Assembly (NCBI RefSeq): GCF_003076275.1 | Contig: NZ_CP029064.1 | Coordinates: 1,250,501-1,314,500, forward strand | Origin: Microbulbifer sp. A4B17 | Lineage (GTDB): Bacteria; Pseudomonadota; Gammaproteobacteria; Pseudomonadales; Cellvibrionaceae | DNA length: 64,000 nt | Reading direction: 5' to 3' | In this document: positions 1 through 64,000 of the stretch, one piece after another | Layout: each line of letters starts with the position of its first letter | How positions within the stretch are numbered: the stretch's first letter is position 1 | Notes under the pieces: model-generated | Databases searched by the model: none | Seen by the model: only the letters and a program-made list of their open reading frames with translations | What the model was told of the DNA's origin: nothing | Program-made: the position numbers and the translations under genes

Positions 1-2181
1 CGCCGCAATATTGCTGAGCTTTTTATCCAGAATGTTTCCCGGGCCTTTCAGGTTCGCCAGGAAGAAAAGTCAGAGAGTACTTTCGCTCCGGACAACCTGT
101 CGCTGGTCAACAATGATGATCTGGAGCAACTGGTGGCTGCCGATACTATGGTGGCAAGTGCCAAGCGCGATTTTGCCGAGCCCCTTACCGAGTTGTGCAT
201 GAGGCTCGATACGCTCTACTCCGTGAAGGTTTACGACAAAAACAACCCCTTGGGTCCAGATGTAATCTGCGATGCTTTTGTAGAGGCTATCCAGGACCTG
301 GATCTCTTTATCCGCGCTCGCCTCACTCTGCTGAAGAAGTTTGAGCAGGTGGTCATGCTGCAACTGCGAGATTTCTATGAATTCTGCAATCAGCTACTCA
401 TAGAGCAGGGCGTACTTCCATCTTTACGGGAACAGCAGCGTGCAGCCAGGCAGCGCTCGGCCTACAGCAACAGCGTGCCCCATGCCCCCGGCGTTGCTGG
501 CGCACCCACCGGTGGACCTGGTGCTGTAGCGGCTGGTGGCCAACCCGCACAAGCTGGAGTTCAGGCTACAGGGCATTTTCCCCCGGGATTGGTGCCGGCG
601 GCCGCCGGAGTCGCTCCGATGCCCGCTGGAGATCTGCTTTCTCATCTTGGTGCATTGCAAAGCGGCAGCCACTATCAAGGTGGTGGAAGTGCCGTTCAGT
701 TGTTGAATGTGGGCGAATTGCTACAGCAGCGGCTGGTGGATTCCAACCAGGCGGCCTCCCTGGCAAAAGTCGATAGCGATGTGATTAAGCTGGTGGAGAT
801 GCTGTTCTCCTTTATTCTGGAGGATCGCAGCCTCGCGACTCAGATCAAGTCCCTCTTGGGGCGCTTGCAGTTGCCACTTTTGAAGGTGGCCATTGCGGAT
901 AAGTCATTCTTCAGTAAAGGCGGTCACCCAGCACGCAAATTACTCAACGAACTTGCCGATGCGGCTACCGGATGGCAGGCAGGGGATAATTACGAGTCCG
1001 ATCCCCTCTACAAAGAGATATCCCAAATCGTTGAGCGTGTGCTCAATGAGTTTGATCGGGACATTAATATCTTTTCCGTTTTGCTGGAGTCCCTGCGGGA
1101 ATTTATCGTCCGCGAACGCAAGCGCGCCGAAATGCTGGAGCGCCGGGTTGTGGATGAGGCGGATGGTCGCGCTAAAACCCAGGCTGCTCGCGCGCGGGTT
1201 GCTGCGGTAATGGATGCTCTTGTCGCAGAGCGAGATCTTCCACAGGTGGTGCAGGATTGGCTGCATAAAGTCTGGAACAACGTGCTGTTCCTGACTTGTG
1301 TCAAAGAGGGCACAGAAAGTGACGCCTGGAACCGTGATGTACGCACTGCGAGAGATCTTGTATGGAGTGTCCAGGCACCAATGCCGGATTCCCGCAAGCA
1401 GTTATTGAGCTTGCTGCCTGTATTACAAGAGCGCCTGCGGGAGGGGATCGAAGCGCTTTCCTATAACGCTTTCGAAGCGCGCACACTTTTCTCAGGCCTT
1501 AAGGAAGTCTATCGCGAGCGCTTTGCCCTGGCCCAGCAGTTGTCGGAACAGCGCGAGCGCGAAGTGGCTGAGCAGGTTGCCCGTGAAGTGCGCGCGGCGA
1601 CAGCAGTTGAGTCGGCGCCCGCTGCGGCCGAGGCACGGGTTGTCCCAGCGGTAGAACAGGAGGTTGCTGCTGGCGCTGAAACTGGTACTGACATTGAAGC
1701 AGCTACTGATGCTGTCGCTGCAGTCCCTGTTGAAGAACAGACTCCAGCTGAGGCGATTGAAGTTGCTGCCGAAGCAGCCCCAGCCGAACCCCAGGAAGTG
1801 GCAGTGCCGCAGATGGAAGAGCTGGAGCAGGCAGTTGCTGAGGCAGAGGTGTCTGCACCGGAGCAGGATGGATTGGCGCCCCTCGATGAAAGTGATCCTC
1901 ACTGGCAGATGACTTTCCGCTTGGCGCAGGGCAGCTGGTTCGAGTTGAAGCGCTCTGAGGAAGAACAGTTCCGCTGTCGACTGGCCGCCGTTATCCGCGA
2001 TATTGACCAGTTTATCTTCGTCAATCGCAACGGTGCCAAGGTCGCGGAGTTCGCCCGTTTGGAGCTGGCTCACGCCCTGCGCTCGGCACAACTGCTGCCG
2101 CTGGATGACGGTATGTTGTTCGAGCGTGCACTGCAGTCCGTGATCGGCAATGTGCGCAAGAAGCGCAGCGAGCAGCGCTAA
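1..2181 (+). CDS. DUF1631 family protein, 5'-truncated by the window edge
   Basis: The reading frame is open from base 1, so the true start lies upstream; the first internal ATG is at 133. The visible part is over 700 residues. It resembles the long cytoplasmic DUF1631 proteins of gammaproteobacteria, which have no established biochemical role and are sometimes mislabelled thymidine phosphorylase. The N-terminal half is helical, with a low-complexity Ala/Gly/Pro linker at roughly 580-700 bp. The middle is charged and helical (around LLESLREFIVRERKRAEMLE). An Ala/Glu/Val-rich spacer (about 1590-1850) separates it from a conserved C-terminal block containing DPHW, QGSWFEL and DQFIFVNRNG, which looks like a PilZ-like small domain. 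No signal peptide or membrane segment is seen in the visible part. It ends about 200 bp before ampD on the same strand. Family assignment is fairly confident; function is unknown. Confidence 0.82.
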   Translation, partial: RRNIAELFIQNVSRAFQVRQEEKSESTFAPDNLSLVNNDDLEQLVAADTMVASAKRDFAEPLTELCMRLDTLYSVKVYDKNNPLGPDVICDAFVEAIQDLDLFIRARLTLLKKFEQVVMLQLRDFYEFCNQLLIEQGVLPSLREQQRAARQRSAYSNSVPHAPGVAGAPTGGPGAVAAGGQPAQAGVQATGHFPPGLVPAAAGVAPMPAGDLLSHLGALQSGSHYQGGGSAVQLLNVGELLQQRLVDSNQAASLAKVDSDVIKLVEMLFSFILEDRSLATQIKSLLGRLQLPLLKVAIADKSFFSKGGHPARKLLNELADAATGWQAGDNYESDPLYKEISQIVERVLNEFDRDINIFSVLLESLREFIVRERKRAEMLERRVVDEADGRAKTQAARARVAAVMDALVAERDLPQVVQDWLHKVWNNVLFLTCVKEGTESDAWNRDVRTARDLVWSVQAPMPDSRKQLLSLLPVLQERLREGIEALSYNAFEARTLFSGLKEVYRERFALAQQLSEQREREVAEQVAREVRAATAVESAPAAAEARVVPAVEQEVAAGAETGTDIEAATDAVAAVPVEEQTPAEAIEVAAEAAPAEPQEVAVPQMEELEQAVAEAEVSAPEQDGLAPLDESDPHWQMTFRLAQGSWFELKRSEEEQFRCRLAAVIRDIDQFIFVNRNGAKVAEFARLELAHALRSAQLLPLDDGMLFERALQSVIGNVRKKRSEQR

Positions 2182-2383
2182 TCCGCAGGGATTTTAAGGC
2201 CCGGGGTGGAATTATTCAGGCCTTCTTTAGCAGTGATACCCACTGGCTGGCGGTTTTCCGCAAGTTATGTCGCGATACTGCTCTGATCCGATTGGCATAT
2301 CGATCAACGCTTCCATAAAATGGTAACTGCTGAAGCCTCGGGCGATGCCGGGGCTATCGATAGGTTGCAGCGGAGATCGCAGA

Positions 2384-2941
2384 TTGAAATATCAAGTGGA
2401 GTCCGGTTGGCTGGCGGGCGCACGCCGGGTTCCTAGTCCTCATTGCAATAGCCGCCCGGAAGACTGTGCGGTGGATCTACTGGTGATTCACAGCATCAGC
2501 TTGCCGCCGGGGCAGTACGGCGGCCCCTATATTGATGCCTTCTTCCTTGGGCAGCTGGATATCGACGCGCACCCTTACTTTACCGAAATTGCCGCGCTTC
2601 AGGTATCTGCGCATATTTTGATCGATCGCGATGGCCTGGTGACCCAATATGTGCCCCTGGATCGGCGGGCCTGGCACGCGGGTAAATCTGAATTCAAAGG
2701 TCGCACCAACTGCAATGACTTTTCGATTGGCATTGAGCTGGAGGGATTGGATACCGATGTGTACACCGATGCCCAATACCTCGCTCTCGCCGAGGTGAGT
2801 GCTGCGATAATGCAGGCCTATCCCGCCATTGATATCGATAGAATTGCCAGTCACTCGGATATCGCCCCCGGTCGAAAGTTAGACCCGGGTCCGGGTTTTG
2901 ATTGGGAGCGCTATCTCAACAAATTAAAAGAAATCGTCTGA
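2384..2941 (+). CDS. ampD: 1,6-anhydro-N-acetylmuramyl-L-alanine amidase AmpD
   Basis: AmpD is the cytosolic zinc amidase that removes the stem peptide from anhydromuropeptides in cell-wall recycling; its loss derepresses AmpC-type beta-lactamases in many Gram-negatives. The protein aligns along its whole length with the E. coli family: GWLAGARRVPSPH near the N terminus, the zinc ligand in LLVIHSISLPPG, the substrate loop RAWHAG, NDFSIGIELEG, and SHSDIAPGRKLDPGP, which carries the second His and the Asp ligand. I chose the TTG at 2384 because it has a GGAG 8 bases upstream and gives 185 residues, close to the usual length. An in-frame ATG at 2345 lacks a ribosome-binding site and would add 13 unconserved residues. 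ampE follows about 90 bp downstream, as is usual. Confidence 0.95.
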   Translation: MKYQVESGWLAGARRVPSPHCNSRPEDCAVDLLVIHSISLPPGQYGGPYIDAFFLGQLDIDAHPYFTEIAALQVSAHILIDRDGLVTQYVPLDRRAWHAGKSEFKGRTNCNDFSIGIELEGLDTDVYTDAQYLALAEVSAAIMQAYPAIDIDRIASHSDIAPGRKLDPGPGFDWERYLNKLKEIV

Positions 2942-3031
2942 TAGCCTTAAGGGTTATTCCGCTGTGGGTGGCTTCCCATAAGCGAAGTGTCGCAGGGCGA
3001 TTTTGATAATTGAAACAGTCCCGGAATATTT

Positions 3032-3907
3032 ATGACTCTGCTAATTGTTTTGATCACCCTTGCCCTGGTGCAAATTTGGGGCTCAGGGGCGCCCTTACAC
3101 CGCGATGGCTGGTTCAGTCGCTGGAGTCGGCACTTACAAACGATGCCCAGCATCAATGGCAACAGTGGTCTGTTGCTTGGTGTGACTATTCTTGTTCCGG
3201 TACTGATTTCTGCGATTGTGATGGTGGTGGCCGAGGACGCCGCAGGCAGTCTCGGTTATTTGTTGATGGGGGTGCCGCTGCTTCTCTATTGTCTCGGTCG
3301 TGGCAACTTTAATGAAACCGTCGCGAATTACCTGCGCAATTGGTATAGCGGTGACTTTGATGGAGCAGCCAAAGCGGCGTCTCCAATTCTGCGCGAATTG
3401 CACGAAGCGCCCTCCGATGATACTTGTCTCCATGAACAGGTATTTCGCGGTGCTGCCTATTGTGCCTTTGAGAGACTCTTCGCCGTGTTGTTCTGGTTTA
3501 TCCTTCTGGGTATTCCCGGAGCAATACTCTTCCGTCTAAGTGCTTTGTACGCAGAAGATACCCGGGGTTCCACCGAAGAGGCAACGGCGGCGCGCTGGCT
3601 GTGGTTGCTGGAATGGCTGCCGGTCCGTGTGATGGGGCTGAGTTTTGCCATCGTGGGTAATTTTGCCGGTTGTTACCGTGCCTGGCGCCGCGTATTGATG
3701 TGTCGCGAGAGCGATACCGACCAGGTACTTGAGGCCTACCTGGAGGGTGCGCTCGGCGGTATTGATGCCAGCGAGTGCAGTGGTGGTTCCGACCTGTCTC
3801 AGGTGCAGCGCCAAAGTGGCGCAGAGATCGAGGGACTGCAGGCACTGCTATCCAGAACACTGCTCCTGTGGATTACCGGCTTGGCACTCCTGGCTCTCTT
3901 TATCTGA
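3032..3907 (+). CDS. ampE: AmpE-like regulatory membrane protein
   Basis: This 291-residue polytopic inner-membrane protein sits directly after ampD, the standard place for ampE. Membrane segments are visible at the N terminus (LLIVLITLALVQIW), around 45-65 (LLLGVTILVPVLISAIVMVV), around 72-90, around 150-170 (LFAVLFWFILLGIPGAILF), near 195-215 and at the C terminus. Family-typical features include GRGNFNETV, the region EQVFRGAAYCAFERLFAVLFWF with a conserved FR and ER, and the GALGG stretch. AmpE is described as a signalling modulator of the beta-lactamase induction pathway, but its mechanism is poorly known. Regulation cannot be read from the sequence; the ribosome-binding site is weak (CGGAAT). 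Confidence rests on synteny plus the membrane pattern. Confidence 0.88.
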   Translation: MTLLIVLITLALVQIWGSGAPLHRDGWFSRWSRHLQTMPSINGNSGLLLGVTILVPVLISAIVMVVAEDAAGSLGYLLMGVPLLLYCLGRGNFNETVANYLRNWYSGDFDGAAKAASPILRELHEAPSDDTCLHEQVFRGAAYCAFERLFAVLFWFILLGIPGAILFRLSALYAEDTRGSTEEATAARWLWLLEWLPVRVMGLSFAIVGNFAGCYRAWRRVLMCRESDTDQVLEAYLEGALGGIDASECSGGSDLSQVQRQSGAEIEGLQALLSRTLLLWITGLALLALFI

Positions 3908-4125
3908 TAGCTTGTAAATACGTCCCGGAGTTACACGTTCAACTCTGGGGACGATTGTTGAGCTTGTCGCCATTTTCAAGATTTTTTCTCCTCCCTACCT
4001 TGACTTATTTCCCGCTTCCTACGAAATTGCGCGCCCCAGCTGCCGGGCTTCAGTGTATTACCGTATTGCCAGGGCGGAGCTAGCCATTGCCTGTGACGGC
4101 TTATACTCATTGGAGGAAGTAGGGT

Positions 4126-5553
4126 TTGGAAGTTTCGGTATTGGAACCGCAAATGTTGTCAGATCTGGCTACATCAAACGACAGGGATGCGTCCACGTTA
4201 GTTGCGGGGTTGCGCACATATTTTCACAGTGGCAGCACCGCTGAAATAAGCTGGCGGCGCAGGCAGTTGTGCCAACTTCGCAAAATGATTTCCGAGAACG
4301 AGGCGCACTTTCTCCAGGCCCTTCAGGATGATTTGCGCAAGGCCCGCCAGGAAAGCTACCTCACCGAAGTCTCATTTCTATATAACGATATCGATCACAC
4401 CCTGAAGTCCCTGAAGAAGTGGGTGCGCCGGCGCAAGGTAAAATCGCCGATGCTGACCCAGCCGGCAAAGAGCTATGTGCAGCCGGAACCATTGGGAGTC
4501 GTGTTGATTATCGGCGCCTGGAATTATCCGCTGCAATTACTGTTGTCACCACTGGTACCGGCGATCGCGGCCGGCAATTGTGCGGTGGTGAAACCCTCAG
4601 AATTATCGCCTGCGACCTCCCGGTTAATTGCTGAGTTATTACCGCATTACCTCGATAACGATGCTTTTGCCTGTGTTGAGGGAGGAGTTGCCGAGACGAC
4701 AGCCCTGCTGGAGCAGCGCTGGGATCATATTATGTACACCGGGGGTGGCCGCGTCGGAAAAATTATCATGAATGCGGCGGCCAGGAATCTGACCCCGGTG
4801 ACGTTGGAGCTGGGTGGGAAGAGTCCCTGTATCGTTGCTGACGATGCCAATCTGCAAGTGGCGGCACGGCGGATTGCCTGGGGGAAATTCACTAATGCAG
4901 GACAGACCTGTATCGCCCCGGACTATGTGCTGTGCAGTAAAGCTACTGCCAACCGCCTCACCTCCATGTTACAGCGCGTACTCTGGGAAATGTTCGGCGA
5001 GCACCCGCGAGAATCCGCGGACTATGGCCGCATTATCAACTGCCAGCATACCCTGCGTCTGTCGGATTACCTGGGGGATGGAGAGGTGGTATTTGGCGGT
5101 GAAGTCGATGTGGACGCTTGCTATGTGGCGCCGACTTTAATGCGCAACGTGAATCTCTCTGCGGGAGTTATGCAGGAAGAGATCTTTGGCCCGATCCTGC
5201 CCATTGTTGAACTGGATGACTTTTCCAAAGTGGAGGAGTTTATCAACGGTCGGGAGAAGCCCCTGGCTCTGTATATTTTTACCCGGGATGACGCTTTGGC
5301 AGATCGGATTTTATCCCGTTGCAGCTCGGGCAATGCCTGCGTGAATGACTGCATGATGTTTATGTTGGCCCAGGACCTGCCATTTGGTGGGGTTGGCGCC
5401 AGTGGCATAGGGGCTTATCACGGAGAGCATGGTTTCCGCACCTTCAGCCATTACAAGGCCGTGATGCGGCGTAGAAATATTCTCGATATCGATATTCGAT
5501 ATGCACCCTACAACGATAGGAAAATGAAATTCTTGCGTATGCTTAGTAAGTAA
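4126..5553 (+). CDS. Class-3-like aldehyde dehydrogenase
   Basis: A 475-residue NAD(P)+-dependent aldehyde dehydrogenase resembling ALDH3/coniferyl-aldehyde dehydrogenases. The Rossmann region includes GAWNYPLQLLLSPLVPAIAAGN and KPSELSP. The catalytic Glu is in LELGGKSP (about residue 228), the nucleophile Cys in NAGQTCIAPD (about 262), and EEIFGPILPI and PFGGVGASGIGAYHG follow. It likely oxidises a medium-chain or aromatic aldehyde; the substrate cannot be read from the sequence. The start chosen is TTG at 4126, with GGAGG about 9 bases upstream; the ATG at 4153 has no obvious ribosome-binding site. It stands alone between ampE and a PLP enzyme. A more distant paralogue on the minus strand is at 28593-30038. 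Confidence 0.9.
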   Translation: MEVSVLEPQMLSDLATSNDRDASTLVAGLRTYFHSGSTAEISWRRRQLCQLRKMISENEAHFLQALQDDLRKARQESYLTEVSFLYNDIDHTLKSLKKWVRRRKVKSPMLTQPAKSYVQPEPLGVVLIIGAWNYPLQLLLSPLVPAIAAGNCAVVKPSELSPATSRLIAELLPHYLDNDAFACVEGGVAETTALLEQRWDHIMYTGGGRVGKIIMNAAARNLTPVTLELGGKSPCIVADDANLQVAARRIAWGKFTNAGQTCIAPDYVLCSKATANRLTSMLQRVLWEMFGEHPRESADYGRIINCQHTLRLSDYLGDGEVVFGGEVDVDACYVAPTLMRNVNLSAGVMQEEIFGPILPIVELDDFSKVEEFINGREKPLALYIFTRDDALADRILSRCSSGNACVNDCMMFMLAQDLPFGGVGASGIGAYHGEHGFRTFSHYKAVMRRRNILDIDIRYAPYNDRKMKFLRMLSK

Positions 5554-5667
5554 TCCCCTCACCGGCATGCACTGTTTTCTGCTGTGCCTGCTCCGCAGAG
5601 CACTGAATGTTGTCGGCGATGGATGACATGGATTGTTCCCAATTAGTCGAAAAGGAAACACAGTGTT

Positions 5668-6654
5668 ATGTCCCTGGATCAAATCGAGTTACCAGCCAGT
5701 GAGGATGTGTTTAATGCCGCACAAAATATCGCTGGAATGGTCCATCAAACTCCTTTACTTAGCTCCCGGCAGCTGAATGAGCTGACGGGCGCCAACTTGT
5801 GGTTTAAGTGTGAGCACTTGCAGAAAGTCGGTGCTTTCAAAGCTCGGGGTGCGGCTAACGCTCTATCCCTACTTCCCGAGGGGGTCGATGAGGTGGCTAC
5901 CCATTCGTCCGGTAACCACGGTGCGGCTCTCGCCTGGGCGGCAGCTGAGCGGGGAATACCCTGCACGGTGGTGATACCGGAGAATGCCCCTAAAGCAAAG
6001 CGGATCGCGGTAAAGGGTTATGGAGCCAAAATAGTGACTTCGGGCCCCAGCCTGGGCGATCGCGAATCTACTTTGGCAAAGGTGCTTGAGGAAACTGGCG
6101 CACACGAAGTACCGTCCTACGACGACAAGCGCATTATTGCCGGGCAGGGTACGGTGGCCTTGGAGGTTCTTCAGCAGAGCCGCGAACAGGGGATTGCGCC
6201 GGACGTTATTGTGGCGCCAGTTGGGGGCGGCGGGCTTTTGGCTGGTGTGGGTTTGACCATAAGCGCACTCGCCCCTGATATCCTGGTGATTGGCGCCGAG
6301 CCTGCCGCAGCGGATGACGCCCATCGTTCACTGCGGGGTGGAGTCCATATCACTACACAGCAACCCAATACGATTGCTGATGGCCTGCGCACGACACTGG
6401 GTGGCAGAAATTACGCTGTTATTGAGCGCACAGTGCGGGATATTGTGACTGTCAGTGAAGCTGGTATCGTAAATGCGATGCGGCTATTGTGGACGCGAAC
6501 CAAACAGCTGGTCGAGCCGTCGGCTGCTGTGGGTTTTGCCGCGGTTATTGAGCACAATGCGCGCTTTCGCAATAAGAACGTCGTTGTCGTTTTGACTGGC
6601 GGAAATATGGATCTGGATAAAGTGGGACCAATGCTGTCCAGTGAGGAAAATTAA
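5668..6654 (+). CDS. Threonine/serine dehydratase-like PLP enzyme
   Basis: A 328-residue fold-type II PLP enzyme of the threonine dehydratase/serine racemase group. The Schiff-base lysine is in VGAFKARGA (about residue 58). The phosphate/substrate loop is SSGNHGAALA, and the glycine-rich PLP phosphate loop is APVGGGGLLAG. The C terminus ends in VVVLTGGNMD, typical of the catalytic domain. There is no C-terminal ACT-like regulatory domain, so it matches the short catabolic dehydratase or serine racemase form rather than biosynthetic IlvA. Racemase and dehydratase activity cannot be told apart from sequence alone. The ATG is preceded by AAAGGAAA at good spacing. The next gene, a PEBP-like protein, starts 17 bp after the stop, so co-transcription is likely. 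Confidence 0.9.
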   Translation: MSLDQIELPASEDVFNAAQNIAGMVHQTPLLSSRQLNELTGANLWFKCEHLQKVGAFKARGAANALSLLPEGVDEVATHSSGNHGAALAWAAAERGIPCTVVIPENAPKAKRIAVKGYGAKIVTSGPSLGDRESTLAKVLEETGAHEVPSYDDKRIIAGQGTVALEVLQQSREQGIAPDVIVAPVGGGGLLAGVGLTISALAPDILVIGAEPAAADDAHRSLRGGVHITTQQPNTIADGLRTTLGGRNYAVIERTVRDIVTVSEAGIVNAMRLLWTRTKQLVEPSAAVGFAAVIEHNARFRNKNVVVVLTGGNMDLDKVGPMLSSEEN

Positions 6655-6671
6655 AAGGGGGAAGCTGGAAT

Positions 6672-7244
6672 ATGAGCCAATTATTAAAAAAAGGCGGCCG
6701 AGGAATTGCTGGGCTGATTTGTGCCGCAGCGCTGTCACTGACTGGAGTCGGCGCGCTTGCTGAGAAACTGACATTGTCATCCAGCTCGTTGCAAGCTGGA
6801 AAAAAAATGCCCATGGCTCATGTTTACGGTGGTTGTGGTGGTGAGAACCTGTCGCCCCAGTTGAGTTGGAGTGGGGCGCCGGAGGGTACAAAAAGTTTTG
6901 CCATTACCGCTTACGATCCCGATGCGCCCACTGGTAGTGGTTGGTGGCACTGGGTGGTGTTTAATATCCCGGTGGACACCACCAGCTTGCCGGAAGGCGC
7001 TGGCGATCTGAAAAACGGTCTGATCCCGGAAGCGATCCAGGGTCGCAACGATTACGGCAATTCCGGTTATGGCGGTGCCTGCCCGCCAAAGGGGCATGGG
7101 GATCATCGCTATCGTTTTCGTGTCTATGCCTTGAAAGTGGAATCCCTGCCACTGGATGAAAACACTTCTCCTGCTAAAGTTGGCTTCAATATCAATGCCA
7201 ATAAGCTGGCCGAGGCAGAGCTGGAAGTTTTGTGGGGCCACTGA
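6672..7244 (+). CDS. Secreted YbhB/YbcL-type PEBP family protein
   Basis: This 190-residue protein belongs to the phosphatidylethanolamine-binding (Raf-kinase-inhibitor-like) family. A signal peptide of about 30 residues (basic start, then GIAGLICAAALSLTGVGALA) predicts export. The ligand-pocket signature is present: GENLSPQLSWSGAP, the DPDAPTGSGWWHWVVFNIP motif, then GYGGACPPKGHGDHRYRF and the C-terminal LAEAELEVLWGH. Bacterial members have no settled physiological role; E. coli YbhB and YbcL are the best-known relatives. It lies 17 bp downstream of the PLP dehydratase and is probably cotranscribed with it. Confidence 0.92.
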   Translation: MSQLLKKGGRGIAGLICAAALSLTGVGALAEKLTLSSSSLQAGKKMPMAHVYGGCGGENLSPQLSWSGAPEGTKSFAITAYDPDAPTGSGWWHWVVFNIPVDTTSLPEGAGDLKNGLIPEAIQGRNDYGNSGYGGACPPKGHGDHRYRFRVYALKVESLPLDENTSPAKVGFNINANKLAEAELEVLWGH

Positions 7245-7322
7245 GTAAATAAATCTAACTATTTAAATCCCGCTGCACAGCGGTAGTAGCTGTTGCAGCG
7301 GATCAGGCTCCGGAGGCCGCGC

Positions 7323-8696
7323 TTGACCAATTCGCAGACGCAAATGACATGGGGGCAAGCGCTGGCCGCTTATTTGAAGCCCCGTGTACTCACCATGTTC
7401 TTCCTCGGCTTTTCCGCCGGCCTCCCATTACTGCTGGTCTTCTCTACCTTGACTGCCTGGCTGCGGGACTACGGTGTCAGCCGTACTGCCATCGGGTTTT
7501 TTGCCTGGGTGGGAATTACCTTTTCCATCAAAGTTCTCTGGGCCCCTATTGTCGATCAGCTGCGTCTGCCTTTTTTCACGGATAAATTGGGCAAGCGTCG
7601 GGGCTGGATGCTGGTATCCCAAATCGGGATAGCGATTGGCCTGATAGGTATGGCCAGTGTAAATCCCCAGCTCTCCCTGATGCACGTAGCCCTGCTGGCC
7701 CTGTGGGTTGCGTTCTGCTCGGCCTCACAAGATGTGGCGATTGATGCCTATCGAATTGAGGCTATGGACAAAGACTACCAGGGCGCTATGGCTGCCAACT
7801 ATGTGTTTGGCTACCGGGTGGCAATGTTGATTGCCGGAGCAGGGGCCCTGTTCATCGCGGATATCTTCAGTTGGTCTGGTGCTTATCTCGCGATGGCCGG
7901 ATTGATGGGAGTTGGCCTTATTACCACCCTGATTATTGCCGAACCGGATCACAGTAAAGTGAGCAGGGAGGCCGATGAGCTGCAGAGCGAGTGGGCGGAG
8001 CGTTTGTTAGGTAAGGGGGAGCACGGTCGCTTGAAGCAGTGGTTTATTCGCGCTGTAGCCTGCCCCTTTATCGAGTTTTTCCAGCGCAATGGCCGCCTGG
8101 CATTTGTTCTATTACTGTTTATCGGTATCTTCCGTTTAAGTGATATCGCGATGGGGGTGATGGCCAACCCCTTCTATTTGGATCTGGGCTTTACCAAAAC
8201 GGAAATCGCTGAAATCAGTAAGCTGTTTGGCTTCTTCTGTACCATTATCGGCTCTTTCCTCGGCGGACTTTTAGTGGTGCGCTACGGTGTTGTGCGCCCG
8301 CTGATACTGGGTTCCGTTATGGTTGCCTGTACCAATCTGCTGTTTGCCCAGCTCGCAGTGATTGGCCCCGATAAGGCCTGGCTGGCTCTTGTGATCAGCG
8401 CGGACAATATCAGCGGCGGGATTGCCAATGCGATACTGATTGCTTTTCTCTCCAGCCTTGCCAACAAGGCTTATACCGCCACCCAGTATGCGCTGTTCAG
8501 CTCTCTGATGACCTTGCCAGGCAAATTTATCAGCGGCTTTTCCGGCATAGTGGTGGACGCTCAGGGTTACGCCCACTTCTTTATTTACGCCGCGCTTATG
8601 GGGATTCCAGCCATAGTGCTCTCCATTTATTTCTGGCGGCGCGAGCAGCGCGACTGGCCGGGAGAAGAAGTTCAGCCGGGTGCGGGCACTACCTGA
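7323..8696 (+). CDS. AmpG-like MFS muropeptide transporter (first of two)
   Basis: A 457-residue major facilitator protein with about 12 predicted membrane segments, resembling the AmpG permeases that import anhydromuropeptides. Supporting motifs are FLGFSAGLPLLLVFSTLTAWL at the first helix, KVLWAPIVD, GKRRGWML (loop 2-3), the SASQDVAIDAYRIE motif that is hallmark for AmpG, and YTATQYALFSSLMTLPGKF. The TTG at 7323 is preferred because GGAGG lies 6 bases upstream; the ATG at 7344 is the alternative. It sits in the same orientation as a second AmpG-like gene (8935-10206), with a small hairpin between them. Both lie near ampD and ampE, so a role in peptidoglycan recycling is likely. Which of the two is the functional orthologue is not decided here. 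Confidence 0.88.
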   Translation: MTNSQTQMTWGQALAAYLKPRVLTMFFLGFSAGLPLLLVFSTLTAWLRDYGVSRTAIGFFAWVGITFSIKVLWAPIVDQLRLPFFTDKLGKRRGWMLVSQIGIAIGLIGMASVNPQLSLMHVALLALWVAFCSASQDVAIDAYRIEAMDKDYQGAMAANYVFGYRVAMLIAGAGALFIADIFSWSGAYLAMAGLMGVGLITTLIIAEPDHSKVSREADELQSEWAERLLGKGEHGRLKQWFIRAVACPFIEFFQRNGRLAFVLLLFIGIFRLSDIAMGVMANPFYLDLGFTKTEIAEISKLFGFFCTIIGSFLGGLLVVRYGVVRPLILGSVMVACTNLLFAQLAVIGPDKAWLALVISADNISGGIANAILIAFLSSLANKAYTATQYALFSSLMTLPGKFISGFSGIVVDAQGYAHFFIYAALMGIPAIVLSIYFWRREQRDWPGEEVQPGAGTT

Positions 8697-8783
8697 TTTT
8701 TAACGAAACATTTTCTCGTTTTTCTCAGGGTATTTCTTGAGTCCCGTACCTCTCAATATCCCAATGTCATATCAAAACTCTTC

Positions 8784-8802
8784 GCCGGGCATTTTGCCCG
8801 GC
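8784..8802 (+). terminator. Possible hairpin terminator after the first AmpG-like gene
   Basis: An inverted repeat GCCGGGC/GCCCGGC with an ATTT loop lies about 90 bp after the stop codon. It lacks a strong T run (TTGTGTCT follows), so it may be only a weak or processing hairpin. Confidence 0.4.
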
Positions 8803-8934
8803 TTGTGTCTATGGTGGTTGTAAAGGTGAAACCCGCTCCTTCCTAGACTCGCTTTTATATTTGATCGCATGTCTGCTTTTTGTATGGCCGGGTATCACTG
8901 GTGGATGACGTACAGTGAATAAAAGCGACAAACT

Positions 8935-10206
8935 ATGGCCCACGAAACCATCCGGGAGGCGGTGTTTAATCGGCGCATGCTGATTTGTATTGGCACCGGT
9001 TTCTCTTCGGGGATGCCTCTCTTTGTGTTGATACAGCTGGTGCCGGCCTGGTTGCGTACCGAGGGCGTGGACCTGGCCACCATCGGTATCTTTGCACTGC
9101 TCGGATTGCCCTATACGTGGAAATTTATCTGGTCTCCACTGATGGAGCGCTATGCATTTCCAATGCTCGGTCGCCGTCGGGGCTGGATGCTGGTAATGCA
9201 GTTGTTGCTGATAGCTTCTATTGGTGTCCTGGGGATGTTCAGCCCCCAGTTTGATATCTGGTCAATTGCCGCTATCTGCTTTGCTGTGGCTTTTTTCAGT
9301 GCCAGCCAGGATATAGTCCTTGATGCCTTCCGCCGGGAGATTTTGCCGGACCAGGAGCTGGGCCTGGGAAACTCTTTTCATGCCAATGCCTACCGGATTT
9401 CCGGTTTGATCCCGGGCTCCCTCAGCCTGATCCTGTCGGACCACCTGGCCTGGGACCAGGTTTTTATGATCACTGCGGCATTTATGTTGATTGCCGTGTT
9501 TATGACTTTGATGGTAGCTGAGCCAGACCATCCCGCCGCCCGCCCCAAATCACTGAGGGAGGCCATCGTCTTACCCTTCGTCGAATTTTTTAATCGCAAT
9601 GGGGTAAGGCAGGCTGTGCTCGTATTGGCCTTTATGTTCCTGTACAAACTCGGCGACAGTATGGCCACGGCGCTGGCAACGCCCTATTACCTGGATATGG
9701 GATACTCCAATACAGATATTGGCATAGTGGCGAAAAATGCGGGTTTGTGGCCCGCGGTAATTGGCGGTTTCTTTGGCGGCTTGTTGATTGTAAAGATTGG
9801 GATTAACAAGTGCCTGTGGATTTTTGGTGTGGTACAGCTGGTCTCGATTTTTGGATTTATTATTTTGTCTGAAGTGAATGGTGAGCTGGTGGGTACGCCG
9901 GATTTCAATCCCAGTCTGTGGTTACTGGCGATAGTAATTGCCTTTGAGTATCTCGGTGTGGGTCTGGGAACCGCAGTATTCATTGCCTTTATTGCACGCA
10001 CTACCAGCAAGTTACATACCGCCACCCAGTTTGCGTTATTTACCGCTTTGACCTCCCTCCCTCGGACCTTTGCCAATGCTTCTACCGGTTATTTAGTGGA
10101 GGGGATGGGATGGACCAACTTCTTTCTTCTATGTGCCGCACTGGCAGTGCCCGGAATGATCCTGTTGTTTTGGGTCGCGCCGTGGGGGGCCGATGAGGTT
10201 GCGTAA
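8935..10206 (+). CDS. AmpG-like MFS transporter (second of two)
   Basis: A 423-residue MFS permease of the AmpG family. It shares the key AmpG motifs with its neighbour: GTGFSSGMPLFVLIQLVPAWL, KFIWSPLMERY, GRRRGWMLVMQ, SASQDIVLDAFRREIL, and HTATQFALFTALTSLPRTFANA. Membrane segments cover most of its length. A stop codon at 8920 in the same frame makes the ATG at 8935 the only sensible start, although no strong ribosome-binding site precedes it. It is clearly diverged from 7323-8696, so this is an old paralogous pair rather than a recent duplication. Its likely substrate is GlcNAc-anhydromuropeptide, by family knowledge. The following gene is convergent, on the minus strand. Confidence 0.9.
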   Translation: MAHETIREAVFNRRMLICIGTGFSSGMPLFVLIQLVPAWLRTEGVDLATIGIFALLGLPYTWKFIWSPLMERYAFPMLGRRRGWMLVMQLLLIASIGVLGMFSPQFDIWSIAAICFAVAFFSASQDIVLDAFRREILPDQELGLGNSFHANAYRISGLIPGSLSLILSDHLAWDQVFMITAAFMLIAVFMTLMVAEPDHPAARPKSLREAIVLPFVEFFNRNGVRQAVLVLAFMFLYKLGDSMATALATPYYLDMGYSNTDIGIVAKNAGLWPAVIGGFFGGLLIVKIGINKCLWIFGVVQLVSIFGFIILSEVNGELVGTPDFNPSLWLLAIVIAFEYLGVGLGTAVFIAFIARTTSKLHTATQFALFTALTSLPRTFANASTGYLVEGMGWTNFFLLCAALAVPGMILLFWVAPWGADEVA

Positions 10207-10226
10207 CTTCCTGCCTTCGATAAGGG

Positions 10227-10532
10227 TTAAGGCTTCCAGCGGTATATGTTCATATCCACCCGGCCTTTTAACAGTGTGACTCCCTCTCTTTCCAGTCTTT
10301 CACGCTGGCGGCTGGCGCCCGGTTCCGGCAGGGAGATACGTCCCTGGGCGTTAATCACCCGATGCCAGGGAAGTTTGGTGCCCCTGGGGAGCTTGCGCAG
10401 GGTTTGACCTGCCAGTCGTGCAGCTCGGGGGTAACCGGCCATCTCTGCCAGGTCGCCATAGGTAACTACTCGACCTTTGGGGATAGCTGCCAGTGCTTGG
10501 CAAATTCTTTCCAGGGAGGTTTGTTTTTCCAT
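10227..10532 (-). CDS. Alkyltransferase-like (ATL) protein, MGMT family
   Basis: A 101-residue protein with the C-terminal DNA-binding fold of O6-alkylguanine DNA methyltransferases. It carries IPKGRVVTYGDLAEMAG and PWHRVINAQGRISLP. The active-site cysteine of the usual PCHRV motif is replaced by tryptophan (PWHRV), which defines ATL proteins. These bind and flip O6-alkylguanine without repairing it and pass the lesion to nucleotide excision repair. The start at 10532 gives the family-typical N terminus; the frame stays open to 10619, but the extra 29 residues are not typical of the family. It converges with the AmpG-like gene upstream of it on the map. Confidence 0.88.
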   Translation of the reverse strand: MEKQTSLERICQALAAIPKGRVVTYGDLAEMAGYPRAARLAGQTLRKLPRGTKLPWHRVINAQGRISLPEPGASRQRERLEREGVTLLKGRVDMNIYRWKP

Positions 10533-10773
10533 AAAAAGCTCTAAATACCGGCGAAATACATCAAAAGGGCGCAATTTTTTACTTTGTGCTCTCGTCATAT
10601 TGGGATTTTTATTCGCCATTTGTGGATACTTTACCAGCTTGCAGGGTCACAGTCCCTATGGCGCAAAAGCCCCCGCTGTGACGGCGTGCCACATCATTCC
10701 AGTTATGGCATCATGGTGCGATTGCTTAGGCTATTTGCACTGTTCATACACCTAAAAAGTCCAAGGTTTCTTA

Positions 10774-11805
10774 GTGGTTTTATCGACACGACTCCCCAGG
10801 TTCTTTGCTCGAACTCTCCTGTTTCTTGCGCCTTTCCAAGCCCAGGCGGGTGTACTGACCCTGGAAAATGGCGATCGTATTCAGGGGGAGCTGGTTCTTG
10901 TGGAAAAGGATCAGGTTACTTGGAAATCAGAGAACTTCGGTCAGTTAAAAGTCGATAAATCCAAAGTGCTATCGATGGATATCGATACGGATATAAAAAT
11001 TGCCGGAAGGGATGAACCCTGCACTTTGGCCGGTCACCGTCAGGAGCGCTGGGAGGTTTACTGTGACGAAGGACGCGGTTGGCTGATTGATTTTCCTGGA
11101 ATTGAGCGAGCGGAGCCCTACAGCACATTTACCACCAGTCCGGTGCTGCTCCACGGTGATGTTACCGCCGGAGGCGTTTTCGAGAGCGGCAACCGAGAGC
11201 GTCAAGATCTCGATGCCAGTATTAATCTGGATATTCGCCACGGGGACTTTCACCACTTGATTGGTTCCGTTTACCAGAACCAGGACAGTGAGGAAGATGG
11301 TGACCTGGAAAAATACCAGCTCAATTACGATTTGCGCTGGATATTTTCCGAGAAATGGTTTGCTGCAGCCAACAGTGAACTGGAAAGGGAAGAGGCACAG
11401 AACCTGGATCTGGGTACTACACTCGGTCTCGGTATGGGTTACCTGTTTTACGACACGAGTAAAACTACCTTTTCTCTAGAAGGTGGCTTGAGTAGCCTGC
11501 ACGAAAGTTTTATCGATGAAGAGTTAAGTGAGGACCAGGACGAGCGTTATGTCGCCGGTCGAATTGCACTTAATTACCGCTATAAGTTTTCTCTGGGACC
11601 GGAAGTTTATTTCGACCAGGAAACCCTTCAATCCTTTGATCACAGTAACGATTACGAAGCTAACGCCAAGCTGGGGGTGCGCACACCGCTGGTTGAAGGC
11701 GTGTTGATGGAAATCGGTTACGAGTGGCAGTACGACAATACGCCCTCCCTGGAAAGTGAAAAAGAAGATACCAAAGTTACCGTTGGTGTGGGTTACGAAT
11801 GGTAA
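10774..11805 (+). CDS. DUF481 outer-membrane beta-barrel protein
   Basis: A 343-residue exported protein starting at GTG. A signal peptide ends near AQAG. After it comes a small beta domain (VLTLENGDRIQGELVLVEKDQVTWKS), seen as an SH3-like prefix in many DUF481 proteins. From about residue 125 on, alternating hydrophobic/polar strands and the terminal aromatic (VGVGYEW) fit the DUF481 beta-barrel. Typical barrel pieces are GGVFESGNRERQDLDAS, YQLNYDLRWIFSEKWF and LNYRYKFSLGPEVYFDQE. The function of DUF481 proteins (YdiY group) is not established; some are induced by salt stress. It is followed by a clear hairpin terminator and is probably monocistronic. Confidence 0.85.
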   Translation: MVLSTRLPRFFARTLLFLAPFQAQAGVLTLENGDRIQGELVLVEKDQVTWKSENFGQLKVDKSKVLSMDIDTDIKIAGRDEPCTLAGHRQERWEVYCDEGRGWLIDFPGIERAEPYSTFTTSPVLLHGDVTAGGVFESGNRERQDLDASINLDIRHGDFHHLIGSVYQNQDSEEDGDLEKYQLNYDLRWIFSEKWFAAANSELEREEAQNLDLGTTLGLGMGYLFYDTSKTTFSLEGGLSSLHESFIDEELSEDQDERYVAGRIALNYRYKFSLGPEVYFDQETLQSFDHSNDYEANAKLGVRTPLVEGVLMEIGYEWQYDNTPSLESEKEDTKVTVGVGYEW

Positions 11806-11809
11806 TTCC

Positions 11810-11843
11810 CCTTCGAGCGTACATTGGGTAGGCTCGAAGGCTT
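11810..11843 (+). terminator. Rho-independent terminator after the DUF481 gene
   Basis: A perfect 9-bp stem (CCTTCGAGC/GCTCGAAGG) starts 5 bp after the stop codon and is followed by CTTT. Confidence 0.65.
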
Positions 11844-11886
11844 TCATAAACGATAAATCTAAGAAATGAGCGACGAGGAGTTCAAT

Positions 11887-12648
11887 ATGCAAATCGCTGA
11901 CAGTATTGTTGCGATTACCGGTGCGGGCCAGGGTTTGGGCCGGGCAATGGCCGAGTACCTGGCCGCACGGGGCGCGCGCCTGGCCCTGATCGATGTTAAT
12001 GAAGAAGGCCTGAAAGACAGTATCTCTGCCTGTGAAAAGCTCGGTGCAGAGGTTCGCAGTTACGGAATCAATGTTGCCGATGAAGAAGCGGTAGATTCCG
12101 GGTTTGCAAAAATTGCAGCGGACTTTGGCGGGCTTCAGGTGCTGATTAATAATGCCGGCATCATGCGCGATGGCATGTTGCTCAAATGTAAAGACGGCAA
12201 AGTGACCGATCGTATGTCCCTGGCCCAGTGGCAGTCAGTGATTGATGTAAACCTCACTGGTGTATTCCTTTGCGGCCGTGCTGCTGCGGGCATTATGGCC
12301 GAGGGCGGCAAGGGTGGAGTGATGATCAATATCTCCAGCTTGTCCCGCGCGGGCAATATGGGGCAGACCAACTACTCCGCCAGTAAAGCCGGTGTTGCGG
12401 CGATGACCGTAACCTGGGCCCGTGAATTGGCGCGCTACGGCGTGCGTGTTGCCGCAATTGCTCCGGGCTTTATCGGCACCGATATGGTTGCACAGATGCG
12501 CCCGGAAATTCTTGAGAGCCTAGTAAAACAAGTGCCTCTGCGCAGGCTGGGTGAGCAGGATGAAATCGCTTCGACAGTAGCGTTTATCCTGGAAAATGAC
12601 TATGTTACCGGTCGTGTAATGGATATTGATGGCGGAGCGCGCCTGTAA
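11887..12648 (+). CDS. FabG-like short-chain dehydrogenase/reductase
   Basis: A 253-residue classical SDR. It has the TGAGQGLG cofactor loop, NNAG at the base of the active site, the catalytic Ser in MINISSLSRAG, and YSASK with the Tyr and Lys. The C terminus VTGRVMDIDGGARL is typical of 3-oxoacyl-ACP reductase-like enzymes. Asp in ALIDVNEEG at the end of strand beta2 suggests a preference for NAD(H). It is not in a fatty-acid synthesis cluster, so the substrate is open. The ATG at 11887 is chosen because GAGGAG lies 6 bases upstream; an ATG at 11866 would place that site inside the coding region. It ends in a bidirectional terminator shared with cfa. Confidence 0.9.
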   Translation: MQIADSIVAITGAGQGLGRAMAEYLAARGARLALIDVNEEGLKDSISACEKLGAEVRSYGINVADEEAVDSGFAKIAADFGGLQVLINNAGIMRDGMLLKCKDGKVTDRMSLAQWQSVIDVNLTGVFLCGRAAAGIMAEGGKGGVMINISSLSRAGNMGQTNYSASKAGVAAMTVTWARELARYGVRVAAIAPGFIGTDMVAQMRPEILESLVKQVPLRRLGEQDEIASTVAFILENDYVTGRVMDIDGGARL

Positions 12649-12667
12649 ATTTCTCACTTTCCGGTTA

Positions 12668-12699
12668 CAAAAAAGGGTGAACTCAGTTCACCCTTTTTT
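12668..12699. terminator. Bidirectional terminator between SDR gene and cfa
   Basis: A perfect inverted repeat, AAAAGGGTGAACT and AGTTCACCCTTTT around a single C, has an A run on one side and a T run on the other. It sits between convergent genes and can terminate both. Confidence 0.85.
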
Positions 12700-12739
12700 A
12701 GTTTTGCTATCAGCGGCTGGGCCTGAATTAAAGGTAGTC

Positions 12740-13888
12740 TCAACTCAAGCGCATCACACCGTCGGCGCGAAACTGCGAATACATCAGCTGCCATAGCTGC
12801 AAAGTACGGCCCCGGAAGGCACCGGCATAGGACAGCAGGTAATAGCGCCACATTCTGTAAAAGCGCTGGCCGTACTGGTCGGCAAAGCGCGGCCAATTCT
12901 CCTCAAAGTTTTTATGCCAGGCCATCAGGGTTTTGTCGTAGTAGTAGCCGAAGTTGTGCAGGTCCTCGCATACCAGCAATCGATCGGCTGCGTCTCCCAG
13001 TTGCCCCACAGAGGGCAACTCGCCACCAGGGAAAATATATTTTTCCGTCCACAGGTCAGTGGATGCACTGCGGTGGTTGTTGCCGATCGTATGCAGCAGC
13101 ATCAGTCCGTCTTTATTCAGGCAGCGCTTCGCCGTTTCCATAAAGGTGCGGTAATTCTTACGTCCGACGTGCTCAAACATCCCCACGCTGGCGATGCGGT
13201 CGAAAGGCTCTTTGAGTTCGCGATAGTCCTGCAGGTAAACGGTGATTGGCAGTTCCCCGTAACGCTCAGCCACATAGGCCCTCTGCTCGCGGGAAATGGT
13301 GACCCCCACGCACTCCACCTGATACTTCTGCGCGGCATAGCTCACCAGGCTTCCCCAACCGCAGCCAATATCCAGCAGGCGCATCCCGGGTTTTAGCTCA
13401 AGCTTGCGGCAAATCAGGTCCAGCTTGGCCTCTTGGGCTTGGTCGAGGGTCTCCGCCTCTTTCCAGTAGCCGCAGCTATAGGTGAGTCGGTTGTCGAGCA
13501 TGGCGCTGTAGAACTCATTGCCCAGATCGTAGTGCTGCTCGCCCACATTGAATGAGCGGTTTTTGCTCTGCAGGTTTACCAGGTAACTGCGTATGGCGCG
13601 CCAAAAGTAGCGCCAGTTCTTAACACTGTGGTGGATTTCGGCACTGAGTAACCGGTGGAAGAATTGATCCAGGTCCTGGACATCCCAGTCCCCGCGCATA
13701 TAGGTCTCACCCAGCCCCAGACTGTGTCGGGCGATAACTTCATCCAGGGCTGTCTCCCGGTGAAGTTGCAGATCCCAGGGCCGCTCCCCGTTAATTTGAA
13801 TGTCCGCTTTCGCCAAAATATCGTCCACTAAATGGCGACTGCGGCCAATGGCTGGTACTTCTATCGCATCCTGCTGCTCGCTTGCCAT
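12740..13888 (-). CDS. cfa: Cyclopropane-fatty-acyl-phospholipid synthase
   Basis: A 382-residue SAM-dependent enzyme that methylenates cis double bonds of membrane phospholipid acyl chains, a stress adaptation of the membrane. The N-terminal lipid-binding region contains LGLGETYMRGDW. The methyltransferase core has HYDLGNEFYSAMLDNRLTYSCGYW, the SAM loop LLDIGCGWGSL, VGVTISREQ, and SVGMFEHVGRKNY with the conserved Glu-His. FPGGELPS and the C-terminal FRMWRYYLLSYAGAFR-like block are also family hallmarks. A strong AAGGAGG precedes the ATG. It is monocistronic, convergent with the SDR gene and divergent from fxsA. Confidence 0.95.
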   Translation of the reverse strand: MASEQQDAIEVPAIGRSRHLVDDILAKADIQINGERPWDLQLHRETALDEVIARHSLGLGETYMRGDWDVQDLDQFFHRLLSAEIHHSVKNWRYFWRAIRSYLVNLQSKNRSFNVGEQHYDLGNEFYSAMLDNRLTYSCGYWKEAETLDQAQEAKLDLICRKLELKPGMRLLDIGCGWGSLVSYAAQKYQVECVGVTISREQRAYVAERYGELPITVYLQDYRELKEPFDRIASVGMFEHVGRKNYRTFMETAKRCLNKDGLMLLHTIGNNHRSASTDLWTEKYIFPGGELPSVGQLGDAADRLLVCEDLHNFGYYYDKTLMAWHKNFEENWPRFADQYGQRFYRMWRYYLLSYAGAFRGRTLQLWQLMYSQFRADGVMRLS

Positions 13889-14032
13889 TCAATCCTCCTT
13901 CTCTCCAGGTATTGCGGAGTTGAATGAGGCGCCCTTGAATAATTTGCCTCCCCACTCCATTTACTACAGCATATTGAAAAAACCGTGATTGTCCCGGCTC
14001 TCTGTGAAGCTGGTTAACTAGGAATTCCCGCA

Positions 14033-14518
14033 ATGCGCCCATTACTACTTCTATTTATAGTCCTACCTGTACTTGAAATGTGGGTGTTGATTGCCGTAGG
14101 GAGTGAAATTGGCGCATTGCCAACGATCGGTCTGGTTATTCTGACCGCAGTGGTTGGAGTGACACTGCTGCGTCGCCAGGGGATCTCTACCCTGATGCGG
14201 GCTCAGGAGAAGATGCAAGCGGGAAATATTCCTGCAAAAGAGATGGTTGAGGGGATTTTCCTCGCCGTGGGTGGCGTGCTGCTACTCACTCCAGGTTTTA
14301 TTACCGACTTTTTTGGATTTATCTGTTTGATACCGGGCCTCAGAAACCTCCTGCTGGGCTTTATTCTTCGCCATGTCAAAGTGGTTCCTCCACAACACTT
14401 CGGCCAGTCGCCAAATCAAAAGAATGGAGATGACGTTATCGAAGGGGAGTATTCCCGGGATGAGAAGCGCCCTGGAGAAGACAAGCATTCTGTTGAAGAC
14501 AAGCGTCCCAGGTCCTGA
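14033..14518 (+). CDS. fxsA: FxsA family cytoplasmic membrane protein
   Basis: A 161-residue membrane protein. Helices lie at residues 1-20 (LLLLFIVLPVLEMWVLIAVG), 27-45 and 75-110. The typical FxsA motif GIFLAVGGVLLLTPGFITDFFGF is present, followed by a charged hydrophilic tail. In E. coli, FxsA overproduction relieves F-plasmid exclusion of phage T7; its normal role is unclear. Its position just upstream of groES-groEL is conserved in many gammaproteobacteria. There is a roughly 215-bp gap to groES that contains its own heat-shock-type promoter. Confidence 0.92.
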   Translation: MRPLLLLFIVLPVLEMWVLIAVGSEIGALPTIGLVILTAVVGVTLLRRQGISTLMRAQEKMQAGNIPAKEMVEGIFLAVGGVLLLTPGFITDFFGFICLIPGLRNLLLGFILRHVKVVPPQHFGQSPNQKNGDDVIEGEYSRDEKRPGEDKHSVEDKRPRS

Positions 14519-14583
14519 TTAGATTAAAAAATATACAAAATGCCAGCGGTGAGAATTTGCTTCACAGTTTTTTCACCTGTTGG

Positions 14584-14613
14584 TGTTGAAATCCCTTTTC
14601 CCGCCCATAGATA
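14584..14613 (+). promoter_or_regulatory. Sigma32-type heat-shock promoter for groES-groEL
   Basis: GTTGAAA (14585-14591) and CCCATAGAT (14604-14612), separated by 12 bases, match the sigma32 consensus CTTGAAA/CCCCATNT closely. The site is about 120 bp upstream of groES. No CIRCE inverted repeat was seen. Confidence 0.7.
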
Positions 14614-14733
14614 GGGTTCAACTGAGAATTAAGCCCCGCCTCTGGATTTCAGAGAGGGGTGAGGCTACCGGCCCAAAGGGTCAGTGCCGCCAATGTTGGA
14701 AACCATTAAAACGACTCAATGGAGAACTTATCC

Positions 14734-15027
14734 ATGAAAATTCGTCCTTTACACGACCGCGTCGTAGTACGACGTAAGGAAGAAGAAGCGATGTCAGCTG
14801 GCGGTATCGTGCTGCCGGGCGCTGCCAAAGAAAAGCCGAACCAAGGTGAAGTGGTAGCCGTGGGTGAGGGCAAGCAGCTGGACAATGGCGATGTTCGCGC
14901 ACTGTCTGTGAAGGTAGGTGACACTGTTGTTTTCGGTCGCTATGCCGACAGCAATACCCTCAAGGTGGAAGGCGAAGAGCTGATCATCATGAGCGAAGGT
15001 GATATCTACGGCGTGTTGGAAGGCTAA
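14734..15027 (+). CDS. groES: Co-chaperonin GroES
   Basis: A 97-residue GroES that caps the GroEL cage. It starts [14 protein letters not shown], contains the mobile loop region [14 protein letters not shown], and ends with [20 protein letters not shown]. The ATG at 14734 gives the canonical N terminus; an in-frame ATG at 14719 would add five residues and place the GGAG ribosome-binding site inside the gene. It forms an operon with groEL, 48 bp downstream, behind the sigma32-type promoter. Confidence 0.98.
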
Positions 15028-15063
15028 GGCCAGCCTTTAACTTTACCCGCAAAAAGAATTTGA

Positions 15064-16716
<1,653 letters not shown>

Positions 16717-16738
16717 GCCGGCCTTAAAGCCTATCTAA

Positions 16739-16768
16739 AAAGCCCCGCAACTGCGGGGCTTTTTTTTG
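16739..16768 (+). terminator. Rho-independent terminator of groES-groEL
   Basis: The stem AGCCCCGCA/TGCGGGGCT is followed by eight T residues, 20-odd bases after the groEL stop. A near-copy is found at 20148-20177 after the groEL fragment. Confidence 0.92.
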
Positions 16769-16957
16769 CCTTGTGGAAAGTGGTTTACTGGGGGCAGATT
16801 TATCCATGGTGTGAATTGGTGTAGATGAGAGCACTTAACTGCTGGAACTTGGTGTGATACAGGGCAGCAGCAAAATCGAGTGGAGCAGGGTTGGTAAGTG
16901 ATGGTGAATCTGACTTAAGTTGAAATAACAAACATAGAATGGAATCGGTGCGGAAAT

Positions 16958-17374
16958 ATGGATATCTACGAAATGGTCGAGTCGGGAGATCTGCCAGTAC
17001 CTGAGTGTGCGAAAACTCTGGGATTTGAGCTAATAAGCTATTCAAGTGAAAAAATGGAGATGAAAGCCCGATTTTTTGCCAGGGAGTCATTCTTAAACCC
17101 TGCGGGAACAATACAGGGTGGGTTTCTATGTGCAATGCTCGACGACGTAATGGGTCCTGCACTTGTATTTTCCTTGAATATTGGTCAGTTTGCTCCGACT
17201 TTAGAGCTAAAGACTCAATTTGTTCGCCCAGCTAAAGTGGGGCCACTTGAGGGTGTTGGCAGAGTTGTATCTAAAGGTGGAACCGTCTGTTTCCTGGAAG
17301 GAGAGCTTATTCAAGAGGGGAAAATTATTGCTAGGGCAACCGCTACCACTTTAATAAAGGGGCAAAGTTTATAA
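16958..17374 (+). CDS. PaaI-family hotdog thioesterase, copy A
   Basis: A 138-residue single-domain hotdog-fold protein. NPAGTIQGGFLCAMLDDVMGPAL matches the active-site/helix motif of PaaI-type acyl-CoA thioesterases, with the general base Asp in the DD pair. VRPAKVGPLEGVGRVVSKGGTVCFLEGEL covers the later strands. It would hydrolyse an acyl- or aryl-CoA; the substrate is unknown. The ATG follows a weak ribosome-binding site. A close paralogue at 21295-21711 came from the local tandem duplication. The next gene starts within 40 bp. Confidence 0.88.
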   Translation: MDIYEMVESGDLPVPECAKTLGFELISYSSEKMEMKARFFARESFLNPAGTIQGGFLCAMLDDVMGPALVFSLNIGQFAPTLELKTQFVRPAKVGPLEGVGRVVSKGGTVCFLEGELIQEGKIIARATATTLIKGQSL

Positions 17375-17411
17375 ATCCTTGATAAAGGATGTGATGTTTT
17401 CTGAGGTAAGA

Positions 17412-17840
17412 ATGAGTTTTGAGCAAAAAATGTATAACTCTCCGGAAAGTGAGCTTTGCCCGGAGGGGAAGAAGCGGGTTAAGTTGGGGAGTGTTCTTTC
17501 TATATTAGGTGCTTTTCTTCAAACCCCAATTTTTGTGTTCTTTTGTTTGGGGGTGTTGAGTTTTTGGGAAACTTTTCAGGTGGCCCAATCACTTGATACA
17601 TCTCCTGAAGTAATGGCGGGTATGATGAGCCATTCCCTCTCTAATTTTGTTATAGGAGGTCTATTGTCTACCCCAGGTCTATTGATTTCCTGTGCCGCTT
17701 TGTTTTTATCGTCTTTTCGAAATAAGTGGTTGTTCTGGTATTCCTTAATACTCTCCCTGATTTGGATTATCTCTTTTCCGTTTGGGACACTATTTGGTTT
17801 GATATACCTGTTAATAATTTTTATTAAACGAAAATCGTAA
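17412..17840 (+). CDS. Small membrane protein of unknown function
   Basis: A 142-residue protein with a soluble N terminus (MSFEQKMYNSPESELCPEGKKRVK) and three or four membrane helices: about 35-60 (VLSILGAFLQTPIFVFFCLGVLSF), 80-105, and 112-138 ending in IKRKS. The start at 17412 has GAGG 5 bases upstream; a TTG at 17379 is less likely. It probably shares a transcript with the thioesterase upstream. I do not recognise the family. The duplicate at 21750-21836 breaks off after about 28 codons. Confidence 0.65.
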   Translation: MSFEQKMYNSPESELCPEGKKRVKLGSVLSILGAFLQTPIFVFFCLGVLSFWETFQVAQSLDTSPEVMAGMMSHSLSNFVIGGLLSTPGLLISCAALFLSSFRNKWLFWYSLILSLIWIISFPFGTLFGLIYLLIIFIKRKS

Positions 17841-17891
17841 ATACCGATTTGATCCATTTTTTATTCTGATTTTTTAAGTGAAGTGACATAA

Positions 17892-18260
17892 ATGTTAGAT
17901 ACTATTTGGGATTATTTTCAGCAGCGAGAAATCGATGATGCGAGATATCGAGCTCAAAATGCAAAGCAGATGGCCGCTAATCTGGAGCTGGAAGTCGGTG
18001 ATATTCAGAGTCGCATAGATACGTTGGTGCTGGCGAATCAGGCGATGTGGGAGCTTCTATCGGAAAAGTTAGGGGTAACCGAGGCTGAGCTTATTGAAAA
18101 AATGGGGCAGATTGATCTGCGAGATGGTAAGCGCGATGGAAAAATAACCAGCGGGAATCTTAAAGAGTGTCCCTCTTGTGGGCATAAAGTACGAAAACAA
18201 AGGGCCAATTGTTATTGGTGTGGAACAGAACTGATGGTATCTAGTCACTTTGGGGGCTGA
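17892..18260 (+). CDS. Coiled-coil protein with C-terminal zinc ribbon
   Basis: A 122-residue protein. Residues 10-85 are helical and charged (QQREIDDARYRAQNAKQMAA onward) and likely form a coiled coil. The C terminus carries a four-cysteine zinc ribbon, CPSCGHKVRKQRANCYWCG. Zinc ribbons of this layout often mediate protein or nucleic-acid contacts; no specific function can be given. It lies between two hypothetical genes in copy A of the duplication. Its counterpart in copy B has been deleted. Confidence 0.65.
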   Translation: MLDTIWDYFQQREIDDARYRAQNAKQMAANLELEVGDIQSRIDTLVLANQAMWELLSEKLGVTEAELIEKMGQIDLRDGKRDGKITSGNLKECPSCGHKVRKQRANCYWCGTELMVSSHFGG

Positions 18261-18353
18261 TAGTAGGGATTTAGGTTTTTAGATTATAATTTTGGGGTGC
18301 TTTAGGGCACTACAAAGTTGATTTTTTAGTTTTTAAACAAACAGGACTTATGG

Positions 18354-18956
18354 ATGTTGGCTATGGATGGGCTTCGAAAAAAGATTTTATGGGGCTGCAT
18401 GGGTTTCCTTGTGATTATAGGCGTCGCTCTTGGAGGTTCTCCATTTTTCTTATCCTGGTTTCCAAATTCGGTGGCAGATAGGGGATATTTTTTATATATA
18501 GATCTTGATGATATTGAAGAAGATGCCATGATCTCCGTAGATTGGTCTTGGTATCGTTTACTTATTGTTAAGCCTAGGCGTGAGGTTTTAGAACAACTTG
18601 ATGTTTTAGTTGAACCCAAAAAACATGGAAAGCAGCCACCAAAAGCCCAGGACCGACTAGATCATGAAATAAAAGTGTTTATGCTTCAAGTGGGTTCTGA
18701 GGATGGTGTGCCTAGACTAGCCGAGCGTGATTACTATCGCTCGATAATCCCATGTTATGAGTTTAAGTACTTGCCAGGGGGAGTTTCTGTTGAGGGGCAT
18801 GACTTAGCTGGGGCGCTACAGTGTGTTGAGAGTGAGTGGGATAGTTGGGAGAACTATATGATTTTTGACCTTAATGGTAGAAGTCAATCCTGGTACATTG
18901 CCAACCTAAATGTTCCCAGCTACTCCATTGAAGACGATACCTTAATTAACAAATAG
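18354..18956 (+). CDS. Single-pass membrane protein, unknown function
   Basis: A 200-residue protein with an N-terminal membrane anchor (ILWGCMGFLVIIGVALGGSPFF, residues 11-32) and a soluble domain facing out of the cytoplasm. The soluble part has ERDYYRSIIPCYEF, a second cysteine in ALQCVESEWDSWENYMIFDL, and a C-terminal SWYIANLNVPSYSIEDDTL. The two cysteines could form a disulfide. Start alternatives are the ATGs at 18354 and 18363. The 3' ~90 codons recur at 24001-24282 as a truncated copy. No known family is recognised. Confidence 0.6.
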   Translation: MLAMDGLRKKILWGCMGFLVIIGVALGGSPFFLSWFPNSVADRGYFLYIDLDDIEEDAMISVDWSWYRLLIVKPRREVLEQLDVLVEPKKHGKQPPKAQDRLDHEIKVFMLQVGSEDGVPRLAERDYYRSIIPCYEFKYLPGGVSVEGHDLAGALQCVESEWDSWENYMIFDLNGRSQSWYIANLNVPSYSIEDDTLINK

Positions 18957-19546
18957 GTAAACCACCGCCTCAGGCGGTGAGACTTGACAAGGCTCTGCCG
19001 TTCCGGCGTGCAGAGTAAAAATATGGCCTCCGTGAACCGGCAAGTTCTTTAAGGAGGCCATATGCGAGATTGGCAGTGCCAAGCTCACGTGAAACATTAT
19101 TGCAGGTACCATGTGGTATTTGTGCCCAAGTATCGAAAGAAAGCGTTATTTGGAGCATTGAGGCGTGAGATTGGAGCAATATTCCGAGACTTATGTCGTC
19201 AAAAAGGCATTGAGTTGGTCGAGGGGTACGCAATGAGGGATCACATTCATATGTTGTTAATGATTCCTCCAAGGTTAAGTGTTTCCAATACGGTTGGGTT
19301 TCTGAAAGGGAAATCTGCGATCCAGATATTTCGGAAGTACAAGCAAGTGCAGAGAAATTTCACAGGAAGACATTTTTGGGCTCGGGGCTACTGCGTGAGT
19401 ACAGTAGGTCTTGATGAGCAGATGATTCGAGAGTACATCAAGAATCAAGAGGTTTTGGAGCGCCGGCAAGAGCAGATGCAACTGGCGGGGTTGTAAATAG
19501 CCCCCTCTGGGGGCTTTCACCATACCACCCGCTATGCGGGTGGTTG
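18957..19546 (+). mobile_element. IS200/IS605-family insertion sequence
   Basis: The element lies inside copy A; comparison with copy B (24268 region) shows the sequence TTAATTA...TTATTG interrupted here. The left end holds a hairpin (ACCGCC/GGCGGT, 18963-18979) and the right end another (ACCACCCGC/GCGGGTGGT, about 19524-19545), as expected for single-strand transposing elements. No target duplication is expected or seen. One tnpA gene and no tnpB are present. Exact ends are uncertain by a few bases. Confidence 0.85.
19062..19496 (+). CDS. tnpA: IS200/IS605 Y1 transposase TnpA
   Basis: A 144-residue HUH single-strand transposase. The metal-binding HIH is at about residues 61-63 (RDHIHMLLMIPP) and the catalytic tyrosine is at about 125 (REYIKNQE). 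YHVVFVPKYRKK is the typical N-terminal strand. The gene is full length and appears intact, with GGAGG at 19053-19057 5 bases upstream of the ATG, so the element may be active. A terminator-like hairpin (AGCCCCC/GGGGGCT) follows the stop. Confidence 0.95.
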   Translation: MRDWQCQAHVKHYCRYHVVFVPKYRKKALFGALRREIGAIFRDLCRQKGIELVEGYAMRDHIHMLLMIPPRLSVSNTVGFLKGKSAIQIFRKYKQVQRNFTGRHFWARGYCVSTVGLDEQMIREYIKNQEVLERRQEQMQLAGL

Positions 19547-19744
19547 CTGATTATTGGTAAGAGGAAGTAAGGGCAAAGCTTCTTTTTTTTAATTAATTTG
19601 ACTAAATTACCGATATTCTACTACTCAATGGTGTCACGATTAGATGGTCACTTGGCACCATCGGATTCTTAATTGGCGCCTTCTGATCATATATTGAATT
19701 CAAGATTAACGCTTGGGAAACAGATAGATGGAAACGGCACTTAT

Positions 19745-20127
19745 TAAGGCGTAGTACCTGACGGTGGTACCGCTCTGGTTCGCGCTACCCAGGCTATCTC
19801 CGTAAGTGGTGACAACGAAGACCAGGCGCTATGGAAATGCCTCTACGTCAGATCGTTTCCAATGCTGGTGACGGAGCTTCTGTAGTTGTTGACAAGATCA
19901 AGCAAGACGAAGGCAATTTCGGTTACAACGCTGCTACTGGTGAGTACGGCGATATGCTGGAAATGGGTATCCTGGACCCAGCTAAAGTGACCCGCTCTGC
20001 TCTGCAAGCGGCAGCTTCTATCGCTGGCCTGATGATCACCACCGAAGCCTTGGTTGCAGAAATCCCGGAAGAGAAGCCGGCTGCTCCTGACATGAGCGGT
20101 ATGGGTGGCATGAGCGGCATGATGTAA
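19745..20127 (+). pseudogene. groEL 3' fragment
   Basis: This segment repeats groEL from about codon 410 to the stop, including a shortened GGM tail ([10 protein letters not shown]). It is fused at its left edge to the first codons of an SDR gene. Compared with groEL it lacks 25 bases (AACCACGG... between GACCAG and GCGCTATGG), which breaks the frame near 19826. The part from the ATG at 19831 stays open for 98 codons but covers only the C-terminal equatorial part of GroEL, so a functional chaperonin is impossible. Confidence 0.9.
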
Positions 20128-20147
20128 GCCGGCCTAATAGCCTATCT

Positions 20148-20177
20148 AAAAAACCCCGCAATTGCGGGGCTCTTTTT
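20148..20177 (+). terminator. Duplicated groEL terminator
   Basis: The stem CCCCGCAATTGCGGGG is followed by CTCTTTTTT. It is the copy-B version of the hairpin at 16739-16768. Confidence 0.8.
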
Positions 20178-20357
20178 TGGTTTGGAGAAAGTTGGTTGGT
20201 GAAAAAGCGATGAACTTTGGTATCTGCAAGATTCATATTTGCATCGCGAAAGGAGCATCTGTTGCAGAAACTTAACAGTGGCTCAGTCTGAAGTAGGGCG
20301 ACTGCTATGGAAGGTCCATCATAGGCAGAAAGAGTTATGGTGGCTAAAGAGGATGAA

Positions 20358-20392
20358 AAACCGCTCTGACTGACGCGGTTCTTTTTTTGTGT
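20358..20392. terminator. Hairpin terminator facing rightward
   Basis: AACCGC and GCGGTT, separated by a 10-base loop, are followed by CTTTTTTT. No gene directly upstream uses it; it may be left over from deleted sequence. Confidence 0.5.
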
Positions 20393-20446
20393 TTATTGGG
20401 AGTGTCAACAGCGTGGACAAAGCTGCTACTAAAGGTTTGGTTCAGT

Positions 20447-20833
20447 CTATCTTGGGCCCCAAAACACTAATGCTTGGACTATTAATGAGCTTTTCATACG
20501 ATAGGTGGCTGCCATTTTGATCCTGCTGATTTCACCGGCCTTGAGGGGGCCAGTTACAAAATCAGGGATATCCTGCTTGGCCTCAGCTGTGAATTCTATT
20601 TCGGTCGCTGTAGCATTGGGTTTAACCCATATCTCTGTCGGGGTTAACGTCAACTTCGCGAACTCGCCGGCACCTTGAAAATATTTGATTATTTCCTCGC
20701 GTCCACGAAACTGATTTCGCGGATTCTCAAATAGCGCGTCTGGGTCATAGAACCTATCAATCAGTTCGACAAATCGTGCTTTGTTGTGTAATTCGTAGTA
20801 GTTACGCCAAAAATTTTCGTCAACCGTTATCAT
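20447..20833 (-). CDS. SnoaL-like/NTF2-fold protein
   Basis: A 128-residue protein resembling the NTF2-like SnoaL superfamily: an N-terminal helix (FWRNYYELHNKARFVELIDRFYDPDALFENP), then RGREEIIKYFQG and a run of beta strands ending TYRMKSSLIVQALVFW. Such proteins are small-molecule isomerases, cyclases or carriers, or have no known activity. It lies alone on the minus strand inside copy B of the duplication and has no counterpart in copy A, so it was inserted later or lost from copy A. The ribosome-binding site is weak (AAAGGTT). Function is unknown. Confidence 0.65.
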   Translation of the reverse strand: MITVDENFWRNYYELHNKARFVELIDRFYDPDALFENPRNQFRGREEIIKYFQGAGEFAKLTLTPTEIWVKPNATATEIEFTAEAKQDIPDFVTGPLKAGEISRIKMAATYRMKSSLIVQALVFWGPR

Positions 20834-21294
20834 AGTGTTAAACCTTTCTTGGATGGTATGAAAAATAATATGTCATTCTCATGTTGGGGTGTTGAGAAGC
20901 AAGTCTTTTTCGTCCATATAAAGCGTGTTTGAGGAAGCTTAAATTTTCAAGACTTAGCCTTGAGTTAGCAGGCAACACTAGAATATCTACAATAATTTTG
21001 TACGTGGAAAGTTGTTACCAATGGCTCAGGCATGGAGATTTTCTTTGAAATCTATGGTGAAACTTTATCCGTCACAGGTCTCCAATCGGATTGTTTGCGG
21101 AACAGTACAAAACCTAAGTTTTGATTTTTTAATTAATGAAATAAAGATAAAATTTTTTAAGGAAAAAGATGGGTGACTATGCTATTTATCTCCTCCTTAT
21201 TTTTCCCTAAGTGCTTCATAATGTTTTCACTTAATTTAATGCCTTTTAAAACTCTTGGTTTCGGATAATAAGTGCAATTGGTAAGGGAGGGAAT
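20834..21294. other. Non-coding interval in copy B
   Basis: About 460 bp of AT-rich sequence between the divergent SnoaL-like gene and the second thioesterase. Apart from promoter space I see no gene or clear repeat; only its extreme ends resemble copy A. Confidence 0.4.
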
Positions 21295-21711
21295 ATGGAT
21301 ATTTATGAAATGGTCGAGTCGGGAGAGCTGCCGGTACCGGAGTGTGCGAAAACTCTGGGATTTGAGTTGATAAGCTATTCGCGTGAAAAAATGGAGATGA
21401 AAGCTCGCTTTTATGCCCGGAAATCATCCTTAAACCCTGCGGGGGCAATACAGGGCGGATTTCTGTATGCAATGCTCGACGACGTAATGGGTCCTGCACT
21501 TGTATTTTCCCTCAATGTCGGTCAATTTGCTCCGACACTAGAGCTAAAGACTCAATTTTTTCGCCCAGCTAAAGTTGGGCCAATTGAGGGTGTTGGCAGA
21601 GTTGTATCTAAAGGTGAAACCGTCTGTTTTCTGGAAGGAGAACTTTTTCAAAGGGAGCAGCTTATTGCGAAGGCATCGGCTACAGCTTTGATTAAAAGAA
21701 AACTATTGTAA
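21295..21711 (+). CDS. PaaI-family hotdog thioesterase, copy B
   Basis: A 138-residue paralogue of 16958-17374, collinear over the whole gene with mostly silent or conservative changes. It keeps NPAGAIQGGFLYAMLDDVMGPAL and the DD pair expected for catalysis. Differences include Tyr for Phe/Cys near the active site, FFRPAKVGPIEG and a changed C terminus (QREQLIAKASATALIKRKLL). The reading frame is intact and has a better ribosome-binding site (AGGGAGGG) than copy A. It appears to be the only copy-B gene kept under selection, which could reflect a new substrate range. Confidence 0.85.
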   Translation: MDIYEMVESGELPVPECAKTLGFELISYSREKMEMKARFYARKSSLNPAGAIQGGFLYAMLDDVMGPALVFSLNVGQFAPTLELKTQFFRPAKVGPIEGVGRVVSKGETVCFLEGELFQREQLIAKASATALIKRKLL

Positions 21712-21749
21712 TTTCTTCATGAGGGGTGTGATGTTTCTGAGGTAAAAAA

Positions 21750-21836
21750 TGAGTTTTGAACAAGATATCTATAATTCTCCAGAAAGTGATCTTTGCTCAG
21801 TGAGGGAGAAGCCGGTTAAGCCGGAGGGGCTATATT
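21750..21836 (+). pseudogene. Truncated copy of the small membrane protein
   Basis: About 28 codons (MSFEQDIYNSPESDLC...) match the N terminus of the gene at 17412-17840, including its GAGGTAA ribosome-binding region. A stop follows and the membrane helices are gone. IS5 transposase sequence begins right after it. Confidence 0.8.
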
Positions 21837-21839
21837 AAG

Positions 21840-22340
21840 AGGGGTTTTGGATCATATTTCTCTGTTGTTCAGAAAGGGTGATGTGATTAATATTCAGATA
21901 GACCTCGTGTTTATCAATAACGCAATTTTTAAAATACATCCTGATACTACCGGTGCATTAAAAAACGATCCACAAGTCACCGGAAGATCAAGGGGTGGAT
22001 GGACAGCTAAAATTCACATGATAGCAGCAGATGATAAATCAACCGTTATTTTTTCTTTATCGGCTGGGCAGTATACGATACACCCGAACAGCGTAATATG
22101 CTAAGAACGCTAGAAAACTGTGGTTGGAATGGTGCCAGAATCATTATGAATAAGGTGTATGAAGGTGATGATACGTGGCAGTCGGTGCTGGATCACAGTA
22201 TGATTCTAGTGGTTCTTCCTAAGATTAACTGGTTCACACAATGGGAGTATGATTGTTAGCTGTACAAGAAGCGTAATAAGTTGGAGCGCTTGTTCCGTCA
22301 ATTTGATAGTTTGGCTGTGTTTTTTTATTCCTTATCAGCT
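21840..22340 (+). pseudogene. Degenerate IS5-family transposase
   Basis: Frame pieces on the plus strand read like the middle and end of an IS5 (IS427-like) DDE transposase: DTTGALKN, then GRSRGGWTAKIHMIAADDKS and FSLSAGQ, then in a shifted frame APEQRNMLRTLENCGW, and finally LYKKRNKLERLFRQFD with the C-terminal E region. At least two frameshifts and stops separate the pieces and the N-terminal part is missing. It marks where copy B lost its middle genes. Confidence 0.75.
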
Positions 22341-22706
22341 TTTCACTTATAGCAGTCAGGCTAATTAGTGTAGACAGGCCCTAGGTCGCGAATTTCACTC
22401 AGAATAAAATAGAAAACAATAATAAAAGCGTAGATTTCGATGATCTTAAAAAATGTAGTGATTCTAATGTTTAAGTAGGAAGCACTTTTAATGCCATGGG
22501 TTTTATTTTTCTTTATTAGACGCAGGAAGTAGTTATCCCTCCCTTAAGTACGGTTCCAATTAAATAGTAGTTTTAAGTCGGTTGTTGTATTTCCTAAAAG
22601 AAACTGTTTGATTTTAGGACAATTTATCAGGTTGAATGCCTCCATTACAGAACTATTGCCTATTTTTACTCTATTCCATTGGTATTTGATACGAGAGAGG
22701 CCTGGT
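22341..22706. other. Non-coding interval
   Basis: AT-rich sequence between the IS5 remnant and the beta-helix gene. I see no further gene; the last 100 bp probably hold the promoter of the next gene. Confidence 0.35.
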
Positions 22707-23531
22707 ATGAGTATTAGACGCTTTATTTTTTGTAAGATCGTACTGACGAATATGTTTGTATGTGTAACTTTGGCAGCTTCTTTATCAGCATTTGCCATAG
22801 ACTGTGGCGATGTTATTACAACAAGTGAAGTTTTAGATAGAAATCTTGTCTGTAATGTAAGCCCAGCATTAAGTGTTGAAGGCCCGTCGGGTTCCCTTAA
22901 TCTTGATGGATTTTCTGTTGTTTGTGATGGAACATCTCGTGGTATTTCACTTGATGGTGTGGCAGCATTTTTAACCGGTGGTGATCTTATGAATGGGGCC
23001 GTTAGAGATTGTGGCCTTGGTATTAATGCCGGTGAAAATGGTTTTCATACCATTCAGGGTGTTATTGTTTCGGGAAGTTCAAGTGCAGGAATTGCCTTGA
23101 GGAGCGAGGGCAATACATTGGCTCTATCCACAGTTCAAACAAGTGATATAGGGGTTTATGTATTTGACCCAAATAACACTATTATCCTTAATGAAATGGA
23201 AAGTAATTCAGTGGGAGTATTGCTGGATGCAGGTGATTCGTTGATTTCGCAGAATAATGTTAACAATAATACAGGTTGGGGTGTTATTATCCAGAGATCG
23301 GATGGAAGTACTATTTCTCAGAATAGTGTGATTAATAATGGAGGCACAGATTCTGCTAGTGCAGGCATACTAATGGATTTGTTTGGGCAGCAGGGAAATT
23401 TTATTCTTGGTAATACGGTGACTGGTAATCAAAATTTTGATTTACTCGATCTTAATATAAACGCATGTGATGGTTCTAATGTATGGGTCGGGAATGTTTT
23501 TAGTATCAGTGAACCCTCCTGTCTAGATTAG
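22707..23531 (+). CDS. Secreted parallel beta-helix repeat protein
   Basis: A 274-residue protein with a clear signal peptide (MSIRRFIFCKIVLTNMFVCV to SAFA). The mature part has right-handed beta-helix rungs rich in Asn, Gly, Ser and Ile: GNTLALSTVQTSDIGVYVFD, NNTIILNEMESNSVGVLLD, GDSLISQNNVNNNTGWGVII and GSTISQNSVINN. This layout resembles NosD/pectate-lyase-like carbohydrate-binding or lyase domains. Cysteines near the N terminus (DCGD, VCNV) and C terminus (DACDG, PSCLD) may pair. The start at 22707 has GAGAGAGG upstream; an earlier in-frame ATG at 22608 lacks one and would bury the signal peptide. It has no counterpart in copy A, so it is likely acquired. No catalytic residues can be named. 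Confidence 0.75.
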   Translation: MSIRRFIFCKIVLTNMFVCVTLAASLSAFAIDCGDVITTSEVLDRNLVCNVSPALSVEGPSGSLNLDGFSVVCDGTSRGISLDGVAAFLTGGDLMNGAVRDCGLGINAGENGFHTIQGVIVSGSSSAGIALRSEGNTLALSTVQTSDIGVYVFDPNNTIILNEMESNSVGVLLDAGDSLISQNNVNNNTGWGVIIQRSDGSTISQNSVINNGGTDSASAGILMDLFGQQGNFILGNTVTGNQNFDLLDLNINACDGSNVWVGNVFSISEPSCLD

Positions 23532-24000
23532 GAAATATAAAACTATATTTTTCGAGGGGCCTGGGAGTAAAAAGAGGGCTTGCCCGGTTCCCCTTGGTTT
23601 TTTTGCTCTGTGATTAAAAGCTAAAACTATCTATCTATGGATAGATTTATTAAAAATACAAATGCCTCGGTATTTTAAGTTTCGTAAGTTTATGCAATAT
23701 TGTATTTGGTGTTTTTAAATCGTTCTCTATAGTATTATTAATGCTATGAGTATGTTTGCAGCTTCGAAAATTGGCAACAGGGATTAGGAGTATTTAAGGG
23801 GGGTATATATTTAATGTTGTCCCTATTTGTAACTCTGGTTATATATTAAGAAAAAAGGCTGTACATTTAATTGTGTAACTGCTCCTGTCTCCGCACTTTG
23901 TATTGGGGGATAACATGAGAAGAGCAATGGATAATCTGCAAAGAGATCTACATGACTAATGCAATAGAGTCCCTAAACAGCGTCATTCTCGAAGCGACTG
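23532..24000. other. Non-coding AT-rich interval
   Basis: About 470 bp without a convincing gene. A G/C-rich stretch with a T run near 23580-23605 could be a weak terminator for the beta-helix gene. Confidence 0.35.
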
Positions 24001-24282
24001 CTTCAAGTGGATTATGAGGATGGCATGCCTAAACTAGCCGAGCGTGATTACTATTGCTCGATAATCCCATGTTCTGAATCTACGTATTTATCAGAGGGTG
24101 TTTCTGTTGAGAGGCAGGACCTAGCCGGGGCGCTACAGTGTGTTGAGAGTGAGTGGGATAATTGGGAGAAGTATATGATCTTTGACCTCACTGGTAAGAG
24201 TCAATCTTGGTACATTGCTAACCTGGACGTACCCAGCTACATCATCGAAGACGATACCTTAATTATTGATAGTAGGAAGTAA
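24001..24282 (+). pseudogene. 3' fragment of the membrane-anchored hypothetical gene
   Basis: About 92 codons match the C-terminal half of 18354-18956 (LAERDYY.SIIPC, GALQCVESEWDNWEKYMIFDL, SWYIANLDVPSYIIEDDTLI). The membrane anchor and first half are missing. The open frame ends LIIDSRK, which shows the original C terminus before the IS200 insertion altered the copy-A gene's end (LINK). Confidence 0.8.
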
Positions 24283-24436
24283 GGGTAAAGCCCTTTTCTA
24301 ATTAATTTGTCTAAATAACCAATAATCTACTAATCAATGATGACATGATTTGATAGCCACTTGGCACTATCGGATTCTTAGTTGGCGCCTTCTGATCATA
24401 TACTGATTCCAAGATTAACGCTTGGGAGACAGGTAG

Positions 24437-25210
24437 ATGGAAACGGCACTTATTACTGGGGCCTCTGGTGGCATTGGCCTTGAACTTGCCAGGATACATG
24501 CATCTAAGGGCGGCAACCTGGTTCTGGTTGCTCGGTCTGAGGGGAAGCTTTCAGCACTCAAACAGCAGCTGGAGAGGGAGTTTGGTATCCAGGCAATGGT
24601 TATTGCAGAAGACCTTTCTGACCCCATGTCCGCGCAGAGAATTTTTGAGAGAACCCAAAGCGAGGGCGTGGAGGTTGGCACTCTAATCAACAATGCGGGT
24701 TTTGGTGGTCACGGTCTCTTCCATCAGCGGGACCTGGGAGTTGAGCAGGGTATGATGCAGGTGAATATGGTTTCCCTTACCAATCTCACCCACTTGTATT
24801 TAAAGGGGATGGTTGGTCGCAATAGTGGACATATTCTTAATGTTTCATCTACAGCCTCTTTTATTCCGGGCCCTTTACAGGCGGTTTACTACGCAACTAA
24901 AGCCTATGTAACTTCATTTAGCCAGGCACTTGCTGAAGAGTTGAAAGGCACAGGTGTAACAGTAACCGCTTTGTGCCCCGGCGCTGTTGCGACAGGATTT
25001 GTGGCGGCAGGTGATCTTCAGGGTGTCGATATTTGGAAGAATGCTCGCTCAGCTGAGTCTGTAGCCAGGTGTGGTTACCAGGCGATGGAGCGCGGAGATC
25101 TGGTTGCTTTTAATGAGACGCGGCTTAAATTATTTCTAAATTGGATAATGCCTTTACTGCCCCGTAAAATGGTACTGAAGTTTTCCCGTCAGACGATGGA
25201 AAAGTCTTAA
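24437..25210 (+). CDS. Short-chain dehydrogenase (DltE/YqjQ-like)
   Basis: A 257-residue SDR with the NADP-type loop TGASGGIG at the extreme N terminus, Arg in LVARSEGKL favouring NADP(H), NNAGFGGHGLF, the catalytic Ser in LNVSSTASF, and YYATKAYV with Tyr and Lys. The C-terminal helix (MPLLPRKMVLKFSRQTMEKS) suits membrane association. Its first codons and upstream region are duplicated at 19600-19744. The gene ends almost at the start of an AraC-type regulator, so the two are probably cotranscribed and functionally linked. The substrate is unknown. Confidence 0.9.
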   Translation: METALITGASGGIGLELARIHASKGGNLVLVARSEGKLSALKQQLEREFGIQAMVIAEDLSDPMSAQRIFERTQSEGVEVGTLINNAGFGGHGLFHQRDLGVEQGMMQVNMVSLTNLTHLYLKGMVGRNSGHILNVSSTASFIPGPLQAVYYATKAYVTSFSQALAEELKGTGVTVTALCPGAVATGFVAAGDLQGVDIWKNARSAESVARCGYQAMERGDLVAFNETRLKLFLNWIMPLLPRKMVLKFSRQTMEKS

Positions 25211-25228
25211 TTGCAGGCAGGCCCGGTA

Positions 25229-26227
25229 ATGATCAAACGCGCAGCTAAATTTCTGGTACCTCCCAGCTGGAAGTTGATATTACATGATATGAATATCGAT
25301 ACAGCGCTGGCTCTGGCCTATGCCGGGTTACCTGCGGATTTATTACAGCGGGAAGCTGTGACACTTACTCCGGTAGAGTATTTCCGCTTCTGGTGTGGTA
25401 TTGATCAGGCCTCGAAGGATCGGCCACTACCGCTCTTACTGGCAGAGCACCTTTCGGCTGAGGCGTTTGACCCTCCCATATTTGCGAGCCTGTGCAGTGC
25501 AAACTTGAATCAAGCTCTACTGCGGATACAGCAATATAAGCCATTGATTGGTCCCATGGAATTGCACTTGGATATTACTGACGAGTTCACAAAGCTCAAT
25601 TTAGAGTGCTATGGAAGTGATGGAAATATTCCTGCGGCTTTGGGCTTGAGTGAATTAATTTTCTATATCCGCCTGGCTCGTTTGGGAACCCGGGAGAAAA
25701 TTCGACCATTGGAATTGGCGCTACCCCAGTTGCCTGAAGATCAAACGCCTTATCGGGAGTTCTTTGATTGCTCAATTAAGCAGTCAGACCGGGTGAGAAT
25801 TTGTTTTTCAGCGCAAGATGCGAAAAAACCATTTCTGACTGCCAATGCACCCATGTGGGATTTCTTTGAAGGTAAATTGAGCCAACAACTAAAGGATCTG
25901 GACAGTGAAGCTACAATGGGAGAGCGGGTAGGTTCTGTATTGATGGAGTTACTACCAGCCGGTGAGAGTTCTATCGAAGCTGTCTCTGAACGTTTGGCCA
26001 TTAGTAAAAGGACTTTGCAGCGGAAACTAGGCGAGGAGAATCAATCCTTCCAGACAATTTTACAGGGGGTTAGGTCAAATTTGGCAGATCACTACCTCGC
26101 CAAATCGAGTCTTCATCTAGGTGAGATTTCTTTTATGCTGGGATTTAAAGAACCCAATTCATTTATTCGGGCCTACCGGGACTGGAAAGGAATGACACCA
26201 TTGCAATACCGGGACTCTATTCACTGA
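25229..26227 (+). CDS. AraC-family transcriptional regulator (OruR-like)
   Basis: A 332-residue regulator. The N-terminal part resembles the AraC_binding_4/arabinose-binding-like domain of OruR/ArgR-type regulators (AYAGLPADLLQREAVTLTPVEYFRFW). The C-terminal 100 residues hold two helix-turn-helix units: SIEAVSERLAISKRTLQRKL and LGEISFMLGFKEPNSFIRAYRDWKGMTPLQYR. ATG 25229 is chosen; a TTG at 25211 is possible. Cotranscription with the SDR gene, 18 bp upstream, suggests it controls that enzyme. The 3' half is duplicated at 27511-28030. Confidence 0.9.
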   Translation: MIKRAAKFLVPPSWKLILHDMNIDTALALAYAGLPADLLQREAVTLTPVEYFRFWCGIDQASKDRPLPLLLAEHLSAEAFDPPIFASLCSANLNQALLRIQQYKPLIGPMELHLDITDEFTKLNLECYGSDGNIPAALGLSELIFYIRLARLGTREKIRPLELALPQLPEDQTPYREFFDCSIKQSDRVRICFSAQDAKKPFLTANAPMWDFFEGKLSQQLKDLDSEATMGERVGSVLMELLPAGESSIEAVSERLAISKRTLQRKLGEENQSFQTILQGVRSNLADHYLAKSSLHLGEISFMLGFKEPNSFIRAYRDWKGMTPLQYRDSIH

Positions 26228-26357
26228 ATAGATCCCTTAGTTAAAAACCAATGTTTACATATCACTGTAAATTTTTGTGACCAATTTGACCAAGGAAGTT
26301 TGGTTTTAACATTTAAACAGCGATTAGTAGAGGATTTAGCTCGGAATGTATAACCTG

Positions 26358-26429
26358 TAGTGGTTCAGACTTGATCTGATAGTTACCGGTTTTTCAGGGG
26401 GGCTCTGTCAGTTCAAGTCTGAACTACTA
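26358..26429. repeat. 72-bp element with 22-bp inverted ends
   Basis: The arms TAGTGGTTCAGACTTGATCTGA (26358) and its near-perfect reverse complement (26408-26429) differ at two positions. The TGTAGTGGTTCAGACTTGAT-type end resembles IS481-like termini, and IS481 debris lies 500 bp away. It could be a solo terminus pair or a small MITE. The rest of 26228-26577 holds nothing else I can name. Confidence 0.6.
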
Positions 26430-26577
26430 AATTTTAATCGTTTACTTCGACACTTATCCTGTTTGCCCCATCCAAGGATGACACTGAAAAAAGAAGAGGG
26501 TACAGGCTCTCTTCGTCTTATGTAAATCGCGCACAAACCTCAATGAGGCGCTCGTATCGACAAATTAGCAGTGTTTC

Positions 26578-26913
26578 CTATCCGTGGGACTCATGGAAGT
26601 GATCGCCGTGTTGATGATGCCAGTGATCATCATGTTTATATTCCACCAGCCCATTTTGAACTCTAGATTCGTGACCACAATCTAAACTGTGGGCATGCTT
26701 ATGCGCTTTGTGAAGTTTTAAATCGGCCTCGTGGGTCTCATCCATATGACTATGGTGATCATGGCCGTCGTGACTGTAATCAAAATGATCGATATGCCAC
26801 TCAGCAGCATGCCCGCAAGTATATCCGTGTTGGTGTTTATGTGAGTCGTGCAAAGGATGTGCAATAACAGTACTGGCAACGCCGAGTGAACAAAGCAAAA
26901 CAATAGTTTTCAT
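26578..26913 (-). CDS. Secreted histidine-rich metal-binding protein
   Basis: A 111-residue protein with a signal peptide (MKTIVLLCSLGVASTVIA). The mature part is extremely His/Asp-rich and contains two related units that start with CGH: CGHAAEWHIDHFDYSHDGHDHHSH and CGHESRVQNGLVEYKHDDHWHHQHGDHF. Cys and His density suits zinc or nickel/copper binding in the periplasm, by analogy with CGH-H-DH-DY proteins found beside metal exporters; no transporter is adjacent here. The ATG has a strong AAGGAGAA ribosome-binding site. The upstream extension to 27024 would read into IS481 debris and is not used. Confidence 0.75.
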   Translation of the reverse strand: MKTIVLLCSLGVASTVIAHPLHDSHKHQHGYTCGHAAEWHIDHFDYSHDGHDHHSHMDETHEADLKLHKAHKHAHSLDCGHESRVQNGLVEYKHDDHWHHQHGDHFHESHG

Positions 26914-26943
26914 TTCTCCTTCCTTGTTTTTTCCTTCCTTGTT

Positions 26944-27190
26944 TTGGGCAGCGTTAAATATAGCTATTATCTCTAAAGCATACAAGATGCTTGGCATGTC
27001 GAGGGACACGTTTAATCGGTACAAGGAAGCTGTTTCAAGTGGCTACGCGGGTGCCCTTTTTGAGAAGAATCGGCGGGTGACAAATCACAGGAACCGTGTT
27101 GACATTGTCGCTGAAGAGAACATTATTGGCCTATGCCCTCCAAGAGCCTAGCCATGGACAAGTTCGATTCTTCAATGAACTGTGTATAAC
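26944..27190 (+). pseudogene. IS481-family transposase N-terminal fragment
   Basis: The frame ISKAYKMLGMSRDTFNRYKEAV...FEKNRRVTNHRNRVD... is the helix-turn-helix start of IS481 transposases (MGVSRDTFYRYxELV). After a frameshift near 27135 it continues YALQEPSHGQVRFFNEL and is then cut. The catalytic DDE part is absent. Confidence 0.75.
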
Positions 27191-27232
27191 CTAACTAAAG
27201 TAGCGCTCCGTTTACGAATAGCTCCAGCTGTC

Positions 27233-27421
27233 CTACCTTGATTTTTTTAGACTCGGGATGAGGTAAAATTCATAAATACCTCTTGTACTTTTTATATCTT
27301 CAGGTTCCATAATTAAAGACTCAAGAAACCTCTGATGTTGTTCAGGTTCCATTTCTTCAAATTTATGGTGCCAAGCGAGCATTGAGGCTTCATCAAACCC
27401 CTCCGCTCTCTGATAAAGCAT
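27233..27421 (-). pseudogene. C-terminal fragment of a MerR-type regulator
   Basis: A 62-codon frame containing WHHKFEEMEPEQHQRFLESLIMEPEDIKSTR, which resembles the C-terminal helix pair of MerR-family proteins (WHxxFExxxPxxHQxFLxSLGI). No DNA-binding domain is attached, so it is a remnant or a stand-alone small protein. The assignment comes from a short motif only. Confidence 0.45.
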
Positions 27422-27510
27422 TTATGCTTTGGTGGAGCTCTTCTTAATCCTCGAGATTACGCTTTCAATGGACTTAGAGCTTACTGGTTTATGTATGATA
27501 TCGCTTGCGA

Positions 27511-28030
27511 ATTGGCACTACCGCAGCTGACTGAAGATCAAACGCCTTATCGGGAGTTCTTTAGTTGCTCAATTAAGCAGTCAGACCGGGTGAGAATTTG
27601 TTTTTCAGCGCAAGATGCGAAAAAACCATTTCTGACTGCCAATGCACCCATGTGGGATTTCTTTGAAGGTAAATTGAGCCAACAACTAAAGGATCTGGAC
27701 AGTGAAGCTACAATGGGAGAGCGGGTAGGTTCTGTATTGATGGAGTTACTACCAGCCGGTGAGAGTTCTATCGAAGCTGTCTCTGAACGTTTGGCCATTA
27801 GTAAAAGGACTTTGCAGCGGAAACTGGGCGAGGAGAATCAATCCTTCCAGACAATTTTACAGGGGGTTAGGTCAAATTTGGCAGATCACTACCTCGCCAA
27901 ATCGAGTCTTCAGCTAGGTGAGATTTCTTTTATGCTGGGATTTAAAGAACCCAATTCATTTATTCGGGCTTACCGGGGCTGGAAAGGGATGACACCATTG
28001 CAATACCGTGACTCTATTCATTGAATAGAC
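27511..28030 (+). pseudogene. Duplicated 3' half of the AraC-family gene
   Basis: This segment is nearly identical to 25711-26233, with only scattered base changes, and runs from LALPQL to the stop. It keeps both helix-turn-helix units but lacks the ligand-binding N terminus; an in-frame ATG at 27491 precedes it. The high identity points to a duplication much younger than the groEL-SDR one. Whether a truncated DNA-binding protein is made is unknown. Confidence 0.85.
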
Positions 28031-28138
28031 CGTAGGGATTTTAGAGTTAGTGATTGTATTCAATAGAATCATTTCGTGACTGATCTGACTCTGCAGGTTT
28101 ATTTTTCAAAAAAAACGTTGCGAATAAGTCGGCCAAAC

Positions 28139-28444
28139 TCAATTGGCTGGTCGGTCAGCAATAATAATTCCGTTGTCTGGGTTCACTTCCAGCGCCCTTA
28201 ACTCTCCTCCGTAGACCGCCTGGATTTTCCACCTTCCGCCGACAAATTCGATATGAGTGATGGGATTAAATCCCAGACTGTGCAGTTTTGCTTTAATAGT
28301 GGATAAATCCAATGCGATGACTGAGGGTTCTGCTCCGTAAAGATCTGGGCTGTCGTAGATGGGGGCGGGTTTATTGGGATCAAGTCCGGGGGGAATTGGA
28401 TTTGTGAGGTTGCCAACTAAAGCTATGGCGGTGAGAAAAATCAT
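28139..28444 (-). CDS. PepSY-like secreted small protein
   Basis: A 101-residue protein with a short hydrophobic N terminus (MIFLTAIALVG) and a C-terminal PepSY-like unit: SLGFNPITHIEFVGGRWKIQAVYGGELRALEVNPDNGIIIAD. PepSY domains are thought to inhibit or modulate extracytoplasmic peptidases. It resembles the gene at 30306-30572 in this half (VEVDLDNGKWKVEAY...LHVDPNSAEVL). No clear ribosome-binding site is seen, and the signal peptide is short, so the start may be wrong. Confidence 0.6.
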   Translation of the reverse strand: MIFLTAIALVGNLTNPIPPGLDPNKPAPIYDSPDLYGAEPSVIALDLSTIKAKLHSLGFNPITHIEFVGGRWKIQAVYGGELRALEVNPDNGIIIADRPAN

Positions 28445-28592
28445 CTACGGCCCCAAACTACTAACAAGCCATAGTATTAGTTTGGACTAGGGATTATCGC
28501 AGTGCCAGCGGGCTGTAGTGATTTTGAATTGGTCAGGGGGCTATTATAGCAGTGAATGGTCCGGCAACAGGGTGTTACCAGACCATAAAAGA

Positions 28593-30038
28593 TTAGCGGG
28601 TTAGTTTTAGCATAAAGTCGATAACACGAGTTGAGAGCTTGCCATAGGGAGGGCGTAGTAACTTCAATAGATCAATTGGGCCCTGATAGAAGATAGGGCG
28701 CAGTTTAGAGAAAGTCAGGAATCCTTCGTAGCCGTGGTAGTGGCCCATACCACTTTCACCAACACCGCCAAATGGAATATCGTGCTGGCCAACGTGCAGT
28801 ACGCAATTATTTACCGATACGCCTCCAGACATTACTTTATCGATATATAAATTCTGCAGCGTTTTATCGTGGGTGTAGGGGTAAATTGCCAGGGGTCTCG
28901 GGCGGGCATTAATATATTCAATAACTTCCTCAGGCTTGGAGTATGTGATAATAGGCAATAGAGGACCAAAAATTTCCCTTTGCATTGCCAGCATCTCGCT
29001 ATCGACATTAGTGAGGATATGCGGAGGGAACTTACGCAGTTTATTGTCCCTGTCCAGTTTGCCCGAGCTTAAATCTATAGCTTTAGCACCTTTGGCTTTA
29101 GCATCATCCAGGGTTGCCCAGATGCGTTGATAAGACGTGTCGTCAATAATGGATGTGTAATCCCGGCCATTTAAGTCAGGGTAACGCTTCTGAACATAAT
29201 GTTTTGCGTGTTCGATAAACTCTTCAAGATGTTCATCAGGTAAGAAGAGGTAGTCCACATTGACACAGATCTGCCCGGCATTTACCAATTTCCAATAGAT
29301 TAGTTGCTCGGCTGCTTTTTTTACCGGGTAATCTGGGGCAACAATTGCCGGCGATTTGCCTCCGAGCTCCAAGGTAACTGGAGTTAGGTTTTCTGCGGCG
29401 GAGCGCATTACCGCGCGGCCAGTATTACTGGAGCCGGTAAAGATCAGGTGATCGAATTTAAGGCTGGAAAAAATTGGGCCTATCTCATTGGCATCGGGAA
29501 TAAAAACAAGTTTTTCTTCTGAGAAATACTGCTCGCTAACTTCACTGAGTAATTCTGCCAGGTGCTTGGAGTTAGTGGACATTTTGACCATCGCCTGGTT
29601 GCCTGCAGCGAAAATATTGGTCAGTGGTGAAAAGCTAAGGTTTATCGGGAAGTTCCACGGCACAATGACGCCAATGACTCCCAGGGGCTGTGGGACAACA
29701 CGATTCTTAGACAATGGATAGGACTTAAAGTCTGTATGGCGTGCTCTGGGCTTCATCCACCTCTTTAAGCGCTTGATCGTCTCTTTAATACCAGAGAGGG
29801 CAGGGTAGATATCGTAGAGTAGTATTTCTTCCCGGGCACGATTTCCGTAGTCATTACTGATTGCCTGGATAATGGGCTCCTGCTGTTCGCGCAGGAGCCG
29901 GGCAAGGGTTTTAAGGTCCTGGATTCGCTGCTGGTAGCTGGGGGTTGGGTTGGCCAGGTAGGCACGGCGCTGTTTGTCGAGATGATTTTGCAGTACCGCT
30001 ATGTCTGCATCCTGCCGGGTCAGGGTTTGCGTTGTCAT
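28593..30038 (-). CDS. Coniferyl-aldehyde-dehydrogenase-like enzyme
   Basis: A 481-residue aldehyde dehydrogenase of the CalB/ALDH3 type. Visible motifs are GVIGVIVPWNFPINLSFSPL, LELGGKSPAIV with the Glu near 224, NAGQICVNVDY with the nucleophile Cys near 258, REIFGPLLPI and PFGGVGESGMGHYHG. Typical substrates are aromatic or fatty aldehydes; NAD+ is the likely acceptor. The C-terminal amphipathic tail (IDFMLKLTR) is common in this group. It stands alone on the minus strand with an upstream gap of 250 bp. It differs clearly from the aldehyde dehydrogenase at 4126-5553. Confidence 0.9.
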   Translation of the reverse strand: MTTQTLTRQDADIAVLQNHLDKQRRAYLANPTPSYQQRIQDLKTLARLLREQQEPIIQAISNDYGNRAREEILLYDIYPALSGIKETIKRLKRWMKPRARHTDFKSYPLSKNRVVPQPLGVIGVIVPWNFPINLSFSPLTNIFAAGNQAMVKMSTNSKHLAELLSEVSEQYFSEEKLVFIPDANEIGPIFSSLKFDHLIFTGSSNTGRAVMRSAAENLTPVTLELGGKSPAIVAPDYPVKKAAEQLIYWKLVNAGQICVNVDYLFLPDEHLEEFIEHAKHYVQKRYPDLNGRDYTSIIDDTSYQRIWATLDDAKAKGAKAIDLSSGKLDRDNKLRKFPPHILTNVDSEMLAMQREIFGPLLPIITYSKPEEVIEYINARPRPLAIYPYTHDKTLQNLYIDKVMSGGVSVNNCVLHVGQHDIPFGGVGESGMGHYHGYEGFLTFSKLRPIFYQGPIDLLKLLRPPYGKLSTRVIDFMLKLTR

Positions 30039-30248
30039 TTTATTATCCTGTGGCGTTGATTCCAGAAAGACTAAACCAAATTCACGCGGAGTGATTGACC
30101 AATCCCGTCAGGCACTTGTCAATTCCGGTAAATTCTTATTAATAGCTTTGATAAACGGATAGCAAATTCTATCCGGGATATGGCCGAGTTTGTTTTGACA
30201 CTGCAATTTATGGCGTGCATTGCATCAAATTTGTAATGTAAATAAAGT

Positions 30249-30274
30249 TGGGCCGGCTTTGGGAGCCGGCCCGC
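30249..30274 (-). terminator. Terminator downstream of the PepSY gene
   Basis: A perfect 9-bp stem GGGCCGGCT/AGCCGGCCC around TTGGG; on the minus strand it is followed by AACTTTATTT. It serves the minus-strand gene 30306-30572. Confidence 0.75.
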
Positions 30275-30305
30275 CTAGGTGTCTTGGGAGAGGGGACCAC
30301 AATCG

Positions 30306-30572
30306 TTAATTGTTGTCCGGTTTTTCCGATAAGACCTCAGCAGAATTTGGGTCTACATGAAGATCGTACTTCTGCTCGCCCTTATAGGCTTCAACTTTCC
30401 ACTTACCGTTGTCCAAGTCAACTTCCACAATTGGGGTGTAGCCCTGTTGTTCCAATTTAGTTAACACGGTGGAAAGGGCCATAGCTCCGGGAGGTGGCTT
30501 TTCTTTGGCGATTGCGCTTGGTATTGCTGTGGCGGCGATAACGGCCAGCAACAATTTGCTGATAGGCTGCAT
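30306..30572 (-). CDS. PepSY domain-containing exported protein
   Basis: An 88-residue protein: signal peptide (MQPISKLLLAVIAATAIPSAIA), then a single PepSY unit with LTKLEQQGYTPIVEVDLDNGKWKVEAYKGEQKYDLHVDPNSAEVL. The start at 30572 is supported by GAGGTAAT; the frame continues to 30698 without a site. It probably acts in the periplasm; partner unknown. A hairpin terminator follows. A related gene lies at 28139-28444. Confidence 0.85.
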   Translation of the reverse strand: MQPISKLLLAVIAATAIPSAIAKEKPPPGAMALSTVLTKLEQQGYTPIVEVDLDNGKWKVEAYKGEQKYDLHVDPNSAEVLSEKPDNN

Positions 30573-30694
30573 GATGCTATTACCTCGCTGTCTGTTTTGC
30601 TCAGTTGCGATGTTCAGTGAATCAAAGCTTCCTTTAACCGGGTGATTCATACTTCCAATCAATTCGTAAACATCGGGGTTTGATCTGCTGGTCT

Positions 30695-31099
30695 TCACTG
30701 CAGGGGTTGCCCACTACCCTCTGTGAGGTGCTTTTGGATGGCCTCACACCACTCCATTCCTCCGGGCTGTAAGCCGCTGGTATCGACTCCGCTGAGCTGG
30801 GAAATAGCAGTGAACCACTCCTCGCTGCCGGTAGTTGGCATACCAGAAGGGTAAAGGTTGGCCATATCGCCATTTTGTTGTGCAATAACCTGCTGCTGGA
30901 CCCATTCAAACCACTCGGGGGTACAGATAGCTGTAGCTTTTTTGTCGGCCTTCCCCATATCACCTGGTGGGGCAATGGGCTCCTTCATGGCGTCGGTAGC
31001 CGCTTCATCCGCAGGAGCTACAGGCGGTTTGGAGTCCTTGGGGCCTTCGCAGCCGTAGACTGTCAGGATCAATGCTATTACAAGCCCAAAGCGGTACAT
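30695..31099 (-). CDS. Lipoprotein of unknown function
   Basis: A 134-residue predicted lipoprotein. The signal peptide MYRFGLVIALILTVYGC ends in a lipobox (TVYGC). After a Pro/Ala-rich linker comes a small domain with two cysteines, ICTPEWFEWVQQQVIAQQNGD and GMEWCEAIQKHL, that may pair; the repeated EWF/EWC pattern is distinctive. Start at 31099 is backed by AGAGG. It diverges from the iron-binding protein gene, and the two share a roughly 150-bp promoter region that holds the Fur box. Confidence 0.7.
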   Translation of the reverse strand: MYRFGLVIALILTVYGCEGPKDSKPPVAPADEAATDAMKEPIAPPGDMGKADKKATAICTPEWFEWVQQQVIAQQNGDMANLYPSGMPTTGSEEWFTAISQLSGVDTSGLQPGGMEWCEAIQKHLTEGSGQPLQ

Positions 31100-31205
31100 G
31101 AGGCCTCTATCTGTGGCAGTTTCAAGCCTAAGCATAGGAGGAAAATTGCGACTTTGCTTTGTCAATTGAAGCCATGTGTATTTTTATTGACATTGCTATT
31201 AAATC

Positions 31206-31226
31206 AAATGAGAATGTTTCTCGTTT
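31206..31226 (+). promoter_or_regulatory. Fur box upstream of the iron ABC transporter
   Basis: A near-perfect palindrome AAATGAGAA-TGT-TTCTCGTTT matches the AATGAGAAT/TCTCATT Fur operator pattern. It lies 23-43 bp upstream of the binding-protein ATG, at promoter distance, and predicts repression by Fe-Fur. Confidence 0.8.
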
Positions 31227-31248
31227 AATCTGAGGGTGATCATCGATA

Positions 31249-32280
31249 ATGTCTACCAGAGCTCTATTTCAAAAAGTGCTGGCAGTTGCCGGCTTGTTGG
31301 GTGCTGTGGGTGCCAGTGCGGCCGAGCAGGTAAATATCTACTCCTACCGACAGCCTTTCCTGATAGAGCCGATCTTGAAGGAGTTCACCGCAAAAACCGG
31401 TATTGAGACCAAAGTGGTCTACGCCAGTAAAGGCTTGAATGAGCGCCTGCAAAGGGAAGGGCGCAACAGCCCCGCCGACCTGGTCCTGACTTCCAATACC
31501 AGCAGCCTGATGGATCTACTTAATAAGCAGCTGACCCAACCGGTAAGCAGTGAAATCCTGGAAGACAATATCCCATCACAATTTCGCGATAACGCCGGCA
31601 ACTGGTTCGGCCTGACCACCCGAGCGCGTTTAATTTACGCCTCCAAAGACCGCGTTAAGCCCGGCGAAATTACTCGCTACGAAGAGTTGGTAGACCCTAA
31701 GTGGAAGGGCCGAATCTGTACTCGCAGCGGCAAGCACCCCTACACCCTGTCCTTGATCGCCTCCATGATCGCCCATCACGGTGAAGCAGAAACCAAAGAG
31801 TGGCTGCAAGGCGTGAAAGCGAATCTGGCGCGTAAGCCTCAGGGCAATGACCGCGCTCAGGTTAAAGCCATTAGCGAAGGTGTCTGCGACCTTTCCCTGG
31901 GTAACAGCTACTACTTTGGTAAAATGATTACCAATAAGGAGCAGCCGGAGCAGGTGGATTGGGCCAAGTCAGTCAACCTGGTCTTCCCTAACCAGAAAGA
32001 TCGCGGTACCCATATGTTTATTTCCGGTGCGGCGCTGACCAAGCATGCCCCCAACCGTGAAAATGCCGTTAAGCTGCTGGAATTCCTCAGCGGCGCCGAT
32101 GCTCAATACTCTTACGCTGAGAAAAACTTTGAGTTCCCGGTACGCCCTGGCACTGCCCGCTCTGAGTTGATTAAGGAGTATATGGGTGAGTTTAAAGAAG
32201 ACGATCTGAGTCTCACGGAGATCGGTTCTTACGTTCCGGCGGCTTCCCGTATGGTTGATGAAGTACGCTTTGACTTTTAG
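31249..32280 (+). CDS. fbpA: Fe(3+) ABC transporter substrate-binding protein
   Basis: A 343-residue periplasmic ferric-iron binding protein of the FbpA/FutA group. The signal peptide is about 25 residues (AVAGLLGAVGASAA). Landmarks are VNIYSYRQPFLIEPILKEF, YASKGLNERLQREG, WFGLTTRARLIYA, and GNSYYFGKM with the adjacent tyrosines (about 221-222) that hold iron. A Fur box lies just upstream, so expression should rise under iron limitation. A strong hairpin between this gene and the permease may keep the binding protein in excess. The uptake role is well supported by family and context. Confidence 0.93.
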   Translation: MSTRALFQKVLAVAGLLGAVGASAAEQVNIYSYRQPFLIEPILKEFTAKTGIETKVVYASKGLNERLQREGRNSPADLVLTSNTSSLMDLLNKQLTQPVSSEILEDNIPSQFRDNAGNWFGLTTRARLIYASKDRVKPGEITRYEELVDPKWKGRICTRSGKHPYTLSLIASMIAHHGEAETKEWLQGVKANLARKPQGNDRAQVKAISEGVCDLSLGNSYYFGKMITNKEQPEQVDWAKSVNLVFPNQKDRGTHMFISGAALTKHAPNRENAVKLLEFLSGADAQYSYAEKNFEFPVRPGTARSELIKEYMGEFKEDDLSLTEIGSYVPAASRMVDEVRFDF

Positions 32281-32340
32281 AATGGTTAACTGAATGGGAA
32301 TTGCTGCTTGGCAAATTGGCAGCACTATCTCAGCCTTATT

Positions 32341-32378
32341 CGAACGGCCCTGTCGAGAGACCAGGGCCGTTCTTTTAT
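32341..32378 (+). terminator. Terminator/attenuator between binding protein and permease genes
   Basis: An 11-bp stem GAACGGCCCTG/CAGGGCCGTTC with a 9-base loop is followed by TTTTAT. Placed inside the operon, it likely reduces permease transcription relative to the binding protein. Confidence 0.8.
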
Positions 32379-32402
32379 AATGAGCTTTTGATTCCTTAAT
32401 CC

Positions 32403-34088
32403 ATGCTAAACCGAGCAAACTTATCAGCTTCCCGCTGGCTGCTACTGGTAGCTACTATTTCCCTACTGGTAGCCCTGCCAGTGCTATCCATTTTTTGGTT
32501 GGCATTTTTCCCTGAAGAAAATATCTGGCCGCACCTGGTGGATACGGTGTTGTTTCACTATGTGTCCTCCACATTGATTCTGGCTGGCGGTGTCGGTTTG
32601 GTAACGCTGATAGCAGGCGTGGGCAGCGCCTGGCTGGTGAGCATGTGCCAGTTCCCCGGGCGACGTTTGTTTGAGTGGGGGCTGTTATTGCCGTTTGCTG
32701 TTCCCGCCTATGTGATTGCCTACGTTTACACGGATTTGCTGGAGTATGCGGGCCCTGTGCAAAAGTCCTTGCGGGCCTGGTTTGATTGGCAGACAGCTAG
32801 GGATTACTGGTTCCCGGAGATCCGTAGCATGGGTGGGGCGATTGCCATGCTGTCACTGGTGCTCTTCCCCTATGTCTATATGCTCGCGCGAGCAGCCTTT
32901 ATCGAGCAGTGCGGCAGTATACGTGCTGCGAGCCGGTCATTGGGCTGTACGCCCTGGCAGAGCTTCTTGCGCGTTTCCCTGCCAATGGCACGCCCGGCAA
33001 TTGCGGTGGGTTTATCACTGGTGTTGATGGAAACCCTGAATGATTTCGGCACCGTGGACTTCTTTGCCGTACGCACCTTGAGTGTCGGGATTTACGATAC
33101 CTGGTTGAGCCACGGTAATTTAGGAGGCGCGGCACAAATTGCCTGTAGCACTCTGATTTTTGTCGTTCTGTTAATTACGCTGGAGCGAATGGGGCGGGCG
33201 AGACAGAAGCACTTTGTACAATCGCCAAATTCCCAGCGTGAACGCTATCTATTGCGCGGCTGGCGATCCGGTGTGGCTCTATTGTTCTGCGGGTTACTGT
33301 TGGTGGCCGGTTTTATTATTCCCCTGCTGGTTCTGGGAGGTTACGCATTCAGCAACTTCTCCAGTTATTGGAGCGAAGATTTTATACAGATCGCCAGCAA
33401 TAGCTTGTTGCTGTCAATCGCAGCGGCACTGGTTTCTGTGTTTTTGGGTTTACTGTTGGCTTACGGTAAGCGGTTGCAACCCAAAAGATCCGTACGGGTC
33501 TTGGTCGGCTTTTCCAAGCTGGGTTATGCAATGCCAGGGGCGGTATTGGCGATTGGTGTTCTGATTCCCCTGGCCGCTTTTGATAATGCGGTGGATGGTT
33601 TTTTACGTGAACACTTTGATATCTCCATAGGGCTGCTGTTAAGCGGCAGTATTTTCGCCATTATTTTTGCCTACACGGTGCGCTTCCTGGCAGTGTCCAC
33701 AGGGGCCATAGAATCCAGCCTGGAGAAGGTAACCCCTTCAATGGATCGCGCTGCCCGCTCCCTGGGGCGCAATAGCTGGCAAACCCTGTGGGCTGTACAT
33801 CTACCTTTGGTGCGTACAGGCCTGCTAACGGGTGGCTTGGTGGTATTTGTGGATTGTATGAAAGAACTGCCGGCGACTTTGCTACTACGCCCCTTTGGCT
33901 TTGATACCCTGGCCACTTATGTTTACCAGTTTGCTTCCGATGAGATGCTGGAACGCTCGGCCCTGGGAGCCTTGTTGATTGTCCTGGTGGGATTGATACC
34001 GGTAATTTTATTGAGCCGTTCCATTGGTTGGCGCAGAGGTGAGGAGCGCACAGCCCTGGCGGGCTCTGAAGCACCCGCCCTGTCCTGA
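32403..34088 (+). CDS. fbpB: Fe(3+) ABC transporter permease (fused two-domain)
   Basis: A 561-residue inner-membrane permease with about 12 membrane segments in two homologous halves, as in FbpB/SfuB. Each half has the EAA-type loop that docks the ATPase: SLGCTPWQSFLRVSLPMARPAI in the first and SLGRNSWQTLWAVHLPLVRTGL in the second. The start at 32403 lacks a strong ribosome-binding site. It is separated from the binding-protein gene by a hairpin and converges with the ATPase gene, whose stop lies only 6 bp away on the opposite strand. Confidence 0.92.
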   Translation: MLNRANLSASRWLLLVATISLLVALPVLSIFWLAFFPEENIWPHLVDTVLFHYVSSTLILAGGVGLVTLIAGVGSAWLVSMCQFPGRRLFEWGLLLPFAVPAYVIAYVYTDLLEYAGPVQKSLRAWFDWQTARDYWFPEIRSMGGAIAMLSLVLFPYVYMLARAAFIEQCGSIRAASRSLGCTPWQSFLRVSLPMARPAIAVGLSLVLMETLNDFGTVDFFAVRTLSVGIYDTWLSHGNLGGAAQIACSTLIFVVLLITLERMGRARQKHFVQSPNSQRERYLLRGWRSGVALLFCGLLLVAGFIIPLLVLGGYAFSNFSSYWSEDFIQIASNSLLLSIAAALVSVFLGLLLAYGKRLQPKRSVRVLVGFSKLGYAMPGAVLAIGVLIPLAAFDNAVDGFLREHFDISIGLLLSGSIFAIIFAYTVRFLAVSTGAIESSLEKVTPSMDRAARSLGRNSWQTLWAVHLPLVRTGLLTGGLVVFVDCMKELPATLLLRPFGFDTLATYVYQFASDEMLERSALGALLIVLVGLIPVILLSRSIGWRRGEERTALAGSEAPALS

Positions 34089-34094
34089 TAGCGT

Positions 34095-35138
34095 CTATCG
34101 GGCCTGGTCAAACACCAGTGCAGAGGAGAGATGCAGGGGAAGTTTATCACCGGGAGCCGCTTGAATATCTGCATTTAAAGCGGCCTCGACAGTTTCCCCT
34201 GCGGCCAGCTGAAAGCGATAGTTCACCTGATTGCCGAGAAAATTCTTTTCCATAACCTGGGCCATAACAGCTCCGGGATGTTCGCCTGCGGCAATATCCT
34301 CACTGCGCACAAACAGTTCGAGCTTATCTCCCTCTGCGTATGCAGCTGTCGGAGCCTTTACTTCCCCCAGAGGGGTGCTGATCAGGTCATTGCCCACAAC
34401 AGTGCCGGAAATGATGTTTCCTTCACTGACGATCCTTGCAACTACCAAATTTCTTGGTGTCTGATAAGTGTCTAGGGGGCTATCCCATTGCTGTAATTGG
34501 CCCTGGCTAAGCACTCCCAACTTATCTCCGGCAATAAAGGCCTCATGGCGGTCGTGGGTAACAATAATCGCAGGGATCTTCTCTTCGCGCAGTATATGGC
34601 GGACTTCGGCGGCGAGATTGCGGCGCAACTCGGTATCCAGGTTGGAGAAGGGCTCATCCAAAAGTAACAGCTTGGGGCGCGGTGCCAGTGCTCGAGCCAG
34701 AGCGACACGCTGCTGCTGACCGCCAGAAAGCTGGTGCGGGTACTGTTGCCCGAAGCCTTCCAGGCGCACTAACTTTAGCAAAGACTGGGTGCGGGATTGC
34801 CGCTCGCTTTTCGGAATTGATTGGATACCGAAGGCAATATTCTGCTCAACAGTGAGGTGTGGGAAGAGGGCGTAGTCCTGAAAGACCACCCCAATTTTCC
34901 GTTGCTCTGCGGGAATCTGTTTCTCACGGGAGGAAATCACTTTCCCGGATAGCTGGATACTCCCCGCTGCGACCGGTTGAAAACCAGCGATGGCGTGCAG
35001 CAGCGTTGTCTTGCCACAACCGCTGGGGCCCAATAAACAGGCAATTTCCCCGGCCTGTAAAGCAAAGGAGACTGATTCGATAACTACCTGCTCACCGTAG
35101 CGGCACTGCAGGTTTTCTATAGAGAGTATGGGATGCAC
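34095..35138 (-). CDS. fbpC: Fe(3+) ABC transporter ATP-binding protein
   Basis: An ABC ATPase of about 347 residues. Walker A is GPSGCGKTTLL, the Q-loop VVFQDYALFPHLTV, the signature LSGGQQQRVALARAL, Walker B LLLLDEPFSNLD, and the switch His in VTHDRHEA. A TOBE-like regulatory C-terminal domain follows (SEGNIISGTVVG..., FVRSEDIAAG). The GTG at 35138 gives MHPILSIENLQC; a TTG at 35168 would add ten residues. It faces the permease gene tail to tail, so unlike the usual fbpABC operon it needs its own promoter. No Fur box was seen upstream of it. Confidence 0.92.
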   Translation of the reverse strand: MHPILSIENLQCRYGEQVVIESVSFALQAGEIACLLGPSGCGKTTLLHAIAGFQPVAAGSIQLSGKVISSREKQIPAEQRKIGVVFQDYALFPHLTVEQNIAFGIQSIPKSERQSRTQSLLKLVRLEGFGQQYPHQLSGGQQQRVALARALAPRPKLLLLDEPFSNLDTELRRNLAAEVRHILREEKIPAIIVTHDRHEAFIAGDKLGVLSQGQLQQWDSPLDTYQTPRNLVVARIVSEGNIISGTVVGNDLISTPLGEVKAPTAAYAEGDKLELFVRSEDIAAGEHPGAVMAQVMEKNFLGNQVNYRFQLAAGETVEAALNADIQAAPGDKLPLHLSSALVFDQAR

Positions 35139-35526
35139 GGGTTTTCCAGTAGTTTGGCCTGTAAACAATTTGAGCAGCTTTCGGGTCTAGTTCCTGATCA
35201 TAGTCATCACCAAGCTGACCGATAGCCAGTCCAGAGTGAAGCATGTTTTTAGCTGTGCAGCAGTGTTTAAGCGAGTCTAATCCCGATTATACCATTAGCC
35301 TCAGCATTTGGTGCTGTGAGAGGTTTCGAATGAAGATAACAATACATCACTTACATTGAATTTTTCAGGGGGGGATATCTTCGCTGGTCGTTCATCAATA
35401 CTGAGGTCGATATGACGAACGCAATTGTCATTTTATGTGAGGAAAATTTGAAGCGAAAATTCTTTGAAGGGGCTAATCGAACTTCCGCTAACGCTTGTTG
35501 ATCAAGATATAGTCTAGTGCGTTGCT
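35139..35526. other. Promoter region and AT-rich gap
   Basis: This gap upstream of the ATPase gene and downstream of the small lipoprotein gene holds no convincing gene or repeat. Confidence 0.4.
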
Positions 35527-35811
35527 TTACCGCCAATCATTTTTGTCACTCTTGGAGCTTCCTCCCAGTAGTCGCTGAAAAAGTCCGGAGAATATATATG
35601 AAACGATATCCTCTTTGTTGGTAATATCTTTTTCTCTTAGGTTCTCGGCCTTTCTGTCTAGTTGTGTAGCCATAGAATAGTTATTGCGGACCCTGGCTTC
35701 CTCCGCCTGAGCCTCAAGTTCGTTAGCCTTCTCATGTCTCTCATATATGTTAGGGGTTGAGGCACACCCGGAAATAAATAAAAAGGACAGGGTAAAAAAT
35801 AAACTCTTCAT
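35527..35811 (-). CDS. Small lipoprotein
   Basis: A 94-residue predicted lipoprotein: MKSLFFTLSFLFISGCASTP has a classical lipobox. The mature part is a short charged helix (RHEKANELEAQAEEARVRNN) ending in a hydrophobic patch and DWR. An earlier in-frame ATG at 35838 is possible but would shift the signal peptide. No family is recognised. AT content is higher than in the iron locus next to it, which marks the start of the accessory region. Confidence 0.65.
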   Translation of the reverse strand: MKSLFFTLSFLFISGCASTPNIYERHEKANELEAQAEEARVRNNYSMATQLDRKAENLREKDITNKEDIVSYIFSGLFQRLLGGSSKSDKNDWR

Positions 35812-35998
35812 GTTCGGTAAAATAAATTTGAGTTTCATAAAATTTTAACTGGTAGGTGTTGGCCTACATAGGATTGCCAGCAATATACCATAGTAGCGAG
35901 CTAAATGCTGGGCTTCTGATAATCAAAGCCCAATGTGGTTGGCACGCGGATCGCATTTAATATCCACGTGCCAGTTATAAGGCGACCCTATTGATTTT

Positions 35999-36328
35999 CT
36001 ATTGGCATGGGCCTTTACGCATTCTCATTGTACTTCCGCGAACCATTTCAACATTGCTTGGAGTAACTGATAGAAGCTTATGAGATCCAACATTTGACAT
36101 TATTAACTTGTTGTCTTCAACAGACCAAGTACCATCCTGCTTCCAAAAACTATCGACCCACTTATAGGAGCCATCTTTCTGGAGAGTAATTGTGACATTT
36201 TCAGCGGCGACATTTCCTGCCGCTTCTTGTTCGTAAAAGCACCAAGTACCCTTAAGCTCATTTGCCTCATAGGCATTGGTCACTTGTGAAGCTGCAGCAA
36301 TAATACTTGCCAGAAAAATTTTTCTCAT
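35999..36328 (-). CDS. Small exported protein, lipocalin-like strand pattern
   Basis: A 109-residue protein with a signal peptide (MRKIFLASIIAAASQVTNA). The rest alternates strands: LKGTWCFYEQEA, VTITLQKDGSYKWVDSFW, DGTWSVEDNKLIMSNVG, and a basic C terminus with a cysteine (KGPCQ). The GTW...KDGSY...GTW...NKLIM pattern is typical of small lipocalin-like (DUF4488-type) domains that bind hydrophobic ligands, but this is only a resemblance. The ribosome-binding site AAAAGGAA is good. Confidence 0.65.
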   Translation of the reverse strand: MRKIFLASIIAAASQVTNAYEANELKGTWCFYEQEAAGNVAAENVTITLQKDGSYKWVDSFWKQDGTWSVEDNKLIMSNVGSHKLLSVTPSNVEMVRGSTMRMRKGPCQ

Positions 36329-36475
36329 TTTATATTCCTTTTAGTTTAAGGTGTCCAATTTTCAAGTTTGATTTTTATAGCCTTGAGGTTAGCTTCCCTT
36401 AATTATGTACAGTATTAAATTTTACCTAATATTTAACGCGAAGTGACTGGGTGCTGTAATATAGATAGCTTTCTA

Positions 36476-36916
36476 TTATACTTTCCTTTGTCCTATCTCA
36501 AGTACATGTTCGTGAGAATAGAATAAAACTGTGTTTGAATTATTGTGCAGAACCATCGCATCATCTTTGGTGGGCGTAAATATATCCTGCCAAGCATCCA
36601 GGAAGATATTGGTTGCTAGAATAAAAACTTCATTCTCACTAAATACCCCCTGAACTGTTCCCACGGTATTGAAATTACTCTTTAACCAAGCATCTGCAAT
36701 GGAATCACTCTCAATCTCTAGTTTGAAAATTGATTCAACGACTTCACTATTTAACCCATAAAAATCGGTCGCACTGTATTTAGCTGCAAAATCGTAAGCA
36801 TTTTTGGCGTGCTTAGAATTAAGCCACCGAACACTTAAGTTGAGTCTTTCTATTTCAGCTTTTCTATATTTCATTTTGATACACAAAATAGTACATGTGT
36901 GCTGAAACGTGGGCAT
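36476..36916 (-). CDS. Hypothetical protein
   Basis: A 146-residue frame (or 132 from the ATG at 36874). It is soluble and mixed alpha/beta, with LNLSVRWLNSKHAKNAYDFA, ILATNIFLDAWQDIF and HEHVLEIGQRKV. No signal peptide, motif or known family is seen, and neither candidate start has a strong ribosome-binding site. AT-rich codon use fits transferred DNA. Confidence 0.5.
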   Translation of the reverse strand: MPTFQHTCTILCIKMKYRKAEIERLNLSVRWLNSKHAKNAYDFAAKYSATDFYGLNSEVVESIFKLEIESDSIADAWLKSNFNTVGTVQGVFSENEVFILATNIFLDAWQDIFTPTKDDAMVLHNNSNTVLFYSHEHVLEIGQRKV

Positions 36917-36968
36917 ATTAACGTACTGGTCGGCAAGGAAGTGAAGTGGTTGGGCATAACCCGCCTCA

Positions 36969-37415
36969 TCAAGTATTTGATTTTGCTTTTAGAGTAAGAA
37001 AGTACCCAGCTATGAACGAAGGTACCAAAACTATATTTGATGCTATTTCATACCAAATGGGATACTCTTTATCCAGGTTCGATGGAGATTGGCCAATATA
37101 GAACATAAAACCACCATACATGGCTGCGACTAATATCGCATTTACTATATTTGGACTTCCCGATATTTCAGCTGATAAGTAAATACCAATAGCAATACCA
37201 ACAAATATTGTGAACAATGAATATATCAAAGGCTCAACTGAAGTCATCAGTATATCCATTGGGGCCTTGTCAACAATAAGATAAGAGAATATAAAAATAC
37301 TAAAGAATGAGAGAGCCATTATTGTAACTAGCGCAACAATAAAACCAACGAATATACCAACTAAACTTTTAAGTGCTACTTTCAATTTATCTATCTTAGC
37401 TAAGGTCATATCCAT
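36969..37415 (-). CDS. Four-helix membrane protein, unknown function
   Basis: A 148-residue protein with predicted membrane helices at about 18-45 (LVGIFVGFIVALVTIMALSFF), 62-85, 90-110 and 125-143 (NIVLVPSFIAGYFLTL). It is surrounded by other AT-rich hypothetical genes on the same strand. No family is recognised. Confidence 0.6.
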   Translation of the reverse strand: MDMTLAKIDKLKVALKSLVGIFVGFIVALVTIMALSFFSIFIFSYLIVDKAPMDILMTSVEPLIYSLFTIFVGIAIGIYLSAEISGSPNIVNAILVAAMYGGFMFYIGQSPSNLDKEYPIWYEIASNIVLVPSFIAGYFLTLKAKSNT

Positions 37416-37667
37416 ATTTGGAGCAGTAGGAGTGTTCTGCTACAAAGCGGTGAACATTATATATTAAAAATTCATAAAACAAGTGTGACATACCCAAAAA
37501 ACAAGTAGATAACCCCTAATGTCAGATGTTTTCGCTCTCACTCAGAAGTGATTACATATATGAAATGTCAGCGGATCACAAGGGAGGAAAGATATCCCCT
37601 TTCTGTGATAAGAAAATAAGATATTCCCATTTCACAGGTTACTGAATAGATAAATTGCCATTAGTCA

Positions 37668-38015
37668 ATGATTTATCTTGAAACAAAGAGAAACCTAAGT
37701 CTGCGTGCTTGCTACTATCAACCTTTGGATCTCACAGAGTGTCACAAGAGTACCGTCATTGATCTCGAAGGAACTAACATATCTCTGATGAAAAGTATAT
37801 CCATACCATACAACTATTATCCTGATTACTACCTCAAAAGAAATTCTTCTGCTAAACACAAATATTACTTTAAAATAATAGAGCTAAACTTATCTAGCTC
37901 GGTTGTACAAGCTACAATAACTACCAGTTTGGCTACTATCCCATTTTTTATATCAAACTGTAACTCTTTCACTTGCAGATTATTTTCTCACATCTCTTCG
38001 CGGACCTCTAAATAA
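37668..38015 (+). CDS. Doubtful small ORF, degenerate
   Basis: A 115-codon frame rich in Tyr, Ser and Leu, with no signal, motif or ribosome-binding site. Its middle (around 37805-37960) resembles the plus strand at 62376-62520 in several short blocks, but in shifting frames. It is more likely a decayed repeat than a real gene. Confidence 0.25.
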   Translation: MIYLETKRNLSLRACYYQPLDLTECHKSTVIDLEGTNISLMKSISIPYNYYPDYYLKRNSSAKHKYYFKIIELNLSSSVVQATITTSLATIPFFISNCNSFTCRLFSHISSRTSK

Positions 38016-38346
38016 CGGCAGGAGTGACTATAGAATAATCAGCTGCCCAATCTCTGTGGAGCTGTTGATGACTCGGAGGTTAAGTGTGCCAAAAGGTTGG
38101 GAGGAGAGAGGGGAGATTTGGTAGGCAGTCTGAAAATAGATAGTTGATGTTTGTCCGCTGGAATTGGCGCTAGTTTTGAATTTGGGTAAAGATTGCTATC
38201 TGAGAGGTCTTAGGGTTTAAAACTTAAACTGGTTCTTGAACCTTGAACTATGGATATCCAACATGAATATGTTTAATAATACTTGCTGACTATGGAATAA
38301 TTATATCACTCCTAACACTGTGGCTAAATTAGCTTTACAGTTGTAA
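38016..38346. other. Non-coding gap
   Basis: About 330 bp with no gene, repeat or clear structure that I can support. Confidence 0.35.
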
Positions 38347-39027
38347 TCATGAATCTTGTTTTTTCATCTTTGCTTTATAATCATTTATTAATAGAAAATA
38401 AATCCATAAGGTCGATAATGCAGCAAAGAAACACCAGGTTGATACCCATGTTTCACGCTGAGTGAAGTAGACGATAACACCAAGTAGCATGACAAGTGCC
38501 CAAAACTTTCTAAAAATTCTATTGCTCGATAATAAAAATAAAAAGCCGAGTAAAGAATAAATAATATGTCCTGCTGTAATGGCGAACAAGCTGTAATCGG
38601 ACGTGATATAGCATAGGCTATGCCCGCATACACTCGTTTTTAGTAAGTGTCTTGGTCCCGTTTCTAATAGGATAGGTGCCCAAAGATATAAACCAAAGAC
38701 AAAACCTATGACAATTAATGTAATAAAAAAAACTTTTTTCCATTTTTTTGTCTCAAGGCTAAAGGCTACGATTGGTATCCAGGTGAGCCAAAAAAATAGG
38801 GCAAAAAACAAATAAAAAATAGAAGCTGTTGTCGTCAGTAAAGTAAAATTTTCGTTGTACCCAATCCATACCACCCCTTCACTCGCTTGCTGTAGTGCAA
38901 AAAGGAGAGGAGTAATTGCGAGTAATAAATAGGTTTTATCATTTTTTATAGCATGTGTTGTACACAAAGCACCGCCGACTAGAAGTAGGGTTGCTGATCC
39001 GAACGATGCTGTGGCTGAAAAACACAT
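38347..39027 (-). CDS. DUF6629-like membrane protein
   Basis: A 226-residue membrane protein with seven or so helices. The N terminus MCFSATASFGSATLLLVGGALC is characteristic of the DUF6629 group, followed by LFALQQASEGVVWI, which is also typical. Function is unknown for the family. The ATG has AGAGAAA upstream. No operon partner is seen. The assignment rests on recall of the N-terminal signature. Confidence 0.7.
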   Translation of the reverse strand: MCFSATASFGSATLLLVGGALCTTHAIKNDKTYLLLAITPLLFALQQASEGVVWIGYNENFTLLTTTASIFYLFFALFFWLTWIPIVAFSLETKKWKKVFFITLIVIGFVFGLYLWAPILLETGPRHLLKTSVCGHSLCYITSDYSLFAITAGHIIYSLLGFLFLLSSNRIFRKFWALVMLLGVIVYFTQRETWVSTWCFFAALSTLWIYFLLINDYKAKMKKQDS

Positions 39028-39249
39028 AACGGTTTTCTCTATATGTAAAATATAGCAATTTAAGCCAGATTCTTATAGCTTAATGCACAATCTAACAATA
39101 GCATTAACTCAAAAAATAAGTTGGAATTCGATAAGTTATACTAAGCTTTTAAATTTTTCTTTGAATACTATGTCAAGCTCAAAGTCTTCAGTTAACCTTG
39201 CGAGTGAAGTTTAAAAAACCAATAAAGATATATCGAGTTTGCCTAGGGA

Positions 39250-40140
39250 AATCGATACTTATACAGATAAAGCCTATGTCTACTGGGAGAAACATGTCAT
39301 TTTGATGCCATTGGGTCAGTTTCGCTCTTTATTCAGTTATCAACGCTGGCCAGCTTTTTGAACCATGTATTGTGGGTGCCCTTTGCATATCAGAGTAGTA
39401 ATGCCCCCACTAAATTAAATGTAATTGGGGGATTATTCTTGTCGATACTCTCTGGTCATTCACGTTACGCGCATTAATAGGGGATCACCAATGATGCTAT
39501 AACAAAGGAATTATTGGGCATGATTAAGCCCGTCGCGCCTTAACCAGGCTGGTAGAAAAACCGCTAAAGATTGATTGCAGCAACATTTGCATGAGAAGTA
39601 TTGTCCCCTATTAACGACACTTTCTAATTTAAATTTTTATGTCAAGGTTAACCCCATCTGCGGTAAACAATAACTAGCGTCAAAGATTATATCCCTCGTA
39701 AACCTGAGGATCACGTATCATACTGGTCACGCTTTAAGGTCGCGAATATGCGACTCTTTTCGGATGTTAGAGTTAAGGTGGCCAATGAAGGCCATTCGAG
39801 TCACAATTTGTCTGAATTATTCGCCATATTCGAACGACTGAACGTTCAGAATGGTCTCGTTTTTTCCGTGATGATTGAACTTGGACTAACAAAGGGGTCA
39901 TGCAGAAACTTGAGCAAATGGGTATGTCTTATCTGTTTAATCTGAAAAAATATAACTAAGTGAATAGGCTTATTAACCAAGAGCATGGCCGAGGGCATTG
40001 GTGTCAGGTTAAACATGGTTGGGAGTCTAAAGATGCCAATATTTACTTATTGAGTTGGAGTTACTTTCGGCGAGTGATATTAGTCCGGCGTCGGTTATAC
40101 AATGATAATATCGTTGCCTTAAAGCATGGTATCAATCAAT
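39250..40140 (+). pseudogene. Degenerate IS1380-family transposase
   Basis: Many short frame pieces on the plus strand read like an IS1380 transposase: SGHSRYAH, then ELLGMIKPV, a middle block RVKVANEGHSSHNLSELFAIFER, YLFNLKKY, and WCQVKHGWESKDANIYLLSWSYFRRVILVRRRL. At least five frame breaks or stops separate them, so the element is long dead. Ends were not located. Confidence 0.55.
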
Positions 40141-40284
40141 AATACGTACTTCGCTGAATACTTTCTTTTCTCCTACCCTATTCAAAAGGTAGGCGTCTAC
40201 TCAATGAGGGAAACTGCCCCACTAAAAGTATTTTTACGAAGCATCCAATGACTTGTAATAGCTTTAACCGCCTTAAAAAGATAA

Positions 40285-41337
40285 CTAATTTTCCGTGCCC
40301 GTTTCAGTTAGCTCTGTTAAATAAACAAAAGTATTCTCTAATCCAGCCTCTTTATGTTCTAAAGCTTCTTGTGCAGCAGGGTTTAAGAAAGCATTTAAAA
40401 AGGCATCACGGCTGGCGTAGCGCACAATCATAATCTTTTCCCAGTCGATAGTATCTTCAGTCAAAACAATATCAACATCCATTGAATAGGATGGGCCGCT
40501 ATTGTAAGAAAAAAGTATTAGTCCAATGGTTTCACCATAGATGCTATTAGCTTCTTCGCCGGTTAGTTCTGTTTCTCGACCGTCAGAATATTGTGCTGTT
40601 TCATAAAAGTCGATGAGGTTCATCATAAAAAATGGGTCGGGTGAATCGCTGACAATCATATCGATCATGACATCTATATTTGTGTAAAGGGATACCGCTT
40701 CGCCGCTATCATCTAATACGCCTAAGCTGAGAAGTAGTTCAATGGCTTCATCTTCATCAAGATTATCCAGGCTTGGGTCAGAGAAGGAACCGGAAGGTTC
40801 AAACGGAAGATTCCCAGGTGTTCCTAATATCCAAGTCTGATCAGTTGAAGCTTCATACAGCGTATTAATAGAGGTTGTAAAATTGTCTGAATTAATAGCT
40901 TCTAATAGTGCATTAATATTCGGAAATTCGGCGATACGAATCGCGCTAAATTCCCTTTCAGCGAACATGGTTGCAGCTACTGTGCTCATAAAGACAGTGC
41001 TTCCACCTACGCTAGACCATACTGATTCAATCGAGCTTTCGTAGTCGCTAAAACTATAGGCATCACTAACTGCGATAAGCTGCACAAGAGCCAATGTGTT
41101 CGACGTATCCTCATATTCCAATAACGCCTGCATTGTTTCTTCGCTAAAGCGGCCTTGAGCATCGCCAAATTGCGCAAGCAACGATTCACTTGCTGTTGTG
41201 GTATCCTTGGATGTGTCATTGCTATCAGAACCACTATTATCGCAGCCCAGAGCCAAACATATACATGTGAGAGCGAAGCACTTTATAAGTGTCTTATTAG
41301 CAGTGTTTAAAGAGCTTTTTTTATAGTACCTTTCCAT
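40285..41337 (-). CDS. Large lipoprotein with two DUF1330/dimeric-barrel-like units
   Basis: A 350-residue predicted lipoprotein. The signal sequence ends in a lipobox (CLALGC). A Ser/Asp/Thr-rich linker leads to two related alpha/beta units, each of which resembles the DUF1330 ferredoxin-like fold. The second is clear: DWEKIMIVRYASRDAFLNAFLNPAAQEALEHKEAGLENTFVYLTE, the pattern 'bRYxSRxAF...P..Q....R..gL...' of that family. The first, around FSAIRIAEFPNINALLEAINSDNF, is weaker. GGGGTGG upstream of the ATG supports the start. Role unknown; an extracytoplasmic member of this normally cytoplasmic family is unusual. Confidence 0.65.
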   Translation of the reverse strand: MERYYKKSSLNTANKTLIKCFALTCICLALGCDNSGSDSNDTSKDTTTASESLLAQFGDAQGRFSEETMQALLEYEDTSNTLALVQLIAVSDAYSFSDYESSIESVWSSVGGSTVFMSTVAATMFAEREFSAIRIAEFPNINALLEAINSDNFTTSINTLYEASTDQTWILGTPGNLPFEPSGSFSDPSLDNLDEDEAIELLLSLGVLDDSGEAVSLYTNIDVMIDMIVSDSPDPFFMMNLIDFYETAQYSDGRETELTGEEANSIYGETIGLILFSYNSGPSYSMDVDIVLTEDTIDWEKIMIVRYASRDAFLNAFLNPAAQEALEHKEAGLENTFVYLTELTETGTEN

Positions 41338-41914
41338 AAATTAACCACCCCATGAAGTATATTCTGTAGTTTGACTTAATCAAGCAATTAAGATCCTTAT
41401 TAAGCATACTAATGAAAATAACAATGATTCATAACCTAAGACAGTTTGAATGGTATCAATGGTGTTTTTTTGCGTATGAAAGGTGATGGAGCGTATTATG
41501 TGATATCGAATAATAATCGCTTTAAGAGAGTAGTGGGTAGATTACTATCTAAATTAATCGAGTCTGCACTTATTGATTTAGGTATAAGCAAATACTTAAA
41601 TTTAGAAAGAATTTCACTTATTAGTAACTATAATAGCGCTTCTGGCTGAAGGGATCTTACACCAATAACAACGTCTTGTTACGTTTTGATCGATGGCTAC
41701 TGAGGCTTAAACACATACTCGATATGAGTAAACTAAGGCAGAATAACCAAATATTACCTGAAACCTTTTTTGTGCGAAACCGAGAGCAAAGCGAACCGCA
41801 CAAAACGTGCATAATATTAGGTCTCCCGCGGAGACCCGAAAGGGCGAAGCAAGCTGCTTGCGCTTGTATGGTTGTTCTTGATCAATTCTGATGTTGAAAA
41901 TCCTTTTCGCTAAC
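41338..41914. other. Non-coding interval before the IS110 element
   Basis: AT-rich to about 41700, then a GC-richer segment with short inverted repeats (GGTCTC/GAGACC near 41820-41835; GCAAGC/GCTTGC near 41850). It may contain the left end of the IS110 element. No gene is supported. Confidence 0.35.
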
Positions 41915-43033
<1,119 letters not shown>

Positions 43034-43153
43034 AAACTTGACGAGCAACCATAGTCACTTTGTTATACATCTCTAGCTTACCGAACCCGGGAAAAATTCA
43101 ATTAGACAACGCCTCTCTCTAGGATATAGCCATCCATGCAGGGAGTGAGCCAT

Positions 43154-43727
43154 TAACAGACAACGAACAGAAGTACCGTATAAAGCTTAGCTTGGAGGCG
43201 AGGTGGCCAAGGACAAAGAAGCTATGTGATCTAATGAATAGAGTAAATAATACAGTTGTGTAGTGAAAGTTTACGTTCTTATCTGGGGAGATCAGGTTAG
43301 CTTGCAGCTGTGAAGCTGTCAGCGTGGCCGCTGACTCAAAAGTAGGCCCAACCCGCTAGCCTTCATAGCGTGGATAGAAAAAAATGGCGGGATACAGCTG
43401 TGCCTTGGTCAGTAATGGCCAAGGTTATTAAATGGAAGTCAGCCGACGGCATAGGCATAGTAGCCTAATGTCAAGATTAATACTTTGGATATGATGAAGG
43501 CCTGAACCCAAACTCCATGAATTAAAAGACAGGATTAGCCTATAGATATATTTCCAGTCAGCTATAAAGTTGAGGTAGCGTATTGCCAAGACTCTCGACG
43601 CAAATGAAAACCTGCTCGCCACTATTGTTGAGTAGAGGTTCATTACGGATAGGGCACGGCCCATTGCGGGTCCCACACGATAGGTGGTATGGGAGCGACA
43701 ACTGGAAACTATCAGCTACCCGACTTC
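43154..43727 (+). mobile_element. Group II intron, 5'-truncated ORF-less copy
   Basis: About 570 bp match the full-length copy at 60818-61538 from domain I onward: GCTTGGAGGCGAGGTGGCCAAGGACA, then CAGCGTGGCCGCTGACTC, GTCAGTAATGG, GATGAAGGCCTGAACCCAAA and the domain V/VI end. The first ~190 bases are missing, probably cut by the IS110 insertion. The 3' end reads GCTACCCGAC and forms the stop codon of the minus-strand gene at 43716. Domain V carries several changes, so splicing is doubtful. Confidence 0.75.
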
Positions 43728-44198
43728 GGCATATTCAATCCAATATATCTGTTTATGTATATGTTGAGTTAGTTGTCTCATTTTGAATTCCGCATCAGAC
43801 TTCCATTTATATTCACCAACTATAAATTCATTTGAATTGTCGTCTTGTCGAACTAATCTGTATGTTTGATGTTGGATTAATGGAGACTCCCATAACAGTA
43901 AACGCGATTCAACATCAAGAACTGACATGAACTCAGAGAGTGCCTCATAATCAGGGTTGGGATCGAATAACGAAAATACGAGAGTCTGATCATTATTGTC
44001 TAGTAAGAAACACTTTAAATAGAGCTGTTTTCCAGAATTCAAGGCCAATCGAGCACCTTTAGCTGGCCCCAACCCATCCTCCATATAGCTTTCAAAAGCT
44101 ATATTCAATTTTTCTTCGAGTGTTTTCCATCCATAAGGAAGAAGAATGCTATCGTAGTAGTACCCGCGAACCCACTCTTTCTCTGAAATCTGCTTCAT
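43716..44198 (-). CDS. Cassette gene, hypothetical protein
   Basis: A 160-residue soluble protein (MKQISEKEWVRGYYYDSILLPYGW...). It is mixed alpha/beta, with LKCFLLDNNDQTLVFSLFDPNPDYEALSEFM and a C-terminal WKSDAEFKMRQLTQHIHKQIYWIEYAEVG. The stop codon TAG overlaps the last bases of a group II intron. The ATG at 44198 is preferred because the sequence upstream is an attC-like site; the frame extends to 44270. Unknown family, typical of integron cassette genes. Confidence 0.55.
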   Translation of the reverse strand: MKQISEKEWVRGYYYDSILLPYGWKTLEEKLNIAFESYMEDGLGPAKGARLALNSGKQLYLKCFLLDNNDQTLVFSLFDPNPDYEALSEFMSVLDVESRLLLWESPLIQHQTYRLVRQDDNSNEFIVGEYKWKSDAEFKMRQLTQHIHKQIYWIEYAEVG

Positions 44199-44220
44199 GG
44201 CTAATCGTACATAATGAGAG

Positions 44221-44303
44221 GACAACAACGGCTGCTGGAGCATAGCGTATACCGTCCCGGAAAGGGCCAAATACTCGTAGCAACCTGTTTATACTTGTTA
44301 TGC
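44221..44303 (-). other. attC-like recombination site
   Basis: On the minus strand GCATAAC (R'') opens and GTTGTTGT (degenerate R') closes a roughly 83-bp site between two cassette genes, with partly complementary arms (GGTTGCTAC / TCCAGCAGCC). The weakest of the attC calls. Confidence 0.4.
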
Positions 44304-44313
44304 ACTTTTTAAA

Positions 44314-44616
44314 TTACTCGTATTCACATATGCTTGATTGGTAATTAAAAAGACCACCATCATCGAGGCATGAGTCTATATCAATATTTTTAGATGCCCA
44401 ATCCGTAACTAGTATTACTGAGATTAATATTATTACCCAAGCAATAAGCCCCAAAACAATACAGAAAGTACCATCTATATCTACTTTCTTAAAGGGGCGG
44501 CAAATTAGATATCCTAGACCTTTTATTAACACTTCAATAATGACTTCGAATAATATCCACCCAAGAAACCTAAATATAGCTCCGAAAATACCTATCCCAA
44601 TTTCATCAATCAGCAC
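44314..44616 (-). CDS. Cassette gene, small membrane protein
   Basis: A 100-residue membrane protein with helices at about 8-38 (IGIFGAIFRFLGWILFEVIIEVLI) and 48-70 (TFCIVLGLIAWVIILISVILV), then an acidic tail with two cysteines (DSCLDDGG, SICEYE). It sits between two attC-like sites. No homologous family is recognised. Confidence 0.55.
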   Translation of the reverse strand: MLIDEIGIGIFGAIFRFLGWILFEVIIEVLIKGLGYLICRPFKKVDIDGTFCIVLGLIAWVIILISVILVTDWASKNIDIDSCLDDGGLFNYQSSICEYE

Positions 44617-44630
44617 TTTTATCCCTCAAT

Positions 44631-44708
44631 GCATAACGCCTTGCCCACAGGCGGGCCGCGCAGAGGCGAGTCCGGCGCAGCTCTGCTGCACGATTGTGCG
44701 GCAACTTG
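44631..44708 (-). other. attC site interrupted by a group II intron
   Basis: On the minus strand the site ends GGGCAAGGCGTTATGC (L'-R') and its other arm begins CAAGTTGCCGCAC; the arms pair (TTGCC/GGCAA, GCGCGGCCCGC region). The R'' core that should precede CAAGTTGCC is displaced by the intron starting at 44709. Confidence 0.75.
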
Positions 44709-45067
44709 GTACGCCCAGCATGGGCGTGGACTAATGGGGTGAAAGTCCCCTGTAGGAGGATCACCATTTAATGGGTTCCATTAAATGCTAACTACTAGCC
44801 AATGGCAACTGCAACATCGTGAGGCCTTGTGGGGAGGAAGCCGCTGGCAAAACTGCGGGCTGACGAACAGAAACATCCTATAAGGATTAGCTTGGAGACG
44901 AGGTGGTCAAGGACAACGAAGCCGGGTGATCTTACGGGTAGAGTAAATGATGCAGTTGTGTAGTGAAAGTTCACGCTCTTATCTGAGAAGATCTGGTTAG
45001 CTTGCTGCTGTGAAGTTTTCAGTGTGGCCGCTGACTCAAAAGTAGGTCCAATCCGCTAGTTACCGAT
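44709..45067 (+). mobile_element. Group II intron, internally deleted derivative
   Basis: The 5' end GTACGCCCAGCATGGGCG and domain I (GGGGTGAAAGTCCCCTGTAG) are well kept up to CCGCTAG; then the sequence jumps to the last bases of the intron (TACCGAT). Domains II-VI are thus missing. It is inserted into an attC arm and oriented opposite to the cassettes. A REP-type transposase fragment follows at once. Confidence 0.75.
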
Positions 45068-45068
45068 T

Positions 45069-45691
45069 CTAGATACCCAATATCTGGCCTATGTAGACCT
45101 CAAACCGATCCGTGCCAATATCGCGAAGATGCCCCAAGAGTCTGATTACATTTCAATTCAACAGCGTATTTTTGTGGCAGCCCAAAAATCTACTTCCGTT
45201 TGTCGGCGCTGAGTGTTTGAATATGCTGAGAGGGCTACCCTTTAAGCTAGATCAGTATCTGGCGCTAGTAGATTGGGCTAGCCGACATTTAGCCCCCAAA
45301 AAGCGCGGTGCCACTTCTCAAAACACGCTCCCTATCCTTGAGCGGCTGGGCATCTCAGCCAAATATGGGCTCTATTACAATTGGAACTTTGAAAGCCGCT
45401 TTAAAAGCCTGATGGGATCAGCAGAGGCTGTGCGACAAGCCTGTATTCAACTCAATAAACGTTGGGTGCATGGCATAGGTAATTGCAAAGACTTCCATTC
45501 GGCAACACCCTACTAATTCTCTCCCAGCCTTCGATGCTATTCCTTCCGATTTAGCTAAAGTTACGCAATTAAACCTAAAGCATAATTTTCAGCATTTCAC
45601 CTCGTCCGAACTAGACCAGGAGAAATGGTCGTTAAAGTGGAAGGTCTGTACTATTTCCGACGTCATCTTTTAAGCTATGGGTGTCCTAGTT
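45069..45691 (+). pseudogene. REP-associated (Y1/RAYT-like) transposase fragment
   Basis: Frame pieces LAYVDLKPIRANIAK, then LNMLRGLPFKLDQYLALVDWASRHL and KKRGATSQNTLPILERLGISAK match the C-terminal half of the fuller copy at 56877. The HUH part is missing and there is at least one frameshift. It ends at the shared right-end sequence ATGGGTGTCCTAG. Confidence 0.75.
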
Positions 45692-45879
45692 TTGCTTCAT
45701 CAAGGCTCACAATACTGAAGCTGTAAAGCCATTTAAATGAACAAAGCCCGCCGTTGAAACCATCCTTTTCGTAGAGCGTGCAAAACAATCGCTACAGAAT
45801 TAACCGGATGGACTACTAGTGTTGCCTAACCCTCCACTACAGACCCACCAGACGGGTGACGTGGGCGGGTGTCTGCTAG

Positions 45880-45990
45880 TGGTCCATGTAACTTAAAGGG
45901 GGATATTTTAGTTTTTATACGTGTTTTTTGCTGGTTAAATTTTCAGCTAGAAAACTATTAGTTACATAATTAACCGCATGGACCACTAGA
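45880..45990. repeat. Small element with 13-bp inverted ends
   Basis: CTAGTGGTCCATG (45880s) is matched by CATGGACCACTAG (about 45977-45989) around 85 AT-rich bases. A related arm (CCGGATGGACTACTAG) occurs at about 45800. This looks like a tiny MITE or solo IS termini. Confidence 0.5.
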
Positions 45991-46007
45991 AACTACCAGC
46001 TACTCGA
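45988..46007 (+). mobile_element. Group II intron 3'-end remnant
   Basis: About 20 bases (AAACTACCAGCTACTCGA) match the last bases of domain VI of the group II intron family and abut the end of a minus-strand gene, as at the other copies. Confidence 0.5.
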
Positions 46008-46018
46008 ATTTGTATATT

Positions 46019-46330
46019 CTACTTCAAATATACACCAATTATTTTCCCAAAATCTCCATCATTAACACAACCATCAAATCGAATCATAACTTCTTTCTCA
46101 GCCATTTGAGCCGAAAGTAACATAGAAAAAACGGCATCATATTTTTCATGGGTTGTATACAAGACAAATCTATCTGTATTACAGTAACCCGACTGGTGAT
46201 CTACGTAAGCATTACCGGTTTCACTAAAAATATGAAGGAATGATGGGACGGCATCACCTGTGTAAGCTGGTTCCGCTACTGTTGAGACTGCCAAAAAACA
46301 GGAAAAAATTATTGATATTGCATATTTCAT
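46019..46330 (-). CDS. Cassette-like small exported protein
   Basis: A 103-residue protein: signal peptide (MKYAISIIFSCFLAVSTVA), then a domain with two cysteines (SGYCNTDRFVLY, FDGCVNDG) that could form a disulfide. AEKEVMIRFDGCVNDGDFGKIIGVYLK is a typical ending of small secreted cassette proteins. It abuts an intron 3' remnant on its left; no attC was recognised on its right. Function unknown. Confidence 0.6.
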   Translation of the reverse strand: MKYAISIIFSCFLAVSTVAEPAYTGDAVPSFLHIFSETGNAYVDHQSGYCNTDRFVLYTTHEKYDAVFSMLLSAQMAEKEVMIRFDGCVNDGDFGKIIGVYLK

Positions 46331-46862
46331 TATTACTTCTCCAAGTACTATTTAGATTGCTGGGGTGGTAGAAAAACTTGCTCACCTTTTCACATTATAA
46401 TCTTACATTAAAACAGCACATATTAAGTAGTGAAAACTAACTTAGGCTCACGCAGGATACTCATTTGTGCCTAATATTTAACCAGCCATCTGGGGGGAGG
46501 GTGAACTTCAACTTTCTACAGCTAGAAGACCCGCTAAGCTGTTCGCATTTTGTGCAAAATGGGGGCATTGCGGCAGCCCCCCCTTTTTTAAGTAGACGCA
46601 ATCTTATATTTATCTTATTCGGTCATTCTTTCATATTCTCCTGGGCTTTTGAATCTAAGTGAAATATGTCTTCTTTTAATGATCCTATATACACATTGTC
46701 ATTCATAAATACTGGTCGGTTCATACTCGGCTCAAAATCCAGCTCTTTGAGTTGGTTTTAGTATGTGTAGGCACCGTATCCAGCGCCGCAGTGGCTGTGA
46801 AGTATTAAATCTGATTCTATCTTTCTGGGACAGACGGCTATATTTAGCGTTGACAACGATAA
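46331..46862. other. Non-coding interval
   Basis: About 530 bp of AT-rich sequence with no supported gene, between the secreted protein and the IS3 fragments. Confidence 0.35.
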
Positions 46863-47025
46863 TTATACAGTTCGGGTATCTGAGAACTCCCAACCCAAAA
46901 ATTTTTGGGAGTAAATATCAATAATCACAGCTAAATATTCCCACTGCCAATTGATTTTCAGACAGGTTACATCACCTGCCAATTGAGAGTCTGGTTTGGT
47001 CTGCATACCATGTTCTCTTTGTAAA
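46863..47025 (-). pseudogene. IS3-family OrfB fragment
   Basis: LAGDVTCLKINWQWEYLAVIIDIYSQKFLGWEFSDTRTV corresponds to the start of the integrase core (GDVTYL...YLAVIIDxxSRKxxGW) with the first catalytic Asp. Both flanks are lost. Confidence 0.75.
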
Positions 47026-47188
47026 TATTCAACTTTAATACAAGGGTTCCGGACAAAGGGCGTCAACGATAGGTCTAATCCTACCTGCTAACGACGGACA
47101 CCCTCTTAAGTGATAAACTACGTAACAGAGGGCTCCACGACAAAAGTAAAGACAATCCCCCAAAACTGATTGCAAGTAATACTCTGAA

Positions 47189-47397
47189 GAATACCGAAAA
47201 GACGTCCTAGTACTTGCAGCAAAGGTTGGTGTAAGCGACGCAGCCAAACAGCTCGATCTAAATGCATTTCAAATTTACGGCTGGCTTAGTAAAGCCAAGT
47301 TACACCAGCATCGAAGATGTGCCGAGAAAGAGCCGGCCACGGGATATGCCCGATTGAAATGCCAACTGGCGGAACAGACAGAGGAATTGTCCAGCTT
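47189..47397 (+). pseudogene. IS3-family OrfA fragment
   Basis: EYRKDVLVLAAKVGVSDAAKQLDLNAFQIYGWLSKAK is the helix-turn-helix of IS3 OrfA, followed by the leucine-zipper-like LKCQLAEQTEEL. The start is missing. It is on the opposite strand from the OrfB fragment, so the two derive from different insertions or an inversion. Confidence 0.7.
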
Positions 47398-47449
47398 CCA
47401 ATCTGTGGGTACCTTAGTGTTGTAACGTCATTTAGACCCCAAAAAGTGC

Positions 47450-47811
47450 AATGTCATTTATCAAAAGACGACCCCTATCCTTGAACGGCTGGGTATCTCA
47501 GCCAAACACTGGCTCTATCTCAAGCGGATCTTTGAAAGCCTGGAGGCTTCAGCAGAGGCTGTACGACAAACCTGTATTCAGCTCAATAAACGCTGGGTAC
47601 ATGGCATAGGAGAGTGCCAGCGTTTCCTTTCGGCATCCCAGCCTTTCGATGCCATTCCTTCCGATTTGGCCAAGGTTACGCAATTTTCAAACCTAAAGTA
47701 CAATTTTTCAGCATTCCACCTCGCTGTACACCAGACTCGGAGAAATAGCCGTTTACGTGGAAAGCCTGTACTATTTCCGATGTCATCGTTCAATCTGTGG
47801 GTGTCCTAGTA
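47450..47811 (+). pseudogene. RAYT-like transposase fragment
   Basis: The region TPILERLGISAKHWLYLKRIFESLEASAEAVRQTCIQLNKRWVHGIG matches the C terminus of the fuller copy. It ends at TGGGTGTCCTAG, the shared right end of this repeat family. Confidence 0.7.
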
Positions 47812-48062
47812 TATACCTTCGGTCAGTAGCGATTATTCGTTTTTTTCAACCTTCTGGTTGGTGTTTCGATGGTTGCGGCTGACGATAATTGGTGTTCTCG
47901 GGTTTTAATAGGACTATTTGTCTGCCTTGGGTTCGGAAAGGTAATCGCATAGCCGCAAGTTCTGGCTATAGTATTCAGTTTTGGGGAGTACTAATCTTTT
48001 GTCCATCCATCGACAATCATTAATAACCTTCCAGGTCTCGATTGATTTGTAAAGAGCATGTT

Positions 48063-49001
48063 ATGTCCAGAAAAATATTATCCTTAAAGGTAAAGAGAAA
48101 TACGGAGCCTAAGAAGTCTGATAAAAAGCTAGAGAATATTTCTGATCCAAAGAAACGGTTCTTAAATGGAGTAGCTATTAATCCATCTGAGCCTATTCGC
48201 CTTGAGTCAGGTTCTCAGCAACTTACGGCAAGGGCGTTGGACTTGATTACGCCAATTGGTAAGGGGCAACGAGGCTTGATTGTGGCTCCACCGGGCTGTG
48301 GCAAAACCACTATCCTGAAACATATTTGCCAGGCAGTGGGGGAGGCTTACCCCGAAATAAAGCTGTACGCTTTGCTTATTGATGAAAGGCCAGAGGAGGT
48401 TACCGACTTTAAGCGAAGTGTACCAGCCGAAGTTTATGCGTCCTCTTCTGATCATAGCTATGAAGAGCATGTGAGAGTAGCTAATGAACTCCATGGTAGG
48501 GCCTGTAAGGAAGCCGGTGAAGGCCAGGATGTGATGATCGTGGTTGACTCGTTGACAAGGCTTTCACGGGTACATAATGCGCGGCAGAGTGGTAGGGGGC
48601 ATACAATGTCTGGCGGGATAGATGCCAGGGCTATGGAGGTACCCAGAAAGCTGTTTGGTGCTGCGAGGAAGATTGAAGGTGGTGGCTCACTTACGATTCT
48701 GGCAACGATACTCGTGGATACCGGAAGCCGAATGGACCAGGTGATATTTGAGGAGTTTAAGGGTACGGGAAATATGGAGGTAGTATTGTCAAAGGAAGTT
48801 GCGAGACAGCGAATTTTCCCTGCCTTGGATATTGCTAAAAGCAGTACTCGCCGTGAAGAAATCCTGTTCAACTCGAAAGATATTGCAACGATAAGAGCTT
48901 TACGAAGAACGCTTGCTAGCCTAAAGCCTGTAGATGGTACTAAGAAACTTATTGAACTCCTTGAAAAGTACCCGACAAATGCGGAGTTACTTGACCATTA
49001 A
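48063..49001 (+). CDS. Rho paralogue lacking the N-terminal RNA-binding domain
   Basis: A 312-residue protein matching the hexameric ATPase/helicase domain of transcription terminator Rho. It has LTARALDLITPIGKGQRGLIVAPP, Walker A PPGCGKTT (about 77-83), LIDERPEEVTDFKR, Walker B VMIVVDSLTRLSRVHN (about 157-172), the Q-loop/secondary RNA-binding region GRGHTMSGGIDARAME, and EEFKGTGNMEVVLS. Canonical Rho is about 420 residues; the N-terminal helix bundle and cold-shock RNA-binding domain are replaced by about 40 lysine-rich residues. In the P-loop PPKAGKT reads PPGCGKT, removing the Lys used in bicyclomycin contact. Start ATG 48063 has AAAGAG upstream. It stands alone in mobile DNA and is unlikely to be the essential housekeeping gene. 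Confidence 0.85.
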   Translation: MSRKILSLKVKRNTEPKKSDKKLENISDPKKRFLNGVAINPSEPIRLESGSQQLTARALDLITPIGKGQRGLIVAPPGCGKTTILKHICQAVGEAYPEIKLYALLIDERPEEVTDFKRSVPAEVYASSSDHSYEEHVRVANELHGRACKEAGEGQDVMIVVDSLTRLSRVHNARQSGRGHTMSGGIDARAMEVPRKLFGAARKIEGGGSLTILATILVDTGSRMDQVIFEEFKGTGNMEVVLSKEVARQRIFPALDIAKSSTRREEILFNSKDIATIRALRRTLASLKPVDGTKKLIELLEKYPTNAELLDH

Positions 49002-49174
49002 TTTTTAAGTTAAGTTTAAGGGTAGTATTTAGCCGCTTAGCATTTTTGGAGTTAGTTGCTTAGCGACCGAGTCCTTATTAGGACAGCCGTTATTTAGTCG
49101 AGGGCTTTACACTTCAATTCTCTGGTGTGTTTTTACAAGATATTTCTCAGTGAGGGGCTAAGTGGAAATGTGGC

Positions 49175-49657
49175 CTTAATATGCCGAAAGGGTTGCCCTT
49201 TCAGCAGGTTCACTATTTGGCGCTAGTAGACTGGAGTGGCCGGCATTTAGCCCCCAAAAGCGCGGTGCCATTTCTCAAAAGGCGCTCCTTATCCTTGAGC
49301 GGCTGGGCATCTCAGCAAAACACTGGCTCTATCTCAGTTGGAACCTTGAAAGCTGCTTTAAAGGTTTGGTGGGATTAGTGGAGACGGTGAAGCAAGCTTG
49401 CATCCAACTCGATAAACGCTGGGTACACGGAATAGGGATTGCCGGCGTTTCCTCTCAGCCACACCCTGCTAATCTACTCCTACCCCAAATACTCTATAAC
49501 ACGATTACCACTCTTTTATCCAAAATAGCATTTCCAAAAATCTGCATATCAATTCCCAGAACTTAATCTCTCTTACCTATAAATCAAAGGGTAGGAGCCC
49601 CTAGAAAGAGAGCTTGCTCTACAGTTCACAGCATCCTCCAGCCTTTGGGTGTCCTAA
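49175..49657 (+). pseudogene. RAYT-like transposase fragment
   Basis: The piece LNMPKGLPFQQVHYLALVDWSGRHLAPKS, then SLSGWASQQNTGSI in a shifted frame, and VRQACIQLDKRWVHGIG matches the C-terminal half of the copy at 56877. A right end like TTTGGGTGTCCTAA is present at about 49645. Confidence 0.7.
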
Positions 49658-49746
49658 TGTGTGTGTGCACTAATTTGCGCAATAGGGTAATAAACAATAC
49701 CCGCAGCAACCAATAAGATTACTAAACCGGGTGCTTTCATCTAAAT

Positions 49747-50631
49747 TTATGCATCTTCTGAAGATTCACGTATGCGCTCTTTTCGTTCCAGTTCCTCTTG
49801 CATCACCACTTTGATTTCTTCTAGCACGGCGTCGACATCGGCGCTGTCATCGTCATCATCAAACTTGCCGCTGAGCGTTGAGCTAGTCGTTAAGTTACCC
49901 TCTTCAAACAGTGCCCACATTTCCTTGGCGTATTGAGTCTGTAATAAAGAGGGGGCAAATCTGCCATAATAACGACGCATATTGTCGACGTCGCGAGTGA
50001 ACATTTCTTGTGCACTGTTATTGGCAGCGGCATTAACAGCTTGGGGTAAATCGATAATCACAGGGCTGGAATCATCTACTAGCACGTTAAATTCGGATAA
50101 ATCACCATGTACAATTCCCTCGTGAAGCATGAGCATGATGTAATGAATCATTAATGCATGATCTTGAATTGCTTGCTCTTCTGACATTGTCACATCGCCA
50201 AGCCGCGGTGCGACATTGCCTGCTTCGTCGGTGATTAACTCCATCAATAATACACCGTCAACACAACCAAAAGTCTTGGGAACTCGTACATGAGCGCGTG
50301 CTAAACGGGATAAAGCATCAACTTCGGCATTTTGCCAAATCTCTTCCTGCTGTTGGCGGCCATAATTCGACCGTTTTTGCATGGCACGTGCTTGACGACC
50401 ACTGCGAACTTTACGCCCTTCTTGGTATTGTGCGGCCTTTTTAAAATTGCGCTTAGTTGCGTCTTTATAGACTTTGGCGCAACGAATTTCGTCACGACAA
50501 CGGACAATAAATATATCGGCTTCTTTGCCGCTCATTAGGCGGCTGATAACTTCATCGATTAAGCCATCATCGATGAGAGGCTGTAGACGTTTGGGAGTTT
50601 TCACTAGATACCAGCTTCGAGTGTTCGGCAA
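49747..50631 (-). CDS. RIO-type serine protein kinase
   Basis: A 294-residue RIO1-like kinase. It has KEADIFIVRCRDEIRCAKVYKD, holding the ATP-binding Lys; LLMELITDEAGNVAPRLGD around the hinge; the catalytic loop VHGDLSEFNVLVDD; and the metal-binding IIDLPQAV (DxP instead of DFG). The C-terminal tail is very acidic (FDDDDDSADVDAVLEE) then basic. Bacterial RIO kinases have an unclear role. The gene starts with MPNTRSWYLVKTPKRLQ, as in many Pseudomonadota. GC and length are closer to core genes than to the surrounding cassettes. Confidence 0.9.
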   Translation of the reverse strand: MPNTRSWYLVKTPKRLQPLIDDGLIDEVISRLMSGKEADIFIVRCRDEIRCAKVYKDATKRNFKKAAQYQEGRKVRSGRQARAMQKRSNYGRQQQEEIWQNAEVDALSRLARAHVRVPKTFGCVDGVLLMELITDEAGNVAPRLGDVTMSEEQAIQDHALMIHYIMLMLHEGIVHGDLSEFNVLVDDSSPVIIDLPQAVNAAANNSAQEMFTRDVDNMRRYYGRFAPSLLQTQYAKEMWALFEEGNLTTSSTLSGKFDDDDDSADVDAVLEEIKVVMQEELERKERIRESSEDA

Positions 50632-50763
50632 TTAATCATATATGCTATTGACATATTTCCATGTGTATTTGAGGCAAGAAATCTAATCCTGCTTATGGAT
50701 AAAGAGCGATTATGGGGCCCTATAATGCTCGCGTAAAGGATGGGGGCAATAAGAATCGCACTT

Positions 50764-51148
50764 GACATGTTATGAACAATGCGGTGAAAGCCCCCAGTAG
50801 GAAGATCACCGTTTAATGACCTCTAACTACCAGCGAATAGCAATTGCAATACTATAAGGTTTTGTGGGGAGGAAGCCGCGAGCCAAACTATGAGTTGGCG
50901 AACAGAAACATCCTATAAGGCGTAGTCAGGAGGCCAGGGGCGCCGGAGCCACGTGATCTAATGGATAGGGTTAATGATGCAGCTGATTTGTGAACTTTTA
51001 TACTCTTATCTTGGGGAATATGTGTAATTTGTTTCAGTGATTCCGCCAGCGTGGCTACTGGCTGGTAAGTAGGTCCAACCGGTTAGCATTCATGACCCGC
51101 ATGATGGGTGGTGTGGGGCCGGTAGCTAAAAACTACCGGCTACTCGAT
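50764..51148 (+). mobile_element. Group II intron, internally deleted derivative
   Basis: The 5' end is degraded (GACATGTTATGAACAATGCGGTGAAAG), domain I is recognisable (GAAGCCGCGAGCCAAACTATGAGTTGGCGAACAG), and GGTTAGCATTCAT jumps straight to the 3' half of domain V (GACCCGCATGATGGGTGGTGTGGG) and domain VI (CCGGTAGC...GCTACTCGAT). It abuts the cassette gene ending at 51153. Confidence 0.8.
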
Positions 51149-51152
51149 TTAG

Positions 51153-51494
51153 CTATTTGCTTCGTGTCCACCCTTTGTTTTTAAAGCACTCAATCGACTC
51201 TTTTTCTAGTGCTTGATATTCACTCCAATACTCTGGCTCTGCTTGACTTCCGCTTCTTATTCGCGCTAATGAATCTTCTACCACCTTGGAAATAACTTTA
51301 CTTCGATCAGTATATAAGGTCCCATCCATTGTAATTCCTTTACTATATGCCTTAACTCCACAGGAATCTCTATCCGACGAGACAATCGGACTGTTCCCAT
51401 CAAGCTTTCCGTATTCAGGATGTTCCCAATATGTTTTTTGGGTCGCGCATGAGATTAAAGTTAAGCTAGATATTATTGCAAAGAAATATTTCAT
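51153..51494 (-). CDS. Cassette gene, small lipoprotein
   Basis: A 113-residue predicted lipoprotein with a lipobox (SLTLISC). The mature domain contains two cysteines (DSCGVKAY, IECFKNKGW) and a charged helix (SKVVEDSLARIRSG). Its stop lies 4 bp from a group II intron end and its start region abuts an attC site on the right. Family not recognised. Confidence 0.65.
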   Translation of the reverse strand: MKYFFAIISSLTLISCATQKTYWEHPEYGKLDGNSPIVSSDRDSCGVKAYSKGITMDGTLYTDRSKVISKVVEDSLARIRSGSQAEPEYWSEYQALEKESIECFKNKGWTRSK

Positions 51495-51518
51495 CTCGTT
51501 GATTTCTTGTCCTTGTTG

Positions 51519-51586
51519 ATAACTAATGCAAAGCTTTACGGACGCCGAAGCAACCCGTAGGTTTTCCGTAAGAACTTTTTGTTATT
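51519..51586 (-). other. attC site
   Basis: Minus strand: AATAAC(R'')-AAAAAGTTCTTACGG ... CCGTAAAGCTTTGCATTAGTTATC. Long arms TTCTTACGG/CCGTAAAGC pair, and the site lies between two cassette genes. Confidence 0.75.
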
Positions 51587-51598
51587 ATTCTACTTTGA

Positions 51599-51934
51599 TT
51601 AATTAACATACTCCAACCATTCATTACAAAATATACTTTCAACGGCCATTTCTAACTGAAATATCTGAGGGTCAATCAGGTCGCCTCTAAATGTTGCACC
51701 TTTATCAATCCATGCTGAGTACTCAATATATGGATAGTGGCCTATACAGTACAAGGCGTACGACAACTCTTTGCTCAAACTGCCTGAATTTTTTAGGTTT
51801 TGAAATAGTGAATGCAGGTCAGACAGTAGTTGTTCTATATATTCCTTTCCTGGATCTTCACCCATTCTGGCCAATACCGGCAACCCTTTTTCACCTAATC
51901 CCGCGTTTATAATTCTTTCTTTAATCTCTTTCAT
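51599..51934 (-). CDS. Cassette gene, hypothetical helical protein
   Basis: A 111-residue soluble helical protein (MKEIKERIINAGLGEKGLPVLARMGED...FQLEMAVESIFCNEWLEYVN). It has attC sites on both sides, so it is a single-gene cassette. No family or motif is recognised. Confidence 0.65.
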   Translation of the reverse strand: MKEIKERIINAGLGEKGLPVLARMGEDPGKEYIEQLLSDLHSLFQNLKNSGSLSKELSYALYCIGHYPYIEYSAWIDKGATFRGDLIDPQIFQLEMAVESIFCNEWLEYVN

Positions 51935-51944
51935 ATTTGGAAGT

Positions 51945-51993
51945 CATAACGCCCTAAGCAATACACAGAAGGTCCAGTGCATTGCTTTGTCAG
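51945..51993 (-). other. Short attC site
   Basis: Minus strand: CTGAC-AAAGCAATGCA ... GTATTGCTTAGGGCGTTATG. The arms AAGCAAT/ATTGCTT pair and R' is GTTATG. The TGA of R'' is the stop codon of the next gene. Confidence 0.8.
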
Positions 51994-52505
51994 TTTTTTG
52001 AATCGCAAAATGATAGTTTGTCACGTAAAACCAAATCAATAATCCCATTAGGATCTGAAGAAAGCTCGACGATTGATTGTTTGTTATCGCCGATTGGTAT
52101 TCGATGGCACGGATTAGACTGGATTTGATCGTTTTTCCGATAAAGAAAATACAGTTGAACTGAACCCAATTCAACAGGTATCGATGAGTCATTAAATGTA
52201 AATCGATCCCCTATTTCAAAAGTACCCTTGATTGAATTCAATACCAAAAAAGTTGAGTCGATACCTCGATTCAGATCTTGTAATCTCTCCCACGCTGGAG
52301 AGTCACGCCACTCAATGGGCTTTGAGTTATATGAGCTAATTTCATGTGTTAGATCTGCGTACGCGATGCGGCCTGAGATTTTCTTGGCAATAACAATGTC
52401 AGTGGCATTATTCAAATCAAAGCTTAAATCCTTATGATCATATTCAAACGAAATGGCTCGCTGAGAATAAAGGATGACTAATAAGGTTAGATATATAACT
52501 TTCAT
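51990..52505 (-). CDS. Cassette gene, exported protein
   Basis: A 171-residue protein with a signal peptide (MKVIYLTLLVILYSQRAIS). The mature domain is beta-rich (ATDIVIAKKISGRIAYADLTHEI, FEIGDRFTFNDSSIPVELGSVQLYFLYR) and ends with IIDLVLRDKLSFCDSKN; a cysteine near NPCHR may pair with FCD. The stop codon lies inside the attC core. Function unknown. Confidence 0.68.
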   Translation of the reverse strand: MKVIYLTLLVILYSQRAISFEYDHKDLSFDLNNATDIVIAKKISGRIAYADLTHEISSYNSKPIEWRDSPAWERLQDLNRGIDSTFLVLNSIKGTFEIGDRFTFNDSSIPVELGSVQLYFLYRKNDQIQSNPCHRIPIGDNKQSIVELSSDPNGIIDLVLRDKLSFCDSKN

Positions 52506-52523
52506 TGATCGAAGCCTGATGGA

Positions 52524-52632
52524 AACTAACGCCTTGCTCAGTCGCCGCCGGAACGGAGCTGCTTTGTGCTAGCGTAAGCGTACAGTACAAAGCGAGCGGA
52601 GTGTAGGCGGTCAGATACAGAAATTTGTTAAA
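52524..52632 (-). other. attC site (long)
   Basis: Minus strand: TTTAAC-AAATTTCTG ... GAGCAAGGCGTTAGTTT. The roughly 109-bp site has a long self-complementary core (CTGACCGCC... / GGCGGCGACTGAG; GCTTTGTACTG/CACAAAGC). Confidence 0.85.
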
Positions 52633-52643
52633 TTTTGGTTAGT

Positions 52644-52958
52644 TTACTTGGTTCTATATACGGGCTGAGGGTTGGATTCAAAGAATAATAGAATTCTATT
52701 GTCTCCTTCAATAACTAAGTATTCACCTTGCAGGCACCCCGAAATTGTACCCTTAGGAATAGAGAGTTTATAGCCTTTAGGGTGATCAGTAAGGGCGAAT
52801 ACTTCCGTTTTATGATCTTTCTGACAGCTTAGTGAAATATAGCGATCTAATTGATTGGTTACAATCTTTGCGTTGATAATTTTCGCTGGATTCTCAATGC
52901 CTACCGCGTCAGAAATGGAACTGAATAAATAGAATAGTAGGAATATATTAGATTTCAT
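52644..52958 (-). CDS. Cassette gene, small exported protein
   Basis: A 104-residue protein: signal peptide MKSNIFLLFYLFSSISDAVG, then KIINAKIVTNQLDRYISLSCQKDHKTEVFAL... with two cysteines (LSCQK, SGCLQG). Strand-rich, likely periplasmic. Flanked by attC sites. Family unknown. Confidence 0.65.
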   Translation of the reverse strand: MKSNIFLLFYLFSSISDAVGIENPAKIINAKIVTNQLDRYISLSCQKDHKTEVFALTDHPKGYKLSIPKGTISGCLQGEYLVIEGDNRILLFFESNPQPVYRTK

Positions 52959-52969
52959 GGTACTTAGAT

Positions 52970-53030
52970 TTTACGCCTTGCAGCATAGGTCGGCGCGTAG
53001 CGACGGTCCTGCTGACTGCGATTGTTATGT
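52970..53030 (-). other. attC site
   Basis: Minus strand: ACATAAC-AATCGCAGTCAGCAGGACCG ... GACCTATGCTGCAAGGCGTAAAA. The arms CAGCAGG(ACC)/(GACC)TATGCTG pair. R' is degenerate (GCGTAAAA). R'' holds the stop codon of the next gene. Confidence 0.8.
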
Positions 53031-53429
53031 TTCGTTTTTCTTGAGCTGGTTTTCAAGGCTCTTTAAATCACCCAGCACCCATACATCAGAGATTTGATCA
53101 CCTTTAAAAGTAAACAAGGCGCACCCATTCCAAGTTACGCGTTTATGTGATGGTAAAAAGCCCATAAACTCATCTCTATGAAGTCCGGTAAAGGACATCT
53201 TCGCAAAAACCTTGTCTCCCTCTTCTACGAGATCTTCAATAATGCATTTGTAATCACCCAGCGCTTTGTGAACCATATCGACATATTCAGCGAAACCTTT
53301 GTGACCTCGCTTTTCCTGTCCCAATGATCCTCTAAAGGAGAAGCTCTCATGCAGGATCGATGGTATTGCTTTCTTATCGTGGGCATCCCAAAGAACCTCA
53401 TAAAATCTTCGAACTTGATCTTTATGCAC
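53025..53429 (-). CDS. Cassette gene, SnoaL-like/ester-cyclase-type protein
   Basis: A 134-residue NTF2-fold protein resembling SnoaL-like polyketide cyclases: VRRFYEVLWDAHDKKAIPSILHESFSFRGS, GHKGFAEYVDMVHKALGDYKCIIEDLVEEGDKVFAKMSFTGLHRDEFMGF and VTWNGCALFTFKGDQISDVWVLGDL. These are typical strands of the family. GTG start at 53429 with GAGGA upstream. Substrate unknown; SnoaL-like proteins are common cassette cargo. Confidence 0.8.
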   Translation of the reverse strand: MHKDQVRRFYEVLWDAHDKKAIPSILHESFSFRGSLGQEKRGHKGFAEYVDMVHKALGDYKCIIEDLVEEGDKVFAKMSFTGLHRDEFMGFLPSHKRVTWNGCALFTFKGDQISDVWVLGDLKSLENQLKKNET

Positions 53430-53445
53430 TAGTCATCCTCAGAAA

Positions 53446-53502
53446 CATAACGAACCGGAGTGTAAGCTTTCGGGCGCCAAAAGCGCGTAGTTAATTGATT
53501 TG
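53446..53502 (-). other. attC site next to a group II intron
   Basis: Minus strand R' is CGTTATG and the arm reads GAAAGCTTACACTCCGGTTC; the other arm is cut by the intron that starts at 53503 after TTGATTTG. Confidence 0.6.
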
Positions 53503-53847
53503 GTACGCCCAGCATGAGCGTGAACTACTGGGGTGAAAGTCCCCTGCAGGAGGATCACCATTTAATGGGTCCATTAAATGCTAACTACTAGCGAATGGCA
53601 ACTGCAATACTGCGAGGTCTTGTGGGGAGGACGCCGCTAGCAAACTACGAGCTGATGAACAGAAACATCATATAAGGCATAGCCTGGAGGTGAGGTGGCC
53701 AAGGATACCGCAGCTATGTGGCTAATGGGCCGAGCTAATGATGTAGTCGTGTATTGAAAGATCACGTTCTTATCTGGAGAGGTCTGCTTAGCTTGCTGCT
53801 GTCTGCGTGACCTTGAAATCATATAGGGCCCAACCCGCTAGCCCGAT
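53503..53847 (+). mobile_element. Group II intron, internally deleted derivative
   Basis: It begins GTACGCCCAGCATGAGCG, keeps domain I up to AACCCGCTAG, then jumps to CCCGAT, the 3' terminus. The breakpoint matches the copy at 44709-45067 almost exactly, and the same RAYT-like sequence follows. Confidence 0.75.
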
Positions 53848-54283
53848 TCAGGAAGCCCACTTTATAGCCTATGTAGATCTCAAGCCGATCGGTACCATTT
53901 CTCAAAACGCGCCCCTATCCTTGAGCGGCTGGGCATCTCAGCAAAACACTGGCTCTATCTTAATCGGAATTTTGAAAGCAGCTTTAAAGGGCTGGTGGGA
54001 TCAGCAGAGGTTGTACGGCAAGCTTGTATTCAGCTCAATAAAAGCTGGGTAGATGGCATAGGCGATTGCCAATGTTTTTTTCGGCAATGCCTCAATAATT
54101 CCCTTCCAACCTTTCGATAATATTCCTTCCGGATTGGTCAAAATCACGCAATTTACAAACCTAAAGCATAATTTTTCAGTATTTCACTTTGCCCTATACC
54201 TGATCAGGAAAAATGGCCGTCAAGGTGGACGACCCGTACTATTTTCGGTGTTATCTTTCAATCTGTGGATGTCCTAGTGTTGT
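53848..54283 (+). pseudogene. RAYT-like transposase fragment
   Basis: Shifted-frame pieces such as AYVDLKPIGT, ISQNAPLSLSGWASQQNTGSI and RQACIQLNKSWVDGIG match the family; the right end GGATGTCCTAG lies just inside the 3' end of the minus-strand nucleotidyltransferase gene. Confidence 0.7.
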
Positions 54284-54590
54284 TACTAATCGGAATAAGG
54301 TTATCTGATTCAAGCAATGGCTTACGCAAATACTCGGTATATGACAGATATGTAATATCAATTGGGATGTCATATTCAAGACCAATTTTGTCCAAGGTAT
54401 TTTTGACATCATAAAAGACTTTCAAGGGGGCGTCGCATCGGTCATCTACTACTACAAGAATATCTATATCATTAAAATTGTTGGATCTAAAAAATGATCC
54501 GAAGCCAAAGACCCCAAATATGTCTGACTTACCTTGTAAACGTAATTGGATCTCCGTCTTGATCTCTTTTCTGATAGTTCCAGTATTCAT
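54258..54590 (-). CDS. Cassette operon gene 3: minimal nucleotidyltransferase
   Basis: A 110-residue protein with the polymerase-beta-like nucleotidyltransferase signature FGFGSFFRSNNFNDIDILVVVDD: GS, then the DxD metal pair (about residues 30-48). A further PIDITYLS supplies the third acidic position expected in such enzymes. Start ATG 54590 overlaps the preceding gene by 62 bp, hinting at translational coupling; an earlier ATG at 54617 is possible. It resembles MNT-type domains that AMPylate or regulate partner toxins, but no HEPN partner is seen. Confidence 0.75.
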   Translation of the reverse strand: MNTGTIRKEIKTEIQLRLQGKSDIFGVFGFGSFFRSNNFNDIDILVVVDDRCDAPLKVFYDVKNTLDKIGLEYDIPIDITYLSYTEYLRKPLLESDNLIPISNNTRTSTD

Positions 54591-54933
54591 CTCTCCACAG
54601 AGCTCCAGACATTTCATCTGTTACATAAAGGCCGATGTGTGAATCCAAGCAAAGGTCTTTGGCCTCGGGTTGATAGCCATTCCATCCCCCGCCTATATAG
54701 ATAATATCTATGCGGCCAAACTCATCTATTGCACGATCAACCATTGTGCGTCCCATTGTGTATTGCCTAAGACAAAGCACTCTCAGCGTATCATCTTGCT
54801 GAATTCTGGACACAGTAAAAAGAATGTCTTCTGATCTACTGACAGTAAAAACATTTTTGTGAGTTCTTAATAGTCGATCTAAAAATGTAATATCACTGTA
54901 GGGTGTTCCCCATTCATTACTTCCATTTGTCAT
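54529..54933 (-). CDS. Cassette operon gene 2: conserved protein of unknown function
   Basis: A 134-residue protein (TNGSNEWGTPYSDITFLDRLLRTHKNVFTVSRSEDILFTVSRI...). Distinct motifs are IIYIGGGWNGYQPEAKDLC and HIGLYVTDEMSGALWRDEYWNYQKRD, with a beta-alpha Rossmann-like look (RIDIIYIGGGWN), and no catalytic motif I can name. It starts at TAATG overlapping the HNH gene's stop, so it is translationally coupled with it. By memory, this pair also occurs together in other Pseudomonadota, but I cannot verify that here. Confidence 0.72.
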   Translation of the reverse strand: MTNGSNEWGTPYSDITFLDRLLRTHKNVFTVSRSEDILFTVSRIQQDDTLRVLCLRQYTMGRTMVDRAIDEFGRIDIIYIGGGWNGYQPEAKDLCLDSHIGLYVTDEMSGALWRDEYWNYQKRDQDGDPITFTR

Positions 54934-55601
54934 TATTGAAACTTCTCCGAAAACGTTTCAGGAAATAGAGTATAGCTGGACAATCGACAATATTGGTTCG
55001 CCTCAAATGAGGTCGCATGATTCTTAAACAAAAGAAAGGCTTTGTAATCGTCAGTATCAAGAAGCTTCATGTTAGCTTCAATCACATTGATAATCTTTTG
55101 ATTGTTGGGAATCACTGTGTCTAGCTTTCGCAAGTTCCATATTTTGTATAGATTAGATCCAGGATCTTCTTTAGCAACTTCTGATTGAGGACCATATTCT
55201 TTCCAGATCATGTGATTCTCTGTCAGGAGATTTGATACTTCACGCTTTAACTCTTCGACATTCTCATATACAACCTCACTCATTCTGTGTCTGATTGTAT
55301 TTTCGTGATCGTTCTTCCACTGATGAAGCTGCTCTACTGTGAAGGTACCTTCAGGTGATTTATCAACATGCCTGTGGCAAGTTGGGCAAAGAAGAATAAG
55401 GTTAGAATACTTATCTGAGCCACCACCAGTCTCCCCTCTTGGCCCATCTTCACTTCTTGCTATTATGTGAGCCATTTCGCCTATATTGTAGCTATTTGAC
55501 TCTAGTAAAAGTGCTGTTAAATCGGCTCGGCAGGAAGGGTTTGAACATATACCGGCGGCTCTTCCCCAAAGTAACTTACTGTCGGCTTCGCTAATTGCCA
55601 T
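54933..55601 (-). CDS. Cassette operon gene 1: HNH endonuclease
   Basis: A 222-residue HNH nuclease. The N-terminal half has a zinc-supported HNH fold: CSNPSC (19-24), AHIIARSEDGPRG with the catalytic His (45), NLILLCPTCHRHVDK (68-81) with the CxxC and second His. The C-terminal half (KYNLRKLDTVIPNNQKII...DTDDYKAFLLFKNHATSFEANQYCRLSSY-like) is a helical sensor or partner domain without known name. It is the first gene of a tightly overlapping three-gene operon inside an integron cassette. A role in phage or plasmid defence is plausible by context, not shown. Confidence 0.8.
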   Translation of the reverse strand: MAISEADSKLLWGRAAGICSNPSCRADLTALLLESNSYNIGEMAHIIARSEDGPRGETGGGSDKYSNLILLCPTCHRHVDKSPEGTFTVEQLHQWKNDHENTIRHRMSEVVYENVEELKREVSNLLTENHMIWKEYGPQSEVAKEDPGSNLYKIWNLRKLDTVIPNNQKIINVIEANMKLLDTDDYKAFLLFKNHATSFEANQYCRLSSYTLFPETFSEKFQ

Positions 55602-55621
55602 GTAGGATAATTTCTCTAAAA

Positions 55622-55702
55622 CTTAATGCCCGATTCAATGGGGGAAGGTTTCGAGTCCGGTGGAGGCTACAGGCAGGAACGAAATGCAGCCGCTTGTTAG
55701 GC
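55622..55702 (-). other. attC site with canonical core
   Basis: Minus strand: GCCTAAC(R'')-AAGCGGCTGCATTTCGTTCCTGCC ... AATCGGGCATTAAG. R'' is canonical and R' partly degenerate. The site lies upstream of the HNH operon. Confidence 0.85.
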
Positions 55703-56277
55703 TATTTCGACTCGGTACTTCGGATATGTGCCATAGCTTTTGATGTCTCTTTGGGAAATTTATCAACTGCTAGGTTCCACCACTCTTGTTCAGTATTAAT
55801 TTTTTTATCATGGGCCAATTCGTCTACTATATCAATAAGTTCTGGCTTGTTAATCAGATTGGGCACCGGTCCCTGAATTAACTGCAAAAGTATATTGAGA
55901 CAATATTTGTATCCTTCATGCTTCACATAAGCAACATATGAATCTCCACCTCTACCTAGTTGAGGGATACCATATATGTCTGTTAAATTCTGTAAAATTT
56001 CTGATGAATTATTCATGTAAGAGATTGGGGAGGCAGCACCTAGTGCAGGGCGTGCGGGGCGCCCTGCATCACCGCCATCACCGCCTCTGGCGTAGGCATA
56101 GGATACAGGCGAATCATGTTGCACAGTTTCAATTTTTGCATCCCCACCACTCCCGCCATTTCCATATCCCGGAGTACCGCCCCGACCACCATTGCCTCCT
56201 TCAGCAATTCCTGGGCATCCAATAATTTCTGCGTTACCTCCATTTCCACCACGAGAAGGCTTTTTGATGTCAGCCAT
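55702..56277 (-). CDS. Cassette gene, glycine-rich repeat protein
   Basis: A 191-residue protein. The first half is Gly-rich with repeats such as GGNGGNAEIIG, AEGGNGGRGGTPG, GGSGGDAKIET and ARGGDGGDAG, which can form a bundle of glycine-rich helices or strands. The C-terminal half is an ordinary helical domain (NILLQLIQGPVPNLINKPELIDIVDELAHDKK...WWNLAVDKFP). ATG 56277 overlaps the stop of the membrane protein gene (ATGGCTGA), with AGGAGG upstream, so the two are coupled. Family not recognised. Confidence 0.65.
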   Translation of the reverse strand: MADIKKPSRGGNGGNAEIIGCPGIAEGGNGGRGGTPGYGNGGSGGDAKIETVQHDSPVSYAYARGGDGGDAGRPARPALGAASPISYMNNSSEILQNLTDIYGIPQLGRGGDSYVAYVKHEGYKYCLNILLQLIQGPVPNLINKPELIDIVDELAHDKKINTEQEWWNLAVDKFPKETSKAMAHIRSTESK

Positions 56278-56689
56278 TTCCTCCATCACCTCCTATAGCC
56301 TTACCTTTGCCGATTACTTTAGCATTCCCACCGTTTCCTCCTGGTCCAAATGAACCGGAACTGCCTCCTTTCCCTCCTCGAGCTTCTCCATCTCCGATGA
56401 CTTCAGCATTTCCTCCTAGCCCACCACTTAAAGTAGATCTATCAACTGACAAAAGAACTCGACTCAATACGATGCCAATTAGAACAACACCAATAAAAGC
56501 TATGGCCACGCCGAGGCTATTTGAAGAAAATTCATTTCCAAAAAGATTAAACTTAACCTCTGCTAAACTTTCATTGAAGAAAGCTAAATAGATTCCACCA
56601 ATCACACATAATGAACTTATAAGCGTTGCTAAATAAGTTGTCTTAGCAATTAAGGCTGATTTTGATTGTTGTTTTGAAGAAAAAGCCAT
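56270..56689 (-). CDS. Cassette gene, membrane protein with glycine-rich tail
   Basis: A 139-residue protein. Two helices (about 17-36, TTYLATLISSLCVIGGIYLAFF, and 57-80, LGVAIAFIGVVLIGIVLSRVLL) anchor it; the rest is a Gly-rich tail with units GGLGGNAEVIGDGEARGGKGG and GGNGGNAKVIGKGKAIGGDGG. The same GGxGGNAxxIG unit occurs in the following gene, which suggests the tails interact. The pair forms one cassette of about 1 kb. Confidence 0.65.
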   Translation of the reverse strand: MAFSSKQQSKSALIAKTTYLATLISSLCVIGGIYLAFFNESLAEVKFNLFGNEFSSNSLGVAIAFIGVVLIGIVLSRVLLSVDRSTLSGGLGGNAEVIGDGEARGGKGGSSGSFGPGGNGGNAKVIGKGKAIGGDGGNG

Positions 56690-56740
56690 TCTTATTTTCC
56701 TTAATTCTCTTTTCGATGTCTGTCGCTCTCAAGCACTTGA

Positions 56741-56803
56741 GTCTAACGCTTAAATAAGGCTGTTTCTGGACACCCATCAAAGGTAGAGCTTAAGGCGTTA
56801 CAA
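56741..56803 (-). other. attC site
   Basis: Minus strand: TTGTAAC-GCCTTAAGCTC ... GCCTTATTTAAGCGTTAGAC. The arms GCCTTAAGC/TTTAAGC pair and both cores are near-canonical. Confidence 0.85.
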
Positions 56804-56876
56804 CTGTTGACACAATACTGAAACCACAATAAAAATACTGGATATTAAAACAGTTAAATCCATACCCGATGACCCA

Positions 56877-57952
56877 GCCTCGCCGCTCACAGATCATCAC
56901 TTGATGCGACTCCGTACTATCCCTGCGTCTCCCGCTGTGTACGCCGGGCGTTCCTTTGTGGAAGAGATACTCAATTAGGACGGGATTATGAGCACCGGCG
57001 CCAGTGGATTGAGACTGGGATGCAAAAGCTAGCTGCTATCTTTGCGTTGGATATCGCTGCCTATGCGGTAATGAGTAATCACTACCATGTGGTGCTCTAT
57101 ATTGATGCTAAAGCGGCCAGAACTTGGTCTGATACTGAGGTCATTTTCCGCTGGCAGGAGCTATTTAAAGCTTCTAATTTGTCAGGGTGCCTCTCTGGAT
57201 TGCAGTGAAAAGAACAAGCTTAAGGAGCTGATTGAGCTGTGGCGAGAGTGATTAATGGATATCAGTTGGTTTGTGCGCTGCCTAAATGAATTTATTACTC
57301 GCCAAGCAAATGAAGAAGACCGCTGTACTGGCCGTTTTTGGGACGGCCGTTTCAAGTCTCAGGCGCTATTGGGTGAAAGAGCCTTGGCTGCCTGCATGGC
57401 CTATGTCGATCTCAATCCTATCCGTGCCGATATTGCAAAAAAACCGGAGGACTCCGATCACACATCCATTCAGCAGCGTGTTCGCGCTGTGATCTCAGGT
57501 GAGCAGCCCAAAGAGCTACTACCGCTTGTGGGCGGCGAGCGCCTTAATATGCCGAAAGGGTTGCCCTTTCAATTGGATCACTATTTGGCGTTAGTAGACT
57601 GGAGTGGCCGGCATTTAGACCCGAAAAAACGCGGTGCCATTTCTCAAAATGCGCCCCCTATCCTTGAGCGGCTGGGAATCTCAACAAAACACTGGCTCTA
57701 TCTTAATCGGAACTTTGAAAGCCGCTTTAAAGGCCTGGTGGGATCAGCAGAGGCCGTACGGCAAGCCCTTCCTAATCCCCACCCCGCCTTTCGATACTAT
57801 TCCTTCCGATTTGGCTAAAATCGCGCAATTTTCAAACCTAAAGCATAATTTTTTAGTATTTCACCTTGCCCTATACTTGATCAGGAGAAATGGCCGTCAA
57901 GGTGGAAGGCCTGTACTTTTTCCTGTGTCATATTTCAATCGATGGGTGTCCT
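56877..57952 (+). pseudogene. REP-associated Y1 transposase, fullest copy, frameshifted
   Basis: Starting MTQPRRSQI and, after a frameshift near 56910, reading RLR.../YPCVSRCVRRAFLCG, then MQKLAAIFALDIAAYAVMSNHYHVVLYI with the HUH motif (HYH), it matches RAYT-type transposases of the Y1 superfamily. The second half, WFVRCLNEFITRQANEEDRCTGRFWDGRFKSQALLGERAL...YVDLNPIRADIAK, is clear. A stop near 57205 and other shifts make it inactive. It lies between an attC (left) and the 3' end of the gene at 57972, and its right end is GGGTGTCCTAGTGTTGTT. Confidence 0.8.
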
Positions 57953-57971
57953 AGTGTTGTTATTAGGTGCT

Positions 57972-58766
57972 TTAACACAAACTCTCCGAGTATAACCCTA
58001 TTATTTCTTTAGACTCTTCTTTGGCGAATTCTAAGCACCATTTTTCACCAATTGTTCTCACCATGTCCGCAACAAATGAAGCCACATATGAAAGAACTAG
58101 ACTTGCAAGTGCCTCATGTAACTCTTTGCCTTGAATTCTAGAGTGGACTATGGCGTTTATCGCCGAAGGTGTAGAGTGAGTATTAGTTGATAGTATTTTG
58201 TGGATACCATTGAACGTATCCAAATCCAGCCCTCTACATTCGGATATTTCGGTTTGATTCATATCCGAGCACTTACGACCTTTGAGAATCTGCCTTTGAA
58301 CCTCAGGCAAAAGGGATTTAAATTTTGCGCTTTCTTTAATTGTACCTTTCAGCTTATCGTATTTTTCTTGGAGCAAATCCAAACCTTGTTCTTCGGCACC
58401 TATAAACTTCGCGATCTGCATTGTAGATTTCTCATCATGAAAATCATAAAGATAGAATCGAAAGTCTGACACCTCTGTATCAATGCTCTCTATACAGTAA
58501 TACCAATGTAGGTTAGCAGCTTCAATAAGATTTCTAGAAATCGAACAGAAAGACGGGAAATCGAATAGCTCTTCTGCATCGGTAAACCTTGAGCCAGGAA
58601 GTACTCTTAATAGTGACATGCATTCCGGAACAACTTTAGCCAAATAGTACGTTGATATCTTCTTCTTTCTGTCTTCTGTTTGAACACCATCAAATTGCTG
58701 AGACAAGGCGTATGCTATCTCAGTTATAAAATCGAAATCATCTATTAATTCTTGAAGGCTACTCAT
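57972..58766 (-). CDS. Cassette gene, DUF5677-like protein
   Basis: A 264-residue helical protein. The motif FPSFCSISRNLIEAANLHWYYC, with a conserved RxxxEa pattern in a helix pair, resembles DUF5677/HEPN-like helical proteins. LDLDTFNGIHKILSTNTHSTPSAI gives a conserved 'StHSt' block typical of that group, and a final long helix follows (ALASLVLSYVASFVADMVRTIG). The family's function is not known; some members lie in defence islands. It ends 12 bp inside a core TTATTAGG-like site that is interrupted by the RAYT repeat. Confidence 0.6.
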   Translation of the reverse strand: MSSLQELIDDFDFITEIAYALSQQFDGVQTEDRKKKISTYYLAKVVPECMSLLRVLPGSRFTDAEELFDFPSFCSISRNLIEAANLHWYYCIESIDTEVSDFRFYLYDFHDEKSTMQIAKFIGAEEQGLDLLQEKYDKLKGTIKESAKFKSLLPEVQRQILKGRKCSDMNQTEISECRGLDLDTFNGIHKILSTNTHSTPSAINAIVHSRIQGKELHEALASLVLSYVASFVADMVRTIGEKWCLEFAKEESKEIIGLYSESLC

Positions 58767-58777
58767 AATTCAGATGA

Positions 58778-58896
58778 CACCTAAAGCCGCGCTCAGGGGC
58801 GACTTAGTTTATGTGCTTTTTGCGCGAAAGTGGGAGCGTAGCGAGCGCGCAAAAAGTGCGCAAAGTAAGCTGTTCCCTTGCAGCGCTTTGTTATAC
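58778..58896 (-). other. attC site (long)
   Basis: Minus strand: GTATAAC-AAAGCGCTGC ... GAGCGCGGCTTTAGGTG. Strong internal pairing (TTTTTGCGCGC/GCGCAAAAA). The next gene's stop codon lies in R''. R' is degenerate (CTTTAGGTG). Confidence 0.85.
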
Positions 58897-59742
58897 GATT
58901 TTTCCGTGGCACTCTTTAAATCTCCTGCCACTACCACAGTGACACGGGGAGTTTCTCGGCATGTTTTCAGGTGGAGTCAGATCAATTTCATCCAGCATGG
59001 AAAGTAGTTCTTCAGCAGAAACTGCCTCACCAATCATGACTTGAGTTAAACTCCGCATATGCACCAGCAGCTCTGCCACTATCTGTGATTCGACGAAGCT
59101 TTTTGTTTCACCGTTGCTGCCAGTTGCATTAAACATTACTCCGCTACTATTTTGCTCCAAAGCATCAATTGCGGATTGGTGATAATGGCTAATAGGGGCA
59201 TGCTTGCTTACGACAATGCCAATAATTTTATTGTCTGAAGCCCTGAATAGGGCACCACCAGAATTTCCTGAGTTAAATGCCCCATTAACTATCAGATGTT
59301 TTTTTATTCCGTTAGTCGTTTTGTGAGAGGCAAAACCCGCCAAATAACCAACAGATAGCAATGGAGCTGGCCCATTATACCCAAGTGGGTAGCCCCAAGT
59401 TGTCACGGATTCACCGACATTGAGGCTAACATCCCTAGCGATGGCCAACCCCCCAGGCTGCGCGATAGATGGCCTTAAAATTGCTAAATCACGATCAGCG
59501 TCTATCCAAAATTGGGAAACCCGAATTTGTTCTCCAAAAGCAGATACCGCAATTATCTGGCTTTCTATGCAACCTCTTACGACGTGTTCATTGGTTACAA
59601 TAAGGCCGTTATCCAACAAAAAACCAGACCCCTTTGAGCCAGTGGCAGGGCAAACAATCATATAGACGGAATTCACTGAAGAGCGACCGATCTCACCTAC
59701 AGCATCCAAAGTCCATTGTGTTGATATCGGTATATCGTTCAA
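58891..59742 (-). CDS. Cassette gene, trypsin-like serine protease with SEC-C motif
   Basis: A 283-residue cytosolic-looking protease (no signal peptide). The catalytic triad is visible: His in VTNEHVVRG (about 53), Asp in DADRDLAILR (about 85), Ser in GNSGGALF (about 161). A helical linker follows, and the C terminus is a SEC-C zinc motif (SPCHCGSGRRFKECHG), known from SecA and many other proteins. TTG start at 59742 with GGAG upstream. A protease plus SEC-C, with no signal peptide, is an unusual cassette cargo; it may cut a specific host or phage protein. Confidence 0.85.
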   Translation of the reverse strand: MNDIPISTQWTLDAVGEIGRSSVNSVYMIVCPATGSKGSGFLLDNGLIVTNEHVVRGCIESQIIAVSAFGEQIRVSQFWIDADRDLAILRPSIAQPGGLAIARDVSLNVGESVTTWGYPLGYNGPAPLLSVGYLAGFASHKTTNGIKKHLIVNGAFNSGNSGGALFRASDNKIIGIVVSKHAPISHYHQSAIDALEQNSSGVMFNATGSNGETKSFVESQIVAELLVHMRSLTQVMIGEAVSAEELLSMLDEIDLTPPENMPRNSPCHCGSGRRFKECHGKIV

Positions 59743-59759
59743 GCATTACTCCATTTCGT

Positions 59760-59844
59760 ATAACGCCCGCTTAAGCGGACTATAATGTGTAGCGAAGCGG
59801 AACTGAACCAACTGTTTTAGTTCCGTTTAAAGCGCTTGTTAGCT
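59760..59844 (-). other. attC site with canonical cores
   Basis: Minus strand: GCTAAC-AAGCGCTTTAAACGG ... CCGCTTAAGCGGGCGTTATACG. The arms AAGCG(C)/(G)CGCTT pair, and TTCCG/CGGAA pair in the core. Confidence 0.9.
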
Positions 59845-59850
59845 GTGTGG

Positions 59851-60717
59851 CTATGGGATATCAAATATTGCTTGCCAGTCACCAGGGCTGCCGCCATGGT
59901 AAATACTTTCATCATCTTCAAATTCTTCGTCGTTGTCCCATGCTCCAATATAATCTTCGGTTTGTCCCTCTGTCATAGTACACCTTAGGTTTGAAGGGTA
60001 AGGTCCTTTGCGCCTTATGTAATCAAGGCGACATGAATCATAACGGTCGTAGAACTCGATTCCTTCGATGTTAACATGAACAATTTTATCTATATCAGTG
60101 TGATGTACAATAAAGTCTTTGGGATCCGCATTTTTCTTAACTGAGGATTCCAGTAAAACCGAGTTAAAATGAGCGAGTTCAGCTAATATTGTGCAAATTT
60201 TATTTACATCGTAACTATTTTCTAGGTTTGCATCTCCACTTGCAGGTGCCCTGTATGAAATTAATTCCCTTTGTGCTTTAAGAAGCTTACATAAGTCTTT
60301 TAGCTCTTGAGCTTCAGCTTTATTAAAGAGGGCTAGCCAATCGCTAGCTAAATTAATCGCTTTCGTGTGGGAGATTTCAATCAATTTCCCTTCATCCCAA
60401 TGCTGGCCTGGTAATGTATAGACTACACATCTCAGCAATGATAAAACCGCATAATACTCAATATATGGCTTTACAATTCTCATGTTCTTTTTTTCTGCGT
60501 ACTCCGCATTCTTTAGAAGAACAGTAGCATTTAAGATCATGTTTGTTGCAAAGTACGTTCGACAAGTCCACTCTGAATTTAAATCTTTATTCCAACCTTT
60601 AGTTACATCTGCATATTGCTTTAATATACGGTTGGATATCTTATCCAATTTTTTAACATCAGCGAGCTCTTCTAGCTCTCTAAAAGAATAATACCACTCT
60701 CTATTTTGGAAACTCAT
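59851..60717 (-). CDS. Cassette gene, hypothetical helical protein
   Basis: A 288-residue protein (MSFQNREWYYSFRELEELADVKKLDKISNRILKQYADV...). It is mostly helical (TCRTYFATNMILNATVLLKNAEYAEKKNMR, YAVLSLLRCVVYTLPGQHW) with an acidic C terminus (WDNDEEFEDDESIYHGG). Tight helices with YAVLSLLR are like HEPN-type domains, but no RxxxxH motif is clear. ATG 60717 has GGAG upstream. No function proposed. Confidence 0.6.
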   Translation of the reverse strand: MSFQNREWYYSFRELEELADVKKLDKISNRILKQYADVTKGWNKDLNSEWTCRTYFATNMILNATVLLKNAEYAEKKNMRIVKPYIEYYAVLSLLRCVVYTLPGQHWDEGKLIEISHTKAINLASDWLALFNKAEAQELKDLCKLLKAQRELISYRAPASGDANLENSYDVNKICTILAELAHFNSVLLESSVKKNADPKDFIVHHTDIDKIVHVNIEGIEFYDRYDSCRLDYIRRKGPYPSNLRCTMTEGQTEDYIGAWDNDEEFEDDESIYHGGSPGDWQAIFDIP

Positions 60718-60734
60718 CAATACTCCATGTAACA

Positions 60735-60817
60735 GTTAACGCCTACAGCACGGGCCGGAGCCGCAAAGCGGCGGAGGTCCAGCAAATACGTAGTATTTGC
60801 GATCGTGCCTGCACTTA
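60735..60817 (-). other. attC site split by the full-length group II intron
   Basis: Minus strand: GCCTAA (61539-61544, across the intron) then TAAGTGCAGGCACGATCG ... GCTGTAGGCGTTAAC. R' and R'' are near-canonical and the arms GTGCAGGCACG/CGTGCTGTAGGC pair. The intron lies exactly at R''. Confidence 0.85.
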
Positions 60818-61538
60818 GTACGCCCAGCATGGGCGTGAACTAATGGGGTGAAAGTCCCCTGTAGGAGGATCACCATTTAATGGATTCCATTAAATGCTAA
60901 CTACTAGCGAATGGCAACTGCAATGCCGCGAGGTCTTGTGGGGAGGAAGCCACTAGCAAAACTACGAGCTGACGAATAGAAACATCATATAAGGTTAGCC
61001 TGGAGGCGAGGTGGCCAAGGACACCGAAGCCATGTGATCTAACGGGTAGAGTAAATGATGCAGTTGTGTAGTGAAAGTTCACGTTCTTAGCTGGGGAGAT
61101 CTGTTTAGCTTGCTCCTGTGAAGCTGTCAGCGTGGCCGCTGACTCATAAGTAGGCCCACTCCGCTAGCCACCATCGCGGGGATCGACAAAAGTGGTGGAA
61201 CACAGCAGCGCCTCGGTCAGTAATGGTCAAGGTGATTAAACAGAAGTCAGCAGACGGCATAGTAGCCAAATGCCAAGATTAATACCTTGGACACGGTGAA
61301 GGCCTGAACCCAAAATCCATGAGTTAAAAGACAGGGCTAGCCTACCGATATGTTTCCAGTCGGATAAAGTTGAGGTAGCGCACTGCCATGATACTCAACT
61401 CAAATGAAGATTTGCTCGACACTGATTTTGTTACGTGATCGTTGGGTGGAAATTCATTACGGATAGGGAACCGCCCATTGCGGACCCGCATGATGGGTGG
61501 TGTGGGGGCCGGTAGCTAGAAACTACCGGCTACCCGAT
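60818..61538 (+). mobile_element. Group II intron, full-length, ORF-less, inserted in attC
   Basis: A 721-bp ribozyme. The 5' end GTACGCCC and GTGAAAGTCC begin domain I. Domain V (61470-61501) has 9-bp and 4-bp stems with a UG bulge and GACC loop, and a CGC-type catalytic triad with a G-U wobble. Domain VI (61504-61538) is a strong hairpin (GCCGGTAG/CTACCGGC) and ends in GAU. The flanks join as CACTTA-TTAGGC. No reverse transcriptase is encoded in domain IV, and none is found in the window, so mobility would need a protein from elsewhere. It runs opposite to the cassettes, as attC-targeting group IIC introns do. Confidence 0.85.
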
Positions 61539-61551
61539 TTAGGCGCAGAAT

Positions 61552-62313
61552 TTATTCCCAGTATTTAGAGTGTATGAAATTTCGCAGAGTGCTACTTTTT
61601 ATAGATATAATTTCTTTTTCACGCTCATACCACCCAACGAATATACCTGATAAACGGCACGCAAATCGAAGCTCATTTTCTGAATCTATACCTACAAGCT
61701 CAAGAACTGGACCACCGCTATTACCGCTAAAGCTGGGGGGTGTTACTCTCTTATTGTCGCTATCTACAGAATTTTTCTTACTGAAATGAAATACAAGAGG
61801 GTTTCGTATATGAGGTTTGGATTGATGATTTTTGACTGGCGCAGTAAAGCTTGTTCCTTGAATATATTTTTTAATCTTGTTGAGTCTTGGATTGATAATA
61901 TTCTTCTTTCCAGGGAAACCAATTAAAAAGTTTATCCCTGTTGATTCTGATTCAGTCCTATTGTTATCAATTGGTAAGGCTTTAATCTTCTCAATGCCAT
62001 TATTACTAAGCCAGTCAATGCTTAAATGGCTGACAGCTAAATCATCTTCTTCAGATATAGCAAAAGGCATCTTGTTTAGTGGTATAGAATGACTATTTAT
62101 GTTAACAATTAATAATTCTTCTGCATGCTCTTTTACAACATGAAGAGCGGTAACAAGGAAAAACTCACTCCTTTCCTGAACAATGAAACCAGTTCCAAGG
62201 AGCTGGGCAACTCCATTATGGTGAGGTTTTTCTGTATAAATAGGGACAAGAATATCACCCCACTTTTGTACCATTATATCTATATCACTTACGGAAGCTT
62301 TCACTTCTATCAT
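61552..62313 (-). CDS. Cassette gene, trypsin-like serine protease
   Basis: A 253-residue protease domain without a signal peptide. His in VTALHVV (about 58), Asp in SEEDDLAV (about 90) and Ser in SFSGNSGGPV (about 199) form the triad. It resembles stand-alone cytosolic trypsin-like proteins found in defence and effector systems. The stop codon lies 14 bp from the intron's right end, and the start follows an attC-like core. It shares the protease fold but little else with 58891-59742. Confidence 0.82.
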   Translation of the reverse strand: MIEVKASVSDIDIMVQKWGDILVPIYTEKPHHNGVAQLLGTGFIVQERSEFFLVTALHVVKEHAEELLIVNINSHSIPLNKMPFAISEEDDLAVSHLSIDWLSNNGIEKIKALPIDNNRTESESTGINFLIGFPGKKNIINPRLNKIKKYIQGTSFTAPVKNHQSKPHIRNPLVFHFSKKNSVDSDNKRVTPPSFSGNSGGPVLELVGIDSENELRFACRLSGIFVGWYEREKEIISIKSSTLRNFIHSKYWE

Positions 62314-62345
62314 ATTGATTCCATATTGGTGTTGATATGAGGAGC

Positions 62346-62398
62346 GCCTAACAGCTATACAGTAATCATTCTGACCACCATTATCCTGATTGTTATCT
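62346..62398 (-). other. attC-like site at the right end of the array
   Basis: Minus strand: GATAAC-AATCAGG ... TAGCTGTTAGGCGC. R' (GTTAGGC) is canonical, but arm pairing is weak, so it could also be an attI-derived core. Confidence 0.5.
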
Positions 62399-62621
62399 CA
62401 GAATCAATTTCTACGCCAAAGTCTATATTTTTATTTAAAACCATAGACTTAAAGCATCCTGATACGTCCGTGCAAACTGGAAAAACGATTACTTTGACTA
62501 CTATCCCAATTTTTACGCTAGTCCGTAACCCCTTTATTTCGTTATTGTTTTTGGGTTTATCTTCTTGTTCTCCAATATCACGGTCAATACGATCGTAAAT
62601 CCCTAAGCTAACACTCGCCAA
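62355..62621. other. Degenerate sequence, possible eroded cassette
   Basis: An 88-codon minus-strand frame exists but has no motif. The plus strand shows short blocks similar to 37805-37960 (CATTATCCTGATTGTTATCT; ACTACTATCCCAATTTTTA). This suggests a decayed repeat shared by both places rather than a real gene. Confidence 0.3.
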
Positions 62622-62663
62622 CTTTTACAGGCTGGTATTAGTTGGGGAGTGGTTAAGGTATCC

Positions 62664-62912
62664 AGGGTGCCTCTGAATCACTCTGTAATATCTCCGCGGA
62701 TCTTGAAGGCTAAAGATGTTAGGTGCTGTTCGCCGCGAATGGACGTAGCCCTTTGCAAGTGTTGCAACGCAGCAGATGTGGCCTTCAAGGATCGGCTTGA
62801 GGGGCTTCCATAACGATTCATTTCTTCTATGGTCTAGTCATTCCTGTGAAGCTACGCTCTTATTGAAACCACTCTGTAAGTTGAGGCATCACTGGGTTCT
62901 TCAGAGGCTCCT
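62664..62912. repeat. Possible small transposon remnant with inverted ends
   Basis: Left AGGGTGCCTCTGAATCACTC and right (as reverse complement) AGGAGCCTCTGAAGAACCC share GCCTCTGAA. Inside, GATCTTGAAGGC and GCCTTCAAGGATC form another pair. About 249 bp with no gene, so a MITE or IS remnant. Confidence 0.45.
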
Positions 62913-63616
62913 AAATCTCGCAGTAATATTCTGCAAGTGACTTTGGTCTATGGAGAGATCTTTTCTGTAGATATGTGGAGTACGTATTAAGTCGAAGCAT
63001 TGATGATCTATTGTTGTCTGAACTCCAGCGTGGGAGCGGTGGGTATATTAATCTAAACGGCCACTTTTATATGCAACCGAAATTTTCAATGCATGAGTAA
63101 CAAAAAATATAGGCACAAAAATAATCTTATTGAATTTTATTAGGATTGTTTTAGTGTCAAAGCCACGTAAAATCGATAGATATTTATTGGTATTTTGGCC
63201 GAGATTAAGAAGCCATCTAAAGGCAACAATCAAAGTCGCTCGGTTGAAGAGTATCGAGAATCCAAGAATTTTCTAAAGACCACCCCTTAAAAGGAGAACG
63301 GTAGCGTGAAGTAAGAATAAGTAAAAGGCGCTGACCCAAGGTGCTGGAACACCTGGGGCCAGCTAACCAAGTTGATAATCACAGTATCAAAGTGGCTATA
63401 TGCATAGTACGCTACAAACCCGCTCGTCTTCAATAAAGTGGAGCACAATCAGCGGCTTGGAGAGATTCCCCAAGCCCTGGGGGCGTTGCGTCTGCCTTTT
63501 CTTTTTCTATGCCTACCGTTCTCGCGCACCTCCTCGTAGTTACTCAAAAAATTTCTATTCAAGCTTTCCCATTATGGAAGGTCTATCCATGGTTTGAGTA
63601 TCAGTAGGAAACAAAT
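62913..63616. other. Non-coding interval upstream of csrA
   Basis: No gene is supported and no integron integrase fragment was recognised. A hairpin CCCAAGGTG/CACCTGGGG lies at about 63335-63357, followed by GCCAGCTAACCAAG; its role is unknown. Confidence 0.4.
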
Positions 63617-63805
63617 ATGTTGATCTTAAAGCGCCGCACAGGCGAGAACTTACGGATTGGAGCGAATGTCTCAATCACCGTATTGGAAGTTAAGGGCAAT
63701 CAGGTAAAGGTGGGAATACTTGCTCCCAAATCCCTGCCCGTACACCGCGAGGAGGTTTATAGGCGGATCAAAAGGAAAGGAAATATGGGCAGTGGAAATC
63801 GTTGA
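63617..63805 (+). CDS. csrA: Carbon storage regulator CsrA/RsmA
   Basis: A 62-residue RNA-binding regulator that binds GGA motifs in mRNA leaders. [51 protein letters not shown] covers all strands; the RNA-contact residues (RR near the N terminus and VHREEVY) are present. The ribosome-binding site is TAGGAAA. CsrA normally is a core gene near alaS or serV; its position here, beside an accessory array, suggests a paralogue or RsmA-like copy. The C terminus (KGNMGSGNR) is shorter and divergent from E. coli. Confidence 0.92.
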
Positions 63806-63855
63806 GAATCTGATCGAGATTGTGGCGTGTCGCCATGAGCGGGTGGTGTTGCTAT

Positions 63856-63889
63856 GAAAGCGCTAACTGTTGATAGTTAGCGCTTTCAG
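63856..63889 (+). terminator. Hairpin downstream of csrA
   Basis: A perfect 13-bp stem GAAAGCGCTAACT/AGTTAGCGCTTTC with a 6-base loop. No T run follows, so it may be a weak terminator or an RNA-stability element. Confidence 0.6.
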
Positions 63890-64000
63890 TCGAGCCTTTC
63901 GCTGCGGATAGAGCCACAGGTTAAGCTCGGAAGTGATCTGTATTAGTGATGTTTATGCTTAAATCCAGCAGCAAATTTGTCTGCTAATTTAAAGTAGTGA

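Follow-up and report, generated by a model that had tools for sequence, protein, structure and literature searches.

Group IIC-attC introns, comprising S.ma.I2 and its relatives, target the bottom strand of attC, where their usual insertion point within the R'' core is TTGT^T, and they lie opposite to the cassettes (PMC7923331, excerpts). ORF-less introns are known from Thermosynechococcus elongatus, in which there is one deletion within domain IV, mobilization takes place in trans and ORF-less copies outnumber those with a reverse transcriptase (RT) gene (PMC2882425, excerpts). C.te.I1 is a rare bacterial ORF-less intron from a genome with no related RT (PMC4424553, excerpts). In the literature searched, which lay mostly outside subscription journals and was represented by excerpts (PMC7923331, PMC8876359, PMC4424553, PMC8919778 and PMC2882425 among them), neither an ORF-less IIC-attC family nor intron-bounded cassettes were described.

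The DNA analysed here, referred to as the window, is a stretch of 64,000 nt from Microbulbifer sp. A4B17 (positions 1250501–1314500 of its 5.04-Mb single contig). An earlier note on the window had reported an ORF-less group II intron splitting an attC core. The interpretation favoured here, to which a probability of about 85 % is assigned, is that this element is a non-autonomous intron of IIC-attC type that lost its RT by deletion and has persisted, and that its same-strand copies serve as direct repeats at which cassettes are exchanged.

Identification and anatomy of the intron

Three Rfam group II intron models matched the window in order on the + strand, to which all window coordinates below refer unless otherwise indicated. 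The domain I–IV models RF02001 and RF01998 matched positions 60922–61085 (119.3 bits) and 61209–61304 (63.5 bits), respectively. The domain V/VI model, RF00029, scored 40.7 bits against a gathering threshold of 40 when the 161 bases of the end region were searched alone; at this intron it was absent from the scan of all 64 kb and, at E≤1, from a scan of 21 kb. Because the RF00029 match ends at 61538, the intron is taken to extend from 60818 to 61538 (GTACG...CCCGAT, 721 nt), and TTAGGC opens the 3' exon. The coordinates given in the earlier note were exact, and domain V, the non-recognition of which by covariance models it had named as a refutation, was recognized, albeit narrowly. That the element is a repeat of another kind, such as a non-coding cassette associated with attC, might be suggested by the failure of RF00029 in the large scans, but this is exceedingly improbable in view of the three group II models matched in order on one strand and the existence of RT-encoding relatives.

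Domain V (61469–61502) contains the CGC triad and an AY bulge, here AT, both read by eye from the alignment, and it is letter-for-letter identical to domain V of an RT-encoding intron from a plasmid (locus L080, described below). Domain VI occupies 61503–61538, with a candidate branch-point A at 61532. The final AT of the intron fits the AY expected at the 3' end, and the 5' end, GTACG, departs from GUGYG at the third position. The letters of the 5' end had been reported correctly in the earlier note, but they are not odd, as had been thought there: all five of the RT-encoding relatives that were aligned start GTACGCCC and so share GTACG. Use of GTACG as the mark of an aberrant intron was ruled out for this reason.

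No RT ORF is present. The only internal ORF found at a cut-off of 60 aa encodes 61 aa on the opposite strand, and in place of the class-C RT that domain IV would hold there are remnants only. Comparison with RT-encoding copies identified the start of the RT gene (ATG and 11 codons, 61388–61423) and its end (14 codons and a stop, 61422–61466), the latter out of frame with the former; the joint between them can be placed only to within one or two letters. It is apparent that the intron, though ORF-less now, was not so originally, since the start and the end of an RT gene remain on either side of a deletion, and that it is full-length apart from the RT body of domain IV. The ribozyme domains, as read from the sequence, look intact, and the intron may therefore still splice.

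The attC setting

The intron is inserted in the R'' core of the bottom strand of an attC site. The left arm of the interrupted site, from the R'-like GTTAACGCC to the intron, spans 60735–60817 and ends in the putative IBS1, which is CTTA in this copy (60814–60817) and (C/T)TTG in the family; the right piece of the R'' core, TTAGGC, forms the start of the 3' exon (61539–61544). That an attC core had been split was borne out in that the rejoined flanks, CTTA^TTAGGC, correspond to the (C/T)TTG^TTA of 79 copies, and two uninterrupted attC-like sites in the window, at 59761–59844 (...GCGCTTGTTAGC) and 55624–55702 (...CCGCTTGTTAGGC), both read CTTGTTA. The intron is antisense to the cassettes, as proposed, with the adjoining cassette ORFs situated on the − strand. 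The ORF on the 3' exon side (61552–62313, −) has a weak trypsin-like match, below the curated cut-off, and no DNA match to it was found across the other 47 genomes of the genus. In a nearby cassette (58891–59742, −), a trypsin-like peptidase domain is accompanied by a SEC-C motif.

An R'-like motif was found in the flanks of 30 of 57 ORF-less copies, 11 of 24 mini-introns (see below), 5 of 11 RT-encoding copies and 2 of 7 odd copies, as compared with 426 of 4385 control windows, a moderate enrichment. Folding of the flanks of 12 copies from the same genome, in which the 3' side included the last three letters of the intron by mistake, gave z values from −3.2 to 1.3, to which no weight is accordingly given.

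Insertion point and EBS1

Where both ends are available (79 copies), the exons have the consensus (C/T)TTG^TTA. Positions −3 to −1 are T, T and G in 75, 78 and 74 of these copies, and positions +1 to +3 are T, T and A in 78, 78 and 73. The lineage is therefore inserted one nucleotide upstream of the usual point for attC introns (CTTG^TTA versus CTTGT^TA), and so differs from TTGT^T, which is a majority consensus rather than a strict definition. Both positions were observed in a single attC sequence family: it is empty in loci L289 and L299 (the latter from the genome of the window), holds an intron of this lineage (CTTG^) in L285 and holds one of the usual type (CTTGT^) in L302. An empty ortholog, in another species, of an occupied site was sought and none was found. 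In the mechanism envisaged, a Microbulbifer lineage of RT-encoding introns would invade attC hairpins through their bottom strand, at CTTG^TTA.

The putative EBS1, the position of which is inferred from relatives, is TAG in the window copy (60977–60979) and CAG in most others. The surrounding region reads GAACAGA in most copies of the lineage, as against GAACAAG (three) or GAACAAA (two) in five RT-encoding relatives. The putative EBS1–IBS1 pairing would comprise two Watson–Crick pairs and one G–U pair. The window copy combines TAG with CTTA, and most copies combine CAG with CTTG or TTTG; as this is a single case, and as TAG also occurs with CTTG (three copies), the match is no proof of pairing. 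The shift of the target by one nucleotide, together with the change in EBS1, nevertheless makes target choice by IIC introns testable.

Intron copies, RT genes and integrases in the genome

A blastn search of the genome with the window intron yielded 28 matches, itself counted, all on the + strand. They are clustered at approximately 1.125–1.166, 1.293–1.312 and 1.414–1.421 Mb, with one further match at 0.17 Mb. Within the window, the other copies are a decayed one at 43163–43723 (query 155–720), two that are truncated at the 3' end (44709–45059, query 1–350; 53503–53843, query 1–352) and one with an internal deletion joining query 341 to 666 (50773–51148). Mini-introns of approximately 470 nt were also observed in this genome (contig positions 1155924–1156396 and 1158192–1158673) and in six sister genomes, many of them in different flanks. 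The form lacking approximately query 336–555, the RF01998 region included, accounts for 20 of the 24 mini copies and occurs in seven genomes.

The earlier note had stated that the intron has no RT and had called for a search of the genome for a matching protein. That search gave four RVT_1 matches, two of which are the weaker ones, and no close RT: the best is 36 % identical to the RTs of interest. A closer enzyme exists in sister species. The genome also contains group II introns matched by RF01999 and RF00029 (L047 2401–4218 and L048 2471–4288), the RT genes of which are identical over the matched stretch; it is their RTs that show the 36 % identity.

An intact integron integrase gene is located at contig positions 3731803–3732744, approximately 2.3 Mb from the three intron clusters. 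A second (2120379–2121106) is broken, in two pieces in different frames with one internal stop. From the positions of these genes, at 3.73 and 2.12 Mb, there is none within the three clusters.

RT-encoding parents and wider relatives

At least a partial match to the intron was found in 37 of 293 genomes of the order and in 19 of 48 of the genus. Stretches were fetched on account of such matches, with some left unfetched, so that copy counts per genome are minima. RT-encoding copies were identified in three genomes: six in G319 (1917 nt, 99.95–100 % identical), four in G323 (1916–1918 nt) and one, lacking query 240–428, in G310. These copies consist of the window intron with an RT body of approximately 1.2 kb at query 605/606, and their two outer parts are 92.6–94.8 % identical to it.

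The RT of the parental copies in G319 scored 398 bits against TIGR04416 and is 51 % identical to the RT of L080; its putative assignment to class C follows from this likeness and from the target. L080 was among 365 records matched in a search of plasmids, which included RT-encoding introns beside integron cassettes; its intron lies next to aadA2 in a class-1-type cassette array. Judged by their place and likeness, these plasmid relatives are probably IIC-attC introns. Among phage records, none matched.

Other ORF-less introns, designated type A and approximately 700–755 nt in length, were found on the Photobacterium profundum plasmid pPBPR1 and in genomes G016, G007 and G001. The plasmid copy (strain SS9, L081 4001–4704) has no feature annotated underneath it in the feature table consulted. 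Domain IV is 75–87 % identical among the four and is not shared with the window intron; by this comparison, type A is a separate, unrelated loss of the RT. The copy in G007 has the same CTTG^TTA target and GAACAGA.

Two further arrangements were noted. In Pseudoalteromonas rhizosphaerae RA15 (L099), an ORF-less intron adjoins the 3' end of another intron head to tail, CCCGAT being immediately succeeded by GTACGCCC, with 609 nt between the two domain V motifs. A metagenome-assembled genome of the Lucinoma myriamae symbiont (L086 and 38 further JAHXIM contigs) accounted for 39 of the 80 loci listed with the domain V pattern (95 stretches). There the motif starts within 21 nt of a contig end in 35 of 39 cases, so that the assembly was probably interrupted by an intron present in very many copies.

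Origin of the ORF-less forms

The fetched stretches contained 141 intron pieces, of which 99 entered the flank tests, 79 the boundary count, 84 the mosaic test and 68 the tree. The ORF-less set comprised 57 copies from nine genomes; the alignment included 56 of these, one copy that spans a locus border being omitted. Fifty-six of the 57 lack 14 letters of the RT end and share one common joint. This joint is ATC, a triplet that flanks the deletion on both sides in the RT-encoding parent, in the 57th copy and in 43 of the 55 rows aligned besides that of the window copy; the remaining rows have point changes or a further small deletion. The window copy alone retains the 14 nt, and reads GGGTGGAAATTC there, like the parent in G310. 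A pattern spanning its joint, with up to three mismatches allowed, had one match in the 48 genomes of the genus, the window itself.

In the tree of 68 introns, for which the bootstrap had not settled, the window copy groups with the RT-encoding copy of G310 (support 98/95) on a branch of 0.017; the branches of the eight further ORF-less copies from its genome measure 0.075–0.13. No fewer than two changes between RT-encoding and ORF-less states are required by well-supported branches. The different joints and these branches indicate at least two losses of the RT within the lineage. On this evidence, the window copy is a separate, recent loss from an RT-encoding copy, and the young one among these losses. 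It was also considered as the source of the family in its own genome, and was ruled out by the other joint and by its place in the tree. The course of events envisaged is that internal deletion would remove the RT body and that ORF-less copies would persist, mostly as one old deletion family, the window copy having undergone its own recent deletion.

Covariation among the 56 aligned copies amounted to 67 double-change cells, as against 39 in 200 shuffles (SD 6, largest 56), but controls in which the pairing was slid gave 74–109, above the observed value. Given this weak covariation, most ORF-less copies look like decaying relics. It is conceivable, therefore, that the window copy is an RT-encoding intron from which the RT was deleted in situ, leaving a dead remnant without further role, and that the pattern of the arrays is simply one of decay. 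Its joint, unique among the genus genomes searched, its nearest relative in the tree, which is an RT-encoding copy, and the star-like divergence of most other copies with no clear covariation are all in keeping with this. Against it, 56 copies share one other joint at many flanks, and the Rfam scores of the window copy are close to those of RT-encoding copies (119 versus 126 and 131 bits for RF02001; 63.5 versus 65.2 for RF01998). The chances of this explanation are appreciable but somewhat below one half.

Instead of recombination, retrohoming with an RT acting in trans, the route known from Thermosynechococcus, may have spread the ORF-less family. The strict insertion point across many attC sites, the single deletion joint in 56 copies and the presence of young ORF-less copies in G323, an RT-encoding genome, all agree with such a route, which is considered somewhat probable. 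The deletion could, of course, equally have spread by recombination or conversion between introns. In G319, moreover, the six RT-encoding copies are near-identical and look recent, yet the ORF-less copies in that genome are only old ones, a poor fit to simple mobilization in trans. As the deletion of the window intron is present in a single copy, nothing shows movement after the loss of its RT; mobility in trans would call for a parent-type RT from outside, there being none close in its own genome. Retrohoming in trans and recombination are not mutually exclusive routes.

Cassette shuffling at the introns

The stretches between neighbouring introns were treated as units (100, median length 850 nt). 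Of 79 homologous unit pairs, which are not independent of one another, 40 show homology that extends to both edges (within 15 nt); in 19 it reaches the right edge but not the left, in 3 the left but not the right, and in 17 neither of the two. Among the 40 pairs kept edge to edge, the neighbours differ on both sides in 14, differ on one side and agree on the other in 10 and agree on both in none; the remaining 16 touch the end of an array, and in these the other side differs in 12 and agrees in 4. The class of the flanking intron at the compared edges agrees in 45 cases and differs in 22. The intactness of intron-bounded units in new order also tells against the suggestion that the arrays contain no more than decayed remnants.

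The introns themselves appear to be mosaic with respect to their flanks. In the mosaic test, from which RT-encoding copies and those with short flanks or missing ends were left out, the copy closest at the 5' end shares the left flank for 14 of 84 introns, as against 2 when closeness is assessed at the 3' end; a partner with the same left flank exists for 38. Conversely, the copy closest at the 3' end shares the right flank for 16 of 84, as against 6 when the 5' end is used; a partner with the same right flank exists for 36. In 32 pairs sharing the right flank only, similarity was raised in the last interval of the 3' end (0.867 versus 0.809), with 0.841 versus 0.853 at the 5' end. In 39 pairs sharing the left flank only, it was clearly above background just in the first 60 columns (0.886 versus 0.853), a signal that vanishes over the first 200 nt (0.865 versus 0.871). 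Since units are often kept edge to edge between species but reordered, and since the 5' and 3' parts of the introns track different flanks, the introns appear to be crossover points at which cassettes are shuffled.

A possible alternative is that an integron integrase reordered the cassettes and carried the introns along, and there is indeed an intact integrase gene in the genome, as well as attC-like sites. Integron integrases cut at R', within the unit. After such cuts an intron would retain the sequence close to it on both sides, and homology would be lost some tens of bases from the right edge of the unit, whereas 40 of the 79 pairs keep both edges and the flanks part inside the introns. 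The intact gene is, in addition, approximately 2.3 Mb from the three clusters. This explanation is considered unlikely. Crossovers inside introns would account for the mosaic flanks, which integrase action at R' does not explain.

The favoured interpretation, that RT-less introns persist as direct repeats, would thus have the many same-strand copies in attC sites exchange cassettes by homologous recombination, presumably of RecA type. A broader proposal is that the ORF-less introns of Microbulbifer occupy attC sites so densely as to have replaced attC as exchange points, that intron-bounded cassettes come, go and change order through homologous recombination between introns, free of integrase, and that the lineage with the shifted target seeded this system; it is offered tentatively, its prospects being put just short of even.

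If the introns are crossover points, no integrase is needed for cassette arrays to evolve, and a system of gene capture takes its shape from a retroelement, such that a selfish element may serve the rearrangement of arrays. The proposed shuffling role is the newest part of this account. The data also describe a large family of IIC-attC type that resides in cassette arrays. RT-encoding parents are present in some species but were not found in others, and close relatives can therefore be compared to test loss, persistence and action in trans.

Comparison with known systems

Like the IIC-attC introns, the family interrupts the R'' core on the bottom strand of attC and is oriented against the cassettes, with an upstream hairpin in place of IBS2 and with the CGC triad and AY bulge in domain V. 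It differs from them, as far as they are described in the excerpts of PMC7923331, in the lack of an RT, in insertion one nucleotide upstream, in the GAACAGA that most copies have in the EBS1 region and in the many copies per genome. The type A introns are likewise ORF-less, IIC-attC-like and approximately 700–755 nt long, and the G007 copy shares target and EBS1 region, but their domain IV is different and their RT was lost separately.

With the introns of T. elongatus (PMC2882425, excerpts) the family has in common the deletion in domain IV, the vestiges of the RT gene at its start and end and the excess of ORF-less over RT-encoding copies. It is distinguished by its lineage, its home in cassette arrays, the occurrence of two or more separate deletions and, for the genome of the window, the lack of any close RT. 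In this last respect it resembles C.te.I1, the genome of which likewise has no closely related RT (PMC4424553, excerpts); in contrast to C.te.I1, the Microbulbifer family is of IIC-attC type, is present in many copies and has an RT-encoding parent in sister species.
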